DNA of 64,000 bases from Gemmatimonas groenlandica (lineage in GTDB: Bacteria; Gemmatimonadota; Gemmatimonadetes; Gemmatimonadales; Gemmatimonadaceae). How positions within the stretch are numbered: position 1 is the stretch's first letter; each line of letters starts with the position of its first letter. The stretch is from positions 3,844,001 to 3,908,000 of the forward strand of contig NZ_CP053085.1 of assembly GCF_013004105.1 (NCBI RefSeq). Direction: 5' to 3'. Position numbers and translations under genes: made by a program. Of the stretch, positions 1-64,000 are shown one piece after another. A model generated the notes under the pieces. That model was not told where the DNA came from, did not search any database, and saw nothing but the letters and a program-made list of their open reading frames with translations.

Positions 1-2493
1 TCGGCTACGAAAGAGCGCGCTGACGCGCCAGCACCGAGCTCGATGCGTAACGCGTCGGCCACCCGCGTGTCGCAGGCGCCGGTGCTCGATGGACGCGATG
101 ACGACGCGGCGTGGCGCAGTGCCACGGTGATCGATCAGTTCCTCGAGTACGAGCCTAATCAGGGGGCAACGCCACGCTTCCGCACCGAAGTGCGCGTGAC
201 CTACGATGAGCGCTATCTGTATGTGCTGGGACGCATGTTCGATCCGGCCCCAGACAGCATCATCTCGTTGTTGTCGCGTCGCGATGTGCGTACGGAGAGT
301 GAGCAGCTCAAGCTGGTGATCGACTCGTATCATGATCGCCGCACCGCCTACCAGTTCATCACGAACCCGGCTGGTGTGAAGCGCGACTTCTACGTCTACA
401 ATGACAACGTCGAAGACCCCACGTGGGATGCGGTGTGGGATGTGGCCACCAAGATCGACTCACTGGGGTGGGTGGCGGAGTTCCGCATTCCCTTCAGTCA
501 GATCCGCTTCAATCAGGACGATACCAAGCGCTTCGGATTCCTGATCGTGCGTGACGTGGCCCGCACCAAGCAGCGCATTTCGTGGCCGCTGTTTCGTCGC
601 GACGTGCAGGGGTACGTGTCGCAGGGTGGCGAGCTGGAAGGGTTCGGGCGGTTGCCGCAGCCGCGTCGCCTCGAGATCACGCCCTATGTCGTCGAGAAGA
701 GCAGCACGCGGCAGAATGCGAACGGCCGCTATTCGTCGCCCATGTCGCAGGCGTTCGGTGCCGACGTGAAGATGGGGCTCGGCTCCAACCTCACGGTGGA
801 CGCCACGATCAATCCCGATTTCGGTCAAGTCGAGGCCGATCCGTCGGTGCTGAACCTCTCGGCGTTCGAGCAATTCTTCGAAGAGCGTCGACCGTTCTTC
901 CTGGAAGGTGCGGGCATCTTTCAGTTCCGCACGGCGTGCGACGACATCGACACCGGCTGCACGGGGCTGTTCTATTCTCGGCGTATCGGCCGGTCGCCGC
1001 AGCTGTTGAATCGCTACGGTGACGGATCGAGTGCGACCGCCTCGCGCATCATTGGCGCCGGCAAGGTGAGCGGTCGTCTTGCCAGCGGCATGTCGGTGGG
1101 CCTCGTGACGGCGGTGACCGAACGCGAGCTCGGCACGCAGCGTCGCACCATCGAACCACAGACGGGCTATGCGGTGTTGCGCCTGCAGCAGGATCTACGC
1201 AACGGCAATAGCGGCATCGGCGTGATGCTCACGGGTGTCGATCGTACGAACGACGAATGGAGCCGCAACGCGCTGCGCGGCGGCGCGTACACCGGCGGCA
1301 TCGACCTGCGCCATCGCTTCGCCGCCAACAATTACGAGCTGGCCGCGTCGGTATCGGGCAGCACCGTGAACGGTACGGCCGACGCGATTGCCGCCACGCA
1401 ACGCAGCAGCGTGCACCAGTACGATCGGCCCGACGACGACATCGCGTACGATCCCACCCGCACCTCGATGACGGGCGATGCCGAACGTCTGTCGATCTCC
1501 AAGTTCGGTGGCGGTATCACGCGCTTTCAGAGCGTGCTGCAGCGTTTCTCACCGGGCTTCGAGAGCAACGATCTTGGTTTTCAGGCGCGGGCTGATCAGC
1601 AGATGTTCCGGAACTGGTTCTCCCTCCAGCTGAACACGCCTACCAAGTACTACCGTCGCGCGTTCCTGAACTTCAACACGTTCAACACGTGGAACACGGC
1701 AGGGCTCGCGCTGGGGCAGGGGCTCAACATGAACTGGCACGTCGAGCTGCCCAATACGTGGTGGATTCACACCGGCGTGAATGCGAACGCGCTCACGCCC
1801 GTGTACAGTGATCGTGCCGCGCGTGGTGGGCCGGCCGTGCGCTTGAGCTCGAGCGGTGGTGCTTGGCTGGGTCTGGAGGGCGATCGCCGTAAGTGGTACA
1901 CGCCCACGCTGTTCCTGGGCACCAACAGCGGCGACGAAGGGCGCACCGACGGCATGTGGATCGAGCCGGGCATCCAGGCACGGGTGTCGTCGAGATTCAG
2001 TGCATCGCTGGCGGCGCGCTACGACCGCGGCAACAACGACGCGCAGTGGCATTCGAACGTGGTGCGCGATGGCGAAACGCATTACACCTTCGCGCGGCTC
2101 AAGCAGTCGACGCTGCGTACCACGGCGCGCGTGAACTACACCGCGACGCGCACGCTGTCGCTGCAGCTGTACGCGCAGCCGTTCGTGACCACCGGCCGCT
2201 ACACCAATTGGCGTGAACTCGACGATCCGCGGGCCACAGCGTACGCCGATCGCTATCAGCCATTCGGTCCCGGCGATCCCGGCGGTTTCCGCGTGCGAGA
2301 GTTCCGCTCGAATACGGTGGTGCGCTGGGAGTATCGCCCGGCGTCGGTGCTGTTCCTGGTGTGGCAGCAGGGACGAAGCCTGTACGATCCCACGGCGTCG
2401 GATTTCAGCTTCCCGCAGGATGTGACGCGCGTGTTCGACGTCCACCCGATGAATACGCTGTTGGTGAAGGCGTCGTTCTGGTTCAACCCGTGA
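1..2493 (+). CDS. DUF5916 outer-membrane protein with CBM9-like domain (5' partial)
   Basis: The reading frame is open to base 1, so the start codon and any signal peptide lie upstream; an ATG at 43 is internal. Residues about 17-200 have the pattern of a family 9 carbohydrate-binding-like domain (APVLDGRDDDAAW, then a WVAEFRIPFSQIRF strand block). The rest, including GQVEADPSVLNLSAFEQFF and FFLEGAGIF, matches DUF5916, a family predicted to form an outer-membrane beta-barrel. The C-terminus ends in an aromatic strand (KASFWFNP), as barrels do. Substrate is unknown. Family assignment is from motif memory; transport or hydrolysis would be inference. Confidence 0.85.
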   Translation, partial: SATKERADAPAPSSMRNASATRVSQAPVLDGRDDDAAWRSATVIDQFLEYEPNQGATPRFRTEVRVTYDERYLYVLGRMFDPAPDSIISLLSRRDVRTESEQLKLVIDSYHDRRTAYQFITNPAGVKRDFYVYNDNVEDPTWDAVWDVATKIDSLGWVAEFRIPFSQIRFNQDDTKRFGFLIVRDVARTKQRISWPLFRRDVQGYVSQGGELEGFGRLPQPRRLEITPYVVEKSSTRQNANGRYSSPMSQAFGADVKMGLGSNLTVDATINPDFGQVEADPSVLNLSAFEQFFEERRPFFLEGAGIFQFRTACDDIDTGCTGLFYSRRIGRSPQLLNRYGDGSSATASRIIGAGKVSGRLASGMSVGLVTAVTERELGTQRRTIEPQTGYAVLRLQQDLRNGNSGIGVMLTGVDRTNDEWSRNALRGGAYTGGIDLRHRFAANNYELAASVSGSTVNGTADAIAATQRSSVHQYDRPDDDIAYDPTRTSMTGDAERLSISKFGGGITRFQSVLQRFSPGFESNDLGFQARADQQMFRNWFSLQLNTPTKYYRRAFLNFNTFNTWNTAGLALGQGLNMNWHVELPNTWWIHTGVNANALTPVYSDRAARGGPAVRLSSSGGAWLGLEGDRRKWYTPTLFLGTNSGDEGRTDGMWIEPGIQARVSSRFSASLAARYDRGNNDAQWHSNVVRDGETHYTFARLKQSTLRTTARVNYTATRTLSLQLYAQPFVTTGRYTNWRELDDPRATAYADRYQPFGPGDPGGFRVREFRSNTVVRWEYRPASVLFLVWQQGRSLYDPTASDFSFPQDVTRVFDVHPMNTLLVKASFWFNP

Positions 2494-2512
2494 GGTGACG
2501 GGCGGGATTGTT

Positions 2513-2610
2513 GAACTGATCACGCGGAGACGCAGAGGGCGCAGGGATCGCAGAGAAACGACTCTCTCTGCGGCCTCTGCGCCCTCTCTTTTTATCGGCG
2601 TGATCAGTTC
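2513..2610. repeat. Long imperfect inverted repeat (hairpin)
   Basis: GAACTGATCACGC at 2513-2525 is exactly mirrored by GCGTGATCAGTTC at 2598-2610. Inside, 2534-2556 (AGAGGGCGCAGGG then CGCAGAGA) is mirrored with few mismatches by 2563-2589. The arms are about 45 nt, rich in GCAGAGGGCGCAGAG, a simple motif often seen in dispersed repeats of GC-rich bacteria. It lies between the ends of two convergent genes, so it could also act as a bidirectional terminator, but there is no clean T-tract. Confidence 0.8.
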
Positions 2611-2633
2611 AGCGATCCATCAAACCGCACGCG

Positions 2634-2795
2634 TCACCCGCCGTAGTACTTCCCCATCTTCCGTCCGTAGTACCCACCCGCCGCCGTGAGCACGATACTC
2701 ACCACGAACGCGGTAAAGATCCCGAACGGTTCGCCGGCGGCCCAGCCCGCGTATCCACCGATTGTGGCGCCGACAAAGGCCATCATGCGTGTCAT
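2634..2795 (-). CDS. Small glycine-rich membrane protein, 53 aa
   Basis: A short frame starts at ATG 2795 and stops at TGA 2634. It encodes a 53-aa protein with two hydrophobic Gly-rich segments (residues about 5-20 and 25-42), then a basic aromatic tail (YYGRKMGKYYGG). The glycine-zipper-like layout suggests a small inner-membrane protein. It begins 10 nt after the transketolase stop on the same strand, so it may be co-transcribed. No strong ribosome binding site is visible (TTTGG just upstream). Function is unknown; it is supported by coherent composition and tight spacing only. Confidence 0.55.
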   Translation of the reverse strand: MTRMMAFVGATIGGYAGWAAGEPFGIFTAFVVSIVLTAAGGYYGRKMGKYYGG

Positions 2796-2805
2796 ACCAA
2801 ATTGA

Positions 2806-4827
2806 CTACGCGCCCAGCAGCTGCGTCACAGTCGCGGTCACGTTGTCGGCGGAGATGCCGTACTTCTCGTACAGCGTGGGCGCCGGGGCGCTGGCGCCGA
2901 AGGTGGAGATACCCACGATCGCACCCGTGTCACCCACCCACTGGTGCCACGACATCGGATGCGCCGCTTCCACCGCCACGCGCGGCACGCCAGCGGGCAG
3001 AATGCTGGCGCGATACGACGCGTCCTGTTTGGCGAACAGCTCGAGGCTGGGGCAGCTCACCACGCGCGCGTTCATGCCGTTCGCCGCCAGCTTCTCACGC
3101 GCCGCCAGCGCGATCTCGACTTCCGAGCCGCTCGCCATCAGCACCACGTTCGGCACGCCGTTCGTATCGGCCACCACATAGGCCCCGCGCGGCACACCGG
3201 CCCGTGCGCGCGCCGGCTCGTTGTAGTACGACAGCTTCTGACGCGTGAGCACGATGGCCGACGGCCCGGTGCGATGCGCGATCGCCACGCGCCACGCTTC
3301 GCTCACTTCGTCGGCATCGGCCGGACGCAACACCAGCAAGTTGGGAATGCAACGCAGCGCCGTGAGATGCTCGACCGGCTGGTGCGTGGGGCCGTCTTCG
3401 CCGAGTCCGATGGAATCGTGCGTGAACACATAGATCGCCTGCACACCCATGAGGGCGGCCAGGCGAATGGCCGGACGCATGTAGTCGCTGAACACCAGGA
3501 ACGTGCCGCCGTACGGGATGATGCCGCCGTGCAAGCCCATGCCGTTCATGATCGCGCCCATCGCATGTTCGCGAATGCCGAAATGGAAGTTGCGACCCGC
3601 CGCCGCCGTGGGGGCGTAGTACGTCGCGCCCTTCACGTTCGTGAGATTCGATCCCGTGAGATCGGCGCTGCCACCCACCAGCTCCGGCGCGGCGGATGCA
3701 ATTGCGTTGATCACCACACCACTCGCCGCGCGACTCGCCACGTTGCCGCTCTTCGCATCGAACACCGGGAACGCGCTGTCGAGCGCTGCCGTCACCTTCC
3801 CTTCGTTGCGACGCAGCAACTCGGCGGCCAACTCGGGATGCGCCGCCTGATACGCCGCCCACTTCGCTTTCCACTCGGTGTGCAACGCGGCCCGCGTGGC
3901 CACGCGCTCCGTCCAATGCGCGCGCGCAGCATCGGGTACGAAGAACGGCTCGGTGCTCGGCCAACCGTAGGCCGTTTTGGTGAGCGCAATTTCAGCCGCA
4001 CCCAACGGTTCACCGTGCGCCTTCGCGGTGTCCTGCTTGTTGGGCGACCCGAAGCCGATGTGCGTCTGCGTGATGATCATCGTCGGGCGCTGCGTATCGG
4101 CCTTCGCTTCAGCGATGGCGGCGTCGATCGCGGCGAGATCGTTCACGTCATTCACATGCAACACCTGCCAGCCGTACGCGGCGAAGCGCTGCTCGGCGTT
4201 GTCGCTGCAGGAGAGGTCGGTGCTGCCGTCGATCGTAATGCCGTTGTCGTCGAAGAATCCGATCAGCTTGCCGAGCTTGAAGTGACCGGCGTAGCTGGCG
4301 GCTTCGTGCGAGATGCCTTCCATGAGGCAACCGTCGCCCGCCACGAAATACGTGTAGTGATCGACGATGTCATGACCGGGGCGGTTGAACGTGGCCGCGA
4401 GATGCGACTCGGCTACCGCGAAACCGACGGCGTTGGCGACACCCTGGCCGAGCGGGCCGGTGGTCGTTTCCACGCCGGGCGTGTGATGCACTTCGGGGTG
4501 GCCCGGTGTCTTGCTCTGCCACTGACGGAAGCGCTTGATCTCGGCCAACGGCAGGTCGTAGCCCGCCATGTGCAGCGTGCCGTACAAGAGCATGGACGCA
4601 TGGCCCACCGACAACACGAAGCGGTCGCGGTCGGCCCAATGCGGTGCCGACGGATCGTGACGCAGATGCCGCGTATAGAGCGCGTAGGCCAGCGGCGCGA
4701 GCGCCATCGGGGTGCCGGGGTGGCCGGACTCGGCGGCCTGCACCGCGTCCATGGCGAGGGTGCGGATCGTATCGATCGCGAGACGCTCGGTCTCGGTGAC
4801 GGCAGCAGCAGCGGGCAAAGCGGACAC
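2806..4827 (-). CDS. tkt: Transketolase
   Basis: Thiamine-diphosphate enzyme of the pentose phosphate and Calvin-type pathways, moving two-carbon ketol units between sugar phosphates. At 673 aa it has the full family length. Visible signatures are the N-terminal AAESGHPGTPMALAP, the ThDP-binding GDGCLMEGISHEAASYAG followed by DDNGITIDG, and FGIREHAMGAIMNGMGLHGG with the catalytic Glu of the pyrimidine domain. Start is GTG 4827 with a GGAG ribosome site (4836-4839 on the complementary strand) 8 nt away. A 53-aa membrane protein gene follows within 10 nt. A long antisense frame over this gene is a codon-bias shadow. Confidence 0.97.
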   Translation of the reverse strand: MSALPAAAAVTETERLAIDTIRTLAMDAVQAAESGHPGTPMALAPLAYALYTRHLRHDPSAPHWADRDRFVLSVGHASMLLYGTLHMAGYDLPLAEIKRFRQWQSKTPGHPEVHHTPGVETTTGPLGQGVANAVGFAVAESHLAATFNRPGHDIVDHYTYFVAGDGCLMEGISHEAASYAGHFKLGKLIGFFDDNGITIDGSTDLSCSDNAEQRFAAYGWQVLHVNDVNDLAAIDAAIAEAKADTQRPTMIITQTHIGFGSPNKQDTAKAHGEPLGAAEIALTKTAYGWPSTEPFFVPDAARAHWTERVATRAALHTEWKAKWAAYQAAHPELAAELLRRNEGKVTAALDSAFPVFDAKSGNVASRAASGVVINAIASAAPELVGGSADLTGSNLTNVKGATYYAPTAAAGRNFHFGIREHAMGAIMNGMGLHGGIIPYGGTFLVFSDYMRPAIRLAALMGVQAIYVFTHDSIGLGEDGPTHQPVEHLTALRCIPNLLVLRPADADEVSEAWRVAIAHRTGPSAIVLTRQKLSYYNEPARARAGVPRGAYVVADTNGVPNVVLMASGSEVEIALAAREKLAANGMNARVVSCPSLELFAKQDASYRASILPAGVPRVAVEAAHPMSWHQWVGDTGAIVGISTFGASAPAPTLYEKYGISADNVTATVTQLLGA

Positions 4828-4928
4828 GGAAATCGCTCCGGAATTTCGGTCAGGTGAGGCGCTCCAGTGGAGTGGGCGCCACAGATCTGAAATCTAGCGG
4901 ATTCCGGGAAGCGAACGCGGCCGATACA

Positions 4929-5471
4929 TCAGCGTGCGAGATACCGTTCACGGGTGAGATCGAGGTGGTGCGCGAAGTGTCCGGCGATCATCCAGGCCAG
5001 CGCCCGCGGCGAGATCGGATGTCCGCTGGCCACACCAACTTGGCCCCATGCTTGCTCGTCCAATGACTTCACGAGCGACAGGGTGGCGGCGCGGACGGTC
5101 TGGATTTCGGTCAGAATGTCGTCAAGCGGACGGCCGGTGGTGCGGCTCTCCGGCACCCAGGCGTCCTGATCGAAGCCCGGCAGCGGGGTCGTGTCGCCGC
5201 GGGCCACGCGCATGAGGCGGTAGGCGAACACCCGCTCGGTGTCGGACACGTGCACGAGCGACTCGCCCAGCGTCCACTTGCCCGGCGCGTAGGCGTAGTC
5301 CACCAACGCGGGGTCGACGGCGTCGAGCAGCTCCACGAGGGCCATCGGCTGCGTGACCAGTAGCGACCAGAGATGATCGGTCCCCATGGCGTCGAGGGCC
5401 TTGGCAGTGGCGTCGATGTAGGTGCTGGCGAACGGCGCGTGCTCCGATGGCGACGGGCGGGTGATCTTCAT
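4929..5471 (-). CDS. DinB/DfsB-fold four-helix protein
   Basis: 180-aa protein of the DinB superfamily, a four-helix bundle whose members often bind a divalent metal through three histidines and act as thiol-dependent transferases. Candidate ligands are His in GESLVHVSDTERVFAYRL, and two in MIAGHFAHHLDLTRERYL near the C-terminus. The start ATG at 5471 is chosen because it overlaps the stop of the upstream alaX-like gene as ATGA; a longer frame reading back into alaX is not needed. The overlap implies translational coupling. Substrate unknown. Confidence 0.88.
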   Translation of the reverse strand: MKITRPSPSEHAPFASTYIDATAKALDAMGTDHLWSLLVTQPMALVELLDAVDPALVDYAYAPGKWTLGESLVHVSDTERVFAYRLMRVARGDTTPLPGFDQDAWVPESRTTGRPLDDILTEIQTVRAATLSLVKSLDEQAWGQVGVASGHPISPRALAWMIAGHFAHHLDLTRERYLAR

Positions 5472-6664
5472 GCGACAGGCTCCGGTGATGGGGGAAGAAA
5501 GCCGAGTTGCTCGAGCACGATGCGCAGCTGCGACGGATCGGGGACGGCGCCCTGCGCGAGGCGAGGTGACCCGCCACCACGACCACCCACGGCCTGCAGG
5601 GCGGTACGGAGACGCTGTCCGGCATCGATTCCGGTGTCCTGTGCCGTCGCCATCAACACCCCGCCGGCGGCGGCGCTCGTGACCACGACCGCGCAGAAGC
5701 CGAGGGCGACCAGTTGCTGGGCCAGCGGTTCGGATTCCTTCACTGGTCCCGATGCAGACACGACGATACGTCGCACGCCATCGCTGTCGGGGATACACGC
5801 CGTCCAGAGGGCGGCCGCTTCATGTCGTGCGAGTTCGGCGGCCAGGCGCTTGCGCTCGCGTTCGAGGTCGGTCAGGCGTTGGAGCTGCTGCTCCACGAGA
5901 CCGGGCAGATCGTGCGGCGCGGCGGACAATGTGCGCGCCGCTTTGGTGAGCAGTTCGGCGTCGAGACGGGCGCGGGATACGGCGCGGTGCCCACACACGA
6001 ACTCGATGCGCGTATTGCCTTTGGTTTTCTCGGCCCGACGCAACAGCAGGGCACCGATCTCGCCGGTGTGATCGACATGCGTGCCGCCACAGGCACTGCG
6101 GTCGATGCCGTCGATGGTCACGATGCGCAACTCGCCATCGCGATCGCTCGGCTTGCGAAGGTCCGTGGCCTCGGCCGCGTCTTCGAAGGACACGGTGACA
6201 CGGCGATTCTGCACGATGAGCGCATTGGCACGCCGCTCGATGGCGGCGAGCGCGGTGGGATCGAAATCGTCGCACGCTACGTCGACGGTGTTGGTGTCGT
6301 CGCCAAAGTGCACGCTCACCGTGGGCCAGCCGAATTCGTCGGTGAGCATGGCCGAGAGCAGATGCTGACCGGTGTGCTGCTGCATGTGATCGAAGCGCCG
6401 CACCATGTCGATCTGACCCACCAACATCGAGCCCACGGGTACGCCGATCGGTTCGGCGAGGATGTGCGCGATGCGCTCGTCGTCGTCGATGACGTTCACG
6501 ACGGCGATGCCGCCCAGTGTGCCCAGGTCATGCGGCTGCCCGCCCGAGGTGGGATAGAAGGCGCTGCGGTCGAGCACCACGCGTCGGCCCTCGTCGGTGA
6601 TATCGAGCACGAAGGCAGTGAAGCGGTCGAGACGAGCGTCGGTGTAGTACAGGCGATCGGTCAT
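5468..6664 (-). CDS. alaX: AlaX-type alanyl-tRNA editing protein with DHHA1 tail
   Basis: Free-standing homologue of the alanyl-tRNA synthetase editing domain; the family hydrolyses Ser-tRNA(Ala) or Gly-tRNA(Ala). The zinc site is seen as H97TGQH101 and C192GGTH196, and the second-additional-domain block RSACGGTHVDHTGEIG is typical. Residues about 250-290 form a coiled-coil-like stretch (LERERKRLAAELARHEA), and the C-terminal part ends in a DHHA1-like GGRGGGSPRLAQGAV motif, making this the long AlaX form (398 aa). Start ATG 6664; stop overlaps the DinB-fold gene by 4 nt. It diverges from the S41-like gene at 6731. Confidence 0.93.
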   Translation of the reverse strand: MTDRLYYTDARLDRFTAFVLDITDEGRRVVLDRSAFYPTSGGQPHDLGTLGGIAVVNVIDDDERIAHILAEPIGVPVGSMLVGQIDMVRRFDHMQQHTGQHLLSAMLTDEFGWPTVSVHFGDDTNTVDVACDDFDPTALAAIERRANALIVQNRRVTVSFEDAAEATDLRKPSDRDGELRIVTIDGIDRSACGGTHVDHTGEIGALLLRRAEKTKGNTRIEFVCGHRAVSRARLDAELLTKAARTLSAAPHDLPGLVEQQLQRLTDLERERKRLAAELARHEAAALWTACIPDSDGVRRIVVSASGPVKESEPLAQQLVALGFCAVVVTSAAAGGVLMATAQDTGIDAGQRLRTALQAVGGRGGGSPRLAQGAVPDPSQLRIVLEQLGFLPPSPEPVA

Positions 6665-6730
6665 GCGGAGGCGGGTCCGTGTCGGAAACGTCGTGCAGCA
6701 GGGAAGGGCGCGGATGGTATCTTGCGGAAT

Positions 6731-9325
6731 ATGCCGATTCCGCCAACTCCCCGGATGTTCGGGCGCGTCGCCGTGCGCGCGTCGCTGGTGATGCTTGCCG
6801 CGTCGACCGCTGGCTGCAGCAGCAGCTTTTTCAAGGTGACGCCGGATGCGGGGGTGGGGGCGACGGGTGCCGATACGCCTGCTGCGGCCCCGGCGCCGAA
6901 GCCTGCAGCGAAACCGACGGCGAAAGCCGCGCCGCCCAAAGTGGAGACGAAGGCGCCTCGCCCGGCGCGCGGTGCCGCGCCGGCGGCGGCCGTGACGCCG
7001 CTGCCTGCGGCGCCAGTGGTCGTGGATACGATCCTGCCGGAGCCGGACCCGGCGCCCTCCGACTCGGCCGGGGTGGCGCGGTTGCATACGCTGATGCAGG
7101 TGTGGCACCTGGTGTCGCTGTATCACCCCGCCGTGATCGAACGCGGCGCGCCGTGGGATTCGGCGTTCATCCGCGCGGCCACGGTGGTGCGGTCGGCCAA
7201 CGATCCGCAGCAGCTGGCGACGGCGTATCGTCGTATGCTGTCCGTGCTGCAGGATCCGCTCACGCGGGTGGAACTGGCCGATGTGGGGCCTGCGACGGGT
7301 GCGACGGAGTCGTTTGCCTTCGGCAGCGAGCGGACGCGCGACAGTGTGCTGATCGTGCGGGTGCCGTTGGGATCGGCCCAGCGCGCGTTGCTGACCGACA
7401 GCGCGGCGGCGATGGTGCGCGCGCTGCTGGCTACGGCACCGACGCGGGTGGTGCTCGATGTGCGGGGCTCGGGGTCGGCGAACCGCGCGGCCCCCGGTGG
7501 TGCGGACTCACTGGACCTCGACGTCGTGGTCGATCGATTCGCGGCGAACGCCGGACTGGCGACGCAGCTGAACAGCGTGCTCAGCATGACGAGCACGGAG
7601 CGCACGCGCCTGGTTGGCGGTGCACGCTACGTTTACGGACAATGGCAGCCGGATGACGCGTGGACCATGCGCACCGGAGCGCCGGTATTCGCGGGTTCAA
7701 TGCAGCCGCGGCGCGTCATGGTGCTCGCGAACCGTGCCACGGTGTTGCCACGCGCGCTGTTGTCGTTGGTCGCGAGTGGCCGAGCCACATTGATTGCGGA
7801 AGAGGGCGTGGATGACACGCCGCTCGTGTCGAGTGTGGTGTTGCCGATCGCCGATCGCGTGACGGTGCGTCTGCGCACGGGTGAACTCGTGCATGCTGAC
7901 GGCGGAACGGGGCTGATCGCCGACACGGTGCTCCCGCGCGCGGCGCAGGCGTCGGACAGTGCGCCGGTGTTGCGCGCTGCGCTGTCGTTACTGCGCACGA
8001 ACCGTGTGGCGCGCGCCTCACGTGTGCCCGCGCGGCGACTGCCCGCCGTATTACCGGGCTACTACGACAACGATCCGTATCCGTTCATGGGCGCACGCTT
8101 GCTGGCGGCCGCACGGTTGTGGAGCGCGATTCGTGTGCGGCACGTGCATCGCGACTTGTACGATGAAGACATGGACGCCCTGCTCAAGCGCACGATCCCG
8201 AAGCTCGAGGCGGCGCGCGTGGCCAGCGAGTACGCCGCCGCGTTGCTGCCGATGGTGTCGGCGCTCGATGACACGCCGTCGAACCTCTGGGGGCAGTCGG
8301 CAGACTCCGTCCGCGGCACGGCGTCGGTGCCGTTTCGCGTGCGCTGGATCGAGGATCGCGCCATCATCACCGATGTGATCCGCGATTCGGTCACGAAAGC
8401 GCTTGGCATCGAGACGGGAATGGAAGTCACGGCCGCCGACGGCTTTCCCATGCCGGCGTGGGTCATCGATCATCGTGCCGCCGTGTCGGCACCGAACACA
8501 TGGTCACGGATGCGGCTGCTCATGTCGCTGATGCCGCGCGGCCCAAGCGGTGGTGCGCTCTTCCGGCTGCGCGACATGGCCAACCGCGAGCGTCAGCTCA
8601 ACATTCCGCGTAGCACGGCCTATCTGGCGCCGCTGATGCTGTCCGAGCGACCCACCATGAGCTCCGTGCGCACGCTGCCGGGCGACATCGTGTACGTCGA
8701 TGTGGAGCGGCTGTCGGCGGACTCGCTGGCGTCGGTCACGGCGCGCTCACGAAGCGCCCGCGGCTGGGTACTGGATCTACGTGGCACGCTCGGTGCCGGA
8801 CAATCCGACGCGATCGTGGCGGCAGTGCGCAGCATACCGGAGGCGGTCACCGCGCGCGAAGTGCGGCGATATGACAGTGAACCGTGCGCTACGCCCACGT
8901 TGCGCGAGGCACGCGCGTTGTGCGCCGTGACGCGCGAAACGCGTTCGCGGGTGAGTCGCGGTGATACGACCGGGCACTACGCGGGACGCATCGTCGTGCT
9001 CATCGACGAACGCACATCGGGCGAGATGGAGCGACTGGCGATCGCGCTCGACGCCGTGGCGCGTGTGACGTTCATCGGGTCATCCAGCGCGGGTGCACCG
9101 GGCGAAGTGATGAACGTGGAGTTGCCGGGACTGTTGAACGTCGCGCTGCCCATCGTGGAGCTGCGTCGTGCCGACGATGCACAGTTGCAGCGCGTGGGCA
9201 TTACGCCGAGTGTGGAGGTGCGCCTCACGGTGCGCGGTGTGCGCAGCGGTTTCGACGACGTGATCGAACGCGCGCAACAGTGGCTCGTGCAGCAGCTCGA
9301 TCCGCCCGCGCGTCGTCGGCGATAG
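6731..9325 (+). CDS. S41-family-like secreted lipoprotein with two peptidase-like lobes
   Basis: 864-aa lipoprotein: MFGRVAVRASLVMLAASTAGC gives a signal peptide and lipobox, then an Ala/Pro/Lys linker to about residue 110. The C-terminal lobe has a PDZ-like stretch (GIETGMEVTAADGFPMPAWV) and an S41 core, GWVLDLRGTLG then VLIDERTSGEMERLAIAL, where the Ser of TSGE sits in the usual nucleophile position. An upstream lobe (about 230-430) repeats the pattern VVLDVRGSG then VMVLANRATVLPRALLSL, but has no Ser in that position. Probably a cell-envelope tail-specific protease relative. Start ATG 6731 is chosen because the signal peptide begins there, although the frame is open far upstream. Confidence 0.8.
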   Translation: MPIPPTPRMFGRVAVRASLVMLAASTAGCSSSFFKVTPDAGVGATGADTPAAAPAPKPAAKPTAKAAPPKVETKAPRPARGAAPAAAVTPLPAAPVVVDTILPEPDPAPSDSAGVARLHTLMQVWHLVSLYHPAVIERGAPWDSAFIRAATVVRSANDPQQLATAYRRMLSVLQDPLTRVELADVGPATGATESFAFGSERTRDSVLIVRVPLGSAQRALLTDSAAAMVRALLATAPTRVVLDVRGSGSANRAAPGGADSLDLDVVVDRFAANAGLATQLNSVLSMTSTERTRLVGGARYVYGQWQPDDAWTMRTGAPVFAGSMQPRRVMVLANRATVLPRALLSLVASGRATLIAEEGVDDTPLVSSVVLPIADRVTVRLRTGELVHADGGTGLIADTVLPRAAQASDSAPVLRAALSLLRTNRVARASRVPARRLPAVLPGYYDNDPYPFMGARLLAAARLWSAIRVRHVHRDLYDEDMDALLKRTIPKLEAARVASEYAAALLPMVSALDDTPSNLWGQSADSVRGTASVPFRVRWIEDRAIITDVIRDSVTKALGIETGMEVTAADGFPMPAWVIDHRAAVSAPNTWSRMRLLMSLMPRGPSGGALFRLRDMANRERQLNIPRSTAYLAPLMLSERPTMSSVRTLPGDIVYVDVERLSADSLASVTARSRSARGWVLDLRGTLGAGQSDAIVAAVRSIPEAVTAREVRRYDSEPCATPTLREARALCAVTRETRSRVSRGDTTGHYAGRIVVLIDERTSGEMERLAIALDAVARVTFIGSSSAGAPGEVMNVELPGLLNVALPIVELRRADDAQLQRVGITPSVEVRLTVRGVRSGFDDVIERAQQWLVQQLDPPARRRR

Positions 9326-9334
9326 TTCGGCGTC

Positions 9335-11887
9335 GTGCGAGACACTACGGCTCTTCCGATCGACGAGATCATTCCGTCGCTGCGTGCGGCGATGGCCGCG
9401 CGTGTGGTGGCGGTGCTCGAAGCGCCGCCGGGTGCGGGCAAGACCACGCGGGTCCCTCTCGCGCTGATGCATGAGCCGTGGCTGGCCGGCACGAAGGTGG
9501 TGATGCTCGAGCCACGGCGACTCGCGGCCCGCGCGGCCGCGTCGTACATGGCGTCGATACTCGGCGAAGAGGTAGGGCAGACGGTGGGGTACCGTGTGCG
9601 CGGAGAGTCGCGCATCTCGAAGCGTACGCGCATCGAAGTCGTTACCGAAGGCGTATTGGCCCGCATGCTGAGCAGCGACGCAGCGCTCGAGGATATCGGA
9701 CTCGTGATCTTCGACGAATTTCACGAGCGGTCGCTGCACGCCGACCTGGGGCTGGCGCTGGTGCTGGAAGCGCAGCGTCATCTGCGTGACGAGCTGCGCG
9801 TGCTGGTGATGTCGGCCACGCTGGATGGGGTGGCGGTGTCGGCGCTGTTGGCCGACGACGGCGGACCGGCCCCCGTGTTGCGCAGCGAAGGACGCATGTT
9901 CCCCATCGAGACGCACTATCGCGCGCCGCGTCGTGATGAACGCATCGAGGCCACGACGGCGCGGGTGATACGCGAAGCACTCGATGCCACCGAGGACGAT
10001 GTGCTGGTGTTCCTGCCGGGTGCGGGTGAGCAGCGGCGCGTGGCCGAGCGTCTCACCGGCGACACGATGTCGGGGGTGCGCGTACACACGTTGCATGGCG
10101 GCATGCCGTTGGCTGAGCAGGATGCGGCGCTGGCACCGGCGCGTGTGGGTACGCGAAAGGTCGTGCTGAGTACGAGTGTGGCGGAAACGAGTCTTACCGT
10201 CGCGGGCGTGCGCGTGGTGATCGACTGCGGCTTGTCGCGCGTGCCGCGCTACGATGCATCGGCGGGGCTCACGCGGCTGCACACGGTACGCGTGAGTCGC
10301 GCGTCGGCCGATCAGCGTCGTGGTCGTGCGGGCCGTACGGCCCCGGGTGTGAGCTATCGGCTGTGGGATCAGCACGAGGATCACACGCTGTTGCCGAGTA
10401 CGCGGCCGGAGATTGTGGATGCGGATTTGTCGTCGTTGGCGCTGGAGCTGGCCGACGCGGGCATCAGCGATCCGACGACACTACGATGGCTCGACGTGCC
10501 GCGGGCGGGGCCGTTCTCGCAGGCGCGCGGGCTGTTGGCGCAGCTCGGTGCGCTCGACGACACGGGGCGTATCACACCACACGGCCGTCGCATGGCGGCG
10601 CTGCCGTTGCAGCCGCGGTTGGCGCACTTGGCAATTGTCGCGGCGGAACGTGGTGCCTTGCCACTCGGTGCGGCGATCGCGGCGTTGCTGGAGGAGCGCG
10701 ACATCGTGCGCTACGACGGGTTGCCGCCGCAGTCGGACATGCGATTGCGCACGGAGCTGCTGCGGCGCGATGGTGCGGCGAGTGCCGCGGGGGTGGCGGT
10801 CGATCGCGATGGCGTGCGTCGCGTGCGACAGACGGCCGACGACCTGGCGCGGCGCACGGCGGGCGGTGGATCGAACGTGGTGCGATCGAGCGGATCATGG
10901 GATGACGCGGACACGGGTTCGCTGCTGGCGTTGGCGTATCCCGACCGCGTGGCGCAACGTCGCAGCGGGGCCGAGCCGCGGTATCTGCTGCGCAACGGCA
11001 GTGGGGCGGTGCTGGCGAAACACGATGCACTGTACGATGCGCCGTATCTGGCGATCGCGGACCTCGAGGGTACGTCGCCGGAAGCGCGCATCGTGCGGGC
11101 GGCGCCGATCACGCTGGAGGAGCTACGCGAGGATTTCGGCGACCAGTTCGAGCGCGTGCAGCTGGTGGAGTGGGATGAGCGCACCAAGACCGTGCGCGCG
11201 CGCAAGCGTACGATGCTGGGTGCGATGGTGATAGACGAGGTGGTGTGGAGTGACGCCGAACCTTCTGCGCTGCTGCAGGCGGTGCTAGACGCGATTCGCG
11301 CCCAGCTCGCACGCAGTGGGGTCGAGGCGTTGCCCTTGTCACAGGCCGCGTCCCGACTGCGCGAGCGGATGGCGTTCGTGCGCGCGCACGACGAGAGCTG
11401 GCCCGATGTGTCGGTGGCCGCGTTGTCGGCGTCGCTGGAAGACTGGGCAGGGCCGTACCTCGACGGCGTGCGCACCTGGGCGCAGCTGGCGTCGGTGGAC
11501 TGGCACGAGGCGCTGCAGTCGCTGATGCCATGGCCGCAGCGGTCGGCGCTGGAGCGGTTGGCGCCGACGCACATCGACGTGCCCAGTGGGTCGCGGATCG
11601 CGCTGGACTACAGCGACCCGATGGCCCCGGTGCTGGCGGTGAAGCTGCAGGAAGTGTTCGGGTGGAGTACGACGCCGATGGTGATGGATGGCCGCGTGTC
11701 GCTCACGCTGCAGCTGCTGTCGCCGGCCCAGCGACCGGTGCAGGTGACGCGCGACCTCGCGGGATTCTGGCGCAGCTCGTACTTCGAGGTGCGGAAGGAG
11801 CTGCGCGGGCGATATCCTCGGCACCCGTGGCCGGAAGATCCGCTCACCGCCGAGGCGACGCGGAGAGCGAAACCGAGGGGCACGTGA
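9335..11887 (+). CDS. hrpB: ATP-dependent DEAH-box helicase HrpB
   Basis: 850 aa, normal HrpB length. Motif I is PPGAGKTT (31-38), motif II DEFHER (127-132), motif III SAT in VLVMSATLD, motif VI QRRGRAGRTAPG. The helicase-associated domain and the HrpB-specific C-terminal block (LDYSDPMAPVLAVKLQEVFGW, then DLAGFWRSSYFEVRKELRGRYPRHPWPEDPL) are present. Biological role of HrpB is poorly defined; an RNA helicase role is usually assumed. Start is GTG 9335, 9 nt after the S41-like gene, so the two are probably co-transcribed. Confidence 0.96.
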   Translation: MRDTTALPIDEIIPSLRAAMAARVVAVLEAPPGAGKTTRVPLALMHEPWLAGTKVVMLEPRRLAARAAASYMASILGEEVGQTVGYRVRGESRISKRTRIEVVTEGVLARMLSSDAALEDIGLVIFDEFHERSLHADLGLALVLEAQRHLRDELRVLVMSATLDGVAVSALLADDGGPAPVLRSEGRMFPIETHYRAPRRDERIEATTARVIREALDATEDDVLVFLPGAGEQRRVAERLTGDTMSGVRVHTLHGGMPLAEQDAALAPARVGTRKVVLSTSVAETSLTVAGVRVVIDCGLSRVPRYDASAGLTRLHTVRVSRASADQRRGRAGRTAPGVSYRLWDQHEDHTLLPSTRPEIVDADLSSLALELADAGISDPTTLRWLDVPRAGPFSQARGLLAQLGALDDTGRITPHGRRMAALPLQPRLAHLAIVAAERGALPLGAAIAALLEERDIVRYDGLPPQSDMRLRTELLRRDGAASAAGVAVDRDGVRRVRQTADDLARRTAGGGSNVVRSSGSWDDADTGSLLALAYPDRVAQRRSGAEPRYLLRNGSGAVLAKHDALYDAPYLAIADLEGTSPEARIVRAAPITLEELREDFGDQFERVQLVEWDERTKTVRARKRTMLGAMVIDEVVWSDAEPSALLQAVLDAIRAQLARSGVEALPLSQAASRLRERMAFVRAHDESWPDVSVAALSASLEDWAGPYLDGVRTWAQLASVDWHEALQSLMPWPQRSALERLAPTHIDVPSGSRIALDYSDPMAPVLAVKLQEVFGWSTTPMVMDGRVSLTLQLLSPAQRPVQVTRDLAGFWRSSYFEVRKELRGRYPRHPWPEDPLTAEATRRAKPRGT

Positions 11888-11906
11888 ACGAACAGCAACT
11901 GCCCTG

Positions 11907-12099
11907 ACCGCGAATTGGCGCCAATGTCCACGAATGAACAGCAAAAACATTCGTGTAGTGGTCCGTGGCAATTAGCGGTTATGCAGTTTGTTTTTTGCTT
12001 TTAAACAAAAGCAACAGCCTTACCGCGAATGGGCACGAATGCCCGCGAATGAACAGCAACCGCAACTAATCTGTGTAGTTGTCCGTGTTGATTCGCGGT
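11907..12099. repeat. Two tandem hairpin-forming repeat units (TACCGCGAAT family)
   Basis: Two related units start at 11907 and 12022 (spacing 115). Each opens with ACCGCGAAT, continues to a CGAATGAACAGC block, and closes with a GTCCGTG...GCGGT block that is the reverse complement of its own start, so each unit can fold on itself. T-rich tails (TTTGTTTTTTGC, TTTGCTTTTGC) follow each unit. The same family occurs at 60247-60586. The stretch 11888-12249 contains this array and the ribosome site of the GxxExxY gene, and nothing else I can support. Confidence 0.8.
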
Positions 12100-12249
12100 C
12101 ATGCAGTTTGCTTTTGCTGTTCAACAAAAGAAATCAATTCGTGGCGAACGCGAGGAACAGTGCGTTCGAAAGACAGTGGCGGCGTATTTGTGGTGAGTAC
12201 GATCCGTCGCCGCTGCTCCAGGTTGTATGTGACTCAACCCGGAGAAATC

Positions 12250-12717
12250 ATGAGCGACGCACCGCGGAAGCCCCTGTTGCACCAGGAGCTCAGCAGCCAG
12301 ATCATCAGCGCGTTCTACGAGGTGTACAACACCATGGTCCGCGGATTACTCGAAGGGTGCTACCAGAACGCACTATTCGTCGAGCTGCAGGAGCGTGGCA
12401 TCCCCGTTGATCGCGAAGTGCCCTTCGGTGTTCGCTACAAGGAGCGCATCGTCGGCCAGTATCGCGTGGACCTGCTCGTCGATCGGAAGGTGATCGTCGA
12501 ATGCAAGACCGCGGATACGTTGCATTCACAGCATGAGTCGCAGATGCTGCACTACCTCAAAGCCACCAACACCGAGCTTGGCCTGCTGATGTACTTCGGC
12601 ACCAAGCCGCTCTTCCGGCGGTTCGTGCACACCAGCGGCTCGGCGGCCTCCTTCGGCAATGCGGAGGAGGCCGCCGTGACGGAAGACGTTACGCCAGCGC
12701 GCCGGGAATCAGCGTGA
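12250..12717 (+). CDS. GxxExxY family protein, PD-(D/E)xK nuclease-like
   Basis: 155-aa protein. The family signature is exact: G32-LL-E35-GC-Y38. A PD-(D/E)xK-like active site follows as D74 in QYRVDLLV, then E84-C-K86. This fold belongs to the PDDEXK_3 group; activity and biological role are not established. Start ATG 12250 follows a clear GGAG site (12241-12244) with 5 nt spacing. The last 29 nt overlap the end of the convergent aminotransferase gene. It sits directly downstream of a pair of dispersed hairpin repeats. The tail after about residue 128 is probably not part of the domain. Confidence 0.9.
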   Translation: MSDAPRKPLLHQELSSQIISAFYEVYNTMVRGLLEGCYQNALFVELQERGIPVDREVPFGVRYKERIVGQYRVDLLVDRKVIVECKTADTLHSQHESQMLHYLKATNTELGLLMYFGTKPLFRRFVHTSGSAASFGNAEEAAVTEDVTPARRESA

Positions 12718-13861
12718 CAAACTGCTTCATCTCCTCGGGTGTCCCGATGCTGATGCGGCACCAATCACCATACGGCTGAAAGGCGCGGCCCACGCGGAAG
12801 CCGCCGGCCAGGAAATGCTTTTGCAGTTGCTCCACCGGGCGACCGGCGTGGAAGAACACGAAGTTCGTCTGCGACGGCGCTACGCGACGGCCGGCGTTGG
12901 TGAGCGCGGCGGTGAGCAGCGCGCGGCCCTCGCGGTTCTTGGCCTTCACGAACTCCTGATACTCCGTGTCCTGCACCGACGCGAGCGCGGCGCGCATGCC
13001 GAAGGTATTCGGGTTACCCGTGGCGAAGACCGCCATTTTCTTGATCACGTCCGGATGTGCGATCGCGAAGCCGACGCGCAGACCGGCGAGCGAATGAATC
13101 TTGGACGCCGTGCGTGACACGATGATGTTGTGGCCGGCGGTGACCAGATCCGTCATCGACTTGTAGCTCGGATCGTCGGCAAAGTCGTGGTACGCTTCGT
13201 CCACGACCACCAGGCATTTCTTCGCGGTGCTGATCACGAAGTCACGCATGGCCGACTGATTGTCGAGCACCGCGGTCGGATTGTTCGGGTTGCATACGAA
13301 CACCAGCTTCGTGTTCGCGCCGATCTTTGCGTTCATCGCGGCGAAGTCGTGATGCAGGTCGGCGGTGAGCGGCACCTTGTGCACCGTGACGCCCATCGAC
13401 GTGGCGTAGTCGGGCAGCTGTTCGAAGGTGGGCCACGGCAGCACCATCTCGCCGCCCTTCATGCCGGTGGCGAGTGCGGCCAGCGACAGCACTTCGCTCG
13501 ATCCCTGGGTGACCAGCACGTGCCCCGGCTTCACGCCCACGTGCGTCGCATACGCCTCGGTGAGCTCCTTCATGACCGGCGGGTCGTAGTGCGGATGCTC
13601 GCCCCACGCGTTCATGATGGCGTCCTTGGCCTTGGGCGACATGCCGAACGGATTCTCGTTGAAGCAGAGCCGGATCGGGCCGGCCGCGCGACGCTGCGTG
13701 GTGATGTCGCGTTCGAGCTGCTTGAGCACCTCACCGTACGACGCACCGCCGAGTGCGCGCGAGGCCTCGAGCGCGGGGAGGAGTCCAGGGAGCGCCACGG
13801 TGGCGCCGACGCCGATACCGGTCTTGATCAGCCATTGACGACGGGAAACGGTATCGGACAT
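12689..13861 (-). CDS. Tat-exported HisC-like PLP aminotransferase
   Basis: 390 aa. The N-terminus MSDTVSRRQWLIKTGIGVGA carries a twin-arginine motif (R7-R8-Q-W-L) and a hydrophobic stretch up to an Ala-rich cleavage region, so export of the folded, PLP-loaded enzyme is predicted. The rest is a fold-type I aminotransferase like histidinol-phosphate aminotransferase: RLCFNENPFGMSPKA, VFVCNPNNPTAV, VVDEAYHDF, and the PLP lysine in SRTASKIHSLAGLRVGF. Substrate is unknown; a biosynthetic HisC role is unlikely if it is periplasmic. Its 3' end overlaps the GxxExxY gene by 29 nt on the opposite strand. Confidence 0.9.
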   Translation of the reverse strand: MSDTVSRRQWLIKTGIGVGATVALPGLLPALEASRALGGASYGEVLKQLERDITTQRRAAGPIRLCFNENPFGMSPKAKDAIMNAWGEHPHYDPPVMKELTEAYATHVGVKPGHVLVTQGSSEVLSLAALATGMKGGEMVLPWPTFEQLPDYATSMGVTVHKVPLTADLHHDFAAMNAKIGANTKLVFVCNPNNPTAVLDNQSAMRDFVISTAKKCLVVVDEAYHDFADDPSYKSMTDLVTAGHNIIVSRTASKIHSLAGLRVGFAIAHPDVIKKMAVFATGNPNTFGMRAALASVQDTEYQEFVKAKNREGRALLTAALTNAGRRVAPSQTNFVFFHAGRPVEQLQKHFLAGGFRVGRAFQPYGDWCRISIGTPEEMKQFVTLIPGALA

Positions 13862-13938
13862 GCGAACCTCTCGTGGGGCTGGGAGTTCAGAGTTGACGCG
13901 GCGTGGGTCTAGGATACGGCGTCAACTATCTTTCCGCG

Positions 13939-14937
13939 ATGTCTGCTGTGCGATGGTTCGTGACTGCCCTGTCGTTCGCCGCCATGCTTGGGGTGTCGGC
14001 GTGGGTGGTGGCCTCGCATTGGCCCGCAGGGGGCATGCCGTGGCTGGCCTGGCCGGTGCATGCCGCGGCGTTGGCCACGGTCACGGCCGAGATCATTACC
14101 CGCGCCCTCAAGATTCAGGCATCGGCGCGGGCGTGCGGGATCCCGCTGCGCTTCGGGACCGCGGTGCGGGTCTGCCTGGCCGGTGACTTCGCGGCGGCTA
14201 TCACGCCGGCCCGTTCGGGCGCGGAGCCATCGCGGTTTCTCGTGCTGGCCGAGAGCGGCACCGGTCCTGCGGCACGGGTGCTGATTCTCTTTCTCGAACT
14301 GTTTCTCGAGATGTGGTCGCTGATGCTCGTGTGCGGCGTGCTGGCGGTGCTCTTCGCCGGACGTGGCGCGTCGGTGGCCGGGCTGCTCAGCCTTGTGGGT
14401 GGCTACAGCAGTTTCGTGCTGGGCGTCGGGGCGGCGGGTCTGCTGCTCTCGAAGCGGAACGCCAACGGGCCGCCCCCGGCGTGGGCGCGGCGCATTGGGA
14501 TACATGCCGGTCGCTGGCGGGCCGTGCAGCGCACGCTGCGCGCGCTGCGGGAATCGGTGCAGTCGCTTCGTCGGGCCGACCCGGCGCTGATGCTGCTGGC
14601 CTTCGGCGGCTCGGTGCTGCACGTGCTCTTCAAGGTGGCTACGTTGCCGATTCTTGTGTTTGTGGGCGACCCGTCGTTCCCGCTCACCATGGACGCGCTG
14701 GCCCCGCTGGTGCTCTGGCCGTTGGCGCTCTTTTACGGGGGCGTGGTGGTGCCGGCACCCGGCGGCGGTGGGTTTATCGAAGGCGCCTTCGCCGCCACGC
14801 TCAGTTCGGCGATCCCGGCGGGTATCTTTGCCGCATCGCTGCTCTGGTGGCGGTTCTACACGTTCTATCTGTATCTCCTCGTTGGTGGGGCGGCGGCCGG
14901 TGATGCCGCCCTGCGAGCGCTGCGTCGTCCGGCCTGA
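13939..14937 (+). CDS. Lysylphosphatidylglycerol synthase-like (UPF0104/AglD) membrane protein
   Basis: 332-aa polytopic membrane protein with about 8 hydrophobic segments. It shows the family pattern of a central GDFAAAITPARSGAEPSRF motif and a C-terminal PAPGGGGFIEGAFAATL motif, as in the transmembrane domain of MprF and related flippase-like proteins. No cytoplasmic lysyl-transferase domain is present, so lysine transfer to lipid is not predicted; lipid or polyprenyl-phosphate handling is a guess. I chose ATG 13939 over an in-frame GTG at 13903, because the first membrane segment starts just after it. The EamA transporter gene starts 4 nt downstream. Confidence 0.85.
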   Translation: MSAVRWFVTALSFAAMLGVSAWVVASHWPAGGMPWLAWPVHAAALATVTAEIITRALKIQASARACGIPLRFGTAVRVCLAGDFAAAITPARSGAEPSRFLVLAESGTGPAARVLILFLELFLEMWSLMLVCGVLAVLFAGRGASVAGLLSLVGGYSSFVLGVGAAGLLLSKRNANGPPPAWARRIGIHAGRWRAVQRTLRALRESVQSLRRADPALMLLAFGGSVLHVLFKVATLPILVFVGDPSFPLTMDALAPLVLWPLALFYGGVVVPAPGGGGFIEGAFAATLSSAIPAGIFAASLLWWRFYTFYLYLLVGGAAAGDAALRALRRPA

Positions 14938-14941
14938 CGCG

Positions 14942-15961
14942 ATGTCCTCCACGAACCGTCCGATTCCCAGTTCGCCTCCGCCACCGACCGCACAGCCAGT
15001 CGCCGCCACCAAGTGGCAGCTCGTCGTCGGCTTTCTGATCATTTACGTGGTGTGGGGATCGACCTATCTGGCGATTCACTGGGGCGTGGAAACGATTCCG
15101 CCGTTCGGTATGGGTGCGGTGCGCTTTCTGACGGCTGGCTCTATGTTGTATTCATGGTGCCGCTTTCGTGGCGCGAAAAAGCCGACCAGCAGCCAATGGA
15201 AGGCATCGGCGGTGATTGGGACGATGCTCCTCTTCGTGGGCAACGGGGCCGTTTCCTGGGCCAGTCAGCGGGTGCCCTCCGGCCTGACATCGGTGCTCGT
15301 GGCCACGGTGCCGCTCTGGCTCGTGCTCTGTGAGCTCTGGCAGGGGAAGCGTCCCGACCTCATCAAGGTCATCGGCGTGTTGATCGGTTTGGCCGGCGTG
15401 GCGCTCCTCGTCATGCCCACCGGCACGGCCACGGCCACCGTCGATCCCGTGGGCGCCGTCGTGCTCGCGCTGGGCTCCCTGTCGTGGACCATCGGCTCGC
15501 TGTATTCGCGCACCGCGCGGCAGTCCGAGTCGCCGGCGCTGGCGATCGCGATGCAGATGCTGGTGGGCGGCTCGCTGCTGCTGACGCTCTCACTGGCCGT
15601 CGGTGAGTGGACGCCCGATCTGCACGTGACCGTCCGGTCGGCCGCCTCGCTCCTCTATCTGATTGTATTCGGGTCGCTCATCGGCTTCAGCACCTACATG
15701 TGGCTGCTGAAAGTGGCGAGCCCGACGGCAGTGGGGACCTACGCCTACGTGAATCCCGCGGTGGCCGTGTTGCTGGGCGTGCTGCTGGCCGGCGAGCGTC
15801 TGCCCGCTCAGGCCGTGGCGGCGATGACGGTGATTCTGGGCGGCGTCGCCATGGTCAGCATCGCCGGCGGTGGAGCGAAGCGAATGGTCACCGCGGCCTG
15901 GCGTACCCGCGACAGAAGTAGCGACGGCAGCCGCGACGGCACCCGCGACGGCACCCGCTGA
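14942..15961 (+). CDS. EamA/DMT-superfamily exporter
   Basis: 339 aa with ten hydrophobic segments arranged as two EamA repeats (about 25-150 and 165-300). Recognisable blocks are YVVWGSTYLAIHWGVETIPPF at the first helix and SPTAVGTYAYVNPAVAVLLG in the second repeat, as in YedA-like drug/metabolite exporters. Substrate unknown. The start ATG 14942 lies 4 nt after the preceding gene. The last 12 residues come from three near-identical 12-bp tandem repeats, so the hydrophilic tail is probably a recent extension. Confidence 0.9.
   Translation: MSSTNRPIPSSPPPPTAQPVAATKWQLVVGFLIIYVVWGSTYLAIHWGVETIPPFGMGAVRFLTAGSMLYSWCRFRGAKKPTSSQWKASAVIGTMLLFVGNGAVSWASQRVPSGLTSVLVATVPLWLVLCELWQGKRPDLIKVIGVLIGLAGVALLVMPTGTATATVDPVGAVVLALGSLSWTIGSLYSRTARQSESPALAIAMQMLVGGSLLLTLSLAVGEWTPDLHVTVRSAASLLYLIVFGSLIGFSTYMWLLKVASPTAVGTYAYVNPAVAVLLGVLLAGERLPAQAVAAMTVILGGVAMVSIAGGGAKRMVTAAWRTRDRSSDGSRDGTRDGTR
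15922..15957 (+). repeat. Three 12-bp tandem repeats at the 3' end of the EamA gene
   Basis: CGACGGCAGCCG is followed by two copies of CGACGGCACCCG, directly before the stop codon. The repeats encode the Asp-Gly-Ser/Thr-Arg tail and could vary in number by slippage without a frameshift, since the unit is a multiple of three. Confidence 0.85.
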
Positions 15962-16019
15962 ATCCTGCGCGCCTGCTGGTTCGTACGGACCGACGTACCC
16001 ACTACTTCGGAGCTGCTCT

Positions 16020-16382
16020 GTGCGCACCCACATCAAAGTCGTCGGCATCGTCAACCTGATTTACAGCGCGATCGGCATCCTGGCCGCCGCGGGTGTGTTG
16101 CTGGGCGGCATCTTCAGCTCGTTGGCCACGCTCAACCCCATCGTGCTGGTCGTCGGCACGGTCACCAGCGCCTTGATCGCCATCGTCATCGGCGCGATCA
16201 GTGTGTTCGGGTTGATTGCCGGCTTCGCCCTGCTCAATCATCAGCAGTGGGCCCGTTACGTCATCCTGTTCGTGTCGGCATTGCGTCTGTTCCGTTGGCC
16301 GTGGGGCACGCTGTTCGGTGGCTACTCGATCTGGGTGCTGATGCACGACGAGACGCGTCAGATCTTCGCGATGCAGTCGTAA
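16020..16382 (+). CDS. Small four-helix membrane protein, 120 aa
   Basis: Start GTG 16020 has a GGAG site at 16009-16012, 7 nt upstream. The product has four predicted membrane segments (about 8-28, 42-68, 70-85, 90-108), with the sequence LLNHQQWARYVILFVSALRLFRWPWGTLFGGYSIWVLM near the end, typical of small uncharacterised integral membrane proteins whose last segment ends in YSIWVLM. Function unknown. It follows the EamA gene by 58 nt and may share its transcript. Confidence 0.75.
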   Translation: MRTHIKVVGIVNLIYSAIGILAAAGVLLGGIFSSLATLNPIVLVVGTVTSALIAIVIGAISVFGLIAGFALLNHQQWARYVILFVSALRLFRWPWGTLFGGYSIWVLMHDETRQIFAMQS

Positions 16383-16483
16383 CGTCTCCGCACGCCAGAG
16401 TTCGTCGATAAACAGCAGTGTGGTAGAGCGCTGGAGGGCTAACGCTGCTGGCGTGATGGAGGGATGAGCGGTAGCGTGCGGGC

Positions 16484-18610
16484 ATGACCGCTGCCGCCGT
16501 CAGTTCAGAGATTCGTACGCCACCACGCGTGGTGCTTCCGCACTTGTCGCGGGCACAACGCGAGTCGCTGGCGGCGCTTGCTCCGTGCGTGCTCCGCGGG
16601 GCGCCGCCGGGCACGGAGCCCGCCAGCGAGTTTGTCGCCCGATGCGATGCGCGACTCGAGCTGCTCCCCGCCCATCGCCGCGCTCAGCTCGGCCTTGCCC
16701 TCGACGTCCTCGGCGGACGCACGTCCGTGCTGCTGGCCATCGGCAAAGCGACGCGTTTCGCGTCCTTGGCCGAGAACGATCAAGCGCGCTGCTTCGATCG
16801 CTGGCTCAACTCGGCGCTCGCGCCGCTGCGTTCGGCCTCGCATTCGGTGCGACGCTTGCTGCTGGCGGTGCACTATGCCCGCCCCGAAGTCACCGAGGCG
16901 ATCGGGTACGCCGGGCCGATGCACCTGCGATCGCCGCGGGTGTCATGGGAGGGGCCGATGGTTGGGATTTCCCGGGCCGATGAGCCGGTGGCCCGAGGCG
17001 AGATCTCGCTGCCCACGATCATCGCGCCGGCCCCGCTGCCGCGCGGTGTGATCCCCGCGGTCGCGATGCGGGCCGATCTGCATCGCACCGCGGACGTGGT
17101 CGTGATCGGCACCGGTGCCGGTGGCGCGGTGACGGCCGCCCGTTTGGCCGAGGCGGGGTTCAGCGTGGTGGTCCTCGAATCGGGAGCCTATCGCACGCGC
17201 GCTGACTTCGACGAACGCGAGGCCGAGCTCACGGAGCAGCTGTACGCCGACGGCGCCTTGCGCACCACGGACGATGCCTCGGTGGCGCTGGTGCAGGGCA
17301 ATACCGTGGGCGGATCGACCACGGTGAACTGGATGATCATGCTGCGCACGCCGGACTTCGTGCTCGATCAGTGGGCATCGGAATCGGGCGTGTACGGCAT
17401 GACCCCCCGCGAGATGAGCGCCGTGTTCGAGCGGGTGGAGCGCGAGGTCCACGCCAGCGCGGTTCCCGAAGACGCGCATTCGGCCAACAATCGCATTCTC
17501 CTCGACGGCGCGCGGTCGTTGGGGTGGAAGGTGTCCACGGCGCAGATCAATGCCACCAACTGCGTGCGCTGTGGCTTCTGCGGCGTGGGTTGTCGGCATG
17601 ATGCCAAGCAGTCCACCCTGGTCACCTTCGTGCCACGCGCGCTCACGGCCGGTGCCACGCTCCACGCCGATACGCACGTCGATCGCATCGAAGTCCGCGA
17701 ACGGGACACCGGCGCCGGCACGCCGCCGCTCAAGCGCGTGCATGCCACCGTGCGCGATCCGTATTCGGGGCGCCCCGCCCGCGCGCTCACGATCGATGCC
17801 CCCATCGTGGTCGTGGCCGGCGGCGCGATCGGTACGCCGGCGCTGCTGCAGCGTTCGGGTCTCGGTGGAGGTGGCGTGGGCCAGTGGCTGCGCCTGCACC
17901 CCACGACGGCGGTCTGGGGACGCTACGATCACGAGATCGTGACGAGCACCGGTATTCCGCTCACCACCATGTGTGATGAACATTTGCGTTGGCGCGGCAC
18001 CGACTTCGGCTTCTGGATCGAGACGCCGCCGATGCATCCTTCGTTCACGGCGGCAGCCATGCCCGGGTTCGGGCGGTCGCATCGGGAGCTGATGTCATCG
18101 TTCAACCAGCTGGGCGTGCTGATCGGGCTCACCCGCGACGGGGCCGAACGCTCTCGATCGAGCGGTCGCGTGCGGGTGAACCGTCGTGGGGAGACGTCGA
18201 TCGAGTACGCACTCACGCGGGAAGATCAGCGGCGCGTACGCGCGTCGTTGTCGGCCACGGCACAGCTGCATTTCGCCGCCGGCGCGCGTGAAGTGGGCAC
18301 CATGCATTCCACGCCAATCGTGGTTCGTGCGGCGGCCGATGTGGCGCGGCTCGAGGAAGGCTCGGTCGGTCCGAATCGCATTGGGCTCTTCTCGGCCCAC
18401 GTGAATGGCACGTGTCGCATGGGTACCGATCCGTCGACATCGGGTGCGACGCCGGAAGGCGAGCGGCACGGTGTGCGTGGGCTGTACATTTCCGACGGGT
18501 CGCTGCTTCCCACTGCGCTCGGTGTGAACCCGCAGGAAACGATCATGGCGGTCGCGACAGTGCTGGCCGAGCGGATGGCGATGCGTCATGCCGGCGTGAC
18601 CCGCAATTAG
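16484..18610 (+). CDS. GMC-family FAD oxidoreductase (long-chain alcohol oxidase-like)
   Basis: 708 aa. A 200-residue helical N-terminal region precedes the FAD-binding Rossmann motif VVIGTGAGGAVTAARLAEAGFSVVVLE (from about residue 205). Further GMC signatures are GNTVGGSTTVNWMI and the C-terminal HVNGTCRMG, then GLYISDGSLLPTALGVNPQETIMAVA. A compact cysteine cluster, NCVRCGFCGVGC, lies near residue 360, as in long-chain alcohol oxidase-type GMC proteins. Likely oxidises an alcohol; substrate and electron acceptor are unknown. Start ATG 16484. The MarR gene follows after 51 nt. Confidence 0.9.
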   Translation: MTAAAVSSEIRTPPRVVLPHLSRAQRESLAALAPCVLRGAPPGTEPASEFVARCDARLELLPAHRRAQLGLALDVLGGRTSVLLAIGKATRFASLAENDQARCFDRWLNSALAPLRSASHSVRRLLLAVHYARPEVTEAIGYAGPMHLRSPRVSWEGPMVGISRADEPVARGEISLPTIIAPAPLPRGVIPAVAMRADLHRTADVVVIGTGAGGAVTAARLAEAGFSVVVLESGAYRTRADFDEREAELTEQLYADGALRTTDDASVALVQGNTVGGSTTVNWMIMLRTPDFVLDQWASESGVYGMTPREMSAVFERVEREVHASAVPEDAHSANNRILLDGARSLGWKVSTAQINATNCVRCGFCGVGCRHDAKQSTLVTFVPRALTAGATLHADTHVDRIEVRERDTGAGTPPLKRVHATVRDPYSGRPARALTIDAPIVVVAGGAIGTPALLQRSGLGGGGVGQWLRLHPTTAVWGRYDHEIVTSTGIPLTTMCDEHLRWRGTDFGFWIETPPMHPSFTAAAMPGFGRSHRELMSSFNQLGVLIGLTRDGAERSRSSGRVRVNRRGETSIEYALTREDQRRVRASLSATAQLHFAAGAREVGTMHSTPIVVRAAADVARLEEGSVGPNRIGLFSAHVNGTCRMGTDPSTSGATPEGERHGVRGLYISDGSLLPTALGVNPQETIMAVATVLAERMAMRHAGVTRN

Positions 18611-18661
18611 TGCGCTGTTCCGCTCTCCCGATGTTCACGTCCTCCGACCACCAACGCCCGC

Positions 18662-19228
18662 ATGAGTAAGGGAGAGAAGAAACGCCGCCGCGCCCTCGAT
18701 GCCTATTCGACGCTGCAGCGCGCCGCCTCGATGGCGTCCGCGCAAGTCGAGCAGGCGGTGCATCCGTTCGGGCTCTCGGCGTCGCAGTTCGGGGTGCTGG
18801 AAACGCTGCAGTCGCGTGGGCCGGTGCATCAGCAGGAGCTGGCCGAGGCGCTGGGACGCAGCAAAGCCCAGATGACGGCCATTATCGACGCGCTCGAAGC
18901 GCGCGGCTGGGTGCGCCGTGAGCGGCACGCCACCGATCGACGGTTCATCTCGGTCTATCTCACCGACGACGGGCGTGCGGTGCTGGTGAGCACGGCCCCG
19001 GCGCGCAGTGATGCGATCGTGGCGATCATGGCCGAACTGAGCGGTGACCAACGCGCGCGTCTGGCGCGGCTGTGCCGACGGTTGCTGCGCGTGCTCGACC
19101 CCGAGCAGTCGATCGAGCCCATCGACGAGTCGCATGCTGAAGCGCACGACGATGCAGCTGATGACGCACACGATGACGACGAGCTGGACGACCCGGCCGT
19201 CGAGACCACGCTTCCTTCTCCGACGTAA
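18662..19228 (+). CDS. MarR-family transcriptional regulator
   Basis: 188 aa. Residues about 10-145 form a MarR winged helix: LSASQFGVLETLQSRGPVHQQELAEALGRSKAQMTAIIDALEARGWVRRERHATDRRFISVYLTDDG, with the wing motif DRR. The last 45 residues are a strongly acidic Asp/His/Ala tail (about 145-182), not part of the fold. It sits 3 nt upstream of the aminotransferase gene, so it probably regulates its own operon. The ligand is unknown. Confidence 0.92.
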   Translation: MSKGEKKRRRALDAYSTLQRAASMASAQVEQAVHPFGLSASQFGVLETLQSRGPVHQQELAEALGRSKAQMTAIIDALEARGWVRRERHATDRRFISVYLTDDGRAVLVSTAPARSDAIVAIMAELSGDQRARLARLCRRLLRVLDPEQSIEPIDESHAEAHDDAADDAHDDDELDDPAVETTLPSPT

Positions 19229-19231
19229 TCG

Positions 19232-20398
19232 ATGGCCGGACGGCACTTTCTTCAGATCCCGGGACCGACACCCGTTCCCGACCGCCTGCTGCGCGCCATG
19301 CACCGAGCGATGGAAGATCATCGCTCGTCGGCATTTCCGGCGCTGACGCGATCCATCCTTTCGCGATTGCCGCAGGTCGTGCATCAGACGAAGGGTGAGC
19401 CGTTCGTGTTCCCGGCCACCGGCACGGCGATGTGGGAAGCGGCGCTGGTGAACACGGTGAACCCCGGCGGACGACTGTTGGCGGTGCGCTTCGGACAGTT
19501 CTCGCACCTGTTCATCCAAACGGCACGTGCGCTCGGCTATCAGGTGGACGTGCTCGAAGAGCCATGGGGTGAGGTGGCTGATCCGTCGCGCATCGAAGCG
19601 GCTCTGGCCGCCGATACGGCGCACGAGATTCAGGGTGTGCTGCTAGTGCACAACGAAACGGCGACGGGCGTCACCAGTGATGTGGCGGCGGTGCGCGCGG
19701 CGATCGATCGCGCGAAGCATCCGGCGCTGTTGTTGGTGGACGGCGTGAGCTCGATTGCCAGTCTCGAGTTCCAGTTCGATGCGTGGGGCGTGGACTGTGC
19801 GATCACCGGCACGCAGAAGGGCTTCATGCTACCGGCGGGTCTTGGCATTCTCTACATGAGCGAAAAGGCGCTGGCGCGGGTCGATACGTGCACGATGCCG
19901 CGCGCGTATTTCGACTTACGCGCGATGCGGGCGAACAACGCGCAGGGCTTCTTCCCGAGCACGCCGGCGCTGTCGCTGCTGTTCGGCCTCGACGAAGCGC
20001 TCACGATGTTGCTCGACGAAGGCATGGCGGCGGTGGCCGAACGTCACCGGTTCCTCGCGAACGGCGTGCGAGCGGCGGTGAATGCCTGGGGGCTGCGTCA
20101 GTGTGCGAAGCGTCCGGAAATCGCATCGAATTCGCTCACGGCGGTGATGGTGCCAGATGGACACGACGCGCGACAGGTGATCGAAATCGCGTTCACGCGC
20201 TACGACATCTCGCTCGGTTCGGGACTGAACGAAGTAGCCGGTAAGGTGTTCCGCATCGGTCACCTCGGCGACACGAACAGCCTTACGTTGGCGGGTGCGC
20301 TGTCGGGTGTGGAGATGGCGCTGTGTGATGCCGGCATTCCCATTATGCTCGGCAGCGGCGTCGGTGCTGCGCTGCAACAGTGGCGAGTCGGCGCATGA
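19232..20398 (+). CDS. sgaA: Serine-glyoxylate aminotransferase (class V)
   Basis: 388-aa class V PLP enzyme of the alanine/serine-glyoxylate aminotransferase group. It opens with FLQIPGPTPVPDRLLRAM, has HNETATGV and LLLVDGVSSIASLEFQFDAWGVD (PLP-site Asp), and the Schiff-base lysine in TGTQKGFMLPAGLG. Serine plus glyoxylate would give hydroxypyruvate and glycine. The next gene, overlapping by ATGA, is a D-2-hydroxyacid dehydrogenase able to reduce hydroxypyruvate to glycerate, which supports this reading over an alanine-specific one. Substrate preference is inferred. Confidence 0.88.
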   Translation: MAGRHFLQIPGPTPVPDRLLRAMHRAMEDHRSSAFPALTRSILSRLPQVVHQTKGEPFVFPATGTAMWEAALVNTVNPGGRLLAVRFGQFSHLFIQTARALGYQVDVLEEPWGEVADPSRIEAALAADTAHEIQGVLLVHNETATGVTSDVAAVRAAIDRAKHPALLLVDGVSSIASLEFQFDAWGVDCAITGTQKGFMLPAGLGILYMSEKALARVDTCTMPRAYFDLRAMRANNAQGFFPSTPALSLLFGLDEALTMLLDEGMAAVAERHRFLANGVRAAVNAWGLRQCAKRPEIASNSLTAVMVPDGHDARQVIEIAFTRYDISLGSGLNEVAGKVFRIGHLGDTNSLTLAGALSGVEMALCDAGIPIMLGSGVGAALQQWRVGA

Positions 20399-21393
20399 GT
20401 GCCCTCTCGACGGACACGAAGAACGTTCGCGTGGTGGTTACGCGGAAGATGCCGGCGGCGGTGGAAGCGGAGATCGCCGCGCGCTACGACGCGCTGTTCA
20501 ACAAGACGGATCTGGCACTCGCCCCCGATCAGCTGAAGCAGGTGCTGCAGCAGGCCGACATCGTGATGACGACGGTGACCGACCGGTGGACCGAAGAGAT
20601 CTTCAATGCACCGGGCATCCGGGCGCGCATGCTGTGCAACGTGGGTGTCGGAGTGAACCACATCAACGTGGCGGCGGCGAAGCGCGCCGGCCTCACGATC
20701 AGCAACACGCCCGACGTCGTGACCGACGATACGGCCGACATTGCCATCGCGCTGATGCTGATGACGATGCGCCGGTTGGGTGAAGGCGAGCGCCACGTAC
20801 GCAACGGCGCGTGGGGGGGATTGCGTCCGACGTTCATGCTGGGACGCACGCTGCGCGGCAAGACGCTTGGCATCGTGGGATATGGTCGAATCGGTCGCGC
20901 CGTGGCGCGCCGGGCGGCGGCGGCGTTTGACATGAAGATCATCTACCATGCGCCGCGCGATCCGCGCATCGATGACCCGGCCACGGCGGGCCCTGATGGC
21001 GCCGAGCGGGTGGACTCGTTGGAGACGCTGCTGGCGCGTGCGGATGTGGTGTCGCTGCATTGCCCCGCCACACCGGAAACGCGTCACCTGATGAACGCGC
21101 GCACCTTGGCCCTCATGCCGGCGCACGCGTACCTCGTGAACACGGCACGCGGCGACGTGGTCGACGAGGCCGCGCTCACCTCGGTACTCAAGGAGCGCAA
21201 GATCGCCGGCGCCGGTCTCGATGTGTATGAATTCGAGCCGAGTGTCACGGCCGAACTGAAGGAGCTCGAGAATGTCGTGTTGTTGCCGCACCTGGGTAGC
21301 GCCACGATCGAGACGCGCACGAACATGGGCATGCGCGCCCTGTCGAATCTCGATTCATTCGTCCAGACCGGGAGCGTAAGCGACCCGGTCTGA
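20395..21393 (+). CDS. D-2-hydroxyacid dehydrogenase (glyoxylate/hydroxypyruvate reductase type)
   Basis: 332 aa. NAD(P)-binding motif GIVGYGRIGRAVARRAAAAF, the Arg of NTARGDVVDE, Glu in YEFEP, and the catalytic His in LLPHLGSATIETR are in the expected order. Together with the upstream aminotransferase it would turn serine-derived hydroxypyruvate into glycerate and glyoxylate into glycolate. ATG 20395 overlaps the upstream stop as ATGA; an in-frame start 15 nt earlier would overlap more. A hairpin straddles its stop codon. Confidence 0.92.
   Translation: MSALSTDTKNVRVVVTRKMPAAVEAEIAARYDALFNKTDLALAPDQLKQVLQQADIVMTTVTDRWTEEIFNAPGIRARMLCNVGVGVNHINVAAAKRAGLTISNTPDVVTDDTADIAIALMLMTMRRLGEGERHVRNGAWGGLRPTFMLGRTLRGKTLGIVGYGRIGRAVARRAAAAFDMKIIYHAPRDPRIDDPATAGPDGAERVDSLETLLARADVVSLHCPATPETRHLMNARTLALMPAHAYLVNTARGDVVDEAALTSVLKERKIAGAGLDVYEFEPSVTAELKELENVVLLPHLGSATIETRTNMGMRALSNLDSFVQTGSVSDPV
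21364..21392 (+). terminator. Stem-loop across the stop codon of the dehydrogenase gene
   Basis: CAGACCGGG (21364-21372) pairs perfectly with CCCGGTCTG (21384-21392) around an 11-nt loop. It ends the MarR-sgaA-dehydrogenase operon. There is no U-tract, so intrinsic termination is uncertain. Confidence 0.45.
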
Positions 21394-21471
21394 CCGAGTC
21401 AGGGGTAGCGCACGCGCCGCGCATTTCAAGGTATGCCCCGCACCACCCCCACCGCTTAGGTTGCGACCACC

Positions 21472-22431
21472 GTGGTCCACCGGCCCCCGGTACTCCCGGT
21501 CGCCCCCACACGTTCGCCTCCAAACGGCTTCCCCAGCCCCAACACGTTCTCCACCGTGGTCCATGCGGGGCTCTCCGACGAACTGCACCCCACACCGCCG
21601 GTTCCCCGGGTGGTGGGTTCTCTGTTGCACTTCACGGAGATCCGGTCGCGCTTTCTGCCGCATCCGCACGACGTCATCGTCTGTCTGCCGCCCGACTATG
21701 ACCTGAACAGCGACCGACGGTATCCGGTGCTGTATCTGCACGACGGGCAGAACGTGTTCGACGATCTCGCCATGTCGCCGTTCGGTGTGCAGTGGGGCAT
21801 CGACACCACCGCCCGCGCCCTCATGCATGCGCAGGTGATCGAACCGATGATCATCGTGGCCATCGGCAATGCCGGGCGCGATCGCATCGACGAGTACACG
21901 CCGACGCGCGACAACGCGCACGATGCAGGCGGTCTGGCCGATCGCTACGGGCAGATGCTGGTGTACGAACTCAAGCCGTGGGTAGACCACAACTGGCGTA
22001 CGCGTCGCGGGGCGCGGGACACGGGGCTGGCCGGCAGTTCACTCGGGGGCCTGCTCACGCTGCATCTCGGCCTCACGCATTCGGCGGTCTTCGGCAAGAT
22101 CGGCTTGTTGTCGCCCAGTGTGTGGTGGGACGATCGTTGGATCGTACGTCAGCTGGTGGCCAACAACGGCCTGCGTCCCGAGCTCAAGATCTGGCTCGAC
22201 GTGGGCACTGGAGAGGCGCGCATGCTGAAAGGCACGCGGTTGCTGTATCGCATGCTGTTGCGCAAAGGCTGGCAGCCCGGTCACGACCTGTTGTACATGG
22301 AAGCGGATGGCGCGCTGCATGACGAGCGGGCGTGGGGCGAGCGTTCCGGGTTGTTTCTGCGCTTTCTTTTTCCCGCCACGACGTCGTCGAATGACGCGCT
22401 GGCGATGTCGATGTCCTCGGGGATGGCATGA
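21472..22431 (+). CDS. Esterase D-type alpha/beta hydrolase
   Basis: Putative esterase fold: HDVIVCLPPDYDLNSDRRYPVLYLHDGQNVFDD, the nucleophile elbow GLAGSSLGGLLTLHL (Ser in G-S-S-L-G), and a C-terminal His in GALHDERAW. The start is uncertain. GTG 21472 gives a Pro-rich N-terminus that overlaps a CACACGTTC-type repeat; the conserved domain begins only near RVVGSLLHF, so GTG 21556, 21610 or 21613 may be the true start. The gene ends in an ATGA overlap with the DUF2461 gene. Natural substrate unknown. Confidence 0.82.
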   Translation: MVHRPPVLPVAPTRSPPNGFPSPNTFSTVVHAGLSDELHPTPPVPRVVGSLLHFTEIRSRFLPHPHDVIVCLPPDYDLNSDRRYPVLYLHDGQNVFDDLAMSPFGVQWGIDTTARALMHAQVIEPMIIVAIGNAGRDRIDEYTPTRDNAHDAGGLADRYGQMLVYELKPWVDHNWRTRRGARDTGLAGSSLGGLLTLHLGLTHSAVFGKIGLLSPSVWWDDRWIVRQLVANNGLRPELKIWLDVGTGEARMLKGTRLLYRMLLRKGWQPGHDLLYMEADGALHDERAWGERSGLFLRFLFPATTSSNDALAMSMSSGMA

Positions 22432-23162
22432 AAGACCAGATCGGCGACAGCTTCACGCAGTTCACGCCCAAGGCATTCACCTTCCTGCGTGGCATCGCGA
22501 AGCACAACCGCAAGGAATGGTTCGAAGAGCATCGTACCGACTTCGAACGCGAGATCAAGCGGCCGCTGGCGCTGCTGGTGGAAGAGGTGGATGTGCACCT
22601 TGCCACGATTGCGCCGGAGATCGTGGGCTCACCGAAGAAGTCGGTGTTCCGCATTCATCGCGACGTGCGCTTCTCGAAGAACAAGGCGCCTTACAAAACG
22701 CACGCGGCCTGCTGGTTTTTTCATCGCGACGCCGGACGCGGGGTAGGCACCGAGGCGGTGCACGGCGGCGCGGGCTTCTACTTCCACATCGAGCCCGGCA
22801 AGTCGTTCTGCGGTGGCGGCATTTGGATGCCGCCGCGCTCGGCGGTCACCAAGATCCGTCAGGCGCTCACCGACGACCTGGAAGGGTTCGAGGAGATCGT
22901 AAACGGGCGCACGTTCCGGCGCCGCTTCGGCGACCTGGATACCGACGGCATGCTGACGCGCCTTCCACGCGGATTCGCCGCCGATCATCCGGCCGCGGCG
23001 TGGCTGCGCTATCAGTCGTACACGGCGTGGACCGAGCTCACGCCGGACGAGGTCACGAGCCCCAAGCTGCCGCAGACGCTGGCCAAGCATTATGCGGCGA
23101 TGACGCCGTTTGTGCGGTACTTGAATGGGGCGCTGGGTCTGGCGGTCGCATCAAGCCGGTAG
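22428..23162 (+). CDS. DUF2461 family protein
   Basis: 244 aa, full-length match to the DUF2461 (TIGR02453) pattern: FTPKAFTFLRGIAKHNRKEWFEEHR at the start, HRDVRFSKNKAPYKTHAACWFFH in the middle, then GAGFYFHIEPGKSFCGGGIWMPP. Function is not known for the family. The start overlaps the esterase stop (ATGA), so the two are translationally coupled. Confidence 0.92.
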   Translation: MKDQIGDSFTQFTPKAFTFLRGIAKHNRKEWFEEHRTDFEREIKRPLALLVEEVDVHLATIAPEIVGSPKKSVFRIHRDVRFSKNKAPYKTHAACWFFHRDAGRGVGTEAVHGGAGFYFHIEPGKSFCGGGIWMPPRSAVTKIRQALTDDLEGFEEIVNGRTFRRRFGDLDTDGMLTRLPRGFAADHPAAAWLRYQSYTAWTELTPDEVTSPKLPQTLAKHYAAMTPFVRYLNGALGLAVASSR

Positions 23163-23170
23163 ATCGTTAA

Positions 23171-23290
23171 CCGCCAAGGGCTTAGGAGGCAGGAGGGAGG
23201 GTGTCAGGGTGGAGGAGGCAGGGTCTGCGCGCGACGTTGCCGCCTCCTCCGCCCGAACGCCCTCCTCCCTGCTTCCTCGGCCGTTGGCAG
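23171..23290. repeat. Large inverted repeat
   Basis: The left arm 23171-23201 (CCGCCAAGGG then AGGAGGCAGGAGGGAGGG) is mirrored by the right arm 23260-23290 (CCCTCCTCCC then CGGCCGTTGGCAG). A second nested pair (GGAGGAGGC at 23211 and GCCTCCTCC at 23242) lies inside. The purine/pyrimidine arms could form a long hairpin between the DUF2461 and VC0807 genes. Confidence 0.75.
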
Positions 23291-23339
23291 TTCGCCTTCC
23301 TCGCGGGTACCGCCCACCCCCGCCCCCCAGTGAGATTCC

Positions 23340-24164
23340 GTGTCCATGTCCAAGACACTCAAGCTCGCCCTGGATATCCTCATCGGTGCCGTCGCACCGG
23401 TGGTGATCCTGAAATACGGCACCGGACCGCTCGGGACGCTCAATGCGTACCTGCTGGCGGCGCTGGTGCCGGTGGTCTGGGTGATGCTCGACCTGCTCGT
23501 GATCACCCGCCGGTTCAACTTCATCACGACGTACGGTGGTCTGTCGGCGGTGATGCGTGGGGCGCTCGCGTTCTGGTACGTGGACGGCGCGCTGTTCGCG
23601 TTCAAGGACAGCGCCAGCTATGTGCTCGCGTTCTTCGTGTTCGGCGTGACCGCAATGTTGGGCACACCCGTCACGCGCTCCATCGCGCTGCAGGGGCTTG
23701 GTCCCGATACGCCGGAGCGCGAAAAGCAGATGGACCGGCTGCTGAGCGAGCCGACCGTACTGACCGCCATGAAGCGCGCCGGTGTGTTGATCGGCGTGAC
23801 GAATCTTGGTGCCGGCCTGGTGAACTATGTGATCAACTACCGTATGGTCGTGGCGCCGTTCAACACGCCGGCGTTCAATGACCAAGTCGCCAACGTGAAC
23901 GCGATCACGCGGTTGGTGCTGGTGCTTCCCGACATGCTCGCGTTGTTCTTCGCGTTCAGCATGATGTACAAGGCGATGTATGCGCTGCTGCCGGCCGATG
24001 AAGGAGCCGATCCTGACGCGGGCGAGTTCTGGACGCTACTGGCGCGCCGCGAAGATGCGATGGCGCTCGTGAAGGCCGGCGAGGCCACTGGCGCGGCGTT
24101 GGGCGCCGACGATGTGCAGCACCGCGCGGCGCGTCAGGCGCGCGAAGAGTTCGGGCTGAGCTGA
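23340..24164 (+). CDS. VC0807-family membrane protein
   Basis: About 274 aa with six hydrophobic segments. The start LALDILIGAVAPVVILKYGTGPLG and the RRFNFITTYGGLSAV loop are typical of the VC0807 family of uncharacterised inner-membrane proteins. A charged cytoplasmic tail (about 220-274) follows the last helix. GTG 23340 has TGAG about 7 nt upstream; an in-frame ATG at 23346 is the alternative. The last 31 nt overlap the convergent Rieske gene. Confidence 0.78.
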   Translation: MSMSKTLKLALDILIGAVAPVVILKYGTGPLGTLNAYLLAALVPVVWVMLDLLVITRRFNFITTYGGLSAVMRGALAFWYVDGALFAFKDSASYVLAFFVFGVTAMLGTPVTRSIALQGLGPDTPEREKQMDRLLSEPTVLTAMKRAGVLIGVTNLGAGLVNYVINYRMVVAPFNTPAFNDQVANVNAITRLVLVLPDMLALFFAFSMMYKAMYALLPADEGADPDAGEFWTLLARREDAMALVKAGEATGAALGADDVQHRAARQAREEFGLS

Positions 24165-24616
24165 GGCACGCCAGCGCGAAGGACGCGCAGTTCAGCGCGC
24201 ACGCCGTCGTACTCCGACTGCAGTAGCACGAGCCCTGTCGCGGCTGGCCCGGCGAGTCGTTGTCCGGTGAAGTCGAACTCCGAGCCGTGGCATGGACAGA
24301 TGAGGCGTGGTCGATCGACCACGGATACCCCGCAACCGGCGTGTGGACATTCCGCCGACAGCGCGCGAAATGTAGCGGGGCCGGTACGAATCACGATGAT
24401 CCGCGCGGCCAGCAAGACGACGGCACTGTCCGCGGCCGAGAGCGCCGGGATGCGATCGACGCGCACGTAGATCGCGTCGCTTGAAAGCACGACGGCGTCC
24501 GGCGGGATCGCGTCCGGGAGCGTCTCGTCCGTCCCCGTCATGACGCCGCGACAGCCGATGGTCGGAAGCATGGCCGCGGCGACGCGAAGCATGTCTCGTC
24601 GTGTGAAGGATGTCAC
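24134..24616 (-). CDS. Tat-exported Rieske [2Fe-2S] protein
   Basis: About 160 aa. The cluster-binding boxes are CPHAGC and CPCHGSEF, the normal Cys-His pairs. The N-terminus TSFTRRDMLRVAAAMLPTIGC has a Tat motif, ending at a possible lipobox-like Cys. GTG 24616 places the Tat motif at residues 5-6; a TTG at 24664 would give a longer, less convincing N-terminus. It could be an electron-transfer subunit, but no cytochrome b partner lies nearby. It diverges from the PhoX-like gene. Confidence 0.85.
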   Translation of the reverse strand: MTSFTRRDMLRVAAAMLPTIGCRGVMTGTDETLPDAIPPDAVVLSSDAIYVRVDRIPALSAADSAVVLLAARIIVIRTGPATFRALSAECPHAGCGVSVVDRPRLICPCHGSEFDFTGQRLAGPAATGLVLLQSEYDGVRAELRVLRAGVPQLSPNSSRA

Positions 24617-24716
24617 AATCGAAGTCTGGGCGCATCGTGGTCGAGCACAAACGGCGAGATACAAGGATTGTACTCGGCCGTCCAGACAGCAGGCCCATCA
24701 CCATTCCGCGACCGCA

Positions 24717-24745
24717 TGGTGACCGTTTGGTGACGCAAGCGTGAG
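24717..24745 (+). promoter_or_regulatory. Pho-box-like direct repeats
   Basis: TGGTGAC at 24717-24723 recurs exactly at 24728-24734, an 11-bp period with 4-bp spacers, and a third, weaker copy (GCGTGAG) is at 24739-24745. PhoB/PhoP sites are built this way, from 7-bp direct repeats every 11 bp. The element lies about 100-130 bp upstream of the PhoX-like gene, in the divergent region shared with the Rieske gene. Binding is inferred. Confidence 0.45.
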
Positions 24746-24845
24746 GGAATCGTCGCCGGAGCCATCGTATGTGACTCGTCCGATACGATCACGCTTCTGA
24801 TCGTCTCATTCTGCTATGCACTATCATATCGAGGACGCAGGGCGC

Positions 24846-26306
24846 ATGCGCATTCCTACCGCTTTTGCTTCACGCACGCTCGCCGCATCGTGCGGATTGT
24901 TCATTGCCGCCTGCAGCGACGATGCCGGCACCGACATCAAGCCGATCGCGCCCGTTGCGCTCAAGAATCAGTCGGTCACGCCGGTGCTCGCGAAGTCACT
25001 CGTCTCCGGCGTCGAGATCTATAGTCTGATCGGCAGTGATGATGTGTTGCCGGGTTCGCCGAGCTATGTGTTCGGCGGCTCGGCCGACGGCGCCGGCTTT
25101 ACGCGAAACACCGACGGCAGCTTCACGGTGCTGGTGAATCACGAAGACAACTTCTCGGTGTCGCGCGTGAAGTTCGACGCGACGCTCAAGCCGGTGTCGG
25201 GCGACTACATCGTGAACTCGACGGCCGGCCGTTACCGCCTTTGCTCGGCCACGCTGGCGACGCAGGAAACGCATGGCTTTGGCCCGCTCTTCCTCACCAA
25301 CGGCGAGAGCAGCGAAGAGTCCGAAATCCTGGCGGTCGATCCGTCGGCGCCGGCCAATACGCCGCGTTATCTCTCGGCACTCGGTCGCTGGAACTCCGAG
25401 CAGTCGCTCCCGCTCCCCAAGGTTGCCTATCCGAACCGCACCGTGATCATGATCGGTGACGACGACTCCGGCGCCGAAGGCGGTCAGCTGGCGATGTACG
25501 TCGCCAACACGGTGGGTGATCTCGACAACGGCAACCTGTACGTGTTGGCACGCACCGACAACAACACGCGCGAGCGCGACATGGTCGTCGGGCAGACGTA
25601 TCCCGTGCAGTTCCGTCAGATCCCGAATCAGAAGACGCTCACGGGTCGCGGGGTCAACTTGGCCACGGTCACCGTGAACGCGATGCGCTTTGCCCGCGTG
25701 GAAGACGTAGACTACCGGAAGGGATCGGCGGCCAACAACCGCGAGATCTACTTCACGGTGACTGGCCAGAACAACACGGGCATCAACGCCGACTACAGCC
25801 GCAGCAAGTACGGGCGCGTGTATCGCGTGAAGCTCGACGAGAGCAACCCGCTGAACGGCACGCTCGAGCTGGTGATGGATGGTGACGATCGCACCGGACC
25901 GGCGAAGCTATTCCAGAATGTTGACAACATCTACGTGGGCACGAACTACGTGTACGCGCAGGAAGACGACAACGGCTACGGTGACGAAACGCACGACGGC
26001 TACATCTACCAGTACAACATCGCCACGAAGGACGTGCGCCCGGTGATCGAGCTCGACCATCGCCGTACGGCGGCCGACGCGGCGATCTACAACGCCGTTG
26101 GTGCGCGTCCGGCCGGGAAGGCGGGCTGGGAGTACGGTGCCATGGTCGACGTGTCGGCGGAGCTGGGGCAGGAGAACACGTTCATGCTGTCACTGCAGCC
26201 CCACTCGTGGCGCGGCACGAAGTATCAGGGTGTCGATGGCGGTACGGTGCGCCCAACGGAAAATCAGGCGAGCCAGCTGGTCATTGTGAAGGGATTGCCG
26301 CGCTAA
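24846..26306 (+). CDS. PhoX-like (DUF839) lipoprotein
   Basis: Secreted lipoprotein of about 486 aa (signal peptide ending in the lipobox FIAAC). The body looks like the PhoX/DUF839 beta-propeller: LVNHEDNFSV near the start (the EDN/NHE region), IMIGDDDSGAEGGQLAMYV, EDVDYRKGS, DNIYVGTNYVYAQEDDNGYGD, and VIELDHRRTAADAAIYN. PhoX proteins are Ca/Fe alkaline phosphatases, but activity cannot be assured here. ATG 24846 is preferred over 24816, because GAGGA (24831-24835) is well spaced and the signal peptide starts there. A terminator follows the gene. Confidence 0.8.
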   Translation: MRIPTAFASRTLAASCGLFIAACSDDAGTDIKPIAPVALKNQSVTPVLAKSLVSGVEIYSLIGSDDVLPGSPSYVFGGSADGAGFTRNTDGSFTVLVNHEDNFSVSRVKFDATLKPVSGDYIVNSTAGRYRLCSATLATQETHGFGPLFLTNGESSEESEILAVDPSAPANTPRYLSALGRWNSEQSLPLPKVAYPNRTVIMIGDDDSGAEGGQLAMYVANTVGDLDNGNLYVLARTDNNTRERDMVVGQTYPVQFRQIPNQKTLTGRGVNLATVTVNAMRFARVEDVDYRKGSAANNREIYFTVTGQNNTGINADYSRSKYGRVYRVKLDESNPLNGTLELVMDGDDRTGPAKLFQNVDNIYVGTNYVYAQEDDNGYGDETHDGYIYQYNIATKDVRPVIELDHRRTAADAAIYNAVGARPAGKAGWEYGAMVDVSAELGQENTFMLSLQPHSWRGTKYQGVDGGTVRPTENQASQLVIVKGLPR

Positions 26307-26325
26307 CGGCGCAACGGTGTGGTGT

Positions 26326-26374
26326 CACAGGCCGGCTCGGAGCATGCCTCCCGGCCGGCCTGTGCTGTCTTTTT
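26326..26374 (+). terminator. Rho-independent terminator
   Basis: CACAGGCCGG (26326-26335) pairs with CCGGCCTGTG (26355-26364), and CTGTCTTTTT follows. It separates the PhoX-like gene from the peroxidase gene. Confidence 0.88.
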
Positions 26375-26389
26375 AGCGGAGTGTCTTTC

Positions 26390-28252
26390 GTGCGTCGTGT
26401 ATTAGCCGTGGTGGTCGCCGTGGGTGTATCGGTCGCCGGTGGGGCGTGTGCCGATACCGTGGTGAAGGATGCGGAGGCGCAACGGAGCGACGAGCGCGCG
26501 GGGCGCGCGCTGGCTTCGTGGCGCGTCGAGATGGATTCGCTGGTTGCGCGCGTTGCGCGACTGGACAGCGCGGTGTCGACGCTCGACACGGGTGACGAGG
26601 TGCAACGTGCCCGCGAGCTCTTCACATCGGCGCGATCGTCGTTCAAGCATGTCGAACTCGCGCTCGAGTACTACGCGCCGTCGACTTCGCGCGAGCTGAA
26701 TGGCCCTGCGCTACCGCACGCGGAAGAGCACGAGGGCCCGAACATCGTGACTGCTCCCACCGGGTTTCAGGTCGTCGAAGAAGCGTTGTTCAGCGCCGAT
26801 CCGCGCGCCGAGCGCGAGGCGCTGCAGACGGAGGTCCGCACGCTGCGTCAGATCCTTACGCGGGCGCGCACCATGATCGGCGTCCAGGTGGTGACGGATG
26901 ATCGCGTGTGGGATGCGGTCAAGCTCGAAATGGCCCGCGTGGTGTCGCTCGGGATCACGGGCTTCGATTCGCCCGTCGCCGGTCTTTCGCTGCCGGAGGC
27001 GGACGCAGCGCTGGAGGGCATCGCCCGTGCCATCGCACCGTACCGCGCCGAGACGACTGGATGGACAGCGGTGGATTCGGCGTTGATCGGAGCACAGCGT
27101 GCGTTGCGCATCAACGCGAGCCGCGATGCCTTTGACCATCTGGATTTTCTGGTGCGGCACGCCAATCCCCTCACGCGCGCGCTCAACGCACAGCGGGTGG
27201 CGCTCGGTATCGGTCAGCCCGACGAACGTCGTGCGTTCCGTATGCAGGCTGTCACGCTGTTCGATGCGGATGCGTTCGATGTGCTGGCGTTCGCGCCGAT
27301 CGACACGCGGCAGGAGCCGGCTGCGCGCGTGGCGCTGGGCCGTGCCCTCTTTCATGACACGCGACTCTCGGGCAACAACTCGCGCGCGTGCAGTTCGTGC
27401 CATATCCCGGGACGGGCGTTCACCGACGGCCTGAAAGCAAGTCCCGGTCGATCGGGACAACCGCTGCCACGCAACACGCCCACGGTGATCAACATCGGGC
27501 TGCAAGTCGGTTCGTTCAGTGATTTGCGCACGACCTACCTCGAAGATCAAGTCACTGAAGTGGTGCAGAATGTCGACGAAATGCACGCGCGTCTCTCGGA
27601 TGTGTCCACGTCACTGACCGGCGACCGCGCGCTGGCCGCGCAGTTCCGTGCGGCGTTCGTGAGTCGGGCGGGCGCCCTGGATACCGTGGTCACGCCCACC
27701 CGCATTCGCGCCGCGCTCGCGGCCTATATGCGTAGCCTCACGTCGTTGAACAGTCCGGTCGACCGTGCGCTGCGTGGTGATACCACAGCGTTGAATGCCG
27801 ATGAGCGGGCGGGCTTCAACGTGTTCGTGGGTAAAGGCAAGTGTGCGACCTGCCACTTTCTGCCGCTGACCAATGGGACGGTGCCGCCGATGTTCCAGAA
27901 GTCGGAGCTGGAGGTGCTCGGTGTTCCGGTACGTGCCGTGACGAACGGCGGACGCATCGATCCGGATGTGGGTCGATATCGCATCTCCATCTCCGCGCCG
28001 AACAAGTACGCGTTTCGCACGCCGACCCTGCGCAACGTCGCGCTGACCGCGCCCTACATGCACAATGGGGCGTATCCGACGCTAGAGTCAGTGGTCGACT
28101 TCTACAATCGCGGTGGTGGCGCTGGCATCGGTATTGAACTGGACAACCAGACCCTTCCTCCGGATGCGCTGAAGCTGTCGGCGGGCGAGCAGCGGGCGCT
28201 GGTGTCGTTCTTGAAGGCGCTGACGGACACCACGGGCACACAGCGACGGTAG
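26390..28252 (+). CDS. MauG-type di-heme cytochrome c peroxidase with helical N-terminal domain
   Basis: 620-aa lipoprotein (VAVGVSVAGGAC). Two c-type heme sites are CSSCH, followed by IPGRAFTDG, and CATCH, followed by FLPLTNG. The distal region RTPTLRNVALTAPYMHNGAYPTLESVVDFYNRGG is classic for the CcpA/MauG family. The N-terminal 250 residues are helical, with LEYYAPSTSRELNGPALP and GFQVVEE, an arrangement similar to imelysin-like iron proteins. Start GTG 26390 is chosen because GGAG (26378-26381) lies 8 nt upstream; starting earlier would read through the terminator. Likely periplasmic peroxide reduction or substrate oxidation. Confidence 0.88.
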   Translation: MRRVLAVVVAVGVSVAGGACADTVVKDAEAQRSDERAGRALASWRVEMDSLVARVARLDSAVSTLDTGDEVQRARELFTSARSSFKHVELALEYYAPSTSRELNGPALPHAEEHEGPNIVTAPTGFQVVEEALFSADPRAEREALQTEVRTLRQILTRARTMIGVQVVTDDRVWDAVKLEMARVVSLGITGFDSPVAGLSLPEADAALEGIARAIAPYRAETTGWTAVDSALIGAQRALRINASRDAFDHLDFLVRHANPLTRALNAQRVALGIGQPDERRAFRMQAVTLFDADAFDVLAFAPIDTRQEPAARVALGRALFHDTRLSGNNSRACSSCHIPGRAFTDGLKASPGRSGQPLPRNTPTVINIGLQVGSFSDLRTTYLEDQVTEVVQNVDEMHARLSDVSTSLTGDRALAAQFRAAFVSRAGALDTVVTPTRIRAALAAYMRSLTSLNSPVDRALRGDTTALNADERAGFNVFVGKGKCATCHFLPLTNGTVPPMFQKSELEVLGVPVRAVTNGGRIDPDVGRYRISISAPNKYAFRTPTLRNVALTAPYMHNGAYPTLESVVDFYNRGGGAGIGIELDNQTLPPDALKLSAGEQRALVSFLKALTDTTGTQRR

Positions 28253-28264
28253 CCGTGCGCGCTC

Positions 28265-28294
28265 CGCACACCGGTGGGTATCCACCGGTGTGCG
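28265..28294. terminator. Hairpin between convergent genes (bidirectional terminator candidate)
   Basis: CGCACACCGGTGG (28265-28277) pairs perfectly with 28282-28294 over 13 bp, with a GTAT loop. It lies between the stop codons of the peroxidase gene and aqpS. U-tracts are weak on both sides. Confidence 0.6.
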
Positions 28295-28295
28295 C

Positions 28296-29015
28296 CTACA
28301 GCGGGGCCTCGACGCCGGTCGCCACGCCGCGCGATGCCACCGAGGGGACGTTCGCCCGTCGTACGACGTTGTACAGCTGCATTCCCGCGATCATGCCAAC
28401 AACCGGGGCCGCCCAGTACAGCCAGTGCGCGGTCCAGATGCCGCCGAAAACGGCCGGCCCCAGCGTGCGCGCGGGATTGAAGCTTCCGCCGGTGAGCGGA
28501 CCCGTGACCAAGGCGCCGGCGTACACCGTCGCACCAAGGACGAACGGCGCGACGCTGCCGGGCGCGCGGTCATCAGTGGCCACCGCCATGATCACGAAAC
28601 CGAGCAGCCCGGTGTACCCCATCTCGATCACGAACGCCCGCGCGAGGGATACGGAGGGCGTCGTCGCCCCGTAGCTGCCCACGGGTCCAAGGAGCCAGCC
28701 GAGCAGCGCCGAAGCCGCGATGGCCCCGGTACACTGCGCGATGATGTACGGCAGCACGTCGCGGGTGGGGAACCGCCGGACCGACCAGAAGCCGAGTGTC
28801 ACCGCTGGATTGATGTGCGCTCCGCCCAGATGTCCGCTGGCCGCCACGATGAGAGCCACCGCGAGGCCGAACGCGAGCGCGACGCCCGAATGACCGAACG
28901 CGCCCCTCGACGCGCTCACCATGGCCGCGCCCGGGCCGATAGCCACGAGCGCGAACGTGCCCAGCGCCTCGGCGAAGTAGCACCGAAGGTCGGGCCGACC
29001 GGCCGCGTCGCTCAT
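28296..29015 (-). CDS. aqpS: Aquaglyceroporin of the arsenic operon (AqpS-type)
   Basis: 239-aa MIP channel with six membrane segments and both pore NPA boxes intact (AHINPAV and SFNPAR). Its start ATG 29015 overlaps the arsC stop by ATGA, so it is part of the ars operon. In known ars operons with an aquaporin and no ArsB or Acr3, ArsC makes As(III) in the cell and the channel lets it flow out. That logic fits here, since no arsenite pump gene is in the operon. Position in an ars operon is the main reason for the AqpS call. Confidence 0.88.
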   Translation of the reverse strand: MSDAAGRPDLRCYFAEALGTFALVAIGPGAAMVSASRGAFGHSGVALAFGLAVALIVAASGHLGGAHINPAVTLGFWSVRRFPTRDVLPYIIAQCTGAIAASALLGWLLGPVGSYGATTPSVSLARAFVIEMGYTGLLGFVIMAVATDDRAPGSVAPFVLGATVYAGALVTGPLTGGSFNPARTLGPAVFGGIWTAHWLYWAAPVVGMIAGMQLYNVVRRANVPSVASRGVATGVEAPL

Positions 29016-29518
29016 GACAACTCGTGAATACGGCGTGCCTGCTCAGTGAGAGTGGCCGCATCGAAGGATTCGACTGGAAGTGCGAGCAGCGCGGTGACGC
29101 GCCGGTCGAGGGCGTCGAACGTCGCGTCGAACGCGCGGCGTGCTGCCTCGGGCGTGGTCTCCTCCGCCGGGTCGGGCAAACCCCAGTGCACCGCGGCGGC
29201 ACCCGGCAGAAACGGACATGCGTCGCGCGCGTTGTCGCACACGGTGATCACGAGGTCGTGGTGCGATTCGGCCACCGCATCGATGTGCTGTGGCGTGCGA
29301 CCCTCCCACGGGATTCCGTGCTCACGCAATGTCTCCACCGCATACGGATTCACGCGCGGCGCCGGATGAGAGCCGGCGCTCGAGGCAACGATGCGACCCT
29401 CACCCCGCGTCGCGAGCAGCGCCTCGGCGATCTGGCTTCGTGCGGAGTTGCCGGTGCAGAGCACCAGCACCGAAATCGGGCGAGTAGTCGCCGGATTGAC
29501 GGTATCAGTCATCGTCAT
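29012..29518 (-). CDS. arsC: Arsenate reductase, LMW-phosphatase type
   Basis: 168 aa. The phosphatase loop is CTGNSARS (C-X5-R), and the two further redox cysteines are in TVCDNARDACPF, the layout of thioredoxin-coupled ArsC. It reduces As(V) to As(III) in the cytoplasm. ATG 29518 overlaps the arsN1 stop (ATGA), and its own stop overlaps aqpS. Confidence 0.94.
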   Translation of the reverse strand: MTMTDTVNPATTRPISVLVLCTGNSARSQIAEALLATRGEGRIVASSAGSHPAPRVNPYAVETLREHGIPWEGRTPQHIDAVAESHHDLVITVCDNARDACPFLPGAAAVHWGLPDPAEETTPEAARRAFDATFDALDRRVTALLALPVESFDAATLTEQARRIHELS

Positions 29519-30030
29519 GGGGTGAGGGTCGTAGGCAGCAGGCGTTCGACGATCAACACGTCGCGCCACACGCCGTCGAGCTGTGCGTGTTTCTCATAGG
29601 TACCCACCTCGCGGAAGCCGTGCCGCGCGCACAGGGCGCGCGACGCCGTGTTGGCAGGGAACAGACGTGCGACAAGCTTCCAGAGGCCCGCGTCGCTGCA
29701 CGCCGGAATGAATGCCGAGAGCAGCGCGTCGCCGATGCGCTGTCCGCGTGCATGCTCTGCGACGTACACGGAGAAGTCGCCGATCCCGGCGTAGCACGCG
29801 CGTGCCCTGTATGATGACGCGCGCACCCATCCCAGTACCCCCACGGCATCATCGGGTGCGGTCGCGACGAGGAACGGGTGCGGGTGGTCAAGCCACGGGC
29901 GCACGTCGTTCGGCGTCCGTTCGACCGTCTCGAACGTGGCGCGCCGACTGCGAATGCCCGCATTGTGGATCGCCGTCACGGTCGGCACGTCGGCTGCGGT
30001 CGCGGCGCGCACGGCCGCATCCGTGGTCAT
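29515..30030 (-). CDS. arsN1: ArsN1-type GNAT N-acetyltransferase
   Basis: 171-aa GNAT protein related to phosphinothricin acetyltransferase: IHNAGIRSRRATFET near the start, FSVYVAEHARGQRIGDALL (acetyl-CoA loop), and LWKLVARLFPANTASRALCARHGFREVGTYEKHAQLDGVWRDVLIVERLL. ArsN1 proteins acetylate arsinothricin or the antibiotic phosphinothricin. In an operon with arsM this suggests protection against an organoarsenical. Substrate is inferred from family and context. Confidence 0.82.
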   Translation of the reverse strand: MTTDAAVRAATAADVPTVTAIHNAGIRSRRATFETVERTPNDVRPWLDHPHPFLVATAPDDAVGVLGWVRASSYRARACYAGIGDFSVYVAEHARGQRIGDALLSAFIPACSDAGLWKLVARLFPANTASRALCARHGFREVGTYEKHAQLDGVWRDVLIVERLLPTTLTP

Positions 30031-30518
30031 GACGGACTAGGTATCGGTGTCACGAGCGCTCGGGTCATCGCCACGGCTGACGCCGGACACGCGCTCTTGA
30101 ACTCTAGGGTGTTCGCGATCTCGGCGGGCACAGCGTCCCGCGCGACAACGTCGAAGCCAAAGCGCGGGAAGTAGTGCTCGGCCGTCATGGTAAGTAGGTA
30201 GAGCGCCTCGATGCCGCGAGACTCCGCCTCACAGACGATACGCTGCACGAGTTGGTGGCCGAGGCGGTGCCGTTGCCAGTCGCTTCGCACTGCGACCGAG
30301 CGCAGGAGCGCGTTGTTGCAGCAGACCTCCAGTCCGGCGACGGCGACGACATCGCGCGCGTCGGCCTCGGCAACGACGAACTGTCGCGCGTCGGTTGAAA
30401 GCAGGTCGGCGACGCCAGCGACGGGCAGACCTGCAGCGGTGAGCAGTTGCAGGATCGCGTTGGTGTCACCGACTGTCGCCCCACGAAACGTCGGCGTCAT
30501 GGTCAATGAGGTCGACAT
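30027..30518 (-). CDS. arsN2: ArsN2-type GNAT N-acetyltransferase
   Basis: 163 aa, GNAT fold: LQLLTAAGLPVAGVADLL at the start, VAGLEVCCNNALLRSVAVRSDWQRHRLGHQLVQRIV (acetyl-CoA loop), and LYLLTMTAEHYFPRFGFDVVARDAVPAEI, the pattern of the ArsN2 arsenic-resistance family. The biochemical substrate is not established. ATG 30518 (GAGG upstream) is chosen over a long extension into arsM. The stop overlaps arsN1 by ATGA. Confidence 0.85.
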   Translation of the reverse strand: MSTSLTMTPTFRGATVGDTNAILQLLTAAGLPVAGVADLLSTDARQFVVAEADARDVVAVAGLEVCCNNALLRSVAVRSDWQRHRLGHQLVQRIVCEAESRGIEALYLLTMTAEHYFPRFGFDVVARDAVPAEIANTLEFKSACPASAVAMTRALVTPIPSPS

Positions 30519-30525
30519 GATCGCC

Positions 30526-31479
30526 TCAGGTACAGCAGGTGGGGCCGCAGCAGCTCTTACCATCGGCGGCCGCGGCTGCTGACACCGGCGCGGTCGCAGG
30601 CTTCGTGGCGCGCACGAAGGCGGCCATGATTTTCCCCTCCATCGCGGCAACGTTCGCCGTGTCGAGGCCCGACTCGGTCAGGAACTGCAGCGCGTCTTCC
30701 GGCTTGTAGATCCGCGTCGGCTCGATGTCCGTGCCTGTGAATCCCGCCTCGAACAGCAGCGAGTGAAACTCCGTCTCTTCAAGCGCACCGGCCACGCAGC
30801 CGACCCACAACTCCATGTTGCGCCGGATGTCGTCGGGCATCGCACCGCGCGTGACCACGTCGCTCACCGCGAAGCGACCGCCGGGCTTGAGTACGCGAAA
30901 CGCTTCGGCGAGCACGCGCCGCTTGTCGCCGGACAGGTTGATCACGCAGTTGGAGATGATGACGTCGACCGAGTTGTCTGGGAGCGGGATCGCCTCGATC
31001 TGGCCCTTGAGGAATTCCACGTTCTCGATCTTCGCCTCGGTGGCGTTCTGTTTCGCGAGCGCCAGCATGTCATCCGTCATGTCGAGCCCATACGCCTTGC
31101 CCGTCGGTCCTACGCGCCGCGCCGAGAGGATCACGTCGATCCCGCCGCCCGATCCGAGATCGAGCACGACATCGCCGGCCTTGAGCTCCGCGAGGGCCGT
31201 GGGGTTGCCGCAGCCGAGGGAAGCAAGGACCGCGGCCGAGGGGAGTTCATCGGTCTCGCCGTTCACGTACAGGTTCGACGTGATCGGGTCGACGCTGCCG
31301 TTGAAGGCGTCGCCGCCGCAGCACGAGTTGACCGGGCCGCAGCAGCTCGCGACCTCGCCTGCCGAAAGAACGCGCCGCGCCGCGTCGCCGTACTTCTCCT
31401 GTACCAAGGTCGTGAGGGCGGAGTCCGTCGGGGTCGTCGGACCGCGTGAGATGCTGGTGGGGCTGCTGGTCGTCGTCAT
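30526..31479 (-). CDS. arsM: Arsenite S-adenosylmethionine methyltransferase
   Basis: 317 aa. Conserved ArsM features: VASCCGPVNSCCGG near residue 40, SLGCGNPTALAELKAGDVVLDLGSGGGIDVILSA (SAM site), ISNCVINLSGDK with the As-binding Cys, a second conserved Cys in WVGCVAGAL, and a Cys-rich C-terminus ending CCGPTCCT. It converts As(III) to methylated, partly volatile arsenicals. A strong GGAGG site (31486-31490) lies 6 nt before the ATG. It follows arsR by 64 nt. Confidence 0.95.
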   Translation of the reverse strand: MTTTSSPTSISRGPTTPTDSALTTLVQEKYGDAARRVLSAGEVASCCGPVNSCCGGDAFNGSVDPITSNLYVNGETDELPSAAVLASLGCGNPTALAELKAGDVVLDLGSGGGIDVILSARRVGPTGKAYGLDMTDDMLALAKQNATEAKIENVEFLKGQIEAIPLPDNSVDVIISNCVINLSGDKRRVLAEAFRVLKPGGRFAVSDVVTRGAMPDDIRRNMELWVGCVAGALEETEFHSLLFEAGFTGTDIEPTRIYKPEDALQFLTESGLDTANVAAMEGKIMAAFVRATKPATAPVSAAAAADGKSCCGPTCCT

Positions 31480-31543
31480 TCATAGCCTCCGAGCAAGAAA
31501 TGTTGATGGGTCGAACGCAAAGCAGCGAGAGAACGAGGTCGAG

Positions 31544-31882
31544 CTATCCGCAGCAGCGGGCGTTGATGGGCAAGGGCCGGCATCCGTCGACCATCGCGGG
31601 CCGCATTCCGACCACGAGATCGTGCACCGCTGCGAGCGACTCGGGCACGATGGTGTAGTAGGACCACCGACCTTCCTTCCGGTCGGTCACCAGACCGGCC
31701 TCCCGCAGCACCTTGAGGTGGAACGACAGCCGAGACTGGGCCGCATCAAGGTCGGACTGCAGGTCGCAGACGCACCGTTCGCCGTTCTGCAGCATCTCAA
31801 GAATCGCCAGGCGCGTCTCGTCGGACAGCGCGTGGAAGAGGCGCGCCGCAATCGTCAGGTCGGAGGCGGTGGTCGTATACAT
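31544..31882 (-). CDS. arsR: ArsR arsenic-responsive repressor
   Basis: 112-aa winged-helix ArsR protein: ARLFHALSDETRLAILEMLQNGERCVCDLQSDLDAAQSRLSFHLKVLREAGLV. The As(III) site is seen in ERCVCDL, and an extra ARCCG pair is at the C-terminus. As(III) binding should release it from the operator directly upstream (31896-31915). ATG 31882 has no ribosome binding site and sits 6 nt after the -10 hexamer, so the mRNA is probably leaderless. Confidence 0.94.
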   Translation of the reverse strand: MYTTTASDLTIAARLFHALSDETRLAILEMLQNGERCVCDLQSDLDAAQSRLSFHLKVLREAGLVTDRKEGRWSYYTIVPESLAAVHDLVVGMRPAMVDGCRPLPINARCCG

Positions 31883-31888
31883 GGGTGA

Positions 31889-31918
31889 AGTATAAACCAA
31901 CAAATATTGATTGGTCAA
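31889..31918 (-). promoter_or_regulatory. ars operon promoter with ArsR operator
   Basis: On the minus strand, TTGACC (31918-31913) and TATACT (31894-31889) are separated by 18 nt, a good sigma-70-type pair. The spacer is largely a near-palindrome at 31896-31915 (ACCAA...ATATT...TTGGT), so a bound ArsR would block polymerase. The start codon follows the -10 by 6 nt. Confidence 0.8.
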
Positions 31919-32046
31919 GCGGCGTGTGGCGGTCGACCGTTGGCTGACCGCCGCTCTCGTGCTGCCGACCCTGCAGCGCGGGCACTGGCGCCGGGCCCAC
32001 CGAGAACCCAGACTCCACGAGTCGACATTCTCACGCCGGGTCTCGT

Positions 32047-33135
32047 ATGGCAACGCTGATCGCCCCCGAAACCGCCGCGGCCAGCACCCGCGCCTTTCCT
32101 GCTCAGACCAGTCGCCCGTGGGGACGACCGCGTCGCGCGCGTCACGACATCGGCCACCACGAACTCACGGGCCAGTATCGCATCGATTTGCGCGATCAGG
32201 CGCCCGACCTGTTCGACGATGTGAGCGCGATGGATTGGACGACGCTGACGTGGCGCGATGTCGGCCGCCCGTATCGCACCGAGAAGTGGTCGAGCGCGCG
32301 CACCAGCTACGAGCAGACACACCAGCAACCGCTGCCCATCGCCGACGGCTGGCGCCTGTTCAACACCGCGTTCCATCAGTTCTTCCTCACCGATGTGCCC
32401 GACGCGCAACGCCAGGCGAAAGCGCAGTTTGGCGAGGCCCTGTCGCGCTTCGATATGCACGAAGCCAAGGAAGCATTGCAGGACATCGCGTATCTGGCGG
32501 TCTGGAACAAGATCATGCGGGTGGAGGACGCGGTGTGGGATCCCCGCGGCAAGCGTGCCCTGTTCGCCGGCCTCGAGGTGAAGAAACCGCGCATCCTGTT
32601 TCTGGGTGCGGCCGACGGATACGAAGCCATGCAGCTGGCGGCGATGTATCCGGGCGGCGAGATCGTGCTGGTGGACTACGACGCCTTCTGCGCTACCGAT
32701 CGCTTCGGCAAGTTCCCGCTCGACTATCCGTTCCTCGGCGTCGACCCCACCACGGGTCATCAGCGCGTGTGGTACCGCGATGAGATGCCGATCCACTTCG
32801 AGGTCGCCGACATTCGCGATCTGCAGTACGGGCAGGAGTTCGACGTGGTGGTCTCGATCGGGCTGCTCGAGCACTTCCCCGACGCGCACAAGGCGGAGTG
32901 CCTCGAGATGCACCGGCGATTCCTCAAACCGGGCGGCACCGTGGTGATGACGACGCCGCGCAATCAGTTCAAGTCGCGCGTGTTCTACAATCTCATGGCC
33001 GACTGGATGAACCACGGCTATCGAGAGCTCATGGATGTACGCCAGATGGGGCTGTACTGCCAAGAGAACGGCTTCGACATTCGGCGAGCCGGCGTGATCA
33101 AGGCGCACAATGGGTTGGTGATGAAGCTGCGGTAA
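32047..33135 (+). CDS. Class I SAM-dependent methyltransferase, unknown substrate
   Basis: 362 aa. The Rossmann core lies at about 175-310: PRILFLGAADGYEAMQLAAMYPGGEIVLVDYD (SAM-binding loop and acidic end of strand 2), FEVADIRDLQYGQEFDVVVSIGLLEHF, RFLKPGGTVVMTTPRNQF. The first 170 residues are a helical region with ALQDIAYLAVWNKIMRVEDAVWDPRGK. No specific family is recognised. It starts divergently from the ars operon, 128 nt from its promoter. Confidence 0.75.
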   Translation: MATLIAPETAAASTRAFPAQTSRPWGRPRRARHDIGHHELTGQYRIDLRDQAPDLFDDVSAMDWTTLTWRDVGRPYRTEKWSSARTSYEQTHQQPLPIADGWRLFNTAFHQFFLTDVPDAQRQAKAQFGEALSRFDMHEAKEALQDIAYLAVWNKIMRVEDAVWDPRGKRALFAGLEVKKPRILFLGAADGYEAMQLAAMYPGGEIVLVDYDAFCATDRFGKFPLDYPFLGVDPTTGHQRVWYRDEMPIHFEVADIRDLQYGQEFDVVVSIGLLEHFPDAHKAECLEMHRRFLKPGGTVVMTTPRNQFKSRVFYNLMADWMNHGYRELMDVRQMGLYCQENGFDIRRAGVIKAHNGLVMKLR

Positions 33136-33195
33136 GCGCCAGTACTGCCGTTCGTTCATGCAGGTCGTGCTTTCACTTCGAACATCGGAACGCGT

Positions 33196-35640
33196 GTGAC
33201 TCTCCTCTCTCGCTCACCGCGCGTCATCGCGGTCCTCGCGGCGCTCGCGCCCGCCTTCTCGCCGGCTGTGGCGCAGGCGCAGTACCGGCAGCCGCCGCAG
33301 CCGATTGCACGGATTCTCGATCAGCCGGCGACGCCGCTGGTGCAGATGAGCCCCGATCGTCAGCGTCTGCTGCTGCTGGAACGTCCGGCGCTGCCGCCGA
33401 TCAGTGAAGTCGCCGCGTTCGAGTATCGTCTGGCCGGTTTGCGCTTCGACCCGAAGACCAGCGGCCCGACGCGCGGGCAGAGCTACACGGGTCTGTCGCT
33501 CCAGGCCGTGAGCGGTGGTGCGGCGCGCAAGATTCAGGCGTCGATTCCCGCTGGCGGCAGCATCGAAAACGTGTCGTGGTCGGCCGATGGTCAGAAGATC
33601 GCCTTCACCGTGACCAGCGACGAGGCGATCACGTTGTGGATCGCCGATGTCGCGACGGCGCAGGCCAAGCCGCTCACGTCGCAGCGTCTCACGGCGATTC
33701 TGGGTAGTCCGTGTTCGTGGGTGTCCACCGCGTCGCTCACCTGCACGTTCGTGCCGACCGCACGTGGTGCTGGGCCGGCCATGACGTCCGCGCCGGAAGG
33801 GCCGATCGTTCAGGAAGCACTCACCGGACGAAGTGACCGCGCGGCGACGTATCAGGACTTGCTCAAGAGCCCGTTCGACGAAGCGATCTTCGAACACTAT
33901 GGCACGAGTCAGCTCGCGATCGTGTCGCTCGATGGCACGGTGAAGACGCTTGGCGCGCCCGGCATGCGCACCGATGTGAGCGCGTCACCGGACGGCCGCT
34001 ATCTGCTCGTGAGCACCCTGTCACGTCCGTTCTCGTACACGGTGCCGCTCAACTACTTCCCGACGCGCACCGAAGTGTGGTCGATGGACGGCGCGGTGGT
34101 GAAGTCGATCGTGACGCGTCCGCTCATCGAGCGTGTGCCGTGGGGTGGCAACGGCGCCCTGGCTGGCATCCGCAACGTGCAGTGGCGTCGCGATGTCGCT
34201 GCCACGCTGGCGTATACGGAAGCACTCGATGGCGGTGACAGCGATTCGAAGGCCGACAAGCGCGATCGCATTGCGTTGCTCGAGGCGCCGTTCACGGGTA
34301 CGCCGAAGACGCTGCTGGAAACGAGCTGGCGCGCCGGCGCGATCACCTGGGGCACGGCGGGTCTCGCCATCGCCCGCGAGAACGAAGGCAAGACGCGCAA
34401 GGCGCGCGCGTGGATCATCGATCCGTCGGGCGCCAAGGCGCCGCGGTTGCTGTGGGAGCGTTCGAGCGAAGATCGCTACGCGGATCCCGGCGACTTCCTC
34501 ACCACACGCGACGCGCGCGGGCAGACGGTGTTGCTGACCACGCCCGACAAGAAGGTCGCGTTCCTGACCGGACTCGGCGCCGGACCGGAAGGTGACCGTC
34601 CGTTCGTGGATCGCTTCGACCTCACCACGGCGGCCAAGACGCGCCTGTTCCAGAGCGCCGCGCCGTATTACGAGCAGCCCATCGGCATGCTCGACGCGAA
34701 TGGTACCGTGGCGCTCACGCGTCGTGAGTCGAAGGCCGATGCACCCAATTATTTCGTGCGCGATTTCGTGCGCCGCATCGCACCGCGCGCACTCACGCAG
34801 TTCACCGATCCGGCGCCCGTATTTGCCGGTGTCACCAGCCAGCTGATCACGTACACGCGTCCCGATGGCGTGAAGCTGTCGGCCACGATCTATCTGCCGG
34901 CCGGCTACGACAAGGCGAAGGACGGCCCGCTGCCGTTCTTCCTGTGGGCGTATCCCCTCGAGTTCCGCTCGCGTGAAGCGGCGTCACAGGTGGTCGGCTC
35001 GCCGTACCGCTTCGTGCGGCCCAGTGGTGCGTCGCACTTGTTCATGCTCACGCAGGGCTACGGCGTGATGGACAACCCGACTATGCCGATCGTGGGCGTG
35101 GATGGGAAGGAGCCAAATGACACGTACGTCGAGCAGCTCACCGCGAGCGCGAAGGCCGCGGTGGACACGATCGTGGCGATGGGCGTGGCCGATCGCGATC
35201 GCATCGGTGTGGGCGGACACTCGTATGGCGCCTTCATGACCGCGAACCTGCTCGCTCACACGCGGCTGTTCCGCGCCGGCGTGGCGGAGAGCGGTGCGTA
35301 CAATCGCACCCTCACGCCGTTCGGCTTCCAGGGCGAAGAGCGCACCTACTGGGATGCGCCCGAGTTGTACGGTGCCATGTCACCGTTCACGTATGCCAAC
35401 AAGATCAAGGATCCGATTCTGCTGGTGCATGGCATGGCCGACAACAATACCGGCACGTATCCGATTCAGAGTGAGCGCATGTATCAGGCGCTGAAGGGCA
35501 ATGGCGCCACTACGCGCTACGTGCAGTTGCCCGGCGAAGCACACGGCTATCGCGCCCGCGAGAGTGTTGGTCAGGCGCTCGCCGAAATGACGGCGTGGCT
35601 CGATCAGTACGTGAAGCCGAAGAAGCGCGCCACGATGTGA
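33196..35640 (+). CDS. Secreted S9 (prolyl oligopeptidase-family) peptidase
   Basis: 814 aa with an N-terminal signal peptide (RVIAVLAALAPAFSPAVAQAQ). An N-terminal beta-propeller-type region (WSADGQKIAFTV, SPDGRYLLVSTLSRPF) precedes the catalytic domain. The triad is visible as Ser676 in GVGGHSYGAFMTANLL, Asp749 in HGMADNNTG and His783 in GEAHGY. It resembles glutamyl-aminopeptidase-like S9 enzymes. Periplasmic or secreted peptide turnover is likely. Start GTG 33196 with GGAA a few nt upstream; GTG 33194 is out of frame. Confidence 0.93.
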   Translation: MTLLSRSPRVIAVLAALAPAFSPAVAQAQYRQPPQPIARILDQPATPLVQMSPDRQRLLLLERPALPPISEVAAFEYRLAGLRFDPKTSGPTRGQSYTGLSLQAVSGGAARKIQASIPAGGSIENVSWSADGQKIAFTVTSDEAITLWIADVATAQAKPLTSQRLTAILGSPCSWVSTASLTCTFVPTARGAGPAMTSAPEGPIVQEALTGRSDRAATYQDLLKSPFDEAIFEHYGTSQLAIVSLDGTVKTLGAPGMRTDVSASPDGRYLLVSTLSRPFSYTVPLNYFPTRTEVWSMDGAVVKSIVTRPLIERVPWGGNGALAGIRNVQWRRDVAATLAYTEALDGGDSDSKADKRDRIALLEAPFTGTPKTLLETSWRAGAITWGTAGLAIARENEGKTRKARAWIIDPSGAKAPRLLWERSSEDRYADPGDFLTTRDARGQTVLLTTPDKKVAFLTGLGAGPEGDRPFVDRFDLTTAAKTRLFQSAAPYYEQPIGMLDANGTVALTRRESKADAPNYFVRDFVRRIAPRALTQFTDPAPVFAGVTSQLITYTRPDGVKLSATIYLPAGYDKAKDGPLPFFLWAYPLEFRSREAASQVVGSPYRFVRPSGASHLFMLTQGYGVMDNPTMPIVGVDGKEPNDTYVEQLTASAKAAVDTIVAMGVADRDRIGVGGHSYGAFMTANLLAHTRLFRAGVAESGAYNRTLTPFGFQGEERTYWDAPELYGAMSPFTYANKIKDPILLVHGMADNNTGTYPIQSERMYQALKGNGATTRYVQLPGEAHGYRARESVGQALAEMTAWLDQYVKPKKRATM

Positions 35641-35651
35641 GCGGCGTGACG

Positions 35652-36029
35652 ATGACGGGAGACGTACAGATTCGCACGCTGCGCGAGCAATCCAATCAGG
35701 CGATTGCCGCGCATGACGCCGACCGCACGGTGTCGTTCATGGCACCGGATATCGTGGTCGGCGTGGCCGGTGGCCCCACGCTGAAGGGACGCGACGCGTC
35801 GCGCGATGCCTTCGCCGAACAGTTTGCCGACAAGGCCTTCGTGACGTACGTGCGCACAATCGAGCAGGTCAGGCTGGCCGACCCGATACGCGCCACTGAA
35901 CGAGGACGCTGGGTTGGCCGGTGGCGCCTGAAAGCGGGAATGCACGAGCAGGGTGGCAATTATGTTGCCGAGTGGCGCTTCAGCGAGATGGGCTGGCTGA
36001 TCCACTCAGAGACATTCTTCGAGGCATAG
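35652..36029 (+). CDS. SnoaL-like/DUF4440-type NTF2-fold protein
   Basis: 125 aa. Pattern of the NTF2-like fold: IRTLREQSNQAIAAHDADRTVSFMAPDIVVGVAGGPTLKGRDA, a strand block, then GRWVGRWRLKAGMHEQGGNYVAEWRFSEMGWLIHSETFFEA. Such proteins are often small ligand-binding or isomerase-like domains; function is unknown. ATG 35652 is chosen because the fold begins there. It lies 11 nt after the S9 peptidase gene. Confidence 0.82.
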   Translation: MTGDVQIRTLREQSNQAIAAHDADRTVSFMAPDIVVGVAGGPTLKGRDASRDAFAEQFADKAFVTYVRTIEQVRLADPIRATERGRWVGRWRLKAGMHEQGGNYVAEWRFSEMGWLIHSETFFEA

Positions 36030-36043
36030 CGACGCGTTGCGCG

Positions 36044-37393
36044 TTACTGCTTCATGGCCGGCTTGGCCGTCGCGATGCCGCCGCTCCTGAGATAGTCCAC
36101 GGCCAGATTCGTCATGGCGCGCACACCCGTGGGCAACGCCGCTTCGTCGGCGAAGAACAACGGCGAGTGATTCGCCGCCTGCGACTTCTGATCCATTCCC
36201 TTCGGTGCCACACCGAGGAAGTAGAAGAGTCCCGGAATGTCCTTGGTAAAGGCGGGGAAGTCTTCGGAGCCGGTGACCGGATTGATCGTCTTGAATCCAC
36301 CGTCGCCGGCCGCCCGCTGCAACGTGGGCGTCATCTTCTCGAGGAGCGACGCATCGTTCTGCGTGATGAGTCCGCCGATGGAGAGCGTCACCCGCGCCGT
36401 GGCTCCGCCGGAGTGCGCGATGTCCTCCACGGTGCGCTTCACGCGCGTGTGAATGTCTTTGCGCATCTCAGGGTCGAAGGTGCGGATGGTGCCGATCATC
36501 ACCACGCTGTCGGGAATGATATTGCCGCGATTGCCGCCCTGAATCATGCCGATCGTGATCACCGCCGGCGCCGACGTGACATCGATCTGCCGGCTCGCCA
36601 CCGTCTGCAGTCCCATGACGATCTGCGCCGCGATCACAATGGGATCGACACCGGACCATGGTGCGGATCCGTGCGTCTGCCGTCCCTTCACCACGATATC
36701 GATCTGATCGGCGGCGGCCATGAAGCCACCGGCGCGTGTGCTGAGTGAACCGAGTGCCGACGGCCACACGTGCAGACCGAAGATCGCCGAGGGACGCGGG
36801 TTTTCCAGGGCGCCGTCGTTCACCATCGACTGCGCACCGCCCAGTCCTTCCTCAGCCGGCTGGAAGATGAACTTCACCGTGCCGGGAATGCGCTCCTTCA
36901 TGCCCGCCAGCACTTCGGCGGTGCCCATCATGATCGCCACGTGATTGTCATGGCCGCACGCGTGCATCACCCCGACTTCCTGGCCGTTGTACATCGTGCG
37001 GACTTTGCTCTTGAAGGGCAGGTCCACCAGTTCCGTCACGGGGAGCGCGTCCATATCGGCTCGCAGCGCGACCACGGGCCCCGGCTTGCCGCCGCGCAGA
37101 ATGCCGATCACCCCAGTCTTGCCCACGTTCGGCTGCACTTCGAGGCCGAGCGCACGCAGGTGCTTCTCGACCAGGGCCGCGGTACGCACTTCCTGATTGG
37201 ACAGCTCGGGATGCTCGTGAATGTCGCGACGCCAGGCGATCACCTTCGGCATGACCGTCGTCATGCGCGTTTCGATTTCCGCCGCGAGCGGATCGACGGC
37301 CTTACCCTGCGCGGCGGCGGGCGACGCCGAGAGCCCGGCCGACGCCACGACTGCGGCGACTACCAGCGAATGAGAGCGGAAACGGATCGTCAT
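36044..37393 (-). CDS. Secreted M20-family amidohydrolase
   Basis: 449 aa with a signal peptide (SLVVAAVVASAGLSASPAAAQG). M20D hydrolase features: WRRDIHEHPELSNQE, VVALRADMDALPV, the metal ligands in MHACGHDNHVAIMMGTAEVL, FIFQPAEEGLGG, and FGLHVWPSALGS. Members hydrolyse N-acyl or amide-linked amino acids (IAA-amino acid hydrolase, carboxypeptidase Ss1, aminobenzoyl-glutamate types). Start ATG 37393, since the signal peptide begins there; the open frame upstream belongs to other sequence. The AKR-RidA gene ends 26 nt upstream. Confidence 0.93.
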   Translation of the reverse strand: MTIRFRSHSLVVAAVVASAGLSASPAAAQGKAVDPLAAEIETRMTTVMPKVIAWRRDIHEHPELSNQEVRTAALVEKHLRALGLEVQPNVGKTGVIGILRGGKPGPVVALRADMDALPVTELVDLPFKSKVRTMYNGQEVGVMHACGHDNHVAIMMGTAEVLAGMKERIPGTVKFIFQPAEEGLGGAQSMVNDGALENPRPSAIFGLHVWPSALGSLSTRAGGFMAAADQIDIVVKGRQTHGSAPWSGVDPIVIAAQIVMGLQTVASRQIDVTSAPAVITIGMIQGGNRGNIIPDSVVMIGTIRTFDPEMRKDIHTRVKRTVEDIAHSGGATARVTLSIGGLITQNDASLLEKMTPTLQRAAGDGGFKTINPVTGSEDFPAFTKDIPGLFYFLGVAPKGMDQKSQAANHSPLFFADEAALPTGVRAMTNLAVDYLRSGGIATAKPAMKQ

Positions 37394-37419
37394 GGCAGCA
37401 AGCTCGGCGTGAAGGAGAT

Positions 37420-38895
37420 TCAGGATTCGGAGACGATCGCGTCTGCCACGATAGCGTCTGCTTCGATTTCCACTAGATACTCGGCGCCGACGAGCCGCGC
37501 TTCCACCAGTGTGTTCGCCGGCAGGATGTGGCCGAAGCGCTCGCCATGGGCGCGCGCGACGGGCTCCCAATGGTCCACATTCGACACGAACACGCGGGTG
37601 CGTACGACGTCCTCCAGCGTGCCTCCAAGGGACTGGATGGCACCGGCGATCTTGTCGATCGCGAAGTGTGCCTGCGCCGCTGCGTCGGTGCCACCGATGA
37701 GGCGATCGCCATGCGTGGCGGTGGTGCCTGACACGGAAATGGACTGGCCTTTGCGCACGGCGCGGCTGTAGCCGGCCATCGGCTCCCACACGGTACCGCT
37801 GAGTGCCAGCGTGCGTCCGTTCACGCCAGGCCGCGTGGTGAACGGCGCAGGAAACTGCGACACATGATGGCTGAGGTCACCGCTGGCCGTGAGATATGGC
37901 GCGCGTCGATACTCATCGCCGCAGTCACCGGGAATGGCGGTGAGCGCCGCCTGCGCGTCGGCAATGGCGCGCCGATCGCTCTCGTCGAGCGTGAACGTGA
38001 ACAGTTTTGCGGTATCGGCGACGTGCGCCGACTGTCCGAGCCGCGCACCGATAATCACGCCCGCCACACCGGGCTGATCGAGCACCCATTTGCTGGCCAC
38101 GGCGGCAATCGACACGCCGTGCTTCGCGGCCAGGGTGTGCGCGGCGCGAAGCACGCCCTGAAACGGAGCCCAGCCACCGGCGGCGCGAATGAACCGGCCG
38201 TACTTCATCTGCGACCAGGTGCTCAGTGTGTCCCAGTCCGGCTCGGCGGCACCAAGCCAACGCTCGCTGAGAAATCCACCAAGCAGTGTACCGTAGCACA
38301 GCAACCCGACACCGTTTGCCAACGCGTACGGGGCGAGCTTGGTGGTGAAGCGCGTGTCGAGCAGCGATCCGCTCACCTGATTGCTCGCAATGCGAATGCC
38401 GCTGGCCACGGCCACACGCAGGTGTGCGGTATCGACGTTGGTGAGGCCGATCGCGCCGATGCGTCCGGCATCGCGCTCAGCTTCCAGATACCACAACGCA
38501 TCGAGCCAGCGCGGATCGGCGAAGGTCCACGCGTGAAACTGCAGCACATCGATGCGATCGGTGCGTAGTCGTGCGCAGGCGCGATCGATAGCGGTGCGCA
38601 CATCAGCTTCCGTGACCGGGCCGGGCTCGGGCACCCACTTGGTGAGGCACTGCACCGACGCATCGGGTCGCACCTGCTGGCGGAAGATACCCGCCACTTC
38701 TTCGGCCGAACCGTAGTGATCGGCCATGTCGAATGTCGTGAATCCGTGCTCGACATACTCGGCCATCGCGTGCGCGGCCGCGTCGCGGTCGAACACGCGT
38801 CCATCGCGCTCCATGTCGGCCAACTGCCAGAGACCGGTCAACACCCGGGAGATCTCGAGACCGGGCGCGAGCGTGTAACGGGGAATCGTGGTCAT
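37420..38895 (-). CDS. Aldo-keto reductase fused to a RidA-family domain
   Basis: 491 aa. Residues 1-320 are an aldo-keto reductase with the tetrad in place: Asp and Tyr in TFDMADHYGS, Lys in CLTKWVPE, His in VLQFHAW. Residues about 360-491 are a complete RidA/YjgF-like domain: GQSISVSGTTATHG, IDKIAGAIQSLGGTLEDVVRTRVFVSN (with the conserved Arg), and LVEIEADAIV. RidA proteins deaminate reactive enamine/imine intermediates. No frameshift separates the two, so this is one protein. The start abuts the stop of the APC permease gene, with no gap. Confidence 0.9.
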   Translation of the reverse strand: MTTIPRYTLAPGLEISRVLTGLWQLADMERDGRVFDRDAAAHAMAEYVEHGFTTFDMADHYGSAEEVAGIFRQQVRPDASVQCLTKWVPEPGPVTEADVRTAIDRACARLRTDRIDVLQFHAWTFADPRWLDALWYLEAERDAGRIGAIGLTNVDTAHLRVAVASGIRIASNQVSGSLLDTRFTTKLAPYALANGVGLLCYGTLLGGFLSERWLGAAEPDWDTLSTWSQMKYGRFIRAAGGWAPFQGVLRAAHTLAAKHGVSIAAVASKWVLDQPGVAGVIIGARLGQSAHVADTAKLFTFTLDESDRRAIADAQAALTAIPGDCGDEYRRAPYLTASGDLSHHVSQFPAPFTTRPGVNGRTLALSGTVWEPMAGYSRAVRKGQSISVSGTTATHGDRLIGGTDAAAQAHFAIDKIAGAIQSLGGTLEDVVRTRVFVSNVDHWEPVARAHGERFGHILPANTLVEARLVGAEYLVEIEADAIVADAIVSES

Positions 38896-40398
38896 CTATT
38901 CCGAAGGAAGTACTGCGGTGATCGCCTTCAAGTCGCCGCCGCGGCGCGCGAGGGCCCGCGTTTCGCGCCAGTAGATCGCGCTGCCGATCACCATCACGAT
39001 GATCCAGACGGGTGTGGAGCGCGCGTACCACACGCTGACATCCGTGTGCAGGTCGCGCCACGTGTGCACCGCCAGCAGGACCGACAGCAGCACGACGGCC
39101 GTACCGGACACCACGATCTGCAACGCGCGCGACGGCAGCACCCGCATGGCCCGCGCGAGCGCTGGATTCCGCGACGGTAGTCGTAGTACCGACAGCGCCA
39201 TGATGATGAAGTTCACCAGCATCGCGGTCACCAGAATGTCGACGCCCAAAAAGAAGTCGCCGGCAAAGTGACCGCCGAAGATGCCGATCGTGGCCAGCAC
39301 CGCCGACACGAACAGCGCCACATGCGGCGTGCCGTATCGGGTGTGCACGGCGGCGAGTCCTTGCGGAAACACCCCATCTTCCGCCCAGGCGAAGCACAGG
39401 CGCGACACGCCCAACAGCATGCCGGGCAGGTCGTTGATGAGCGAGACCGCCGCACCTGAAACCATGATGATCGCTACCAGCGGCGACGTGAGCGGTGCGA
39501 GCAAGCCGGGCGCGGTGACATCGCGCACGCGACTCTCGGCCGCTACATGCCACCACGGCACCGTGTGATACACCGCGGCCGTGAACAGAAAGTAGAACGC
39601 GCCCACGATAGCGATGGTGAGGCCGATCGCGAGTGGTATGGAGCGCGTGGGGTGCTTCGCTTCACCACCGGCCTGGGCGATGGCGTCGAAGCCGATGAAG
39701 CTCGAGAACAGAATCGCGGCAGCGGGGGGCACCACGAGCCAGAACGAGGCGCGGGCGGGCTCAGGTGGCAGCGCGCGCTGTTGCGACGCCAGCAATCCGA
39801 TGTAGTCGTCTGCCGAGTGCGAGAAGCCGGTGACGATTACCAACCCCCCGCAGATGAACATGATGACCATGAGCGGGAGGAGCGTATTCGCCACGGCGCG
39901 CACACCGCGCAGATTCACGAACACGAACGTCCACAGGAAGGCGAGCGCGAGCGCGAGTCGCAGCGGGCGGTGATCGAGTGCCGTCGCCAACGATATCCAC
40001 TGCGCGGCGGCCGCGATGTCACGCAGAAACGGGGGAATGACGTACGAGACCACGCCGATTGCGATGCAGAGGCCGAACCACTGCGAGAAGCTGGCGAGGA
40101 AGCCAGCGTACGGGCCGATCGCGCGGCTGGCGTACACGTATGATCCGCCGGCGCGCGGCATGGCGCTGCCGAGCATCGCGTAGCAGAGCGCCGCGAGTAC
40201 GGCCGGGACGGCGGCCAGAGCGTACGCCACCAGTACCCAGTCGCCGACACCGAGCACGGTGCGTTGGAGCGCGAACGGGACGATGTTGATGCCGGCGCCC
40301 ACCATCGAACAGATGCCCGTGGACGCGAGCGCGATGACGCCGAGCTCGCGTCGCAGTCCGGTCGGGCGCGTGGGTGCCGTCGCTGCGGGCACCGTCAC
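38896..40398 (-). CDS. APC-superfamily amino acid permease
   Basis: 500 aa with 12 predicted membrane segments. Signatures are GVIALASTGICSMVGAGINIVPFALQ (first helix), PRAGGSYVYASRAIGPYAGFLASFSQWFGL, and a SFIGFDAIAQAGGEAKHPTRSIP helix-8-like motif. Substrate unknown, probably an amino acid or amine. Start GTG 40398 overlaps the preceding stop (GTGA). The next gene, AKR-RidA, begins at the adjacent base, so a shared pathway on an amine or keto compound is plausible. Confidence 0.92.
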   Translation of the reverse strand: MTVPAATAPTRPTGLRRELGVIALASTGICSMVGAGINIVPFALQRTVLGVGDWVLVAYALAAVPAVLAALCYAMLGSAMPRAGGSYVYASRAIGPYAGFLASFSQWFGLCIAIGVVSYVIPPFLRDIAAAAQWISLATALDHRPLRLALALAFLWTFVFVNLRGVRAVANTLLPLMVIMFICGGLVIVTGFSHSADDYIGLLASQQRALPPEPARASFWLVVPPAAAILFSSFIGFDAIAQAGGEAKHPTRSIPLAIGLTIAIVGAFYFLFTAAVYHTVPWWHVAAESRVRDVTAPGLLAPLTSPLVAIIMVSGAAVSLINDLPGMLLGVSRLCFAWAEDGVFPQGLAAVHTRYGTPHVALFVSAVLATIGIFGGHFAGDFFLGVDILVTAMLVNFIIMALSVLRLPSRNPALARAMRVLPSRALQIVVSGTAVVLLSVLLAVHTWRDLHTDVSVWYARSTPVWIIVMVIGSAIYWRETRALARRGGDLKAITAVLPSE

Positions 40399-40901
40399 CG
40401 TGGAGTGGTCAGTTCGCGACCGCTGCGGAAGGCGCGCACACCGCGTTCGGTGTCGTTGAGCAGCAGCAAGGCGTCCCGTCGTCCGTATTGTCGCATGAGA
40501 TCGTGCATCAGAGGGGCGTCATCATCCCACGGGTAGCCGAACACGACGTCGAAGTCGTCGAGGGCGAGGCCGAGCTGGAGGTACCCCGATGGCCCGTCGC
40601 CGATAGTGTCGGATGCGTCGTCGCCGCCAAGTCGCTTGTAGCCGGTGGGAAGAAAGCTACCGGTCACGAACTTGGCCTGTGAGTCGAAGCGCCCGGCCAG
40701 GGCACGCGCCGTTGTCACCAGCGAGGCATCGAGCTCGATGCCGTAGGCATCGAAGCCCATCATGTCGGCCATGATGGTGATGACGCCGGAAGCCGATCCC
40801 CATTCGAGAAAGCGCGCGCCGGGGGCGCGGTGCGCCCACAAGGCCGTCCGCACCGCGTCGTAGTCGGCAGCGACGAAGGAATGGAAGTCGCGGTCGCGCA
40901 C
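40395..40901 (-). CDS. SAM-dependent methyltransferase-like protein, start unresolved
   Basis: From GTG 40901 it encodes 168 aa: ARFLEWGSASGVITIMADMMGFDAYGIELDASLV is a SAM-binding core, later FDVVFGYPWDDDAPLMHDLM. The frame stays open for another 34 codons upstream, and that stretch (DEDAALKARLDAICADGW, then ERFERN) reads like real protein, but it contains no ATG, GTG or TTG. It ends at the TAG (41004-41006) of the 74-aa gene in the same frame. The real N-terminus may use a rare start such as CTG 40991 or GTC 41000, or come by read-through. Substrate unknown. Confidence 0.75.
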   Translation of the reverse strand: MRDRDFHSFVAADYDAVRTALWAHRAPGARFLEWGSASGVITIMADMMGFDAYGIELDASLVTTARALAGRFDSQAKFVTGSFLPTGYKRLGGDDASDTIGDGPSGYLQLGLALDDFDVVFGYPWDDDAPLMHDLMRQYGRRDALLLLNDTERGVRAFRSGRELTTPR

Positions 40902-41003
40902 GTTGCGCTCGAATCGCTCCCAGATGCTCCATCCATCGGCGCAAATCGCGTCGAGCCGCGCCTTGAGCGCGGCATCCTCATCAGCGTGCAGTGTGGCGAC
41001 CCG

Positions 41004-41228
41004 CTAGTCGAGGCGCGCGCGCGTCTCGCCGCGGACGGCGTGGGTCCGCACGGTTTTCATGATCCGGGCCATATCGGCCTCGTAGCGGTCGCGCTCTTCG
41101 GGGGACCACAGGTCGACATTCGCGGCCGCGCGAATGGAGGCGAGCATCTCATCCACCAACTCGCGTAACCGAGGATTGTGGCGGCGCTCCGGTCCATCCC
41201 GATGGGAACTCGTCTGGGCGTTGCTCAT
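41004..41228 (-). CDS. Small charged protein, 74 aa
   Basis: Soluble, highly charged: NPRLRELVDEMLASIRAAANVDLWSPEERDRYEADMARIMKTVRTHAVRGE. Predicted helical throughout; no family recognised. ATG 41228 is chosen; an in-frame start at 41273 would add 15 residues. Its TAG stop is in frame with the methyltransferase-like gene that follows immediately. Confidence 0.6.
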   Translation of the reverse strand: MSNAQTSSHRDGPERRHNPRLRELVDEMLASIRAAANVDLWSPEERDRYEADMARIMKTVRTHAVRGETRARLD

Positions 41229-41469
41229 TGCGGTAATGTGGCCACGGTTGCCACGCATCGTCAGAGGGGCCACGGGGGCAATCGCTTAATCTCCCGCCGG
41301 AAGTCGAACACGGGGGCGTAGGTGGGACTTCTCACCGGAAGCGGTGCTACGACAGGACTAGCGAGCTCGGCTATTCCTACGGGCGGCATCGTAGCGCCGC
41401 TCCCCCCGCCGCCCACACGTTCGCCACAGTGGTCAGCTTCCCCGTCCGTTCACACGTTCGCCCCAGTGT

Positions 41470-41604
41470 TCAGTCGTGGAGTACCCGCACGGCGGGCGTC
41501 TCCAGATCGTCATACTGCCCGCTCTTGGCACTCCACACGAATGCCACGACCGCGCCGCCCACGAGGATCAAGGCCAGCGGTAAGACCAGATAGATGACGC
41601 TCAT
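41470..41604 (-). CDS. ccoS: cbb3 oxidase assembly protein CcoS
   Basis: 44 aa: a single membrane helix (MSVIYLVLPLALILVGGAVVAFVWS) followed by the CcoS motif SGQYDDLETPAVRVL. CcoS is needed for cofactor insertion into cbb3 oxidase. Its ATG overlaps the ccoI stop as ATGA, closing the cco operon. Confidence 0.93.
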   Translation of the reverse strand: MSVIYLVLPLALILVGGAVVAFVWSAKSGQYDDLETPAVRVLHD

Positions 41605-44057
41605 GACACCGACTCCGTAGTGGTGGATCGTGCAAAGGTGGTGCTGTACCAGGAGCCCAGCACGACGGTGATCGAACTCGTCGGCATGAGGATCGCGGCG
41701 ATGAGCGGGGTCAGGAGGCCGAACACGGCGAGACTGGCTCCGATGAGATTGTAGCCGATCGAGAGGGCAATATTGCGGCGAATCACCCGCAACGTGCGGC
41801 GCGAGCCTTCGGTGAGTTCGACCAGCGCGCCGAGTCCGGGACGCGTGAGATAGACGTCGGCGGTGGCGAGACACGCTTCGGCGCCACCGTGCACTCCGAT
41901 GCCGACATGCGCGGCGGCGATCGCCGCCGCGTCGTTCACACCATCACCCACCATGACAACGGTGCGGCCTGACGTGGCCTTGAGTCGTTCGACAAAAGCC
42001 AGTTTGCCCTCGGGCGAGACTGCGCCGATGGAGTCTTGCGCTTCAAAGGCAAGCGCCCGACCCACCGACGCAACCACGTCCTGGGCATCACCACTCAGCA
42101 TCACGGTCCGCCATCCGCGTCCACGCAACTGCTGCAGCGAGTCGAGTGCGTCATCGCGCACACGATCGCCAAGACCAGCTATAGCAACGAGCACGCCATC
42201 AATTCCGATATGGACCGGCGTAAGTGTGCGATCGAGGTCATTCATCACACGTTCCATCGATTCATCGATCGAAATCGTCGATTCGCGCACGAAACGCGGC
42301 GATCCGATACGCACAATGTGGCCATCGACGGTGCCTTCGAGGCCGCCGCCGGCGAAGTGTCGTGACGCGGACACCGTGGCCATGGGAAACCCGGACCACG
42401 CGCGACGGAACCCATCGGCCAGCGGATGCGAGGATCCGTCTTCCAGTGCGAGCACCAGCGGCTTCACCCAATCTGGACCATGCCACGCAGCGAGCGCTGT
42501 GCGTCCCTCGGTGATGGTGCCCGTCTTGTCGAGTACAATGATGCCGGGTGTGGCGAGCAGTTCGAGCGCGTCACCGCCCTTGATCAGCATACCGCGACGC
42601 GCGGCCCGCCCGACCGCTACGGTGATCGCCAGCGGCGTGGCGAGAGCAAGCGCGCACGGGCACGTCACAATCAAGAGCGCGATCGCATCATCGAGCGCAT
42701 GCGCCGCCGACAGCTGTGACTTGATCACAAAGGTCGTTGCAGCGGCCAGCAACACGACCGCGGTGAAGATCCCCGCCATGCGATTCGCCGTCTGCACGAT
42801 CGGCGCACGACGCTTGGCACTGTCTTCGACTTGCCGCATGAGCTTCGCGATCCGGCTCGTCTCGCCGGCCTGTTCGACCTGCACGCGCAGCGGGGATTCC
42901 ACGTTCAACGTGCCGGCGAAGACCATCTGTCCAACGCTGACCGACGTCGAACGCGATTCACCGGTCAGCAGCGCGGCGTTTACACTCGAATGCCCGCGTA
43001 TCACCACACCGTCGGCGGGGAACGACTCGCCCGCGCGCACATCCAGCAGCATTCCCGGCAGCAGCGCTTCGCTCGGAATGTCGCGCACGAGGTCGTTGTC
43101 GACGATGCGTGCCGTGCTGGGTGCAATCGCATGCAACTCTTCGGCGGCATCGACGGCCATGCGTTGACCGCGCTGCTGCAGGAAGCGCCCGACGAGTAGC
43201 GCAAAGATCAGCAGCGCCAGTCCGTCGAAGTAGATCGGACCGGAGTCAGTGACAGTATTCATCGCCCCGCGCACGAACCCGGCCGCGAGCGCGATTGCGA
43301 TCGGCAGGTCCATATGCAGCGCGCGCGTGCGCCACGATGCCCACGCACCGGTAAAAAACACGCGACCCGGCCAGATGAATGCCGGCACGGTGATCGCAAA
43401 ACTCACCCACCGGAAGAAGCGCGTGAAACTGGCATCCATCGTGTTGAGTTCGCCGGCATAGAGCGCCAGCGCTGCAAGCATTACGTTGATCGCGATGGCG
43501 CCCGCGATACCGATGCGTACCAGCATCGCGCGATCCTCGCGCTTGCGCATGTCGGCGCGCGCCACGCCGCGAAACGGATGCGGCGGATAGCCAAGGGTAT
43601 CCAGCGACTGCGCGATGCGGGACAGCGGAACCGTGGCGATATCCCACTCGACGACCGCCAAGGAGCGACGGACATCGAGCTCAGCCCGCAGGACGCCCGG
43701 CACCAGCAGCGGCACGCGTTCCACCAGCCACACACAGGATGCGCAGTGCACGCCCTCGAGATAGAGCTCGGTGCGCGACAACCCGTTGGGCAGCGCCGTG
43801 ACGTACAGGTTGGCAAATGCGGGATGATCGAATTCGTCGTAGCTGCGCCCCGACGCCCGCACCGGCGCTTCACGACGTTCGGCGAACCCGTAATACGAAT
43901 CGAGCCCGTGCGCGTGCAGAATGCCGAAGGCCGTATGGCAGCCGCTGCAGCAAAACTGCTGCTCAGCGTCGACTTCCAGCAGCCCTTCGGGTACCGGCAG
44001 ACCGCAGTGCGCGCAGAGCACGTCGGCGGCCGCCGACGGCATGAAAGTGGTGTGCAT
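41601..44057 (-). CDS. ccoI: Copper-translocating P-type ATPase CcoI
   Basis: 818 aa. N-terminal zinc-ribbon-like cysteines (CAHC 15-18, CCSGC 36-40), a heavy-metal domain with HCASC (C105, C108), then P1B-ATPase motifs: TGES, the ion-binding CPC in VTCPCALALATPL, DKTGTITEG (phosphorylated Asp), and GDGVNDAAA. CcoI supplies copper to the CcoN active site. Start ATG 44057 shares one base with the preceding stop (TAATG). Confidence 0.95.
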   Translation of the reverse strand: MHTTFMPSAAADVLCAHCGLPVPEGLLEVDAEQQFCCSGCHTAFGILHAHGLDSYYGFAERREAPVRASGRSYDEFDHPAFANLYVTALPNGLSRTELYLEGVHCASCVWLVERVPLLVPGVLRAELDVRRSLAVVEWDIATVPLSRIAQSLDTLGYPPHPFRGVARADMRKREDRAMLVRIGIAGAIAINVMLAALALYAGELNTMDASFTRFFRWVSFAITVPAFIWPGRVFFTGAWASWRTRALHMDLPIAIALAAGFVRGAMNTVTDSGPIYFDGLALLIFALLVGRFLQQRGQRMAVDAAEELHAIAPSTARIVDNDLVRDIPSEALLPGMLLDVRAGESFPADGVVIRGHSSVNAALLTGESRSTSVSVGQMVFAGTLNVESPLRVQVEQAGETSRIAKLMRQVEDSAKRRAPIVQTANRMAGIFTAVVLLAAATTFVIKSQLSAAHALDDAIALLIVTCPCALALATPLAITVAVGRAARRGMLIKGGDALELLATPGIIVLDKTGTITEGRTALAAWHGPDWVKPLVLALEDGSSHPLADGFRRAWSGFPMATVSASRHFAGGGLEGTVDGHIVRIGSPRFVRESTISIDESMERVMNDLDRTLTPVHIGIDGVLVAIAGLGDRVRDDALDSLQQLRGRGWRTVMLSGDAQDVVASVGRALAFEAQDSIGAVSPEGKLAFVERLKATSGRTVVMVGDGVNDAAAIAAAHVGIGVHGGAEACLATADVYLTRPGLGALVELTEGSRRTLRVIRRNIALSIGYNLIGASLAVFGLLTPLIAAILMPTSSITVVLGSWYSTTFARSTTTESVS

Positions 44058-44743
44058 TACATGACACCCGCGTGTTGCATCGAGAAGCGTCCCGTGATGG
44101 AAAGCAGTCCCATCGCCAGCACCAGTACCGCGCTGAGCAGCGGCAGCCGTTGGCGTAGCGGACCAAACAGCCGCTGCGCACCGAGTCCGACCGCGAGCAA
44201 CGCCGGTACGGTTCCGAGCCAGAACACCGCCATCGTGAGCACGCCGGTACGGATACTTCCCGAGCCGCCAGCGGTCGCCACGAAGACATACAGCCAGCCA
44301 CACGGGAGCATCGTGGTCAGCAGGCCGGTGAGCCAGGCGCGCGTGGCCATCGGCTGCTCACGCACGGCGTGCAGGACGCCACCCATGGCGCGCTGCCACG
44401 ACTCGGGCACACGTAGCGCACCGAGCCGCACGCCACGCTGGGCCGCGATGGTGCTGATCGCCCAACCCACCATCAGCGCCCCGGCTACGACCGCGGCGGC
44501 ATGCTGCACTCCAGCCAGTGCCCCCAAGGACGACACACCGGCCCCGATCGCGCCGGCGATCGCGCCGAGCGTGAGATAAGACGTGAGTCGCCCCACGTTG
44601 TACATCGCGTGCGCGCGCAGTGCCGCCGCATCGGTGCCGCTGCCAGAGCCCGTATAGAAGCACACGAATCCGCCACACATGCCGGCGCAGTGTACGCTCC
44701 CCACGAGGCTGGCTACCAGAATGCCCGATGCCGTACCGATCAC
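44057..44743 (-). CDS. SafE/TauE-type membrane protein of the cco operon
   Basis: 228 aa, six membrane segments. GSVHCAGMCGGFVCFY at the start and LLTTMLPCGWLYVFVATAGGSG in the middle are the cysteine-containing motifs of the SafE-like family that accompanies ccoGHIS; such proteins are linked to cytochrome c or copper delivery. GTG 44743 is chosen because it overlaps the ccoH stop region and the first helix begins right there. Confidence 0.88.
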   Translation of the reverse strand: MIGTASGILVASLVGSVHCAGMCGGFVCFYTGSGSGTDAAALRAHAMYNVGRLTSYLTLGAIAGAIGAGVSSLGALAGVQHAAAVVAGALMVGWAISTIAAQRGVRLGALRVPESWQRAMGGVLHAVREQPMATRAWLTGLLTTMLPCGWLYVFVATAGGSGSIRTGVLTMAVFWLGTVPALLAVGLGAQRLFGPLRQRLPLLSAVLVLAMGLLSITGRFSMQHAGVM

Positions 44744-44745
44744 GA

Positions 44746-45252
44746 CTAGCGCCCGGTACCGGCAGCGCGCACAGTGGCTCGTACGGCGGTGATGCGCGTG
44801 CTCGAGGTGAAGTGCGACGTGTCGCGTTTCGCACTCACGCGCACTTCCCATTCGCCGGGCGTGTTGATCGGCACGGTGGCCGTGTACACGCCAGCTCCTT
44901 CATCGGTCAGCGTGGCAGTGGTCACGTCGTTGGCGCGCGCGTTGAACAGCACGGTCGCTTCGACTGCCGCGCCGAGCAGTGGCAACGCCTTCTCGTCACG
45001 CAGCACCACGCGTAGGCGCGTCGGCTTTCCCGGCACGAAGGAGTCGACGAAGGTTTGCACGCCCCAGCCGAGATCGAGATTGCGGTGCGTCTGTGCCATG
45101 GTGGAGTCGTAGAACACCGCCTTCTTGTAGTAGTCCGGCTCGACCGAGAAGGAGGGGTCGTTATTCGCAATCCGCATCATCACCAGATTCGCGGCAACCG
45201 TTGCCCCGAGGATGGCCGTAATGCCGATGGGCCAGCTCATGCCCGCTTTCAT
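44746..45252 (-). CDS. ccoH: FixH/CcoH family protein
   Basis: 168 aa: N-terminal membrane anchor (MSWPIGITAILGATVAANLVMM), then NDPSFSVEPDYYKKAVFYDSTMAQ, the typical FixH boundary, and a periplasmic beta domain ending in GEWEVRVSAKRD. CcoH assists cbb3 assembly. Overlaps ccoG by 4 nt (ATGA). Confidence 0.92.
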   Translation of the reverse strand: MKAGMSWPIGITAILGATVAANLVMMRIANNDPSFSVEPDYYKKAVFYDSTMAQTHRNLDLGWGVQTFVDSFVPGKPTRLRVVLRDEKALPLLGAAVEATVLFNARANDVTTATLTDEGAGVYTATVPINTPGEWEVRVSAKRDTSHFTSSTRITAVRATVRAAGTGR

Positions 45253-46700
45253 CGGAATTTGCCCGTTGGAGCGTTGCCGACCGGGCCGAGCAGCCGGTAC
45301 TGCACCGACTCCTGATAGCGACGGCCGTCGGTAACGCTGATGGTGATCATGCGCTCGCCATTCGTGAAGGCCCGCCGGGGCAGTAGCACGAACAGGCTGG
45401 TGCTCCGCGTGGTACCAGCATCGACCTTCAGCGGATTCTCGGGAGCCACCACGGTGATCTCATCGGGGCGGATACCCGCCTCGGCGATCCCGTCGAGGGT
45501 GACCGTGTACGGCATCGCCTCGCTGCGACGATTGGTAATCTTGATCCGGATCTGATTGGAGACACGTCCGTCTGCTTCTTCCGTGAACGGGCCGTCGAGC
45601 CCACCGCGCAGTACAGTGAGATCGGCCGATTCCTTCAGAAAGAGCGCCGTGATGAGGCCACCGATCAAGATGGCGAGCACCACCGGATAGAGAATCGTAC
45701 GCATGCGCAGCAGATGCCGCGGCTTGCCGGCGATCGCGTCCTGTGACGAATAGCGAATCAACCCGGTGGGCTTTCCCACTTTCGTCATGATGTCGTCGCA
45801 GGCGTCGATGCACTGGGTGCAGTGCACGCACTCCATCTGGAGACCTTGGCGAATGTCGATGCCGGTGGGGCACGTCTGCACGCAGGCCCCGCAGTCGATG
45901 CAGTCGCCCGCCTGTGGATCGCGTGTCTTGCCCGCATGTTCGCGCGGCTCGCCGCGCACGTCGTCGTACGCTACGATCACCGACTGCCGATCGATCAAGG
46001 CCGCCTGCCAGCGACCGTACGGACAGACGATGAGGCAGGTCTGTTCGCGGAAGTAAGTGAAGTTGAACCAGACCAAGCCGGTGAACAGCACGACAAAGAA
46101 GAAGGCCGTGGGATGCTCCGACGGCGGGTTGGACATCCAGTCATACAGCTGATCGGTACCCACGAAGAACGCCAGCAGCGTGTGTGACACGAAGAGCGCC
46201 ATCGCGAAGAACGTGAGGTACTTCGCGATGCGCCGCGGTGTGAACCACGAGCCCTTCTTGTCGAGATTCCGCGAACCGGTGTAGCCGCCGTCGAACCAGC
46301 GGCCGATCGGGCGGAACAGGAACTCGAGATAGACGGTTTGCGGACAGGCCCAGCCGCACCACGCGCGCCCGAAGAGCGCGGTGATGAGGAAGATGCCGAT
46401 CACGCCGCTGCCCATCACCAGCATGAACAGCGGCGTATCGGTGGGCAGGAACGTGTAGCCCATCAGCGTGAATTGGCGGTGTGGCAGATCCATGAGAAAC
46501 ACGGGCTTGCCGAACAGGCGCAGGTGCGGGGCCGCGAAGAACACGGCCATCAACGAATAGGCCACGATCTGTCGTTTCTTCCACCACGCGCCGTGTGAGG
46601 GCTTGGGGCGGATCCAGCGGCGTGTGCCGTCTTCGTTGAGCGTGGGGAGTACCCGCCCCGAAGGGGGCCGACCTACGCCCGATGGTGCAGCTGAGCTCAC
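45249..46700 (-). CDS. ccoG: Cytochrome c oxidase accessory protein CcoG (polyferredoxin)
   Basis: 483 aa. Membrane segments carry WCGWACPQTVYLEFLFRPI and CLIVCPYGRWQAAL. Two [4Fe-4S] motifs are CIDCGACVQTCP and CVHCTQCIDACD. A C-terminal beta domain follows (SNQIRIKITNRRSE). CcoG is a copper(II) reductase-type factor for cbb3 biogenesis. The start overlaps ccoP's stop by 4 nt. Confidence 0.96.
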   Translation of the reverse strand: MSSAAPSGVGRPPSGRVLPTLNEDGTRRWIRPKPSHGAWWKKRQIVAYSLMAVFFAAPHLRLFGKPVFLMDLPHRQFTLMGYTFLPTDTPLFMLVMGSGVIGIFLITALFGRAWCGWACPQTVYLEFLFRPIGRWFDGGYTGSRNLDKKGSWFTPRRIAKYLTFFAMALFVSHTLLAFFVGTDQLYDWMSNPPSEHPTAFFFVVLFTGLVWFNFTYFREQTCLIVCPYGRWQAALIDRQSVIVAYDDVRGEPREHAGKTRDPQAGDCIDCGACVQTCPTGIDIRQGLQMECVHCTQCIDACDDIMTKVGKPTGLIRYSSQDAIAGKPRHLLRMRTILYPVVLAILIGGLITALFLKESADLTVLRGGLDGPFTEEADGRVSNQIRIKITNRRSEAMPYTVTLDGIAEAGIRPDEITVVAPENPLKVDAGTTRSTSLFVLLPRRAFTNGERMITISVTDGRRYQESVQYRLLGPVGNAPTGKFR

Positions 46701-47287
46701 GGGGTAACCGGTGGTCCTTGCGGGGCTTTCGGGTTCGCAGGATTCGATCCCTGCAACGATGCCACATAGGCCACGACCTGTTCGACTTGCTCAGGCTTGA
46801 GCATCGTGCCCCAGGCTGGCATGCCCTTCTCGAGAACGCCATTCGTGACCGTCTTGTAGATGTCGGTGATCCGTCCGCCGTGAATCCACGCGTTATCGGT
46901 GAGATTCGGGCCGATCAGACCGCCGGCGTCCATGCGATGACAGGAAGCGCAGTACTTCTTGAACTCCTCCTCACCTTCATGCAGCGCGTCCTTGTCCTTC
47001 ACCATCGCCAGCAGCTTGTCGCCGGAGATTTCACCGGTGGGTGCGGGATGCGCCGCCGCAAACTTCTTCACGTCGTCTTCGTAGTCCGCAATGCGTCCCT
47101 TGCCGTTGCCGACCGGGCCGATGTTGAACACGTAGATCACCGAGAAGATGATCGTGCCAGCGAACGTCAGGAGCCACCAGCGCGGCATCGGATTGTCGTA
47201 TTCCTGAATGCCGTCATACGAGTGCTCGATGAGCCGGTCGTTGGTGGATTTGAAATCCTTGTTGTCCTTCGGGTCCTGGCTGGACAT
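46697..47287 (-). CDS. ccoP: Mono-heme cbb3 oxidase subunit CcoP
   Basis: 196 aa. The N-terminus has the FixP_N motif YDGIQEYDNPMPRWWLLTFAGTIIFSVIYV and a membrane helix. Only one heme-binding site is present, C113ASCH117 followed by GPNLTDNAWIHGG and MPAW (Met ligand). Proteobacterial CcoP is about 300 aa with two hemes, so this is the short form. It is the electron-entry subunit. It starts 3 nt after the ccoQ stop. Confidence 0.94.
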   Translation of the reverse strand: MSSQDPKDNKDFKSTNDRLIEHSYDGIQEYDNPMPRWWLLTFAGTIIFSVIYVFNIGPVGNGKGRIADYEDDVKKFAAAHPAPTGEISGDKLLAMVKDKDALHEGEEEFKKYCASCHRMDAGGLIGPNLTDNAWIHGGRITDIYKTVTNGVLEKGMPAWGTMLKPEQVEQVVAYVASLQGSNPANPKAPQGPPVTP

Positions 47288-47290
47288 CGG

Positions 47291-47485
47291 TCAGCGCTCC
47301 TGAGAGCGAGGGCTGATCACGTGATCATCCTCGAGTGGCAGCAGCGATGCCTCATGCAGCTCGCGGCTCCGTGACGGTAGAAACGTGCGGATCGTGATGG
47401 CGACAAACACTCCAAGGAAGAGCACCAGCGCGACCTCGGCGTAGTTCGAGAGATCGGCGTAGCTCATGATGTCGGAAAGCTTCAC
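47291..47485 (-). CDS. ccoQ: CcoQ-like small cbb3 subunit
   Basis: 64 aa with one membrane helix (YAEVALVLFLGVFVAITIRTFL) followed by a charged tail ending SPRSQER. Its size, topology and position between ccoNO and ccoP identify it. Start ATG 47485 overlaps the ccoNO stop by ATGA. Confidence 0.9.
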   Translation of the reverse strand: MKLSDIMSYADLSNYAEVALVLFLGVFVAITIRTFLPSRSRELHEASLLPLEDDHVISPRSQER

Positions 47486-49710
47486 CGTGCCCCCTTCGAC
47501 GCAGTCTTCTGCACTTTGATGTCACGACCCAGTCGCTGCATGTAGGCGACGATCGCCACGATCTGCTTGTCCTCGAGCCCGCGCGGACCGCCCTGCTCGA
47601 CGATCGCAGCGGCGATCGTCTTTGCCTGTTCGCGAGCCATCGCCGGTGCCTTGTTCACGGCATCACCGTAGGGCACGCCGACCATCGCCATCGCATCGAC
47701 GCGCGACTGGATCTGCTCGAAGTCGATCGTCTTGGTCAGGAAGTGCGAGTAGGCCGGCATGATCGACTTGGCGGTCACCGCGCGCGGATTCTCGAAGTGG
47801 CGCACATGCCAGAGGTCGGGATACTTGCCGCCCTCACGAGCCAGATCTGGTCCGATACGACGCGAGCCCCAGAGGAACGGATGCTCGTACACCGACTCAC
47901 CCGGCTTCGAGTACTCACCGAAGCGTTCCGTCTCGTAGCGGAACGGACGCACCATCTGCGAGTGGCAGTTAAAGCAGCCTTCCGCGATATACATGTCGCG
48001 ACCGGCCAGCTCGAGAGGTGTGTACGGCTTCACCGAGGCGATCGTGGGCACGTTCGACTTGATCAGGAACGTGGGGAGAATCTCGAACAACGAGGCCACG
48101 ACCACGGCGAGGATCGTGAGCGCCGTGAACAGCATGGGCGCGCGTTCCCACGCGCGGTGCCACTGCACCTGATTGAAGCGCGCCCAGAGACCGTTGGCCG
48201 GCACGGCCGGGTTGTCGTCGACGTACTTCGGCGACAGCGGCGCCGCTTCGATGATGGGCACCTCGTAGTGCGCCGGACGGCGCATCCACGTCATGATGAT
48301 GTTCCAGCCGAAGATGAACATGCCGACGATGAAGAACGAGCCGCCGACCACACGCATCCAGTACATCGGGAGCAGTTTGACCACCGTTTCCACGAAGTCG
48401 GGATACGCCAGGCGTCCCGTCTCGTCGAAGGCGCGCCACATGAGGCCCTGCGTCACGCCGGCGCTGTAGATCGCGACGACGTACAGCACGATGCCCACGG
48501 AGCCGATCCAGAAGTGCAGCTCCATCGCTTTCTTGCTGTAGATCTCCGTCTGGAAGAGCCGCGGCAGCAGCCAGTACACCATGCCGAACGTCATGAAGCC
48601 GTTCCAGCCGAGGGCGCCCGTGTGCACGTGGGCGATGATCCAGTCGGTGTAGTGGGCGAGCGCGTTGACACTCTTGATCGAGAGCATCGGGCCTTCGAAC
48701 GTGGACATGCCGTACGCCGTGATGCCGACCACGAAGAACTTGAGGACCGGATCCGACGCGACCTTGTGCCAGGCACCGCGCAGCGTGAGCAGGCCGTTGA
48801 TCATGCCGCCCCACGAGGGCGCCCAGAGCATGACCGAGAAGAGCATGCCGACGGTGCTCGCCCACTCGGGGAGCGCCGTATAGTGCAGGTGGTGAGGACC
48901 GGCCCAGATGTACATGAACACGAGCGACCAGAAGTGCAGGATGGACAGCTTGTAGCTGAACACCGGCCCTTCGGCGGCCTTGGGCATGAAGTAGTACATC
49001 AGGCCGAGGAACGGCGTGGTCAGGAAGAAGGCCACGGCGTTGTGCCCGTACCACCACTGCATGAACGCGTCCTGCACACCGGCGTAGATGCTGTAGCTCT
49101 TGAACAGCCCGGCCGGCATGGACAGGTTGTTGAAGATGTGCAGAATGGCGACGGTCACGATCGACGCGATGTAGAACCACAGCGCGACGTAAATGTGCCG
49201 CTCACGCCGCTTGATCAGCGTGCCGAAGAAGTTCACCGCGAACGCGACCCAGACCACCGCAATCGCGATGTCGATGGGCCACTCGAGTTCGGCGTATTCC
49301 TTGGCTTGCGTGAAGCCGAGCGGCAGGGTGAGTGCCGCGCTCACGATGATGGCCTGCCAACCCCAGAAATGGAATTTGCTGAGCCCATCGGAGAACATGC
49401 GCGCCTTCAGGAGCCGCTGCGTTGAGTAATAGCAGCCGGTGAAGAAGGCATTGCCGGCGAACGCGAAGATCACCGCGTTGGTGTGCAACGGACGCAACCG
49501 TCCGAAGGACAGCCACTCGACGTTGAAATTGAATATGGGATTGGCGAGCTGCAGCGCGATGAGGAGACCGACCAGCATGCCCACGACGCCCCAGATGAGC
49601 GTGGCGAACAGGAACTTGCGTACGATGGCGTCGTCGTACGAGAAGCGGTCGAGCGTCGCGGCCGACGCGCGCGGCACGACCGACGCGGCCGCGCTTGGTG
49701 CGGGGGTCAT
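47482..49710 (-). CDS. ccoNO: Fused cbb3 oxidase subunits I and II (CcoN-CcoO)
   Basis: 742 aa. Residues 1-about 490 are CcoN: RPLHTNAVIFAFAGN, FMQWWYGHNAVAFFLT, WAGPHHLHYTALPEW and AHVHTGALGWNGF carry the heme and copper histidines. Residues about 525-742 are CcoO: a membrane helix, then the c-heme site C579FNCH583 in EGCFNCHSQMVRPFRYE. The protein is the O2-reducing core of a high-affinity cbb3 oxidase. ATG 49710 is preferred to a longer frame to 49770; an AGAGG site lies 7 nt upstream. Confidence 0.96.
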   Translation of the reverse strand: MTPAPSAAASVVPRASAATLDRFSYDDAIVRKFLFATLIWGVVGMLVGLLIALQLANPIFNFNVEWLSFGRLRPLHTNAVIFAFAGNAFFTGCYYSTQRLLKARMFSDGLSKFHFWGWQAIIVSAALTLPLGFTQAKEYAELEWPIDIAIAVVWVAFAVNFFGTLIKRRERHIYVALWFYIASIVTVAILHIFNNLSMPAGLFKSYSIYAGVQDAFMQWWYGHNAVAFFLTTPFLGLMYYFMPKAAEGPVFSYKLSILHFWSLVFMYIWAGPHHLHYTALPEWASTVGMLFSVMLWAPSWGGMINGLLTLRGAWHKVASDPVLKFFVVGITAYGMSTFEGPMLSIKSVNALAHYTDWIIAHVHTGALGWNGFMTFGMVYWLLPRLFQTEIYSKKAMELHFWIGSVGIVLYVVAIYSAGVTQGLMWRAFDETGRLAYPDFVETVVKLLPMYWMRVVGGSFFIVGMFIFGWNIIMTWMRRPAHYEVPIIEAAPLSPKYVDDNPAVPANGLWARFNQVQWHRAWERAPMLFTALTILAVVVASLFEILPTFLIKSNVPTIASVKPYTPLELAGRDMYIAEGCFNCHSQMVRPFRYETERFGEYSKPGESVYEHPFLWGSRRIGPDLAREGGKYPDLWHVRHFENPRAVTAKSIMPAYSHFLTKTIDFEQIQSRVDAMAMVGVPYGDAVNKAPAMAREQAKTIAAAIVEQGGPRGLEDKQIVAIVAYMQRLGRDIKVQKTASKGAR

Positions 49711-49804
49711 CGAATGCCTCTGGCAATACGTGGAAGGGGCGTCATGAGTGGTGAGTGTAGGCCGCCACACTTCGTCCGCCCGTCAGGAAGCCCACCGAAT
49801 CACG

Positions 49805-49819
49805 TCGGGGAATCCCCGA
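49805..49819. promoter_or_regulatory. 15-bp palindrome upstream of ccoNO
   Basis: TCGGGGAATCCCCGA has 7-bp perfect arms around one base, 95 bp upstream of the ccoNO start. It may be an operator for the cco operon, but it does not resemble an FNR box (TTGAT-N4-ATCAA), and none is visible nearby. Function inferred from position only. Confidence 0.35.
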
Positions 49820-49841
49820 TTCTTGACTGCCAGATACGAGA

Positions 49842-49871
49842 AGCGGGCGTGACCATCTGGTCACGCCCGCT
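49842..49871 (-). terminator. Terminator hairpin after the chemoreceptor gene
   Basis: AGCGGGCGTGACC and GGTCACGCCCGCT form a perfect 13-bp stem with a 4-nt ATCT loop, 26 nt after the chemoreceptor stop. On the minus strand TCTCGT follows, so the U-run is weak. It insulates the cco promoter region. Confidence 0.7.
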
Positions 49872-49896
49872 CACACCCATCGCAAGATTCCCGTCC

Positions 49897-51657
49897 TTAG
49901 GCCGCGTTGCGCACCGATCGGCGCCTCTGCGCCCCATCGACCACGAAGCGCTCGCTCTGCGCCCGCTGCGCCCGCGCCTGCGCACTCAGCTCCTGCGCCG
50001 CACTCGCTGACTCCTCGGCGTTCGCGGCCGCGTTCTGCACCGTCCCATTGAGCGCCGTCACCGCATCGCGAATCTGGTTGATCCCTTCCTGTTGCGAACT
50101 CGTCGCCTGCCCGATCGACTCCATGATCGCGTTGACGCTGTTGATGCGCGTGGAGACTTCGCGCAGTTGCGTGCCCACCTGATTCGAAATCGACACGCCG
50201 CCTTCCACCCGCTGCACCGCCTGGTCGATCAGCTCGGCTGTGGTCCGCGCGGCGTCGGCACAGCGCAAGGCGAGCGCCCGCACTTCGTCGGCGACGACCG
50301 CAAAGCCTCGACCGGCGTCGCCGGCCCGGGCCGCCTCCACCGACGCGTTGAGCGCCAGCAGGTTGGTCTGGAAGGCGATCTCGTCGATGGTTTTCACGAT
50401 CTTCGCGGTTTCGCGGGCCGCTGTGCGCGTCTCGTCCATCGCCGTCATCAGGCGTTGCACCTCGCTCACACCGTTGCCCGCCGCAGCGCTCGCATCCTGC
50501 GTGGCCGAACGGGCCTCTCCCACGTTGGCCGCGTTCGATTGGCTCAGCGAGGCCAGCTCCATGAGGCTCGCGCCCACTTCCTCGAGCGACGCCGCCTGTT
50601 CCGACGTGAGCTGCGCCAGGTTGTCGGCGCCGATGGCGATCTCACCGGAGGCCCCGTCGATCTGTTCGGACGACGAGCGCAGTTCGCCGATCGCGTCGCG
50701 CAGCTGCTGCAACGCGCCATCCATGGCCGCGGCCGTCACATCGTACGTCTTGCTGAAACCCGTCCCGATCACGCTGGTCAGGTCGCCGTCGCGCATGGAG
50801 ACGATGGCCGGCGTGAGCGTGTCGAGGAAACGCTGGGTGTTGACCTGGTCACACTCGCTCCTCGCGCGGAGCTGTTCCACGGTGCGCGAGGCATCCACCA
50901 TGCGGGTGGCCATCGACTGGAAGGCGCCGTGCAACTGCGACTGTTCACCGAAGCGCATCGCTCGGCGTTCCTGCACCGCCAGACCCAGCTCGGCAGCCCC
51001 GTGGTCCAGCGAACGGACCGCCGCGATCACCGTGCGCACCGCGGCCGCCACGCCATCACCGACCGGCTCGCGGTCGACGCGTCCCTCACCCAACGCCTCG
51101 AGCGACTCGAACACATCCTGCGTTGTCGAGGCCTCACGAGACAGTTGCAGCGACATCCAGACCAGAATCGCACTCTCGAACACCACGAAGAGGGCATGCA
51201 CGACCACGATGGCATGGCCACCGACGGTGTGATTCATCATGTAGACCCCCACGCCCATGCTCTGCATGACATGGAAGCCGACATGATGCACGGCAATCGT
51301 GACGGCCGCCGCCACGATCACCCGCCAATCACGGTACACCAGCAGGAAGGCGAGCGAGGCGAACACGTGGAAGTGCGCCTCGATCATGCCGTGGGCCTGA
51401 TGAATGAAGATGCCCGAATAGGCCATGAAAGCCGTGCCGATCACCATGCGCGTCCAGAGCGCGCCGGCGTCCCATCGCGAGAGCCAGAAGGCGCCGAGCG
51501 AAATGGGCAGGGCGAAGGCGAACGCCGTCGTCCAGGCGCCGTGAAGCGTCGCAAGCGCGAGGGCGATCGGAAAATGAGCCAAGAGGACCAGACCGAGCAT
51601 GCGGTCGGCGGACACTCGGCTTCGACCAAGCACCGTGTTCGTTTTGGAGTGGGACAT
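49897..51657 (-). CDS. Methyl-accepting chemotaxis protein
   Basis: 586 aa. The N-terminal 200 residues hold about six membrane helices, including [26 protein letters not shown] and [12 protein letters not shown], a His-rich membrane sensor of the kind found in some chemoreceptors in place of a periplasmic domain. The C-terminus is the cytoplasmic signalling hairpin, with [40 protein letters not shown] at its core. The ligand is unknown. ATG 51657 is chosen; an upstream in-frame start adds no recognisable segment. No che genes are nearby. Confidence 0.93.
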
Positions 51658-51867
51658 TCGAATCTCTGATGGAGCCAACGGCCACGATCGGGGGTATCGG
51701 CGAAACGGTGACATCGTCGCCAGTCGGTTTCATTGCTTGGATACCACGGGGCCGCGATGGCTTTGGCCATCACGACCGTACCCTCCCCAGTATCGGCCTG
51801 GCACCGTGGTTCTTCAGGATCTGGAATCCGCATTCTTCAGTCAGGATTCCCTCATCTCGAAATTCGC

Positions 51868-51882
51868 TATACTTCTCTTATG
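51868..51882 (+). promoter_or_regulatory. Promoter-proximal TATACT next to the DUF411 start codon
   Basis: TATACT (51868-51873) is followed by 6 nt and then ATG 51880. No ribosome binding site exists in the gap, so transcription would begin at or next to the start codon (leaderless mRNA). No good -35 element is visible. Confidence 0.55.
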
Positions 51883-52401
51883 AGCCAGCATCCGGACGCC
51901 CCCCTGCCGCCCAGCCGCCGCGACTTTCTCGCCACCGCCGCTCAGCTCGGTCTCGCCTCGTTGGCGGCCGTCGTTGGCGCGCGCGAACTGGTCGCCCAGC
52001 CCACCCCGAAGCGGCCGACGGCGGCCGCGCTGCCGCCCATGACGGTCTACAAAGACCCGAATTGCGGCTGCTGCACCGAATGGGTGAGCCACGTGAAAAA
52101 GGCCGGATTCGTGGTCACCGTGCGCGACACAGCCGACATGTCGAGCGTGAAGGCGTCGTTCGGTGTGCCGGCGGCCCTGGAATCCTGCCATACGGCCCGG
52201 GTCGGTGCCTACGCGATCGAAGGGCACGTGCCGGCCGACCTGATCCAGAAGCTGCTCCGCGAGCAGCCGGTGGCGCGCGGACTGGCGGTGCCCGGCATGC
52301 CGATGGGCTCTCCCGGGATGGAGCAGGGATCGCAGAAGGATGCCTACGACGTGGTGCTGTTCGACAAGGCCGGCAAGACCCGGGTGTTCGCGTCGCGTTG
52401 A
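51880..52401 (+). CDS. Tat-exported DUF411 metal-binding protein
   Basis: 173 aa. Tat motif in PSRRDFLATAAQLGLASLAAVVGA. The DUF411 core has MTVYKDPNCGCCTEWVSHVKKAGF (C62, C64, C65), VPAALESCHTARVG, and GYAIEGHVPADLIQKLL-type sequence, with a Met-rich segment (VPGMPMGSPGMEQG) typical of copper handling. Proteins of this family are often found in copper-resistance regions. It lies just beyond the cco locus and may serve the same copper economy. A GNAT gene overlaps its stop (TGATG). Confidence 0.9.
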   Translation: MSQHPDAPLPPSRRDFLATAAQLGLASLAAVVGARELVAQPTPKRPTAAALPPMTVYKDPNCGCCTEWVSHVKKAGFVVTVRDTADMSSVKASFGVPAALESCHTARVGAYAIEGHVPADLIQKLLREQPVARGLAVPGMPMGSPGMEQGSQKDAYDVVLFDKAGKTRVFASR

Positions 52402-52928
52402 TGGCCACCGACACGGAAACGGCCGCGGTAGAAAGCTCGGCCTGGCCCCTGCGCGTCGAGCACGCGCACGACGATGACGTGCCTGAGATCGTGGCGCTCA
52501 ACAACATGTTCGCCCCCGACGGACTCACGCTGCATCGCAGTGAAGCCTTCGTGGTGAGCCACCTCGCCGACTATCAGGTGGTGCGCGGCGCCGACGGGAA
52601 GCTGTTGGGCCAGGTGGCGCTCGACGAGTACTCCCCCTCGCTGGTCGAACTGGTGTCGCTCGCAGTGGCGCCCGACGCCCAGGGACATGGCCTCGGCCAG
52701 CGACTGATCACGGCTGCCGAAAAGCTCGCTATGGAGCGCGGCTACCCGGAGCTGTTTGCCATTTCTCTGGCCGAACCGCTCTTTCTGCGCATGGGATTTC
52801 ACGAATCCACGATTCTGCGCTATCCCGAGAAAATCGCCCGTTATCGCGCGATCTCCCGCTCAGAGCTCTCGATTGGCCGGAAGTTCTGTTTCGCGAAAAA
52901 GCTGACGCCGTTTCCAACGGCGGGCTGA
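52401..52928 (+). CDS. ArgA-like GNAT N-acetyltransferase
   Basis: 175 aa, GNAT fold: LRVEHAHDDDVPEIVALNNMFAPDGLTLHRSEAFV, LVELVSLAVAPDAQGHGLGQRLITAAEKLAMERGY (acetyl-CoA loop), ELFAISLAEPLFLRMGF. The layout resembles N-acetylglutamate synthase-type GNAT domains, but the substrate is unproven. ATG 52401 overlaps the DUF411 stop. Its last 88 nt lie antisense to the acyltransferase gene. Confidence 0.85.
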   Translation: MATDTETAAVESSAWPLRVEHAHDDDVPEIVALNNMFAPDGLTLHRSEAFVVSHLADYQVVRGADGKLLGQVALDEYSPSLVELVSLAVAPDAQGHGLGQRLITAAEKLAMERGYPELFAISLAEPLFLRMGFHESTILRYPEKIARYRAISRSELSIGRKFCFAKKLTPFPTAG

Positions 52929-53581
52929 CGGCGCAGACGTAGTCGTCGAGCGGTCACAATGACCGCTCGGGCGCCGGCACTCTGTACTTTGCGGCTCGGA
53001 CCTGCCGCCATCGGCGTGAGAATGCGGATCTCAAACGTCGCCTGCCGCAGGGCGGCGACCCGTGGCAGATGCGCCAATAGCGTTTCGTCGCCCACCCAGC
53101 AGAGGGTCTCGCCCTGGCCGTCGGCGGCGTAGGTCGACAGCGCCATAGGGACCACCGGCACCCCGCTGACCACCGCCGCTTCCAGCAACGACGAGCGGAA
53201 CGGCAGCACCTGCCGACCGGTCGAGGTGGTGCCCTCGGGGAAGAGCACGACCCGACGGCCGTTCTGCAGCGCCTCGCTGAGCCGCGTGACGGCGCGTCGC
53301 AGATCGCGTTTCCGGCGGCGATCAATCCAGATCACCCCGAGTGCCTCGCCCAGCGCCCCGACCAACGGCCACTCGCGTACGTCGCTCTTTGCGACGAAGG
53401 TGCAGTCGTAGTGCGCCACCATGGCCACGATGTCGATCCACGAGAGATGGTTCGCCACCAGCAGCGCCGGTCCGGGCGGCAACTGCCCGACCGTGTGCAC
53501 GTCGATACGCAGCAGTCGCAGCACGCCACGACAGAGCCATCGTACGCCGAAGCGGACGAAGCGGCAGGCGACGTCGCGCAT
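52841..53581 (-). CDS. PlsC-family acyltransferase (ornithine-lipid type)
   Basis: 246 aa. Catalytic box NHLSWID (HX4D), then FPEGTTSTG and PVVPMALS, the lysophosphatidic-acid acyltransferase motifs. An N-terminal hydrophobic segment (FGVRWLCRGVLRLLRID) precedes them. Its start overlaps the stop of an OlsB-like gene (TGATG), so it is probably OlsA: it would add the second acyl chain to lyso-ornithine lipid. A general 1-acylglycerol-phosphate acyltransferase is the alternative. The 3' end overlaps the GNAT gene by 88 nt. Confidence 0.85.
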   Translation of the reverse strand: MRDVACRFVRFGVRWLCRGVLRLLRIDVHTVGQLPPGPALLVANHLSWIDIVAMVAHYDCTFVAKSDVREWPLVGALGEALGVIWIDRRRKRDLRRAVTRLSEALQNGRRVVLFPEGTTSTGRQVLPFRSSLLEAAVVSGVPVVPMALSTYAADGQGETLCWVGDETLLAHLPRVAALRQATFEIRILTPMAAGPSRKVQSAGARAVIVTARRLRLRRQPAVGNGVSFFAKQNFRPIESSEREIAR

Positions 53582-54486
53582 CAGCCGAACAGCGACGCGT
53601 AGCTCCGCGCATCCATGTCGCGCACGTCGAGCAACACGAGAAAGTCGGTGGTTCCGAAGGCTTGGTCGAGCGCGGGTGCGCCACACACCTTGGCGCCCAG
53701 CGACAGATATCCTTCGAACAGCGGCGGGAGGGTGGCGCTGAGCGACGCGGCGTCGATCAGCGGTCGAGCGCGGCCGTCATCGGGAAGTGCTCTCGCGGCA
53801 GGACGCGGACGCACCAGAATCCGGTCGTGGAACGCGCCGCGCGCATGCAGTGCCCGCCAGGCCTCGACGGCCGGCTCCACGTCGACACCGGGGAGCGAGC
53901 AGCAACCGAACAGGTAGCGCTTGTCGTTCCACTGCAGATAGCGCGCGATCCCCTTCCATAGCAGACGAAGGACACGCCCCGATCGATGGGCGGGGTCTAC
54001 GCAGGCGCGCCCGATTTCGACGGCGCCCATGAGCAGGCTTCCCGGTACGGCACCAAGTTCGAAGAGCGTGGCGCTGTAGAACCCATGACGCGTGGCGGCC
54101 ATGATCGCGGTTTGCAGACGGTAGGTGCCGACCACGGCACCGGAGCTGCGATCGCAGATCATGAGGTGGTGAAACCAGGGATCCCGTTCATCGGCCTCAC
54201 GCGCATTCGTCGCCGCCGCCGTTGTTGCCGTCGTCGTGGCGTCGTCGTGCGTTCCTTCACCGAGCTCTTCGCAAAACACCCGGTATCGCAGCGACTGCAC
54301 CGCATGCAGATCCTGGCGGGACCACGCGAAGCGCAGCACGTACTTGCCGGTTTCGACGATACCAGGCGGAATGCCGTCCACGTGGTGCGGGAAGACGTCG
54401 GCCTCGAGCGGTGCGACCGTGTGCGATCTGTCGCCAGCCGGCGTCAGGTAGGGGGTGTTCGACGCGTCGAATGCGCGAGCGAGCAT
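53581..54486 (-). CDS. olsB: OlsB-like ornithine N-acyltransferase (GNAT fold)
   Basis: 301 aa. The pattern RFAWSRQDLHAVQSLRYRVFCEELGEG, VVGTYRLQT, VEIGRACVDPAHRSGRVLRLLWKGIARYL and YLFGCCSLPGVD matches the hemolysin-like/OlsB family that transfers a 3-hydroxyacyl chain from ACP to ornithine. A low-complexity insertion (DDATTTATTAAATNAREADE) sits after the first motif. It is followed by a PlsC-type gene, giving an olsBA pair for ornithine lipid synthesis. Confidence 0.85.
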   Translation of the reverse strand: MLARAFDASNTPYLTPAGDRSHTVAPLEADVFPHHVDGIPPGIVETGKYVLRFAWSRQDLHAVQSLRYRVFCEELGEGTHDDATTTATTAAATNAREADERDPWFHHLMICDRSSGAVVGTYRLQTAIMAATRHGFYSATLFELGAVPGSLLMGAVEIGRACVDPAHRSGRVLRLLWKGIARYLQWNDKRYLFGCCSLPGVDVEPAVEAWRALHARGAFHDRILVRPRPAARALPDDGRARPLIDAASLSATLPPLFEGYLSLGAKVCGAPALDQAFGTTDFLVLLDVRDMDARSYASLFG

Positions 54487-54655
54487 GTGGCCTCCAGTGG
54501 TCGGTGACGTCCGTGGCTATGTGCTCGGACGGTTCAACCTGAGGCGTGGTAGTACCGAACCGGCGCGTAATTGACCACGGATCGGTCACTGGCCGGCAAC
54601 GGTCCGCACCGGCTGCACTGGCCCCGACGCGGCACTGGGGTGAGCTTTCCCCACC

Positions 54656-55420
54656 ATGTCCCCACAGTTTGTCGACCCCTCGCTGCCCAAGCGGATTGAT
54701 CGCTGGCGCAGCCCCGCGCTCGGTCTGGAAATGCCGATCGTGTCGTACGGATGGCGCGGTCAGCCCATCCTGCTCTTCCCGACGGCCGCGGCTGATTTTC
54801 TGGAGAACGAGCGCTTCTGGTTGATCAAGGCGATCGAGCCGCTGCTGATGCAGGGACGCATTCGCGTGTTCTCGATCGACAGCATCAACAAGCTCGCGTG
54901 GATGGACCGCAGCTTGCCGGTGCCGGAAGCAGGCCGACGTCAGGCCCTCTATTCGCGCTACATCGAAGACGAGGTGGTGCCGTATATCCGCCACGTCTGC
55001 GGCGATGGACAAGCGCGGGCCATTACCACCGGTGCGAGCTTCGGCTGCTTCCACGCCGCCAACGCACTGTTCCGTCGCCCCGACCTCTTCGGCGGCTTGA
55101 TCGGCATGAGCGGCTTTTACGACTTGTCGCCGAGCTACTTCAAGGGCTACACCGACGACAACTGCTACTTCAACAATCCGATGTGGTACGTCGCGAACAT
55201 GGAGGGCGGCGCCCTCGATACGCTGCGACATCACACCCGGATCGCGATCGTGGCCGGGCAGGGGGCGTACGAAAAGCCCGACGCGACCCGCGTGTTCCAC
55301 GACCTGCTCGATCGCAAGCAGATCGGACATACCTTCGATCTGTGGGGGCATGACGTGAACCACGACTGGCCGTGGTGGCGCAAGATGCTGCCGCACTATC
55401 TGGAGCGAATCGGATGCTGA
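54656..55420 (+). CDS. Esterase-family alpha/beta hydrolase
   Basis: 254 aa. EMPIVSYGWRGQPILLFPTAAADFLENERFWLI, then the nucleophile motif ITTGASFGCFHAANALFRRPDLFGGLIGMSGFYDLS (Ser in G-A-S-F-G), and a C-terminal His in WGHDVNHDWPWWRKMLPHYL. Matches the putative esterase (enterochelin-esterase-like) fold; substrate unknown. It heads a five-gene overlapping operon to 60228 and starts divergently from olsB. Confidence 0.88.
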   Translation: MSPQFVDPSLPKRIDRWRSPALGLEMPIVSYGWRGQPILLFPTAAADFLENERFWLIKAIEPLLMQGRIRVFSIDSINKLAWMDRSLPVPEAGRRQALYSRYIEDEVVPYIRHVCGDGQARAITTGASFGCFHAANALFRRPDLFGGLIGMSGFYDLSPSYFKGYTDDNCYFNNPMWYVANMEGGALDTLRHHTRIAIVAGQGAYEKPDATRVFHDLLDRKQIGHTFDLWGHDVNHDWPWWRKMLPHYLERIGC

Positions 55421-56742
55421 CGAACAACAGTCGTGCGTTTTGGGTAGCGGGTTTGGGGTTGACCATGGGCATGCCCATGGCGGCTACCGCACAGGTGGCC
55501 GCGAAGAAGCCGGCCGCGGCCACGGCCGTTTCCATGAAGGACGCCTCGCTCGAGGCGCGTGTCGCCCATGTGCGACGACTGCTGCGCAACACGCCGTTGG
55601 TGGACGGGCACAACGATCTGCCGTGGGCGATGCGTGAAGCGGCGAAGGATCCGCTCGATGTCGTGGCGTATGATCTGCGTCGCAAGACGGCTGGCATGAC
55701 CGACATCGCGCGCCTGCGCAAAGGCATGGTGGGCGGACAGTTCTGGTCGGTGTACATCCCCGGCGAAGTGCGCGACTCAGGCTACGCGCGCATTCAGCTC
55801 GAGCAGATCGACATCGCCAAGCGCACCATTGCGCGCTATCCCGATGTGTTCGTCCCGGCGTTCACTGCCGCCGATGTGCGCAAGGCGTACGCGCAGGGGA
55901 AGATCGGCTCCCTGCTGGGCATGGAAGGCGGCCACGCGATCGAGAATTCGCTGGGGGCCCTGCGCTCGTACTACGAACTCGGCGCGCGATACATGACGCT
56001 CACGCACAACGTGACGCTCGATTGGGCCGATGCCGCCAACGATGTGCCGCGCAACAAGGGACTCACGGCGTTCGGCAAGGAAGTCGTTCGCGAAATGAAC
56101 CGGCTCGGCATGCTGGTCGATCTGGCGCATACGTCACCGGCGGTGATGAGTCAGGCGCTGTCGGTGACGGAGGCGCCGGTGATCTGGTCGCATGCCGCCG
56201 CCCGCGGTGTCACCGACGTACCGCGCAACGTGCCCGACTCCATTCTCGCCCGCCTGCCGAAGAATGGCGGCGTGGTGATGATGACGTTCGTGCCGGGCTT
56301 CGTGTCGCAAACGGTGGCGAACTACGGGGCGCAGGTGACGGCCGTGCGCGACTCGATCGCCAAACGCTATCCCCAAGACAACGACGCGCAGTTCAAGGCG
56401 GTGGCGGCGTGGCGCGAAACGCACCCCACCCCGATCGCGACGATCAATGACGTGGCCGACCATCTCGATCACATCAAGCAGATCGCCGGAGCGGCGCACG
56501 TAGGCATCGGCGGTGATTTCGACGGCATCACGGAAACCGTTCAGGGGCTCGAAGATGTCTCAACGTATCCGACGCTGTTCGCCGAACTGCTGAAGCGCGG
56601 CTGGACCGACACGGAACTGAAGGGACTCGCCGGCGAGAACGTGCTGCGTGCCCTGAAGGGTGCCGAATCGGTGTCGGCCTTACTGCGCAAAGCGCGTCCA
56701 GCCTCCACGAAGACCATCCAACAACTCGACGGACGCCGCTGA
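55414..56742 (+). CDS. Secreted M19-family membrane dipeptidase
   Basis: 442 aa. Signal peptide AFWVAGLGLTMGMPMAATAQ. Zinc-site and family blocks: TPLVDGHNDLPWAMREA, GGQFWSVYIPG, LLGMEGGHAIENSL, YMTLTHNVTLDWADAAND, MLVDLAHTSPAVM, VIWSHAAARGV, and VGIGGDFDGI. M19 renal-type dipeptidases cleave dipeptides, often including D-amino acids. ATG 55414 overlaps the esterase stop by 7 nt. Confidence 0.95.
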   Translation: MLTNNSRAFWVAGLGLTMGMPMAATAQVAAKKPAAATAVSMKDASLEARVAHVRRLLRNTPLVDGHNDLPWAMREAAKDPLDVVAYDLRRKTAGMTDIARLRKGMVGGQFWSVYIPGEVRDSGYARIQLEQIDIAKRTIARYPDVFVPAFTAADVRKAYAQGKIGSLLGMEGGHAIENSLGALRSYYELGARYMTLTHNVTLDWADAANDVPRNKGLTAFGKEVVREMNRLGMLVDLAHTSPAVMSQALSVTEAPVIWSHAAARGVTDVPRNVPDSILARLPKNGGVVMMTFVPGFVSQTVANYGAQVTAVRDSIAKRYPQDNDAQFKAVAAWRETHPTPIATINDVADHLDHIKQIAGAAHVGIGGDFDGITETVQGLEDVSTYPTLFAELLKRGWTDTELKGLAGENVLRALKGAESVSALLRKARPASTKTIQQLDGRR

Positions 56743-57914
56743 TGAGCCTCGATCGCCGCACTTTCCTGAAGCACTCTGCGCTGCTCGGTGGCGCGGTGGG
56801 TCTGGGTCTTCCCACGGCCGCTCACGCGTTTACCGCCGACGGTCTGCGCCCGTTGGTGTATCGCCCGGAAGCGGGCACGGCGCAGCCCAAGCCGTTGCGT
56901 ATTCTCATCTTGGGCGGCACCGGCTTCATCGGACCGAATCAGGTGGAGTACGCGCTGGCGCGGAAGCACAACGTCACGCTGTTCAACCGCGGCAAGACGA
57001 ACGCGACGCTGTTTCCGAAGGTCCCGCGCATCATCGGCGATCGCAATGTGTCCGGCGGGCACGATGGACTGAAGAAGGGAACGTGGGACGTCGTGATCGA
57101 CAATCCCACGCGTAATCCGATGTGGGTGCGTGGCGCCGGTGAAGCGCTCAAGGGACGCGTGGGCCAGTACATCTTCGTGTCCACGATCTCGGTCTTCAGC
57201 GACAACTCGATCGTGGGCATGGACGAGAGCGGTCCGCTGCACAAGCCGGGCGATCCGTCGGTCTGGGCCAGCAACGACGGTGCGAATTACGGACCCAACA
57301 AGGTGCAGTGCGAGCTCGATGCGAAGGCGCAGTTCGGCGAGGACAAGGTCACCGTCGTGCGTCCTGGATTGATTGTCGGACCCGGCGACTTGAGCGATCG
57401 CTTCTCCTACTGGCCGGTGCGCATCGACAAGGGCGGTGAGATTCTCGCGCCCGGCACGCCCAACGACGCGGTGCAGTACATCGACGCCGAAGATCTGGGG
57501 CAGTGGATGGTGCGCGTCGCGGAGAATCACGCCATCGGCACCTTCAACGCCACGGGCCCGAAGTCGCCGACGAACATCGCGGAGATGCTGTACGGCATCA
57601 AAGCCGTGACCAGTAGCGACGCACGCTTCACCTGGGTGGCCGCCGATTTCCTCGCGGAGAACCAGGTGCGGGCGTGGAGTGACATGCCGGTGTGGATGCC
57701 GCCCACGGGGCGCACGGCCGGCTTCATGTCGGTGAATTGCAGCAAGGCGTTCGCCGCCGGGCTCACTCTGCGGCCACTGGCCGATACGGCGAAGCACACG
57801 CTCGACTGGTACAAGACGCGTCCGGCCGCCGAGCAGGAGAAGGCGCGGGCGGGGCTGGCGCCGGAGAAGGAGAAGACCGTGTTGGCGGCGTGGCACGCCA
57901 AGGTGGGGAAGTGA
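56742..57914 (+). CDS. Tat-exported NAD-dependent epimerase/dehydratase-like protein
   Basis: 390 aa. MSLDRRTFLKHSALLGGAVGLGLPTAAHA is a textbook Tat signal (RRTFLK). The mature part is an extended-SDR fold: RILILGGTGFIGPNQVEYAL, NVTLFNRGKTN, DVVIDNPTRNPMW, YIFVSTISVFSDN, TVVRPGLIVGPGDLSDRFSYWPVRI. The classic YxxxK is NYGPNK here. It is about 45-50% identical by eye to the next gene, which lacks the signal. An exported NAD-binding enzyme must carry its cofactor through Tat. Start shares one base with the M19 stop (TGATG). Confidence 0.9.
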   Translation: MSLDRRTFLKHSALLGGAVGLGLPTAAHAFTADGLRPLVYRPEAGTAQPKPLRILILGGTGFIGPNQVEYALARKHNVTLFNRGKTNATLFPKVPRIIGDRNVSGGHDGLKKGTWDVVIDNPTRNPMWVRGAGEALKGRVGQYIFVSTISVFSDNSIVGMDESGPLHKPGDPSVWASNDGANYGPNKVQCELDAKAQFGEDKVTVVRPGLIVGPGDLSDRFSYWPVRIDKGGEILAPGTPNDAVQYIDAEDLGQWMVRVAENHAIGTFNATGPKSPTNIAEMLYGIKAVTSSDARFTWVAADFLAENQVRAWSDMPVWMPPTGRTAGFMSVNCSKAFAAGLTLRPLADTAKHTLDWYKTRPAAEQEKARAGLAPEKEKTVLAAWHAKVGK

Positions 57915-58957
57915 GCACTGCGCGTGTCGTCGCACCGTTGCGCGTGCTGGTATTGGGCGGCACGGGTTACATCGGCCCGCATCTGGTGGAGCACGCCTTG
58001 GCGCGTGGTCACACGGTTACGCTGTTCAATCGCGGCAAGACCAAGCCGGGGTTGTTTCCGAAGGTCGAGAAGCTGATCGGCGACCGCAGCGATCCGAACG
58101 GACACGAGGCGCTGAAAGGGCGCACGTGGGATGTGGTGTACGATTTGCCGACCACGAATCCGCAGTGGATCGTGAACGCGGCGGCGGTCCTGAAGGGCAA
58201 GGTGGCGCAGTACGTGTTTGTGAGCAGTACGGCAGCGTACAAAGATTTCACGCGCTCGTTTCCCGACGAGACGCACCCCACGCAGGAGCCGGCGCCGATC
58301 AGTGGCCCCGATGCGGCCGCTGCGCCGTATGGCAACAAGAAGGTGCGCTGCGAGCAGCTGGTGCAGGACGCATTCGGTGCCGGCGCCACGGTGGTGCGGC
58401 CGGGGCTGATCGTGGGTCCCGGCGATCTCACCGATCGGTTCACCTACTGGCCGGTGCGCATCGAGAAGGGCGGCGAGATTCTGGCGCCGGGTACAATTGA
58501 CGATCCGGCGCAGTGGATCGACGTGCGCGATCTCACCGAGTGGATGGTGCGTTTGGGCGAGAGCCGTACGGGCGGTGTGTTCAATGCCGTCGGTCCACGC
58601 ACGGTGTGTGGCATCGGCGAACTGCTGTACGGCATCAAGGCGTGCTTCAACAACGACGCGCGCTTCACGTGGGTGCCGACGTCGTTCCTCACCGCGCAGA
58701 AGGTACGCTCGTGGGTGGAGATGCCGGTGTGGTCGTTCACTGGCGCCAGTACGGTGGCGTTCAGCACGAGTGTGATCGAGAAAGCGCTGGCGTCGGGGCT
58801 CACCTTCCGTCCGCTGGCCACCACGGTGCGTGATGCGCTCACCTGGTATCACGCACGTCCGGCGGCGGAGCAGGAGAAGTTGCGGGCTGGTATCGCGCCT
58901 GAGCGCGAGCGTGAAGTCTTGGCCGCGTGGCACGCCCAGCAATCCGGAGCCAAGTGA
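57911..58957 (+). CDS. NAD-dependent epimerase/dehydratase-like protein, cytoplasmic paralogue
   Basis: 348 aa, the tandem partner of the preceding gene but with no signal peptide. LRVLVLGGTGYIGPHLVEHALARGHTVTLFNRGKTKPGLFPKVEKLIGDR opens the fold; PYGNKKVRCEQLV replaces the catalytic YxxxK region as YGNKK, and RPGLIVGPGDLTDRFTYWPVRI is shared nearly exactly with the paralogue. Start GTG 57911 overlaps the upstream stop (GTGA). Substrate unknown, probably a sugar or nucleotide-sugar. Confidence 0.88.
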   Translation: MSTARVVAPLRVLVLGGTGYIGPHLVEHALARGHTVTLFNRGKTKPGLFPKVEKLIGDRSDPNGHEALKGRTWDVVYDLPTTNPQWIVNAAAVLKGKVAQYVFVSSTAAYKDFTRSFPDETHPTQEPAPISGPDAAAAPYGNKKVRCEQLVQDAFGAGATVVRPGLIVGPGDLTDRFTYWPVRIEKGGEILAPGTIDDPAQWIDVRDLTEWMVRLGESRTGGVFNAVGPRTVCGIGELLYGIKACFNNDARFTWVPTSFLTAQKVRSWVEMPVWSFTGASTVAFSTSVIEKALASGLTFRPLATTVRDALTWYHARPAAEQEKLRAGIAPEREREVLAAWHAQQSGAK

Positions 58958-60228
58958 TCCGTCGCGTCATGGCGAAGCTGGTGACGGTGGAAGAAGGCGA
59001 GTGGCGGGCCACGCTACTCGCATTTTCTTTCTTCTTTTTCTTGTTGGCGAGCTACTTCATTCTACGTAGCATTCGCGACGCGATCGGCGTAGCCGCCGGT
59101 ACGGCCAAGCTCCCGTGGCTCTTCACGGGCACGCTGATTGCGACGCTGCTGGCCAATCCGCTGTACGCCACGATCGTGTCGCGCCTTCCGGTGCGACGCT
59201 TCATCCCGATCGTGTACCGGGTGTTTGCCGGCTTGCTCGTGGTGTTCGCCTTCGCGGTATACAGTACCGGTCCCGCCGAAGAGAAGTATCTCGGTCCTGC
59301 CTTCTGGATCTTCATCAGCGTCTTCAGCCTCTTCGTGCCCTCGGTGTTCTGGGGCTTCATGGCGGACACGTTCTACAGCGATCAGGGCAAGCGCCTCTAC
59401 GGCTTCATCGGTGTCGGTGGCACGTTGGGTGGGATGTTCGGCTCGAAGTTCACCTCGCTGATGGCGACGCAGGTGGGAACGCCGATGCTGATGTTGATGT
59501 CGGTGCTGCTGCTCGAGTGCGGCGTGCAGATGCTCCGCAAATTTCCGCCCAGCTTCCGTGCGGAAACGCGCGATCGCGAAGAGGCAAAGCGCTCGGTGGG
59601 TGGTGGCTCCCTGGCGGGGATCACGCATGTGCTGCGCTCTCCGTACCTGCTTGGCATCTGTCTCTTCATGCTGTTGTTCACGATCGGCACGACGGTGCTG
59701 TATTTCCAGCAAGCCGAGATCGTAGGCGCGAAGTTCGCGGATCGTGAGTCGCGCACGGCGTTCCTGGCGAATCTCGACTTCTATGTGCAGCTGCTGACGG
59801 TGCTGGCGCAGCTGTTCATCTCGGGTCGCGTGATCAAGTGGATCGGCGTCGGGATGACACTCGCGATCCTGCCGCTGGTGAGCGTGATCGGCTTCGGCGC
59901 GCTCGGCGTCTGGCCGTCGCTCTCGCTGTTTGTGGCCTTCACGGTGATTCGTCGCGCCGGCAACTATGCGTTCGCGAACCCTGGCCGTGAGGTGTTGTTC
60001 TCGGTGATCCCCGCCGAGGACAAGTACAAGGCCAAGAACTTCATCGACACCTTCGCGTACCGCAGCGGCGACCAGATCGGCGCGTGGAGCTACGCCGGCA
60101 TGTCGGCCGCCGGTCTCGCGGTAAGTTCCATCGCACTGATCGCGGCGCCGATGAGCGCGGTGTGGCTGGTCGTGGCAATCTGGCTGGGGCGGCGACACAC
60201 GGTCATGTCGAAAGCGGAGTCGTTGTAG
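58954..60228 (+). CDS. ADP/ATP carrier-like (NTT family) or MFS-type transporter
   Basis: 424 aa with 11-12 membrane segments. GEWRATLLAFSFFFFLLASYFILRSIRDAIGVAAGTAKLPWLFTGTLIATL opens it, matching the bacterial members of the nucleotide-transporter/MFS-like group. The start GTG 58954 overlaps the preceding stop (GTGA), as in other junctions of this operon; ATG 58969 is the alternative. The substrate is unknown; a nucleotide or peptidoglycan fragment would fit the operon context but is inference. Confidence 0.75.
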   Translation: MIRRVMAKLVTVEEGEWRATLLAFSFFFFLLASYFILRSIRDAIGVAAGTAKLPWLFTGTLIATLLANPLYATIVSRLPVRRFIPIVYRVFAGLLVVFAFAVYSTGPAEEKYLGPAFWIFISVFSLFVPSVFWGFMADTFYSDQGKRLYGFIGVGGTLGGMFGSKFTSLMATQVGTPMLMLMSVLLLECGVQMLRKFPPSFRAETRDREEAKRSVGGGSLAGITHVLRSPYLLGICLFMLLFTIGTTVLYFQQAEIVGAKFADRESRTAFLANLDFYVQLLTVLAQLFISGRVIKWIGVGMTLAILPLVSVIGFGALGVWPSLSLFVAFTVIRRAGNYAFANPGREVLFSVIPAEDKYKAKNFIDTFAYRSGDQIGAWSYAGMSAAGLAVSSIALIAAPMSAVWLVVAIWLGRRHTVMSKAESL

Positions 60229-60246
60229 CGGCTTCACGAACTGCTC

Positions 60247-60586
60247 TACCGCGAATTATCGCCGATGCCCGCGGATTGAACTGCCAAAATATTCTGCATG
60301 AGTGCTCGCCGCGGTGGTTGTCGCGCTGGCGAGAGCAATCTGTGATTTGTCCGCGTTGATCAGCGGTAAAGTTGTTGGTTTTTGCCGTTTCCACGAACAG
60401 CTATACCGCGAATTGTCGCCGATGCCCGCGGATTGAACTGCCAAAATATTTTGCATGAGTGGTCGTCGCGCTGGTGAGAGCAATTCGTGAGTCACCCGCG
60501 TTGATCAGCGGTAAGTCTGTTCCTTTTTGTCTTCCTGAACAGCTCTACCACGGATTGTCGCCGATGCCCGCGGATTGAACTGCAGA
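60247..60586. repeat. Array of hairpin-forming repeats, two and a quarter units
   Basis: Units begin with TACCGCGAAT at 60247 and 60404 (period 157) and TACCACGGAT at 60546 (truncated at about 60586). Each contains CGCCGATGCCCGCGGATTG then AACTGC near its start, and closes with GCGTTGATCAGCGGTAA, whose reverse complement resembles the unit start, so each full unit is a long imperfect palindrome. The family also occurs at 11907-12099. The stretch 60229-60595 holds only this array. Confidence 0.85.
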
Positions 60587-60595
60587 AGCACGCGA

Positions 60596-61219
60596 CTACT
60601 GCGGCACCATTTTCACGAAGCCATCGTACTTCCAGGTGCCGCCTACGCGGAGCCAGCGTTCGCAGAAGGTGTAACGGTTCGTCTGCGGCAGCTGCCCATC
60701 GAGGGCGGGGGCGGCGGTGAAGTGGGTGGTGTACGAGAGATTGATCTCGTGCGGGAGTTCACCGCGCTCGATGCGCGTGATCGCTACCCACACACCGGTA
60801 GGGGTGGCGCATCCCACGCCGCCCACCGCTGGGCAGGGGTCGATGTCGAGGGCGCGGGTCTCGGGCCAGTCGGCGATCGGGGCGAACGCGATCGTGGCTA
60901 GTGTTTGACCATTGTACTGCCGCACCGCCTCGCTCGTGGCCGCCCGTCCGAATCGTTTCGCGCTGTACTCCGCGATCGGGACGCCGGCCGGCCGGTCCTG
61001 AGAGATGATGCGGTAGATTGCCTTCGACACGAGCGACTCGGCGTCCGGTAGCGACCACGCCCCGGCCAGTGCCTGCTGCGGCCGCGCGGCGCTGAGCCGT
61101 GGCTGGGCCGACATCGGTTGCCACGGGGCGACCAAGCCGAGTACGACTAAAGCCGCGACCGCGATGAAGCGGTCACGAGGAGCGCGAGACGGAACGGGCG
61201 TGAGCAAGCTGGTCGGCAT
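60596..61219 (-). CDS. Secreted protein of unknown function, 207 aa
   Basis: N-terminal signal sequence (RFIAVAALVVLGLVAPWQPMSAQ). The body is Ala/Pro/Arg-rich at first, then a compact domain: AGAWSLPDAESLVSKAIYRIISQDRPAGVPIAEY, LDIDPCPAVGGVGCATPTGVWVAITRIERG, NRYTFCERWLRVGGTWKYDGFVKMVPQ. Three cysteines (CPAVGGVGC and TFCERW) may form disulfides. No family recognised. Start ATG 61219; the gene lies next to the repeat array. Confidence 0.7.
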   Translation of the reverse strand: MPTSLLTPVPSRAPRDRFIAVAALVVLGLVAPWQPMSAQPRLSAARPQQALAGAWSLPDAESLVSKAIYRIISQDRPAGVPIAEYSAKRFGRAATSEAVRQYNGQTLATIAFAPIADWPETRALDIDPCPAVGGVGCATPTGVWVAITRIERGELPHEINLSYTTHFTAAPALDGQLPQTNRYTFCERWLRVGGTWKYDGFVKMVPQ

Positions 61220-61340
61220 GGCTGGTGGTGAATGCTACACTATTCTCGTCAGCGCGTCGCTTGGCTCGCGGAGTTTCGTCCCAGCCAGTGTTCCGTGCGG
61301 TGATGCGGGACACGTCACCGTCACACCACTCGCATGAGGC

Positions 61341-61595
61341 GTGGCGCTGTTCGTGTACATGCTGCAGGTGCCGGCCAATCGCATCGGCTATACCGAGCTC
61401 TCACTGGGTCAGCTCAAGATCATTCAGGAGGCGATCGCGCTGACGGTCTTTGTCCCGTTCGCGGTGCTGTACATGAAGGAACCGCTCAAGCTGGACTATC
61501 TGTGGGCGGCGCTGTGTATTGTGGGGGCGTTGTACTTCATGTTCCGAGGCAGCACAGCTGAGCTTTTGCCTCAGCCACTTGACAGCGTTAAGTGA
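61341..61595 (+). pseudogene. N-terminally truncated DUF486 (DMT family) gene
   Basis: The readable part, VYMLQVPANRIGYTELSLGQLKIIQEAIALTVFVPFAVLYMKEPLKLDYLWAALCIVGALYFMF, is the C-terminal two-thirds of the DUF486/DMT-superfamily protein (normally about 110 aa). The usual start (a first helix with FMTFAWYGHLK) is missing. An in-frame TGA lies two codons before GTG 61341, and no matching sequence is seen in the other frames just upstream. Probably a decayed remnant; a shortened protein of 84 aa cannot be excluded. Confidence 0.7.
61576..61594. promoter_or_regulatory. Putative TetR operator
   Basis: CACTTGACAGCGTTAAGTG is an imperfect palindrome (7 of 8 arm bases match) that contains TTGACA (61579-61584). 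It lies 20 nt before the tetR ATG 61615 and overlaps the end of the DUF486 remnant. Autoregulation by TetR is inferred. Confidence 0.55.
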
Positions 61596-61614
61596 ACCTC
61601 TCACCTTTCGGGTC

Positions 61615-62268
61615 ATGAACACCTCCGCCATCCGCACCGCTTCGCTGGCCCGCCGGGAACGGCAAAAGGCCGAGACGCGCCAGGCTATCCTGGACGCGGC
61701 GCGGGAGCTGTTCGTGACCGATGGCGTGGAGGCCACCACGATGCGGGCGATCGCGGCCAAAATCGGCTACACGCCAACCGCGATCTACCACCACTTTCGG
61801 GACAAGGACGCCCTGATCGTGGAGCTATGCATGGCCGACTTCACCGCGCTCGGTCAGGCCATGTACAAGATCGGCCGCATCGAGGATCCGGTGGAGCGGC
61901 TACGGCGGATGGGCTTGGCGTACACCGACTTTGCGCTCGATAATCAGAGCCAGTATCGGTTCATGTTCATGACATCATTAAAACATCCCATGGTGGATGC
62001 GGCCGGAAATATCGTGAAGTCGCCCGACGAGGACGCCTACGGGTTTCTCCTCCAGACGGTCACCGAAGGGATCGAGAAAGGCGTCTATCGCCCCGAGCTG
62101 AGCGATGCCCCCGAGCTGGCCCAGATGTTCTGGGGTGGCATCCACGGCATCATTTCTCTCTGGTTTACCCACTGCAACGAACCCCACATCGTGTTCCGCG
62201 ACCCCCGCGAAACGGTCCGCACCATGTGTGACGCGATGATCCGCGGAAGCCTCCGAAACTCTGCCTGA
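61615..62268 (+). CDS. TetR/AcrR-family transcriptional regulator
   Basis: 217 aa. Helix-turn-helix region: TRQAILDAARELFVTDGVEATTMRAIAAKIGYTPTAIYHHFRDKDALI, followed by a ligand-binding domain with YTDFALDNQSQYRFMF. ATG 61615 has no ribosome binding site; a palindrome with a TTGACA hexamer lies just upstream. It precedes a TolC-like gene and an efflux adaptor, so it probably represses that system. An in-frame frame upstream belongs to the DUF486 remnant. Confidence 0.93.
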   Translation: MNTSAIRTASLARRERQKAETRQAILDAARELFVTDGVEATTMRAIAAKIGYTPTAIYHHFRDKDALIVELCMADFTALGQAMYKIGRIEDPVERLRRMGLAYTDFALDNQSQYRFMFMTSLKHPMVDAAGNIVKSPDEDAYGFLLQTVTEGIEKGVYRPELSDAPELAQMFWGGIHGIISLWFTHCNEPHIVFRDPRETVRTMCDAMIRGSLRNSA

Positions 62269-62354
62269 CGGAATTCCATCCGGTTCTTAGCTCCACCCGA
62301 CGCCTCGGCGTCTTCTTTTGGCCCATCGACTTAACACTGTTCTATTAACGATCT

Positions 62355-63746
62355 ATGTTCTACACACTACCGATGTTCAGAATGCGTCACTGGCTGCTTC
62401 TACGCCTCACTGCCGCGCTTACGGTCGGTGGCGCCGCTTCGGCCAAAGCGCAGAGTCCGCCCACCGCCCGCCAACTGCTCGACCGCTATGTGGCCGAGGC
62501 GCTCGCCGCCAACCTCGCCCTCGCGCAGCAGTCGGCCGCGCTCACCCGCGCCAACGCCGGCGTGCGCGAGGCCAACGGGCGATTCCTCCCCTCCGTCGGC
62601 CTGAACGCGCGCTACTCCGAATTCAGCGGCGTCATCAACATCGGCGACTTCATCAATCCGGCGTACCGCGCGCTCAACCAGCTCGTCGGCGAGTCACGCT
62701 TTCCGACCAACGTGAACGCTTCGCTCCCGCTGCGGCAAGAAACCAAGTTCGAGCTCACGCAGCCGCTCTTCAACGACGCCCTGTTCGGTGCGCGTGCCGC
62801 CGCGCGGGCCCAACGCGACCTGGCCGGCGCCACCCGCAAGGGCGCCATGCGACAGCTCGCCGCCGACATTCAGCAGGCTTGGCTCGGCTACGCCAGCACC
62901 GTGCGCGCCGTCGAGACACTCGAGTCTACGCTGCCGGTGCTCGACGAGAACGTACGGGTGAGCGAGCGCCTAATCGGTGCCGGACAAGCCACTCCCGACG
63001 TGCTGCTCCGTGCGCGGGCTGAGCGAAGCGAGCTGCTCCAGCAAATCGAGGAAGCGCGACGGCAGAGCAACGCCGCCCGGCGAGGCTTCAATGTGCTTCG
63101 CAATCGTGACGATGACGCGGCCATCTCGCTCGTGGACGACAGCACACTGCTTGCCGTCGACACGCTGTCGCGAAGCGCGCTGCTGGCCCATGCCCTCACG
63201 CATCGCGAAGAACTCGCGCAGGCCGGCACTGGTATCTCGTTGGCCCGCGCGCAGCAGCGCATTGCTACGGCGGCCTACCTGCCAAGCCTGGCACTGGCCG
63301 CCAGCTACGGCGTGCAGGGTGATCGCTATCGCTTCAATACTCGCAGCGACGTGAGCCTCGCCTCGGTGGTGCTGTCGTGGAACGCCTTCAACGGTGGACA
63401 GGACGCCGCCCGCCGCGAACAAGCCAGCGCGACGCGAACGGAAGCGGAATACCGCCAGCGTGAAGTCGAGCGCGCCATTGGCCTGCAGGTGTTGAACGCG
63501 TACGACGCCGTGCAGTCGGCGCGCAGCACGCTTGTTACCGCCGATGACCGCGTAGCCAGTGCCGAGCGCGCTTTCGCGTTGGTGCAGCGCCGCTTCGCCG
63601 AGGGACTCGCCACGCCAGTGGAGTTCCTGAGCGCACGCACAGCGTTCACGTCGGCGGCGATCAACCAGGTGATCACGCGCTTCACCTTCGCCACCCGTGT
63701 GGTGGAACTCGAACGCGCTGCTGCCTTGCGCGCGCTCCCCAACTGA
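62355..63746 (+). CDS. TolC-family outer-membrane efflux protein
   Basis: 463 aa. Signal peptide (HWLLLRLTAALTVGGAASAKA), then the coiled-coil repeats of TolC: LDRYVAEALAANLALAQQSAALTRANAGVREANGRFLPSVGLNARYSEF, and the second repeat with EELAQAGTGISLARAQQRIATAAYLPSLALAASYG. ATG 62355, 62373 and 62382 are all possible starts; the signal peptide proper begins at 62382. TATTAA lies 6 nt before 62355. Part of a tripartite pump with the adaptor downstream. Confidence 0.92.
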   Translation: MFYTLPMFRMRHWLLLRLTAALTVGGAASAKAQSPPTARQLLDRYVAEALAANLALAQQSAALTRANAGVREANGRFLPSVGLNARYSEFSGVINIGDFINPAYRALNQLVGESRFPTNVNASLPLRQETKFELTQPLFNDALFGARAAARAQRDLAGATRKGAMRQLAADIQQAWLGYASTVRAVETLESTLPVLDENVRVSERLIGAGQATPDVLLRARAERSELLQQIEEARRQSNAARRGFNVLRNRDDDAAISLVDDSTLLAVDTLSRSALLAHALTHREELAQAGTGISLARAQQRIATAAYLPSLALAASYGVQGDRYRFNTRSDVSLASVVLSWNAFNGGQDAARREQASATRTEAEYRQREVERAIGLQVLNAYDAVQSARSTLVTADDRVASAERAFALVQRRFAEGLATPVEFLSARTAFTSAAINQVITRFTFATRVVELERAAALRALPN

Positions 63747-63773
63747 ATCGCTGCGCCGAGCCGAGGACCACGC

Positions 63774-64000
63774 ATGCCTAACCCCTCCACCCCCACGATC
63801 ATGACAAAAGCCATCAACAACCCGCGCACCACGCACATGCTTCGCCCCACCATGCTACTGTCGGCGGCCATGGTGCCACTGTTGGCGGCCTGCGATAGCG
63901 CTCCGGCAGCAGAGCAGGACGCCGCCGCTCGTGCACCGGCGGTGTCGGTGAGCGTCGCCACCGTCACGAGCGCTACACCCGCCAACGCGGTAAGCGCCAC
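63774..64000 (+). CDS. Efflux adaptor (HlyD/RND membrane-fusion) lipoprotein, 3' partial
   Basis: Only the first 75 residues are in the window. ATG 63774 has GAGGA (63763-63767) at good spacing; ATG 63801 and 63837 are in-frame alternatives. Lipobox in MVPLLAACDSAPA, followed by an Ala-rich linker and VSVSVATVTSATPANAVSA, the usual start of RND membrane-fusion proteins. It follows the TolC gene by 27 nt. The pump itself should lie beyond 64000. Confidence 0.75.
   Translation, partial: MPNPSTPTIMTKAINNPRTTHMLRPTMLLSAAMVPLLAACDSAPAAEQDAAARAPAVSVSVATVTSATPANAVSA

Follow-up and report, generated by a model that had tools for sequence, protein, structure and literature searches.

Many GxxExxY genes of Gemmatimonadota stand beside hairpins built of short tandem units, and in one Gemmatimonas genome each of five such genes is paired with a hairpin family of its own. 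We analysed a 64,000-nucleotide stretch of the Gemmatimonas groenlandica chromosome, here called the window (bases 3,844,001-3,908,000 of a 5.18-Mb single-contig genome), together with relatives from Gemmatimonadota. This genome has six GxxExxY genes, five of which adjoin a hairpin with arms of short tandem units of about 8-10 nt. The unit differs from gene to gene, being CGCGAAT at the window gene, CTTCGCG at L009, CTCTGCG at L008, GATACGAAC at L005, and CACGGAT/CACCGAT at L007. The sixth and most diverged gene (L010; genome 3391047-3391367, in a 335-codon open frame) has no hairpin in its flanks. Both the association of gene with hairpin and the pairing of gene with family are well supported, and we regard the chances as evenly balanced that the GxxExxY protein itself spreads the hairpins of its private family.

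The window gene encodes a conserved PD-(D/E)XK-type protein

The protein encoded by the window gene (Table 1) is a full match to the TIGR04256/PF13366 family (126 bits to TIGR04256, cut-off 35; 124.8 bits to PF13366 PDDEXK_3, cut-off 22) with the catalytic residues kept, which bears out the initial annotation of a GxxExxY gene with an intact D74/E84-C-K86 site. The motif that names the family reads GLLEGCY here (G32, E35, Y38). In an alignment of 69-75 relatives, from which plasmid rows were left out, E35, Y38, D74, Q98, and Y102 never vary, and conservation exceeds 90% at E84 and K86. The features expected of a PD-(D/E)XK protein are all present, namely the conserved D, the ExK, the following Q, and, in an AlphaFold2 model (mean pLDDT 89), a restriction-endonuclease-like fold. 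The best fold match of the model was the Cas4-like nuclease SSO0001 (Z 9.6, rmsd 3.2, 99 aligned), followed by restriction enzymes and Hjc resolvases (Hjc Z 6-7). Because middling Z values of this kind are common, the matches speak to fold and not to function, and the model supports a PD-(D/E)XK nuclease fold for the window protein. The gene is under purifying selection, with dN/dS values of 0.09-0.29 across six orthologs. In the open-access literature, GxxExxY, TIGR04256, and PF13366 receive passing mentions only, with no function or repeat partner given.

Table 1. Hairpin units and GxxExxY gene located in the window (window coordinates)
Feature	Position	Strand	Basis
Solo hairpin, CTCTGCG/GATCACGCAGAG family (class 2)	2505..2618		Inverted-repeat score 48; assigned to L008 hairpin, z 21
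First upstream hairpin unit, CGCGAAT family (class 8)	11903..12003	+	Direct repeat of 12013-12130 unit, 84-86%
Second upstream hairpin unit, arms ACCGCGAAT.../...ATTCGCGGT	12013..12130	+	Repeat comparison; left-arm pattern; fold z -2.65
GxxExxY gene	12250..12717	+	155 aa, PD-(D/E)XK nuclease; D74, E84-x-K86, Q98, Y102
Solo hairpin, 7-nt-unit family (class 5)	23169..23292		Inverted-repeat score 47; class z 32
Distant CGCGAAT-family unit	60240..60391	+	Pattern match, 0-1 mismatches; missing at equivalent intergenic site in G015 and G011
Second distant CGCGAAT-family unit	60395..60535	+	92% identical to 60240-60391 unit over 84 nt
Half unit, left arm only, end of 60-kb cluster	60534..60590	+	Right edge GAACTGC meets conserved flank ACTACTGCGGCACC

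Hairpin units at 12 kb and 60 kb form one family

The initial annotation had also placed repeats at 12 kb and 60 kb in one family, described both as ending in GAACAGC or GAACTGC, and located the former upstream of the GxxExxY gene. All of this holds. A degenerate left-arm pattern matched 39 genome sites in about 15-16 clusters, the backwards control giving 0; the described ends are present in both repeat types; and two units precede the gene, while the cluster at 60240-60590 comprises two and a half units of the CGCGAAT family. The further statement that both repeats can fold on themselves held at the gene and was weak at 60 kb. Folded as single-stranded DNA, the unit at 11903-12003 did better than 200 of 200 shuffles (z -3.74) and its neighbor at 12013-12130 gave a z of -2.65 against shuffles, and the two full 60-kb units (z -1.2 and -1.3) were not clearly better than theirs. 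The arms of the window family are imperfect, and the window gene's own hairpin lies below the inverted-repeat threshold (score 40). A search against Rfam gave no family matches.

Gene-linked hairpins belong to dispersed families, one family per gene

An unbiased scan covering 1.264 Mb of this genome returned 63 inverted repeats, of which 35 fell in four gene-linked families, 14 in families with 7-nt units, 4 in a class of REP-like palindromes, and 10 in no family. The gene-linked families in the scan number four, without the window family, because the window arms are too imperfect for the threshold. Other than the gene-adjacent copy, members of these gene-linked families are separated from any GxxExxY gene by about 10 to 2,300 kb, so the hairpins beside the genes are members of dispersed families, with one family for each gene. 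The CTCTGCG/GATCACGCAGAG family has its gene-linked copy at genome 2458095 and a solo copy in the window (Table 1). It had been suggested that the distance between repeats and GxxExxY genes be measured: the genes are near repeats, and single repeats are mostly far from the genes.

Gene and hairpin could together make up one mobile element that carries the gene, the solo hairpins being its deleted remains. In favor of such an element, gene and hairpin are tightly joined: in several independent genes the stop codon falls on the hairpin edge or within it. Against it, the dispersed solo copies are whole, sharp-edged units of about 95-160 bp in which no remnant of a gene was seen, every family was found with a single gene but many solo hairpins, and the gene of the window family occupies one conserved locus in its orthologs; we consider this reading very improbable.

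Further kinds of hairpin are dispersed in this genome. The class 5 hairpin, AACTGCCAA...GGAGGCAGGGAGGAGGGTGTCAGG, is made of 7-nt units and occurs in the window (Table 1) and at eight other sites in the sampled genome, and a REP-like palindrome, TTCAAGGGGTCAGAGTCGTTGAA, lies at genome 173350, 467125, 2740368, and 3142569. No partner gene for classes 5 and 6 or for the REP-like class was recognised among ten neighbouring ORFs, and no transposase was found among the neighbouring ORFs tested near TTCAAGGGGTCAGAGTCGTTGAA.

Hairpins adjoin GxxExxY genes of Gemmatimonadota far more often than expected by chance

Counting a hairpin as present when an inverted repeat scored at least 40 within 500 bp of the gene, we found one beside 51 of 95 GxxExxY genes of the genus and its near relatives, the other 44 having none at this threshold, and beside 10 of 24 in the rest of the phylum. 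The same criterion was reached by 2 of 30 ParE toxin genes, 12 of 50 four-helix-bundle genes (TIGR02436), and 3.6% of positions drawn at random from the own genome. The binomial p for the GxxExxY genes is about 8e-48, although many of the 95 loci are orthologs and such p values overstate their independence. The association is strong within Gemmatimonadota. Plasmid and Bacteroides loci had a hairpin close to the gene in one case of eight, that locus being a Gemmatimonadota plasmid; at the seven loci outside Gemmatimonadota no hairpin lay close to the GxxExxY gene, and at one of the Bacteroides loci (L074) a hairpin with a 7-nt unit stands about 640 bp from the gene.

The periods of the hairpins differ between the two gene types. 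Where a period could be read, it was 8-11 nt in 35 of 36 hairpins at GxxExxY genes, with one of 6 nt and none of 7 nt, versus 7 nt in 6 of 7 at four-helix-bundle genes. Several TIGR02436 loci (L191, L205, L206, L212, L422, and others) have a short-period hairpin with a 7-nt unit, mostly just downstream of the gene, and these genes with their 7-nt hairpins may constitute a parallel system.

As a rule, the best hairpin flanks the gene on one side only. Of the 51 in the genus and near relatives, 36 are downstream and 15 upstream, and the GxxExxY stop codon often coincides with the hairpin edge. This placement bears on a different account, in which another enzyme (a RAYT or an IS200-type transposase) spreads the hairpins, the hairpins act as transcription terminators or mRNA-end protectors, one of them supplies the 3' end of each GxxExxY gene, and common ancestry or joint transfer keeps gene and family together. 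The downstream majority, often at the stop codon, is in its favor, as are the many hairpin families found at one intergenic site between two genes (see below) and the presence of the REP-like hairpins TTCAAGGGGTCAGAGTCGTTGAA in the genome. Yet it leaves unexplained why each gene has its own family and why ParE genes are short of hairpins; the window and CTTCGCG hairpins are upstream of their genes; and the families occupy different sets of genomes, each set fitting its own gene. We judge this account unlikely.

Copy number of two families depends on the cognate gene

The window gene or an ortholog (81-89% identity) is present in seven genomes including the own genome, at one conserved locus across the orthologs, and in every one of them the upstream unit is retained, its copies ranging from one to at least three. 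Members of the window family are found in all 7 carriers and in 3 of the 54 other genomes (Fisher p 2.8e-7). Pattern matches number 21, 14, 12, 5, 3, 3, and 1 in the carriers and 3, 2, and 1 in the non-carriers G008, G024, and G047, respectively; once gene-adjacent copies are removed, the family is dispersed in only 5 of the 7 carriers. The CTTCGCG family is likewise found in 5 of 5 carriers (33, 16, 11, 10, and 4 matches) and in 1 of 56 other genomes (G025, 2 matches; p 1.0e-6), and within a close clade its copy numbers separate completely by gene presence (p 0.005). Repeat number had been predicted to change with the gene, and it does so in both families. Copy number thus depends on the cognate gene for two families, with relatedness only partly controlled.

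Two other families were followed among relatives. The GATACGAAC family has many copies in G000 and G011, both of which carry the gene at a common locus. G014, G015, and G017, which are nearer to G000 by DNA identity, are without the gene at that locus, and of these G014 and G015 have no copies and G017 has two weak matches. The L007 family tracks its gene in G000, G014, and G017; in G015 copies are present and the locus is missing from the assembly, and G011 has a few copies without the gene. Since the set of host genomes differs from family to family and in each case fits the family's own gene, common descent alone explains the distribution poorly. Shared ancestry is not fully removed from these comparisons, because the carriers are related to one another and several of the assemblies are not complete.

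One of the non-carriers, G008, contains a CGCGAAT-like array (C62:292530-293229), and its own GxxExxY gene (L373) adjoins a similar unit; array and gene are perhaps a parallel family.

The same distribution bears on the possibility that the GxxExxY protein restrains hairpins. It would then be a structure-specific nuclease which, much as a Holliday junction resolvase does, cuts or resolves cruciforms formed by its own family, and it would be kept because that family is present. The fold neighbours of the model, SSO0001 (Z 9.6) and the Hjc resolvases (Z 6-7), and the purifying selection on the window gene would both suit such a role. Fold likeness at this level shows no function, however, and a restraining protein predicts that copies persist where the gene is missing, whereas they are nearly confined to carriers. 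We consider restraint improbable.

Hairpins are present or absent at conserved sites

The 60-kb cluster (window 60230-60594, G000) is absent from a conserved site in two relatives, G015 and G011, in which 28-42 bp join the same two genes. Close to this site G014 and G017 have an L007-family hairpin, which appears to lie in the end of the following gene. AACTGC is present at both edges of the cluster, and either a duplication or the element's own sequence could account for it. Further presence/absence pairs of hairpins were found among the relatives. For the L005 gene no clean empty site was found, its right flank differing in relatives. Between argG and the gene upstream of the L007 locus, the hairpin family differs among groups of relatives, and this argG intergenic site (genome 3502608-3502742, L280-L289) resembles an insertion hot spot.

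MITEs and insertion sequences carry terminal inverted repeats and a target-site duplication. The hairpins have inverted arms, and no target-site duplication or target motif was established for them. TGAAC was rejected as an insertion target (2 of 35 gene-linked elements, with 4.5% expected), and an AACNGC edge motif (19 of 51, with 17% expected) is suggestive only. Complementarity of own arms versus other arms, considered as proof of compensatory change, gave a mixed outcome and was not used; the comparison is biased because the elements were picked by self-complementarity.

A proposed source locus for private hairpin families

We propose that a GxxExxY gene and its neighbouring hairpin may be the locus from which a private family of short non-autonomous elements arises. 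The small Cas4/RecB-like PD-(D/E)XK protein would recognise its own family's hairpin, probably by reading the tandem 8-10-nt units once the hairpin is extruded from single-stranded or cruciform DNA, and cutting by the protein, combined with host repair or replication, would give rise to new hairpin copies elsewhere. Recognition, cleavage, and copying by the protein are steps that we infer from the pairing and the copy numbers. Several points weigh against the proposal: most carriers of a family are closely related, and common descent could account for the copies they share; 44 of the 95 genes had no hairpin at the threshold; the seven loci outside Gemmatimonadota had none close to the gene; and non-nuclease TIGR02436 genes adjoin hairpins too (12 of 50). 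Annotated GxxExxY proteins occur in several phyla with no function attached to them, and the pairing described here gives each a predicted substrate. With one family for each gene, function could be tested by a single cleavage assay in which the specificity controls are built in.

Comparison with known systems

The closest parallel is the RAYT/REP system. RAYTs, which replicate REPINs, are single-copy genes passed on vertically (PMC8049555), and REP abundance depends on the cognate RAYT (PMC3686654). The GxxExxY system resembles it in having a vertically inherited gene, a sequence class proper to each gene, gene-dependent copy number, and numerous short, palindromic, non-autonomous copies spread over the genome (PMC3686654, PMC8049555), and single repeats lie mostly far from the GxxExxY gene, as REPs do from RAYT genes. 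The enzymes differ: a RAYT is an HUH (Y1) tyrosine transposase, whereas GxxExxY proteins belong to another superfamily, that of the PD-(D/E)XK nucleases. The initial annotation was correct that the window protein is not a RAYT, as Pfam gives PDDEXK_3 and no Y1 domain. The hairpins are also longer than REPs (about 95-160 bp) and made of tandem 8-10-nt units, inspection by eye of the edges of 35 gene-linked elements revealed no consistent GTAG/GTGG tag at the hairpin foot, and the hairpin is usually on one side of the gene, whereas REPs flank RAYT genes on both. The likeness to RAYT/REP drawn at the outset is thus upheld for the pattern, which extends to other genes and families, and fails for the enzyme, the tag, and the two-sided flanking; the GxxExxY/hairpin system follows the RAYT/REP pattern but is not a member of it.

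CGTC-tagged REPs (PMC3733652) are similar in being dispersed palindromes for which no dedicated enzyme was known. The GxxExxY-linked hairpins differ from these in their longer arms, internal periodicity, and candidate partner gene, and no CGTC tag was seen in them. With Cas4/SSO0001 and Hjc the window protein shares a restriction-endonuclease-like core, seen in weak Cas4 profile matches and in fold similarity. Cas4 has a four-cysteine iron-sulphur site, which the window protein lacks because it has two cysteines only, and no CRISPR partner was seen beside the window gene. The S23/IVS-like four-helix-bundle genes (TIGR02436) are alike in that short-period hairpins adjoin them in the same genomes, although they are unrelated to GxxExxY genes, encode non-nucleases, and have the 7-nt unit described above in place of one of 8-11 nt. 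We found no earlier description of the GxxExxY-hairpin pairing in the open-access literature, which misses most subscription journals. Tentatively, and at slightly less than even chances, GxxExxY nucleases may represent a second, independent solution of the RAYT/REP kind, with several pairs per genome and the four-helix-bundle genes with their 7-nt units in parallel. If so, an enzyme that has no relation to the tyrosine transposases can maintain dispersed bacterial palindromes, and this would bear on other REP-like repeats for which no enzyme is known.
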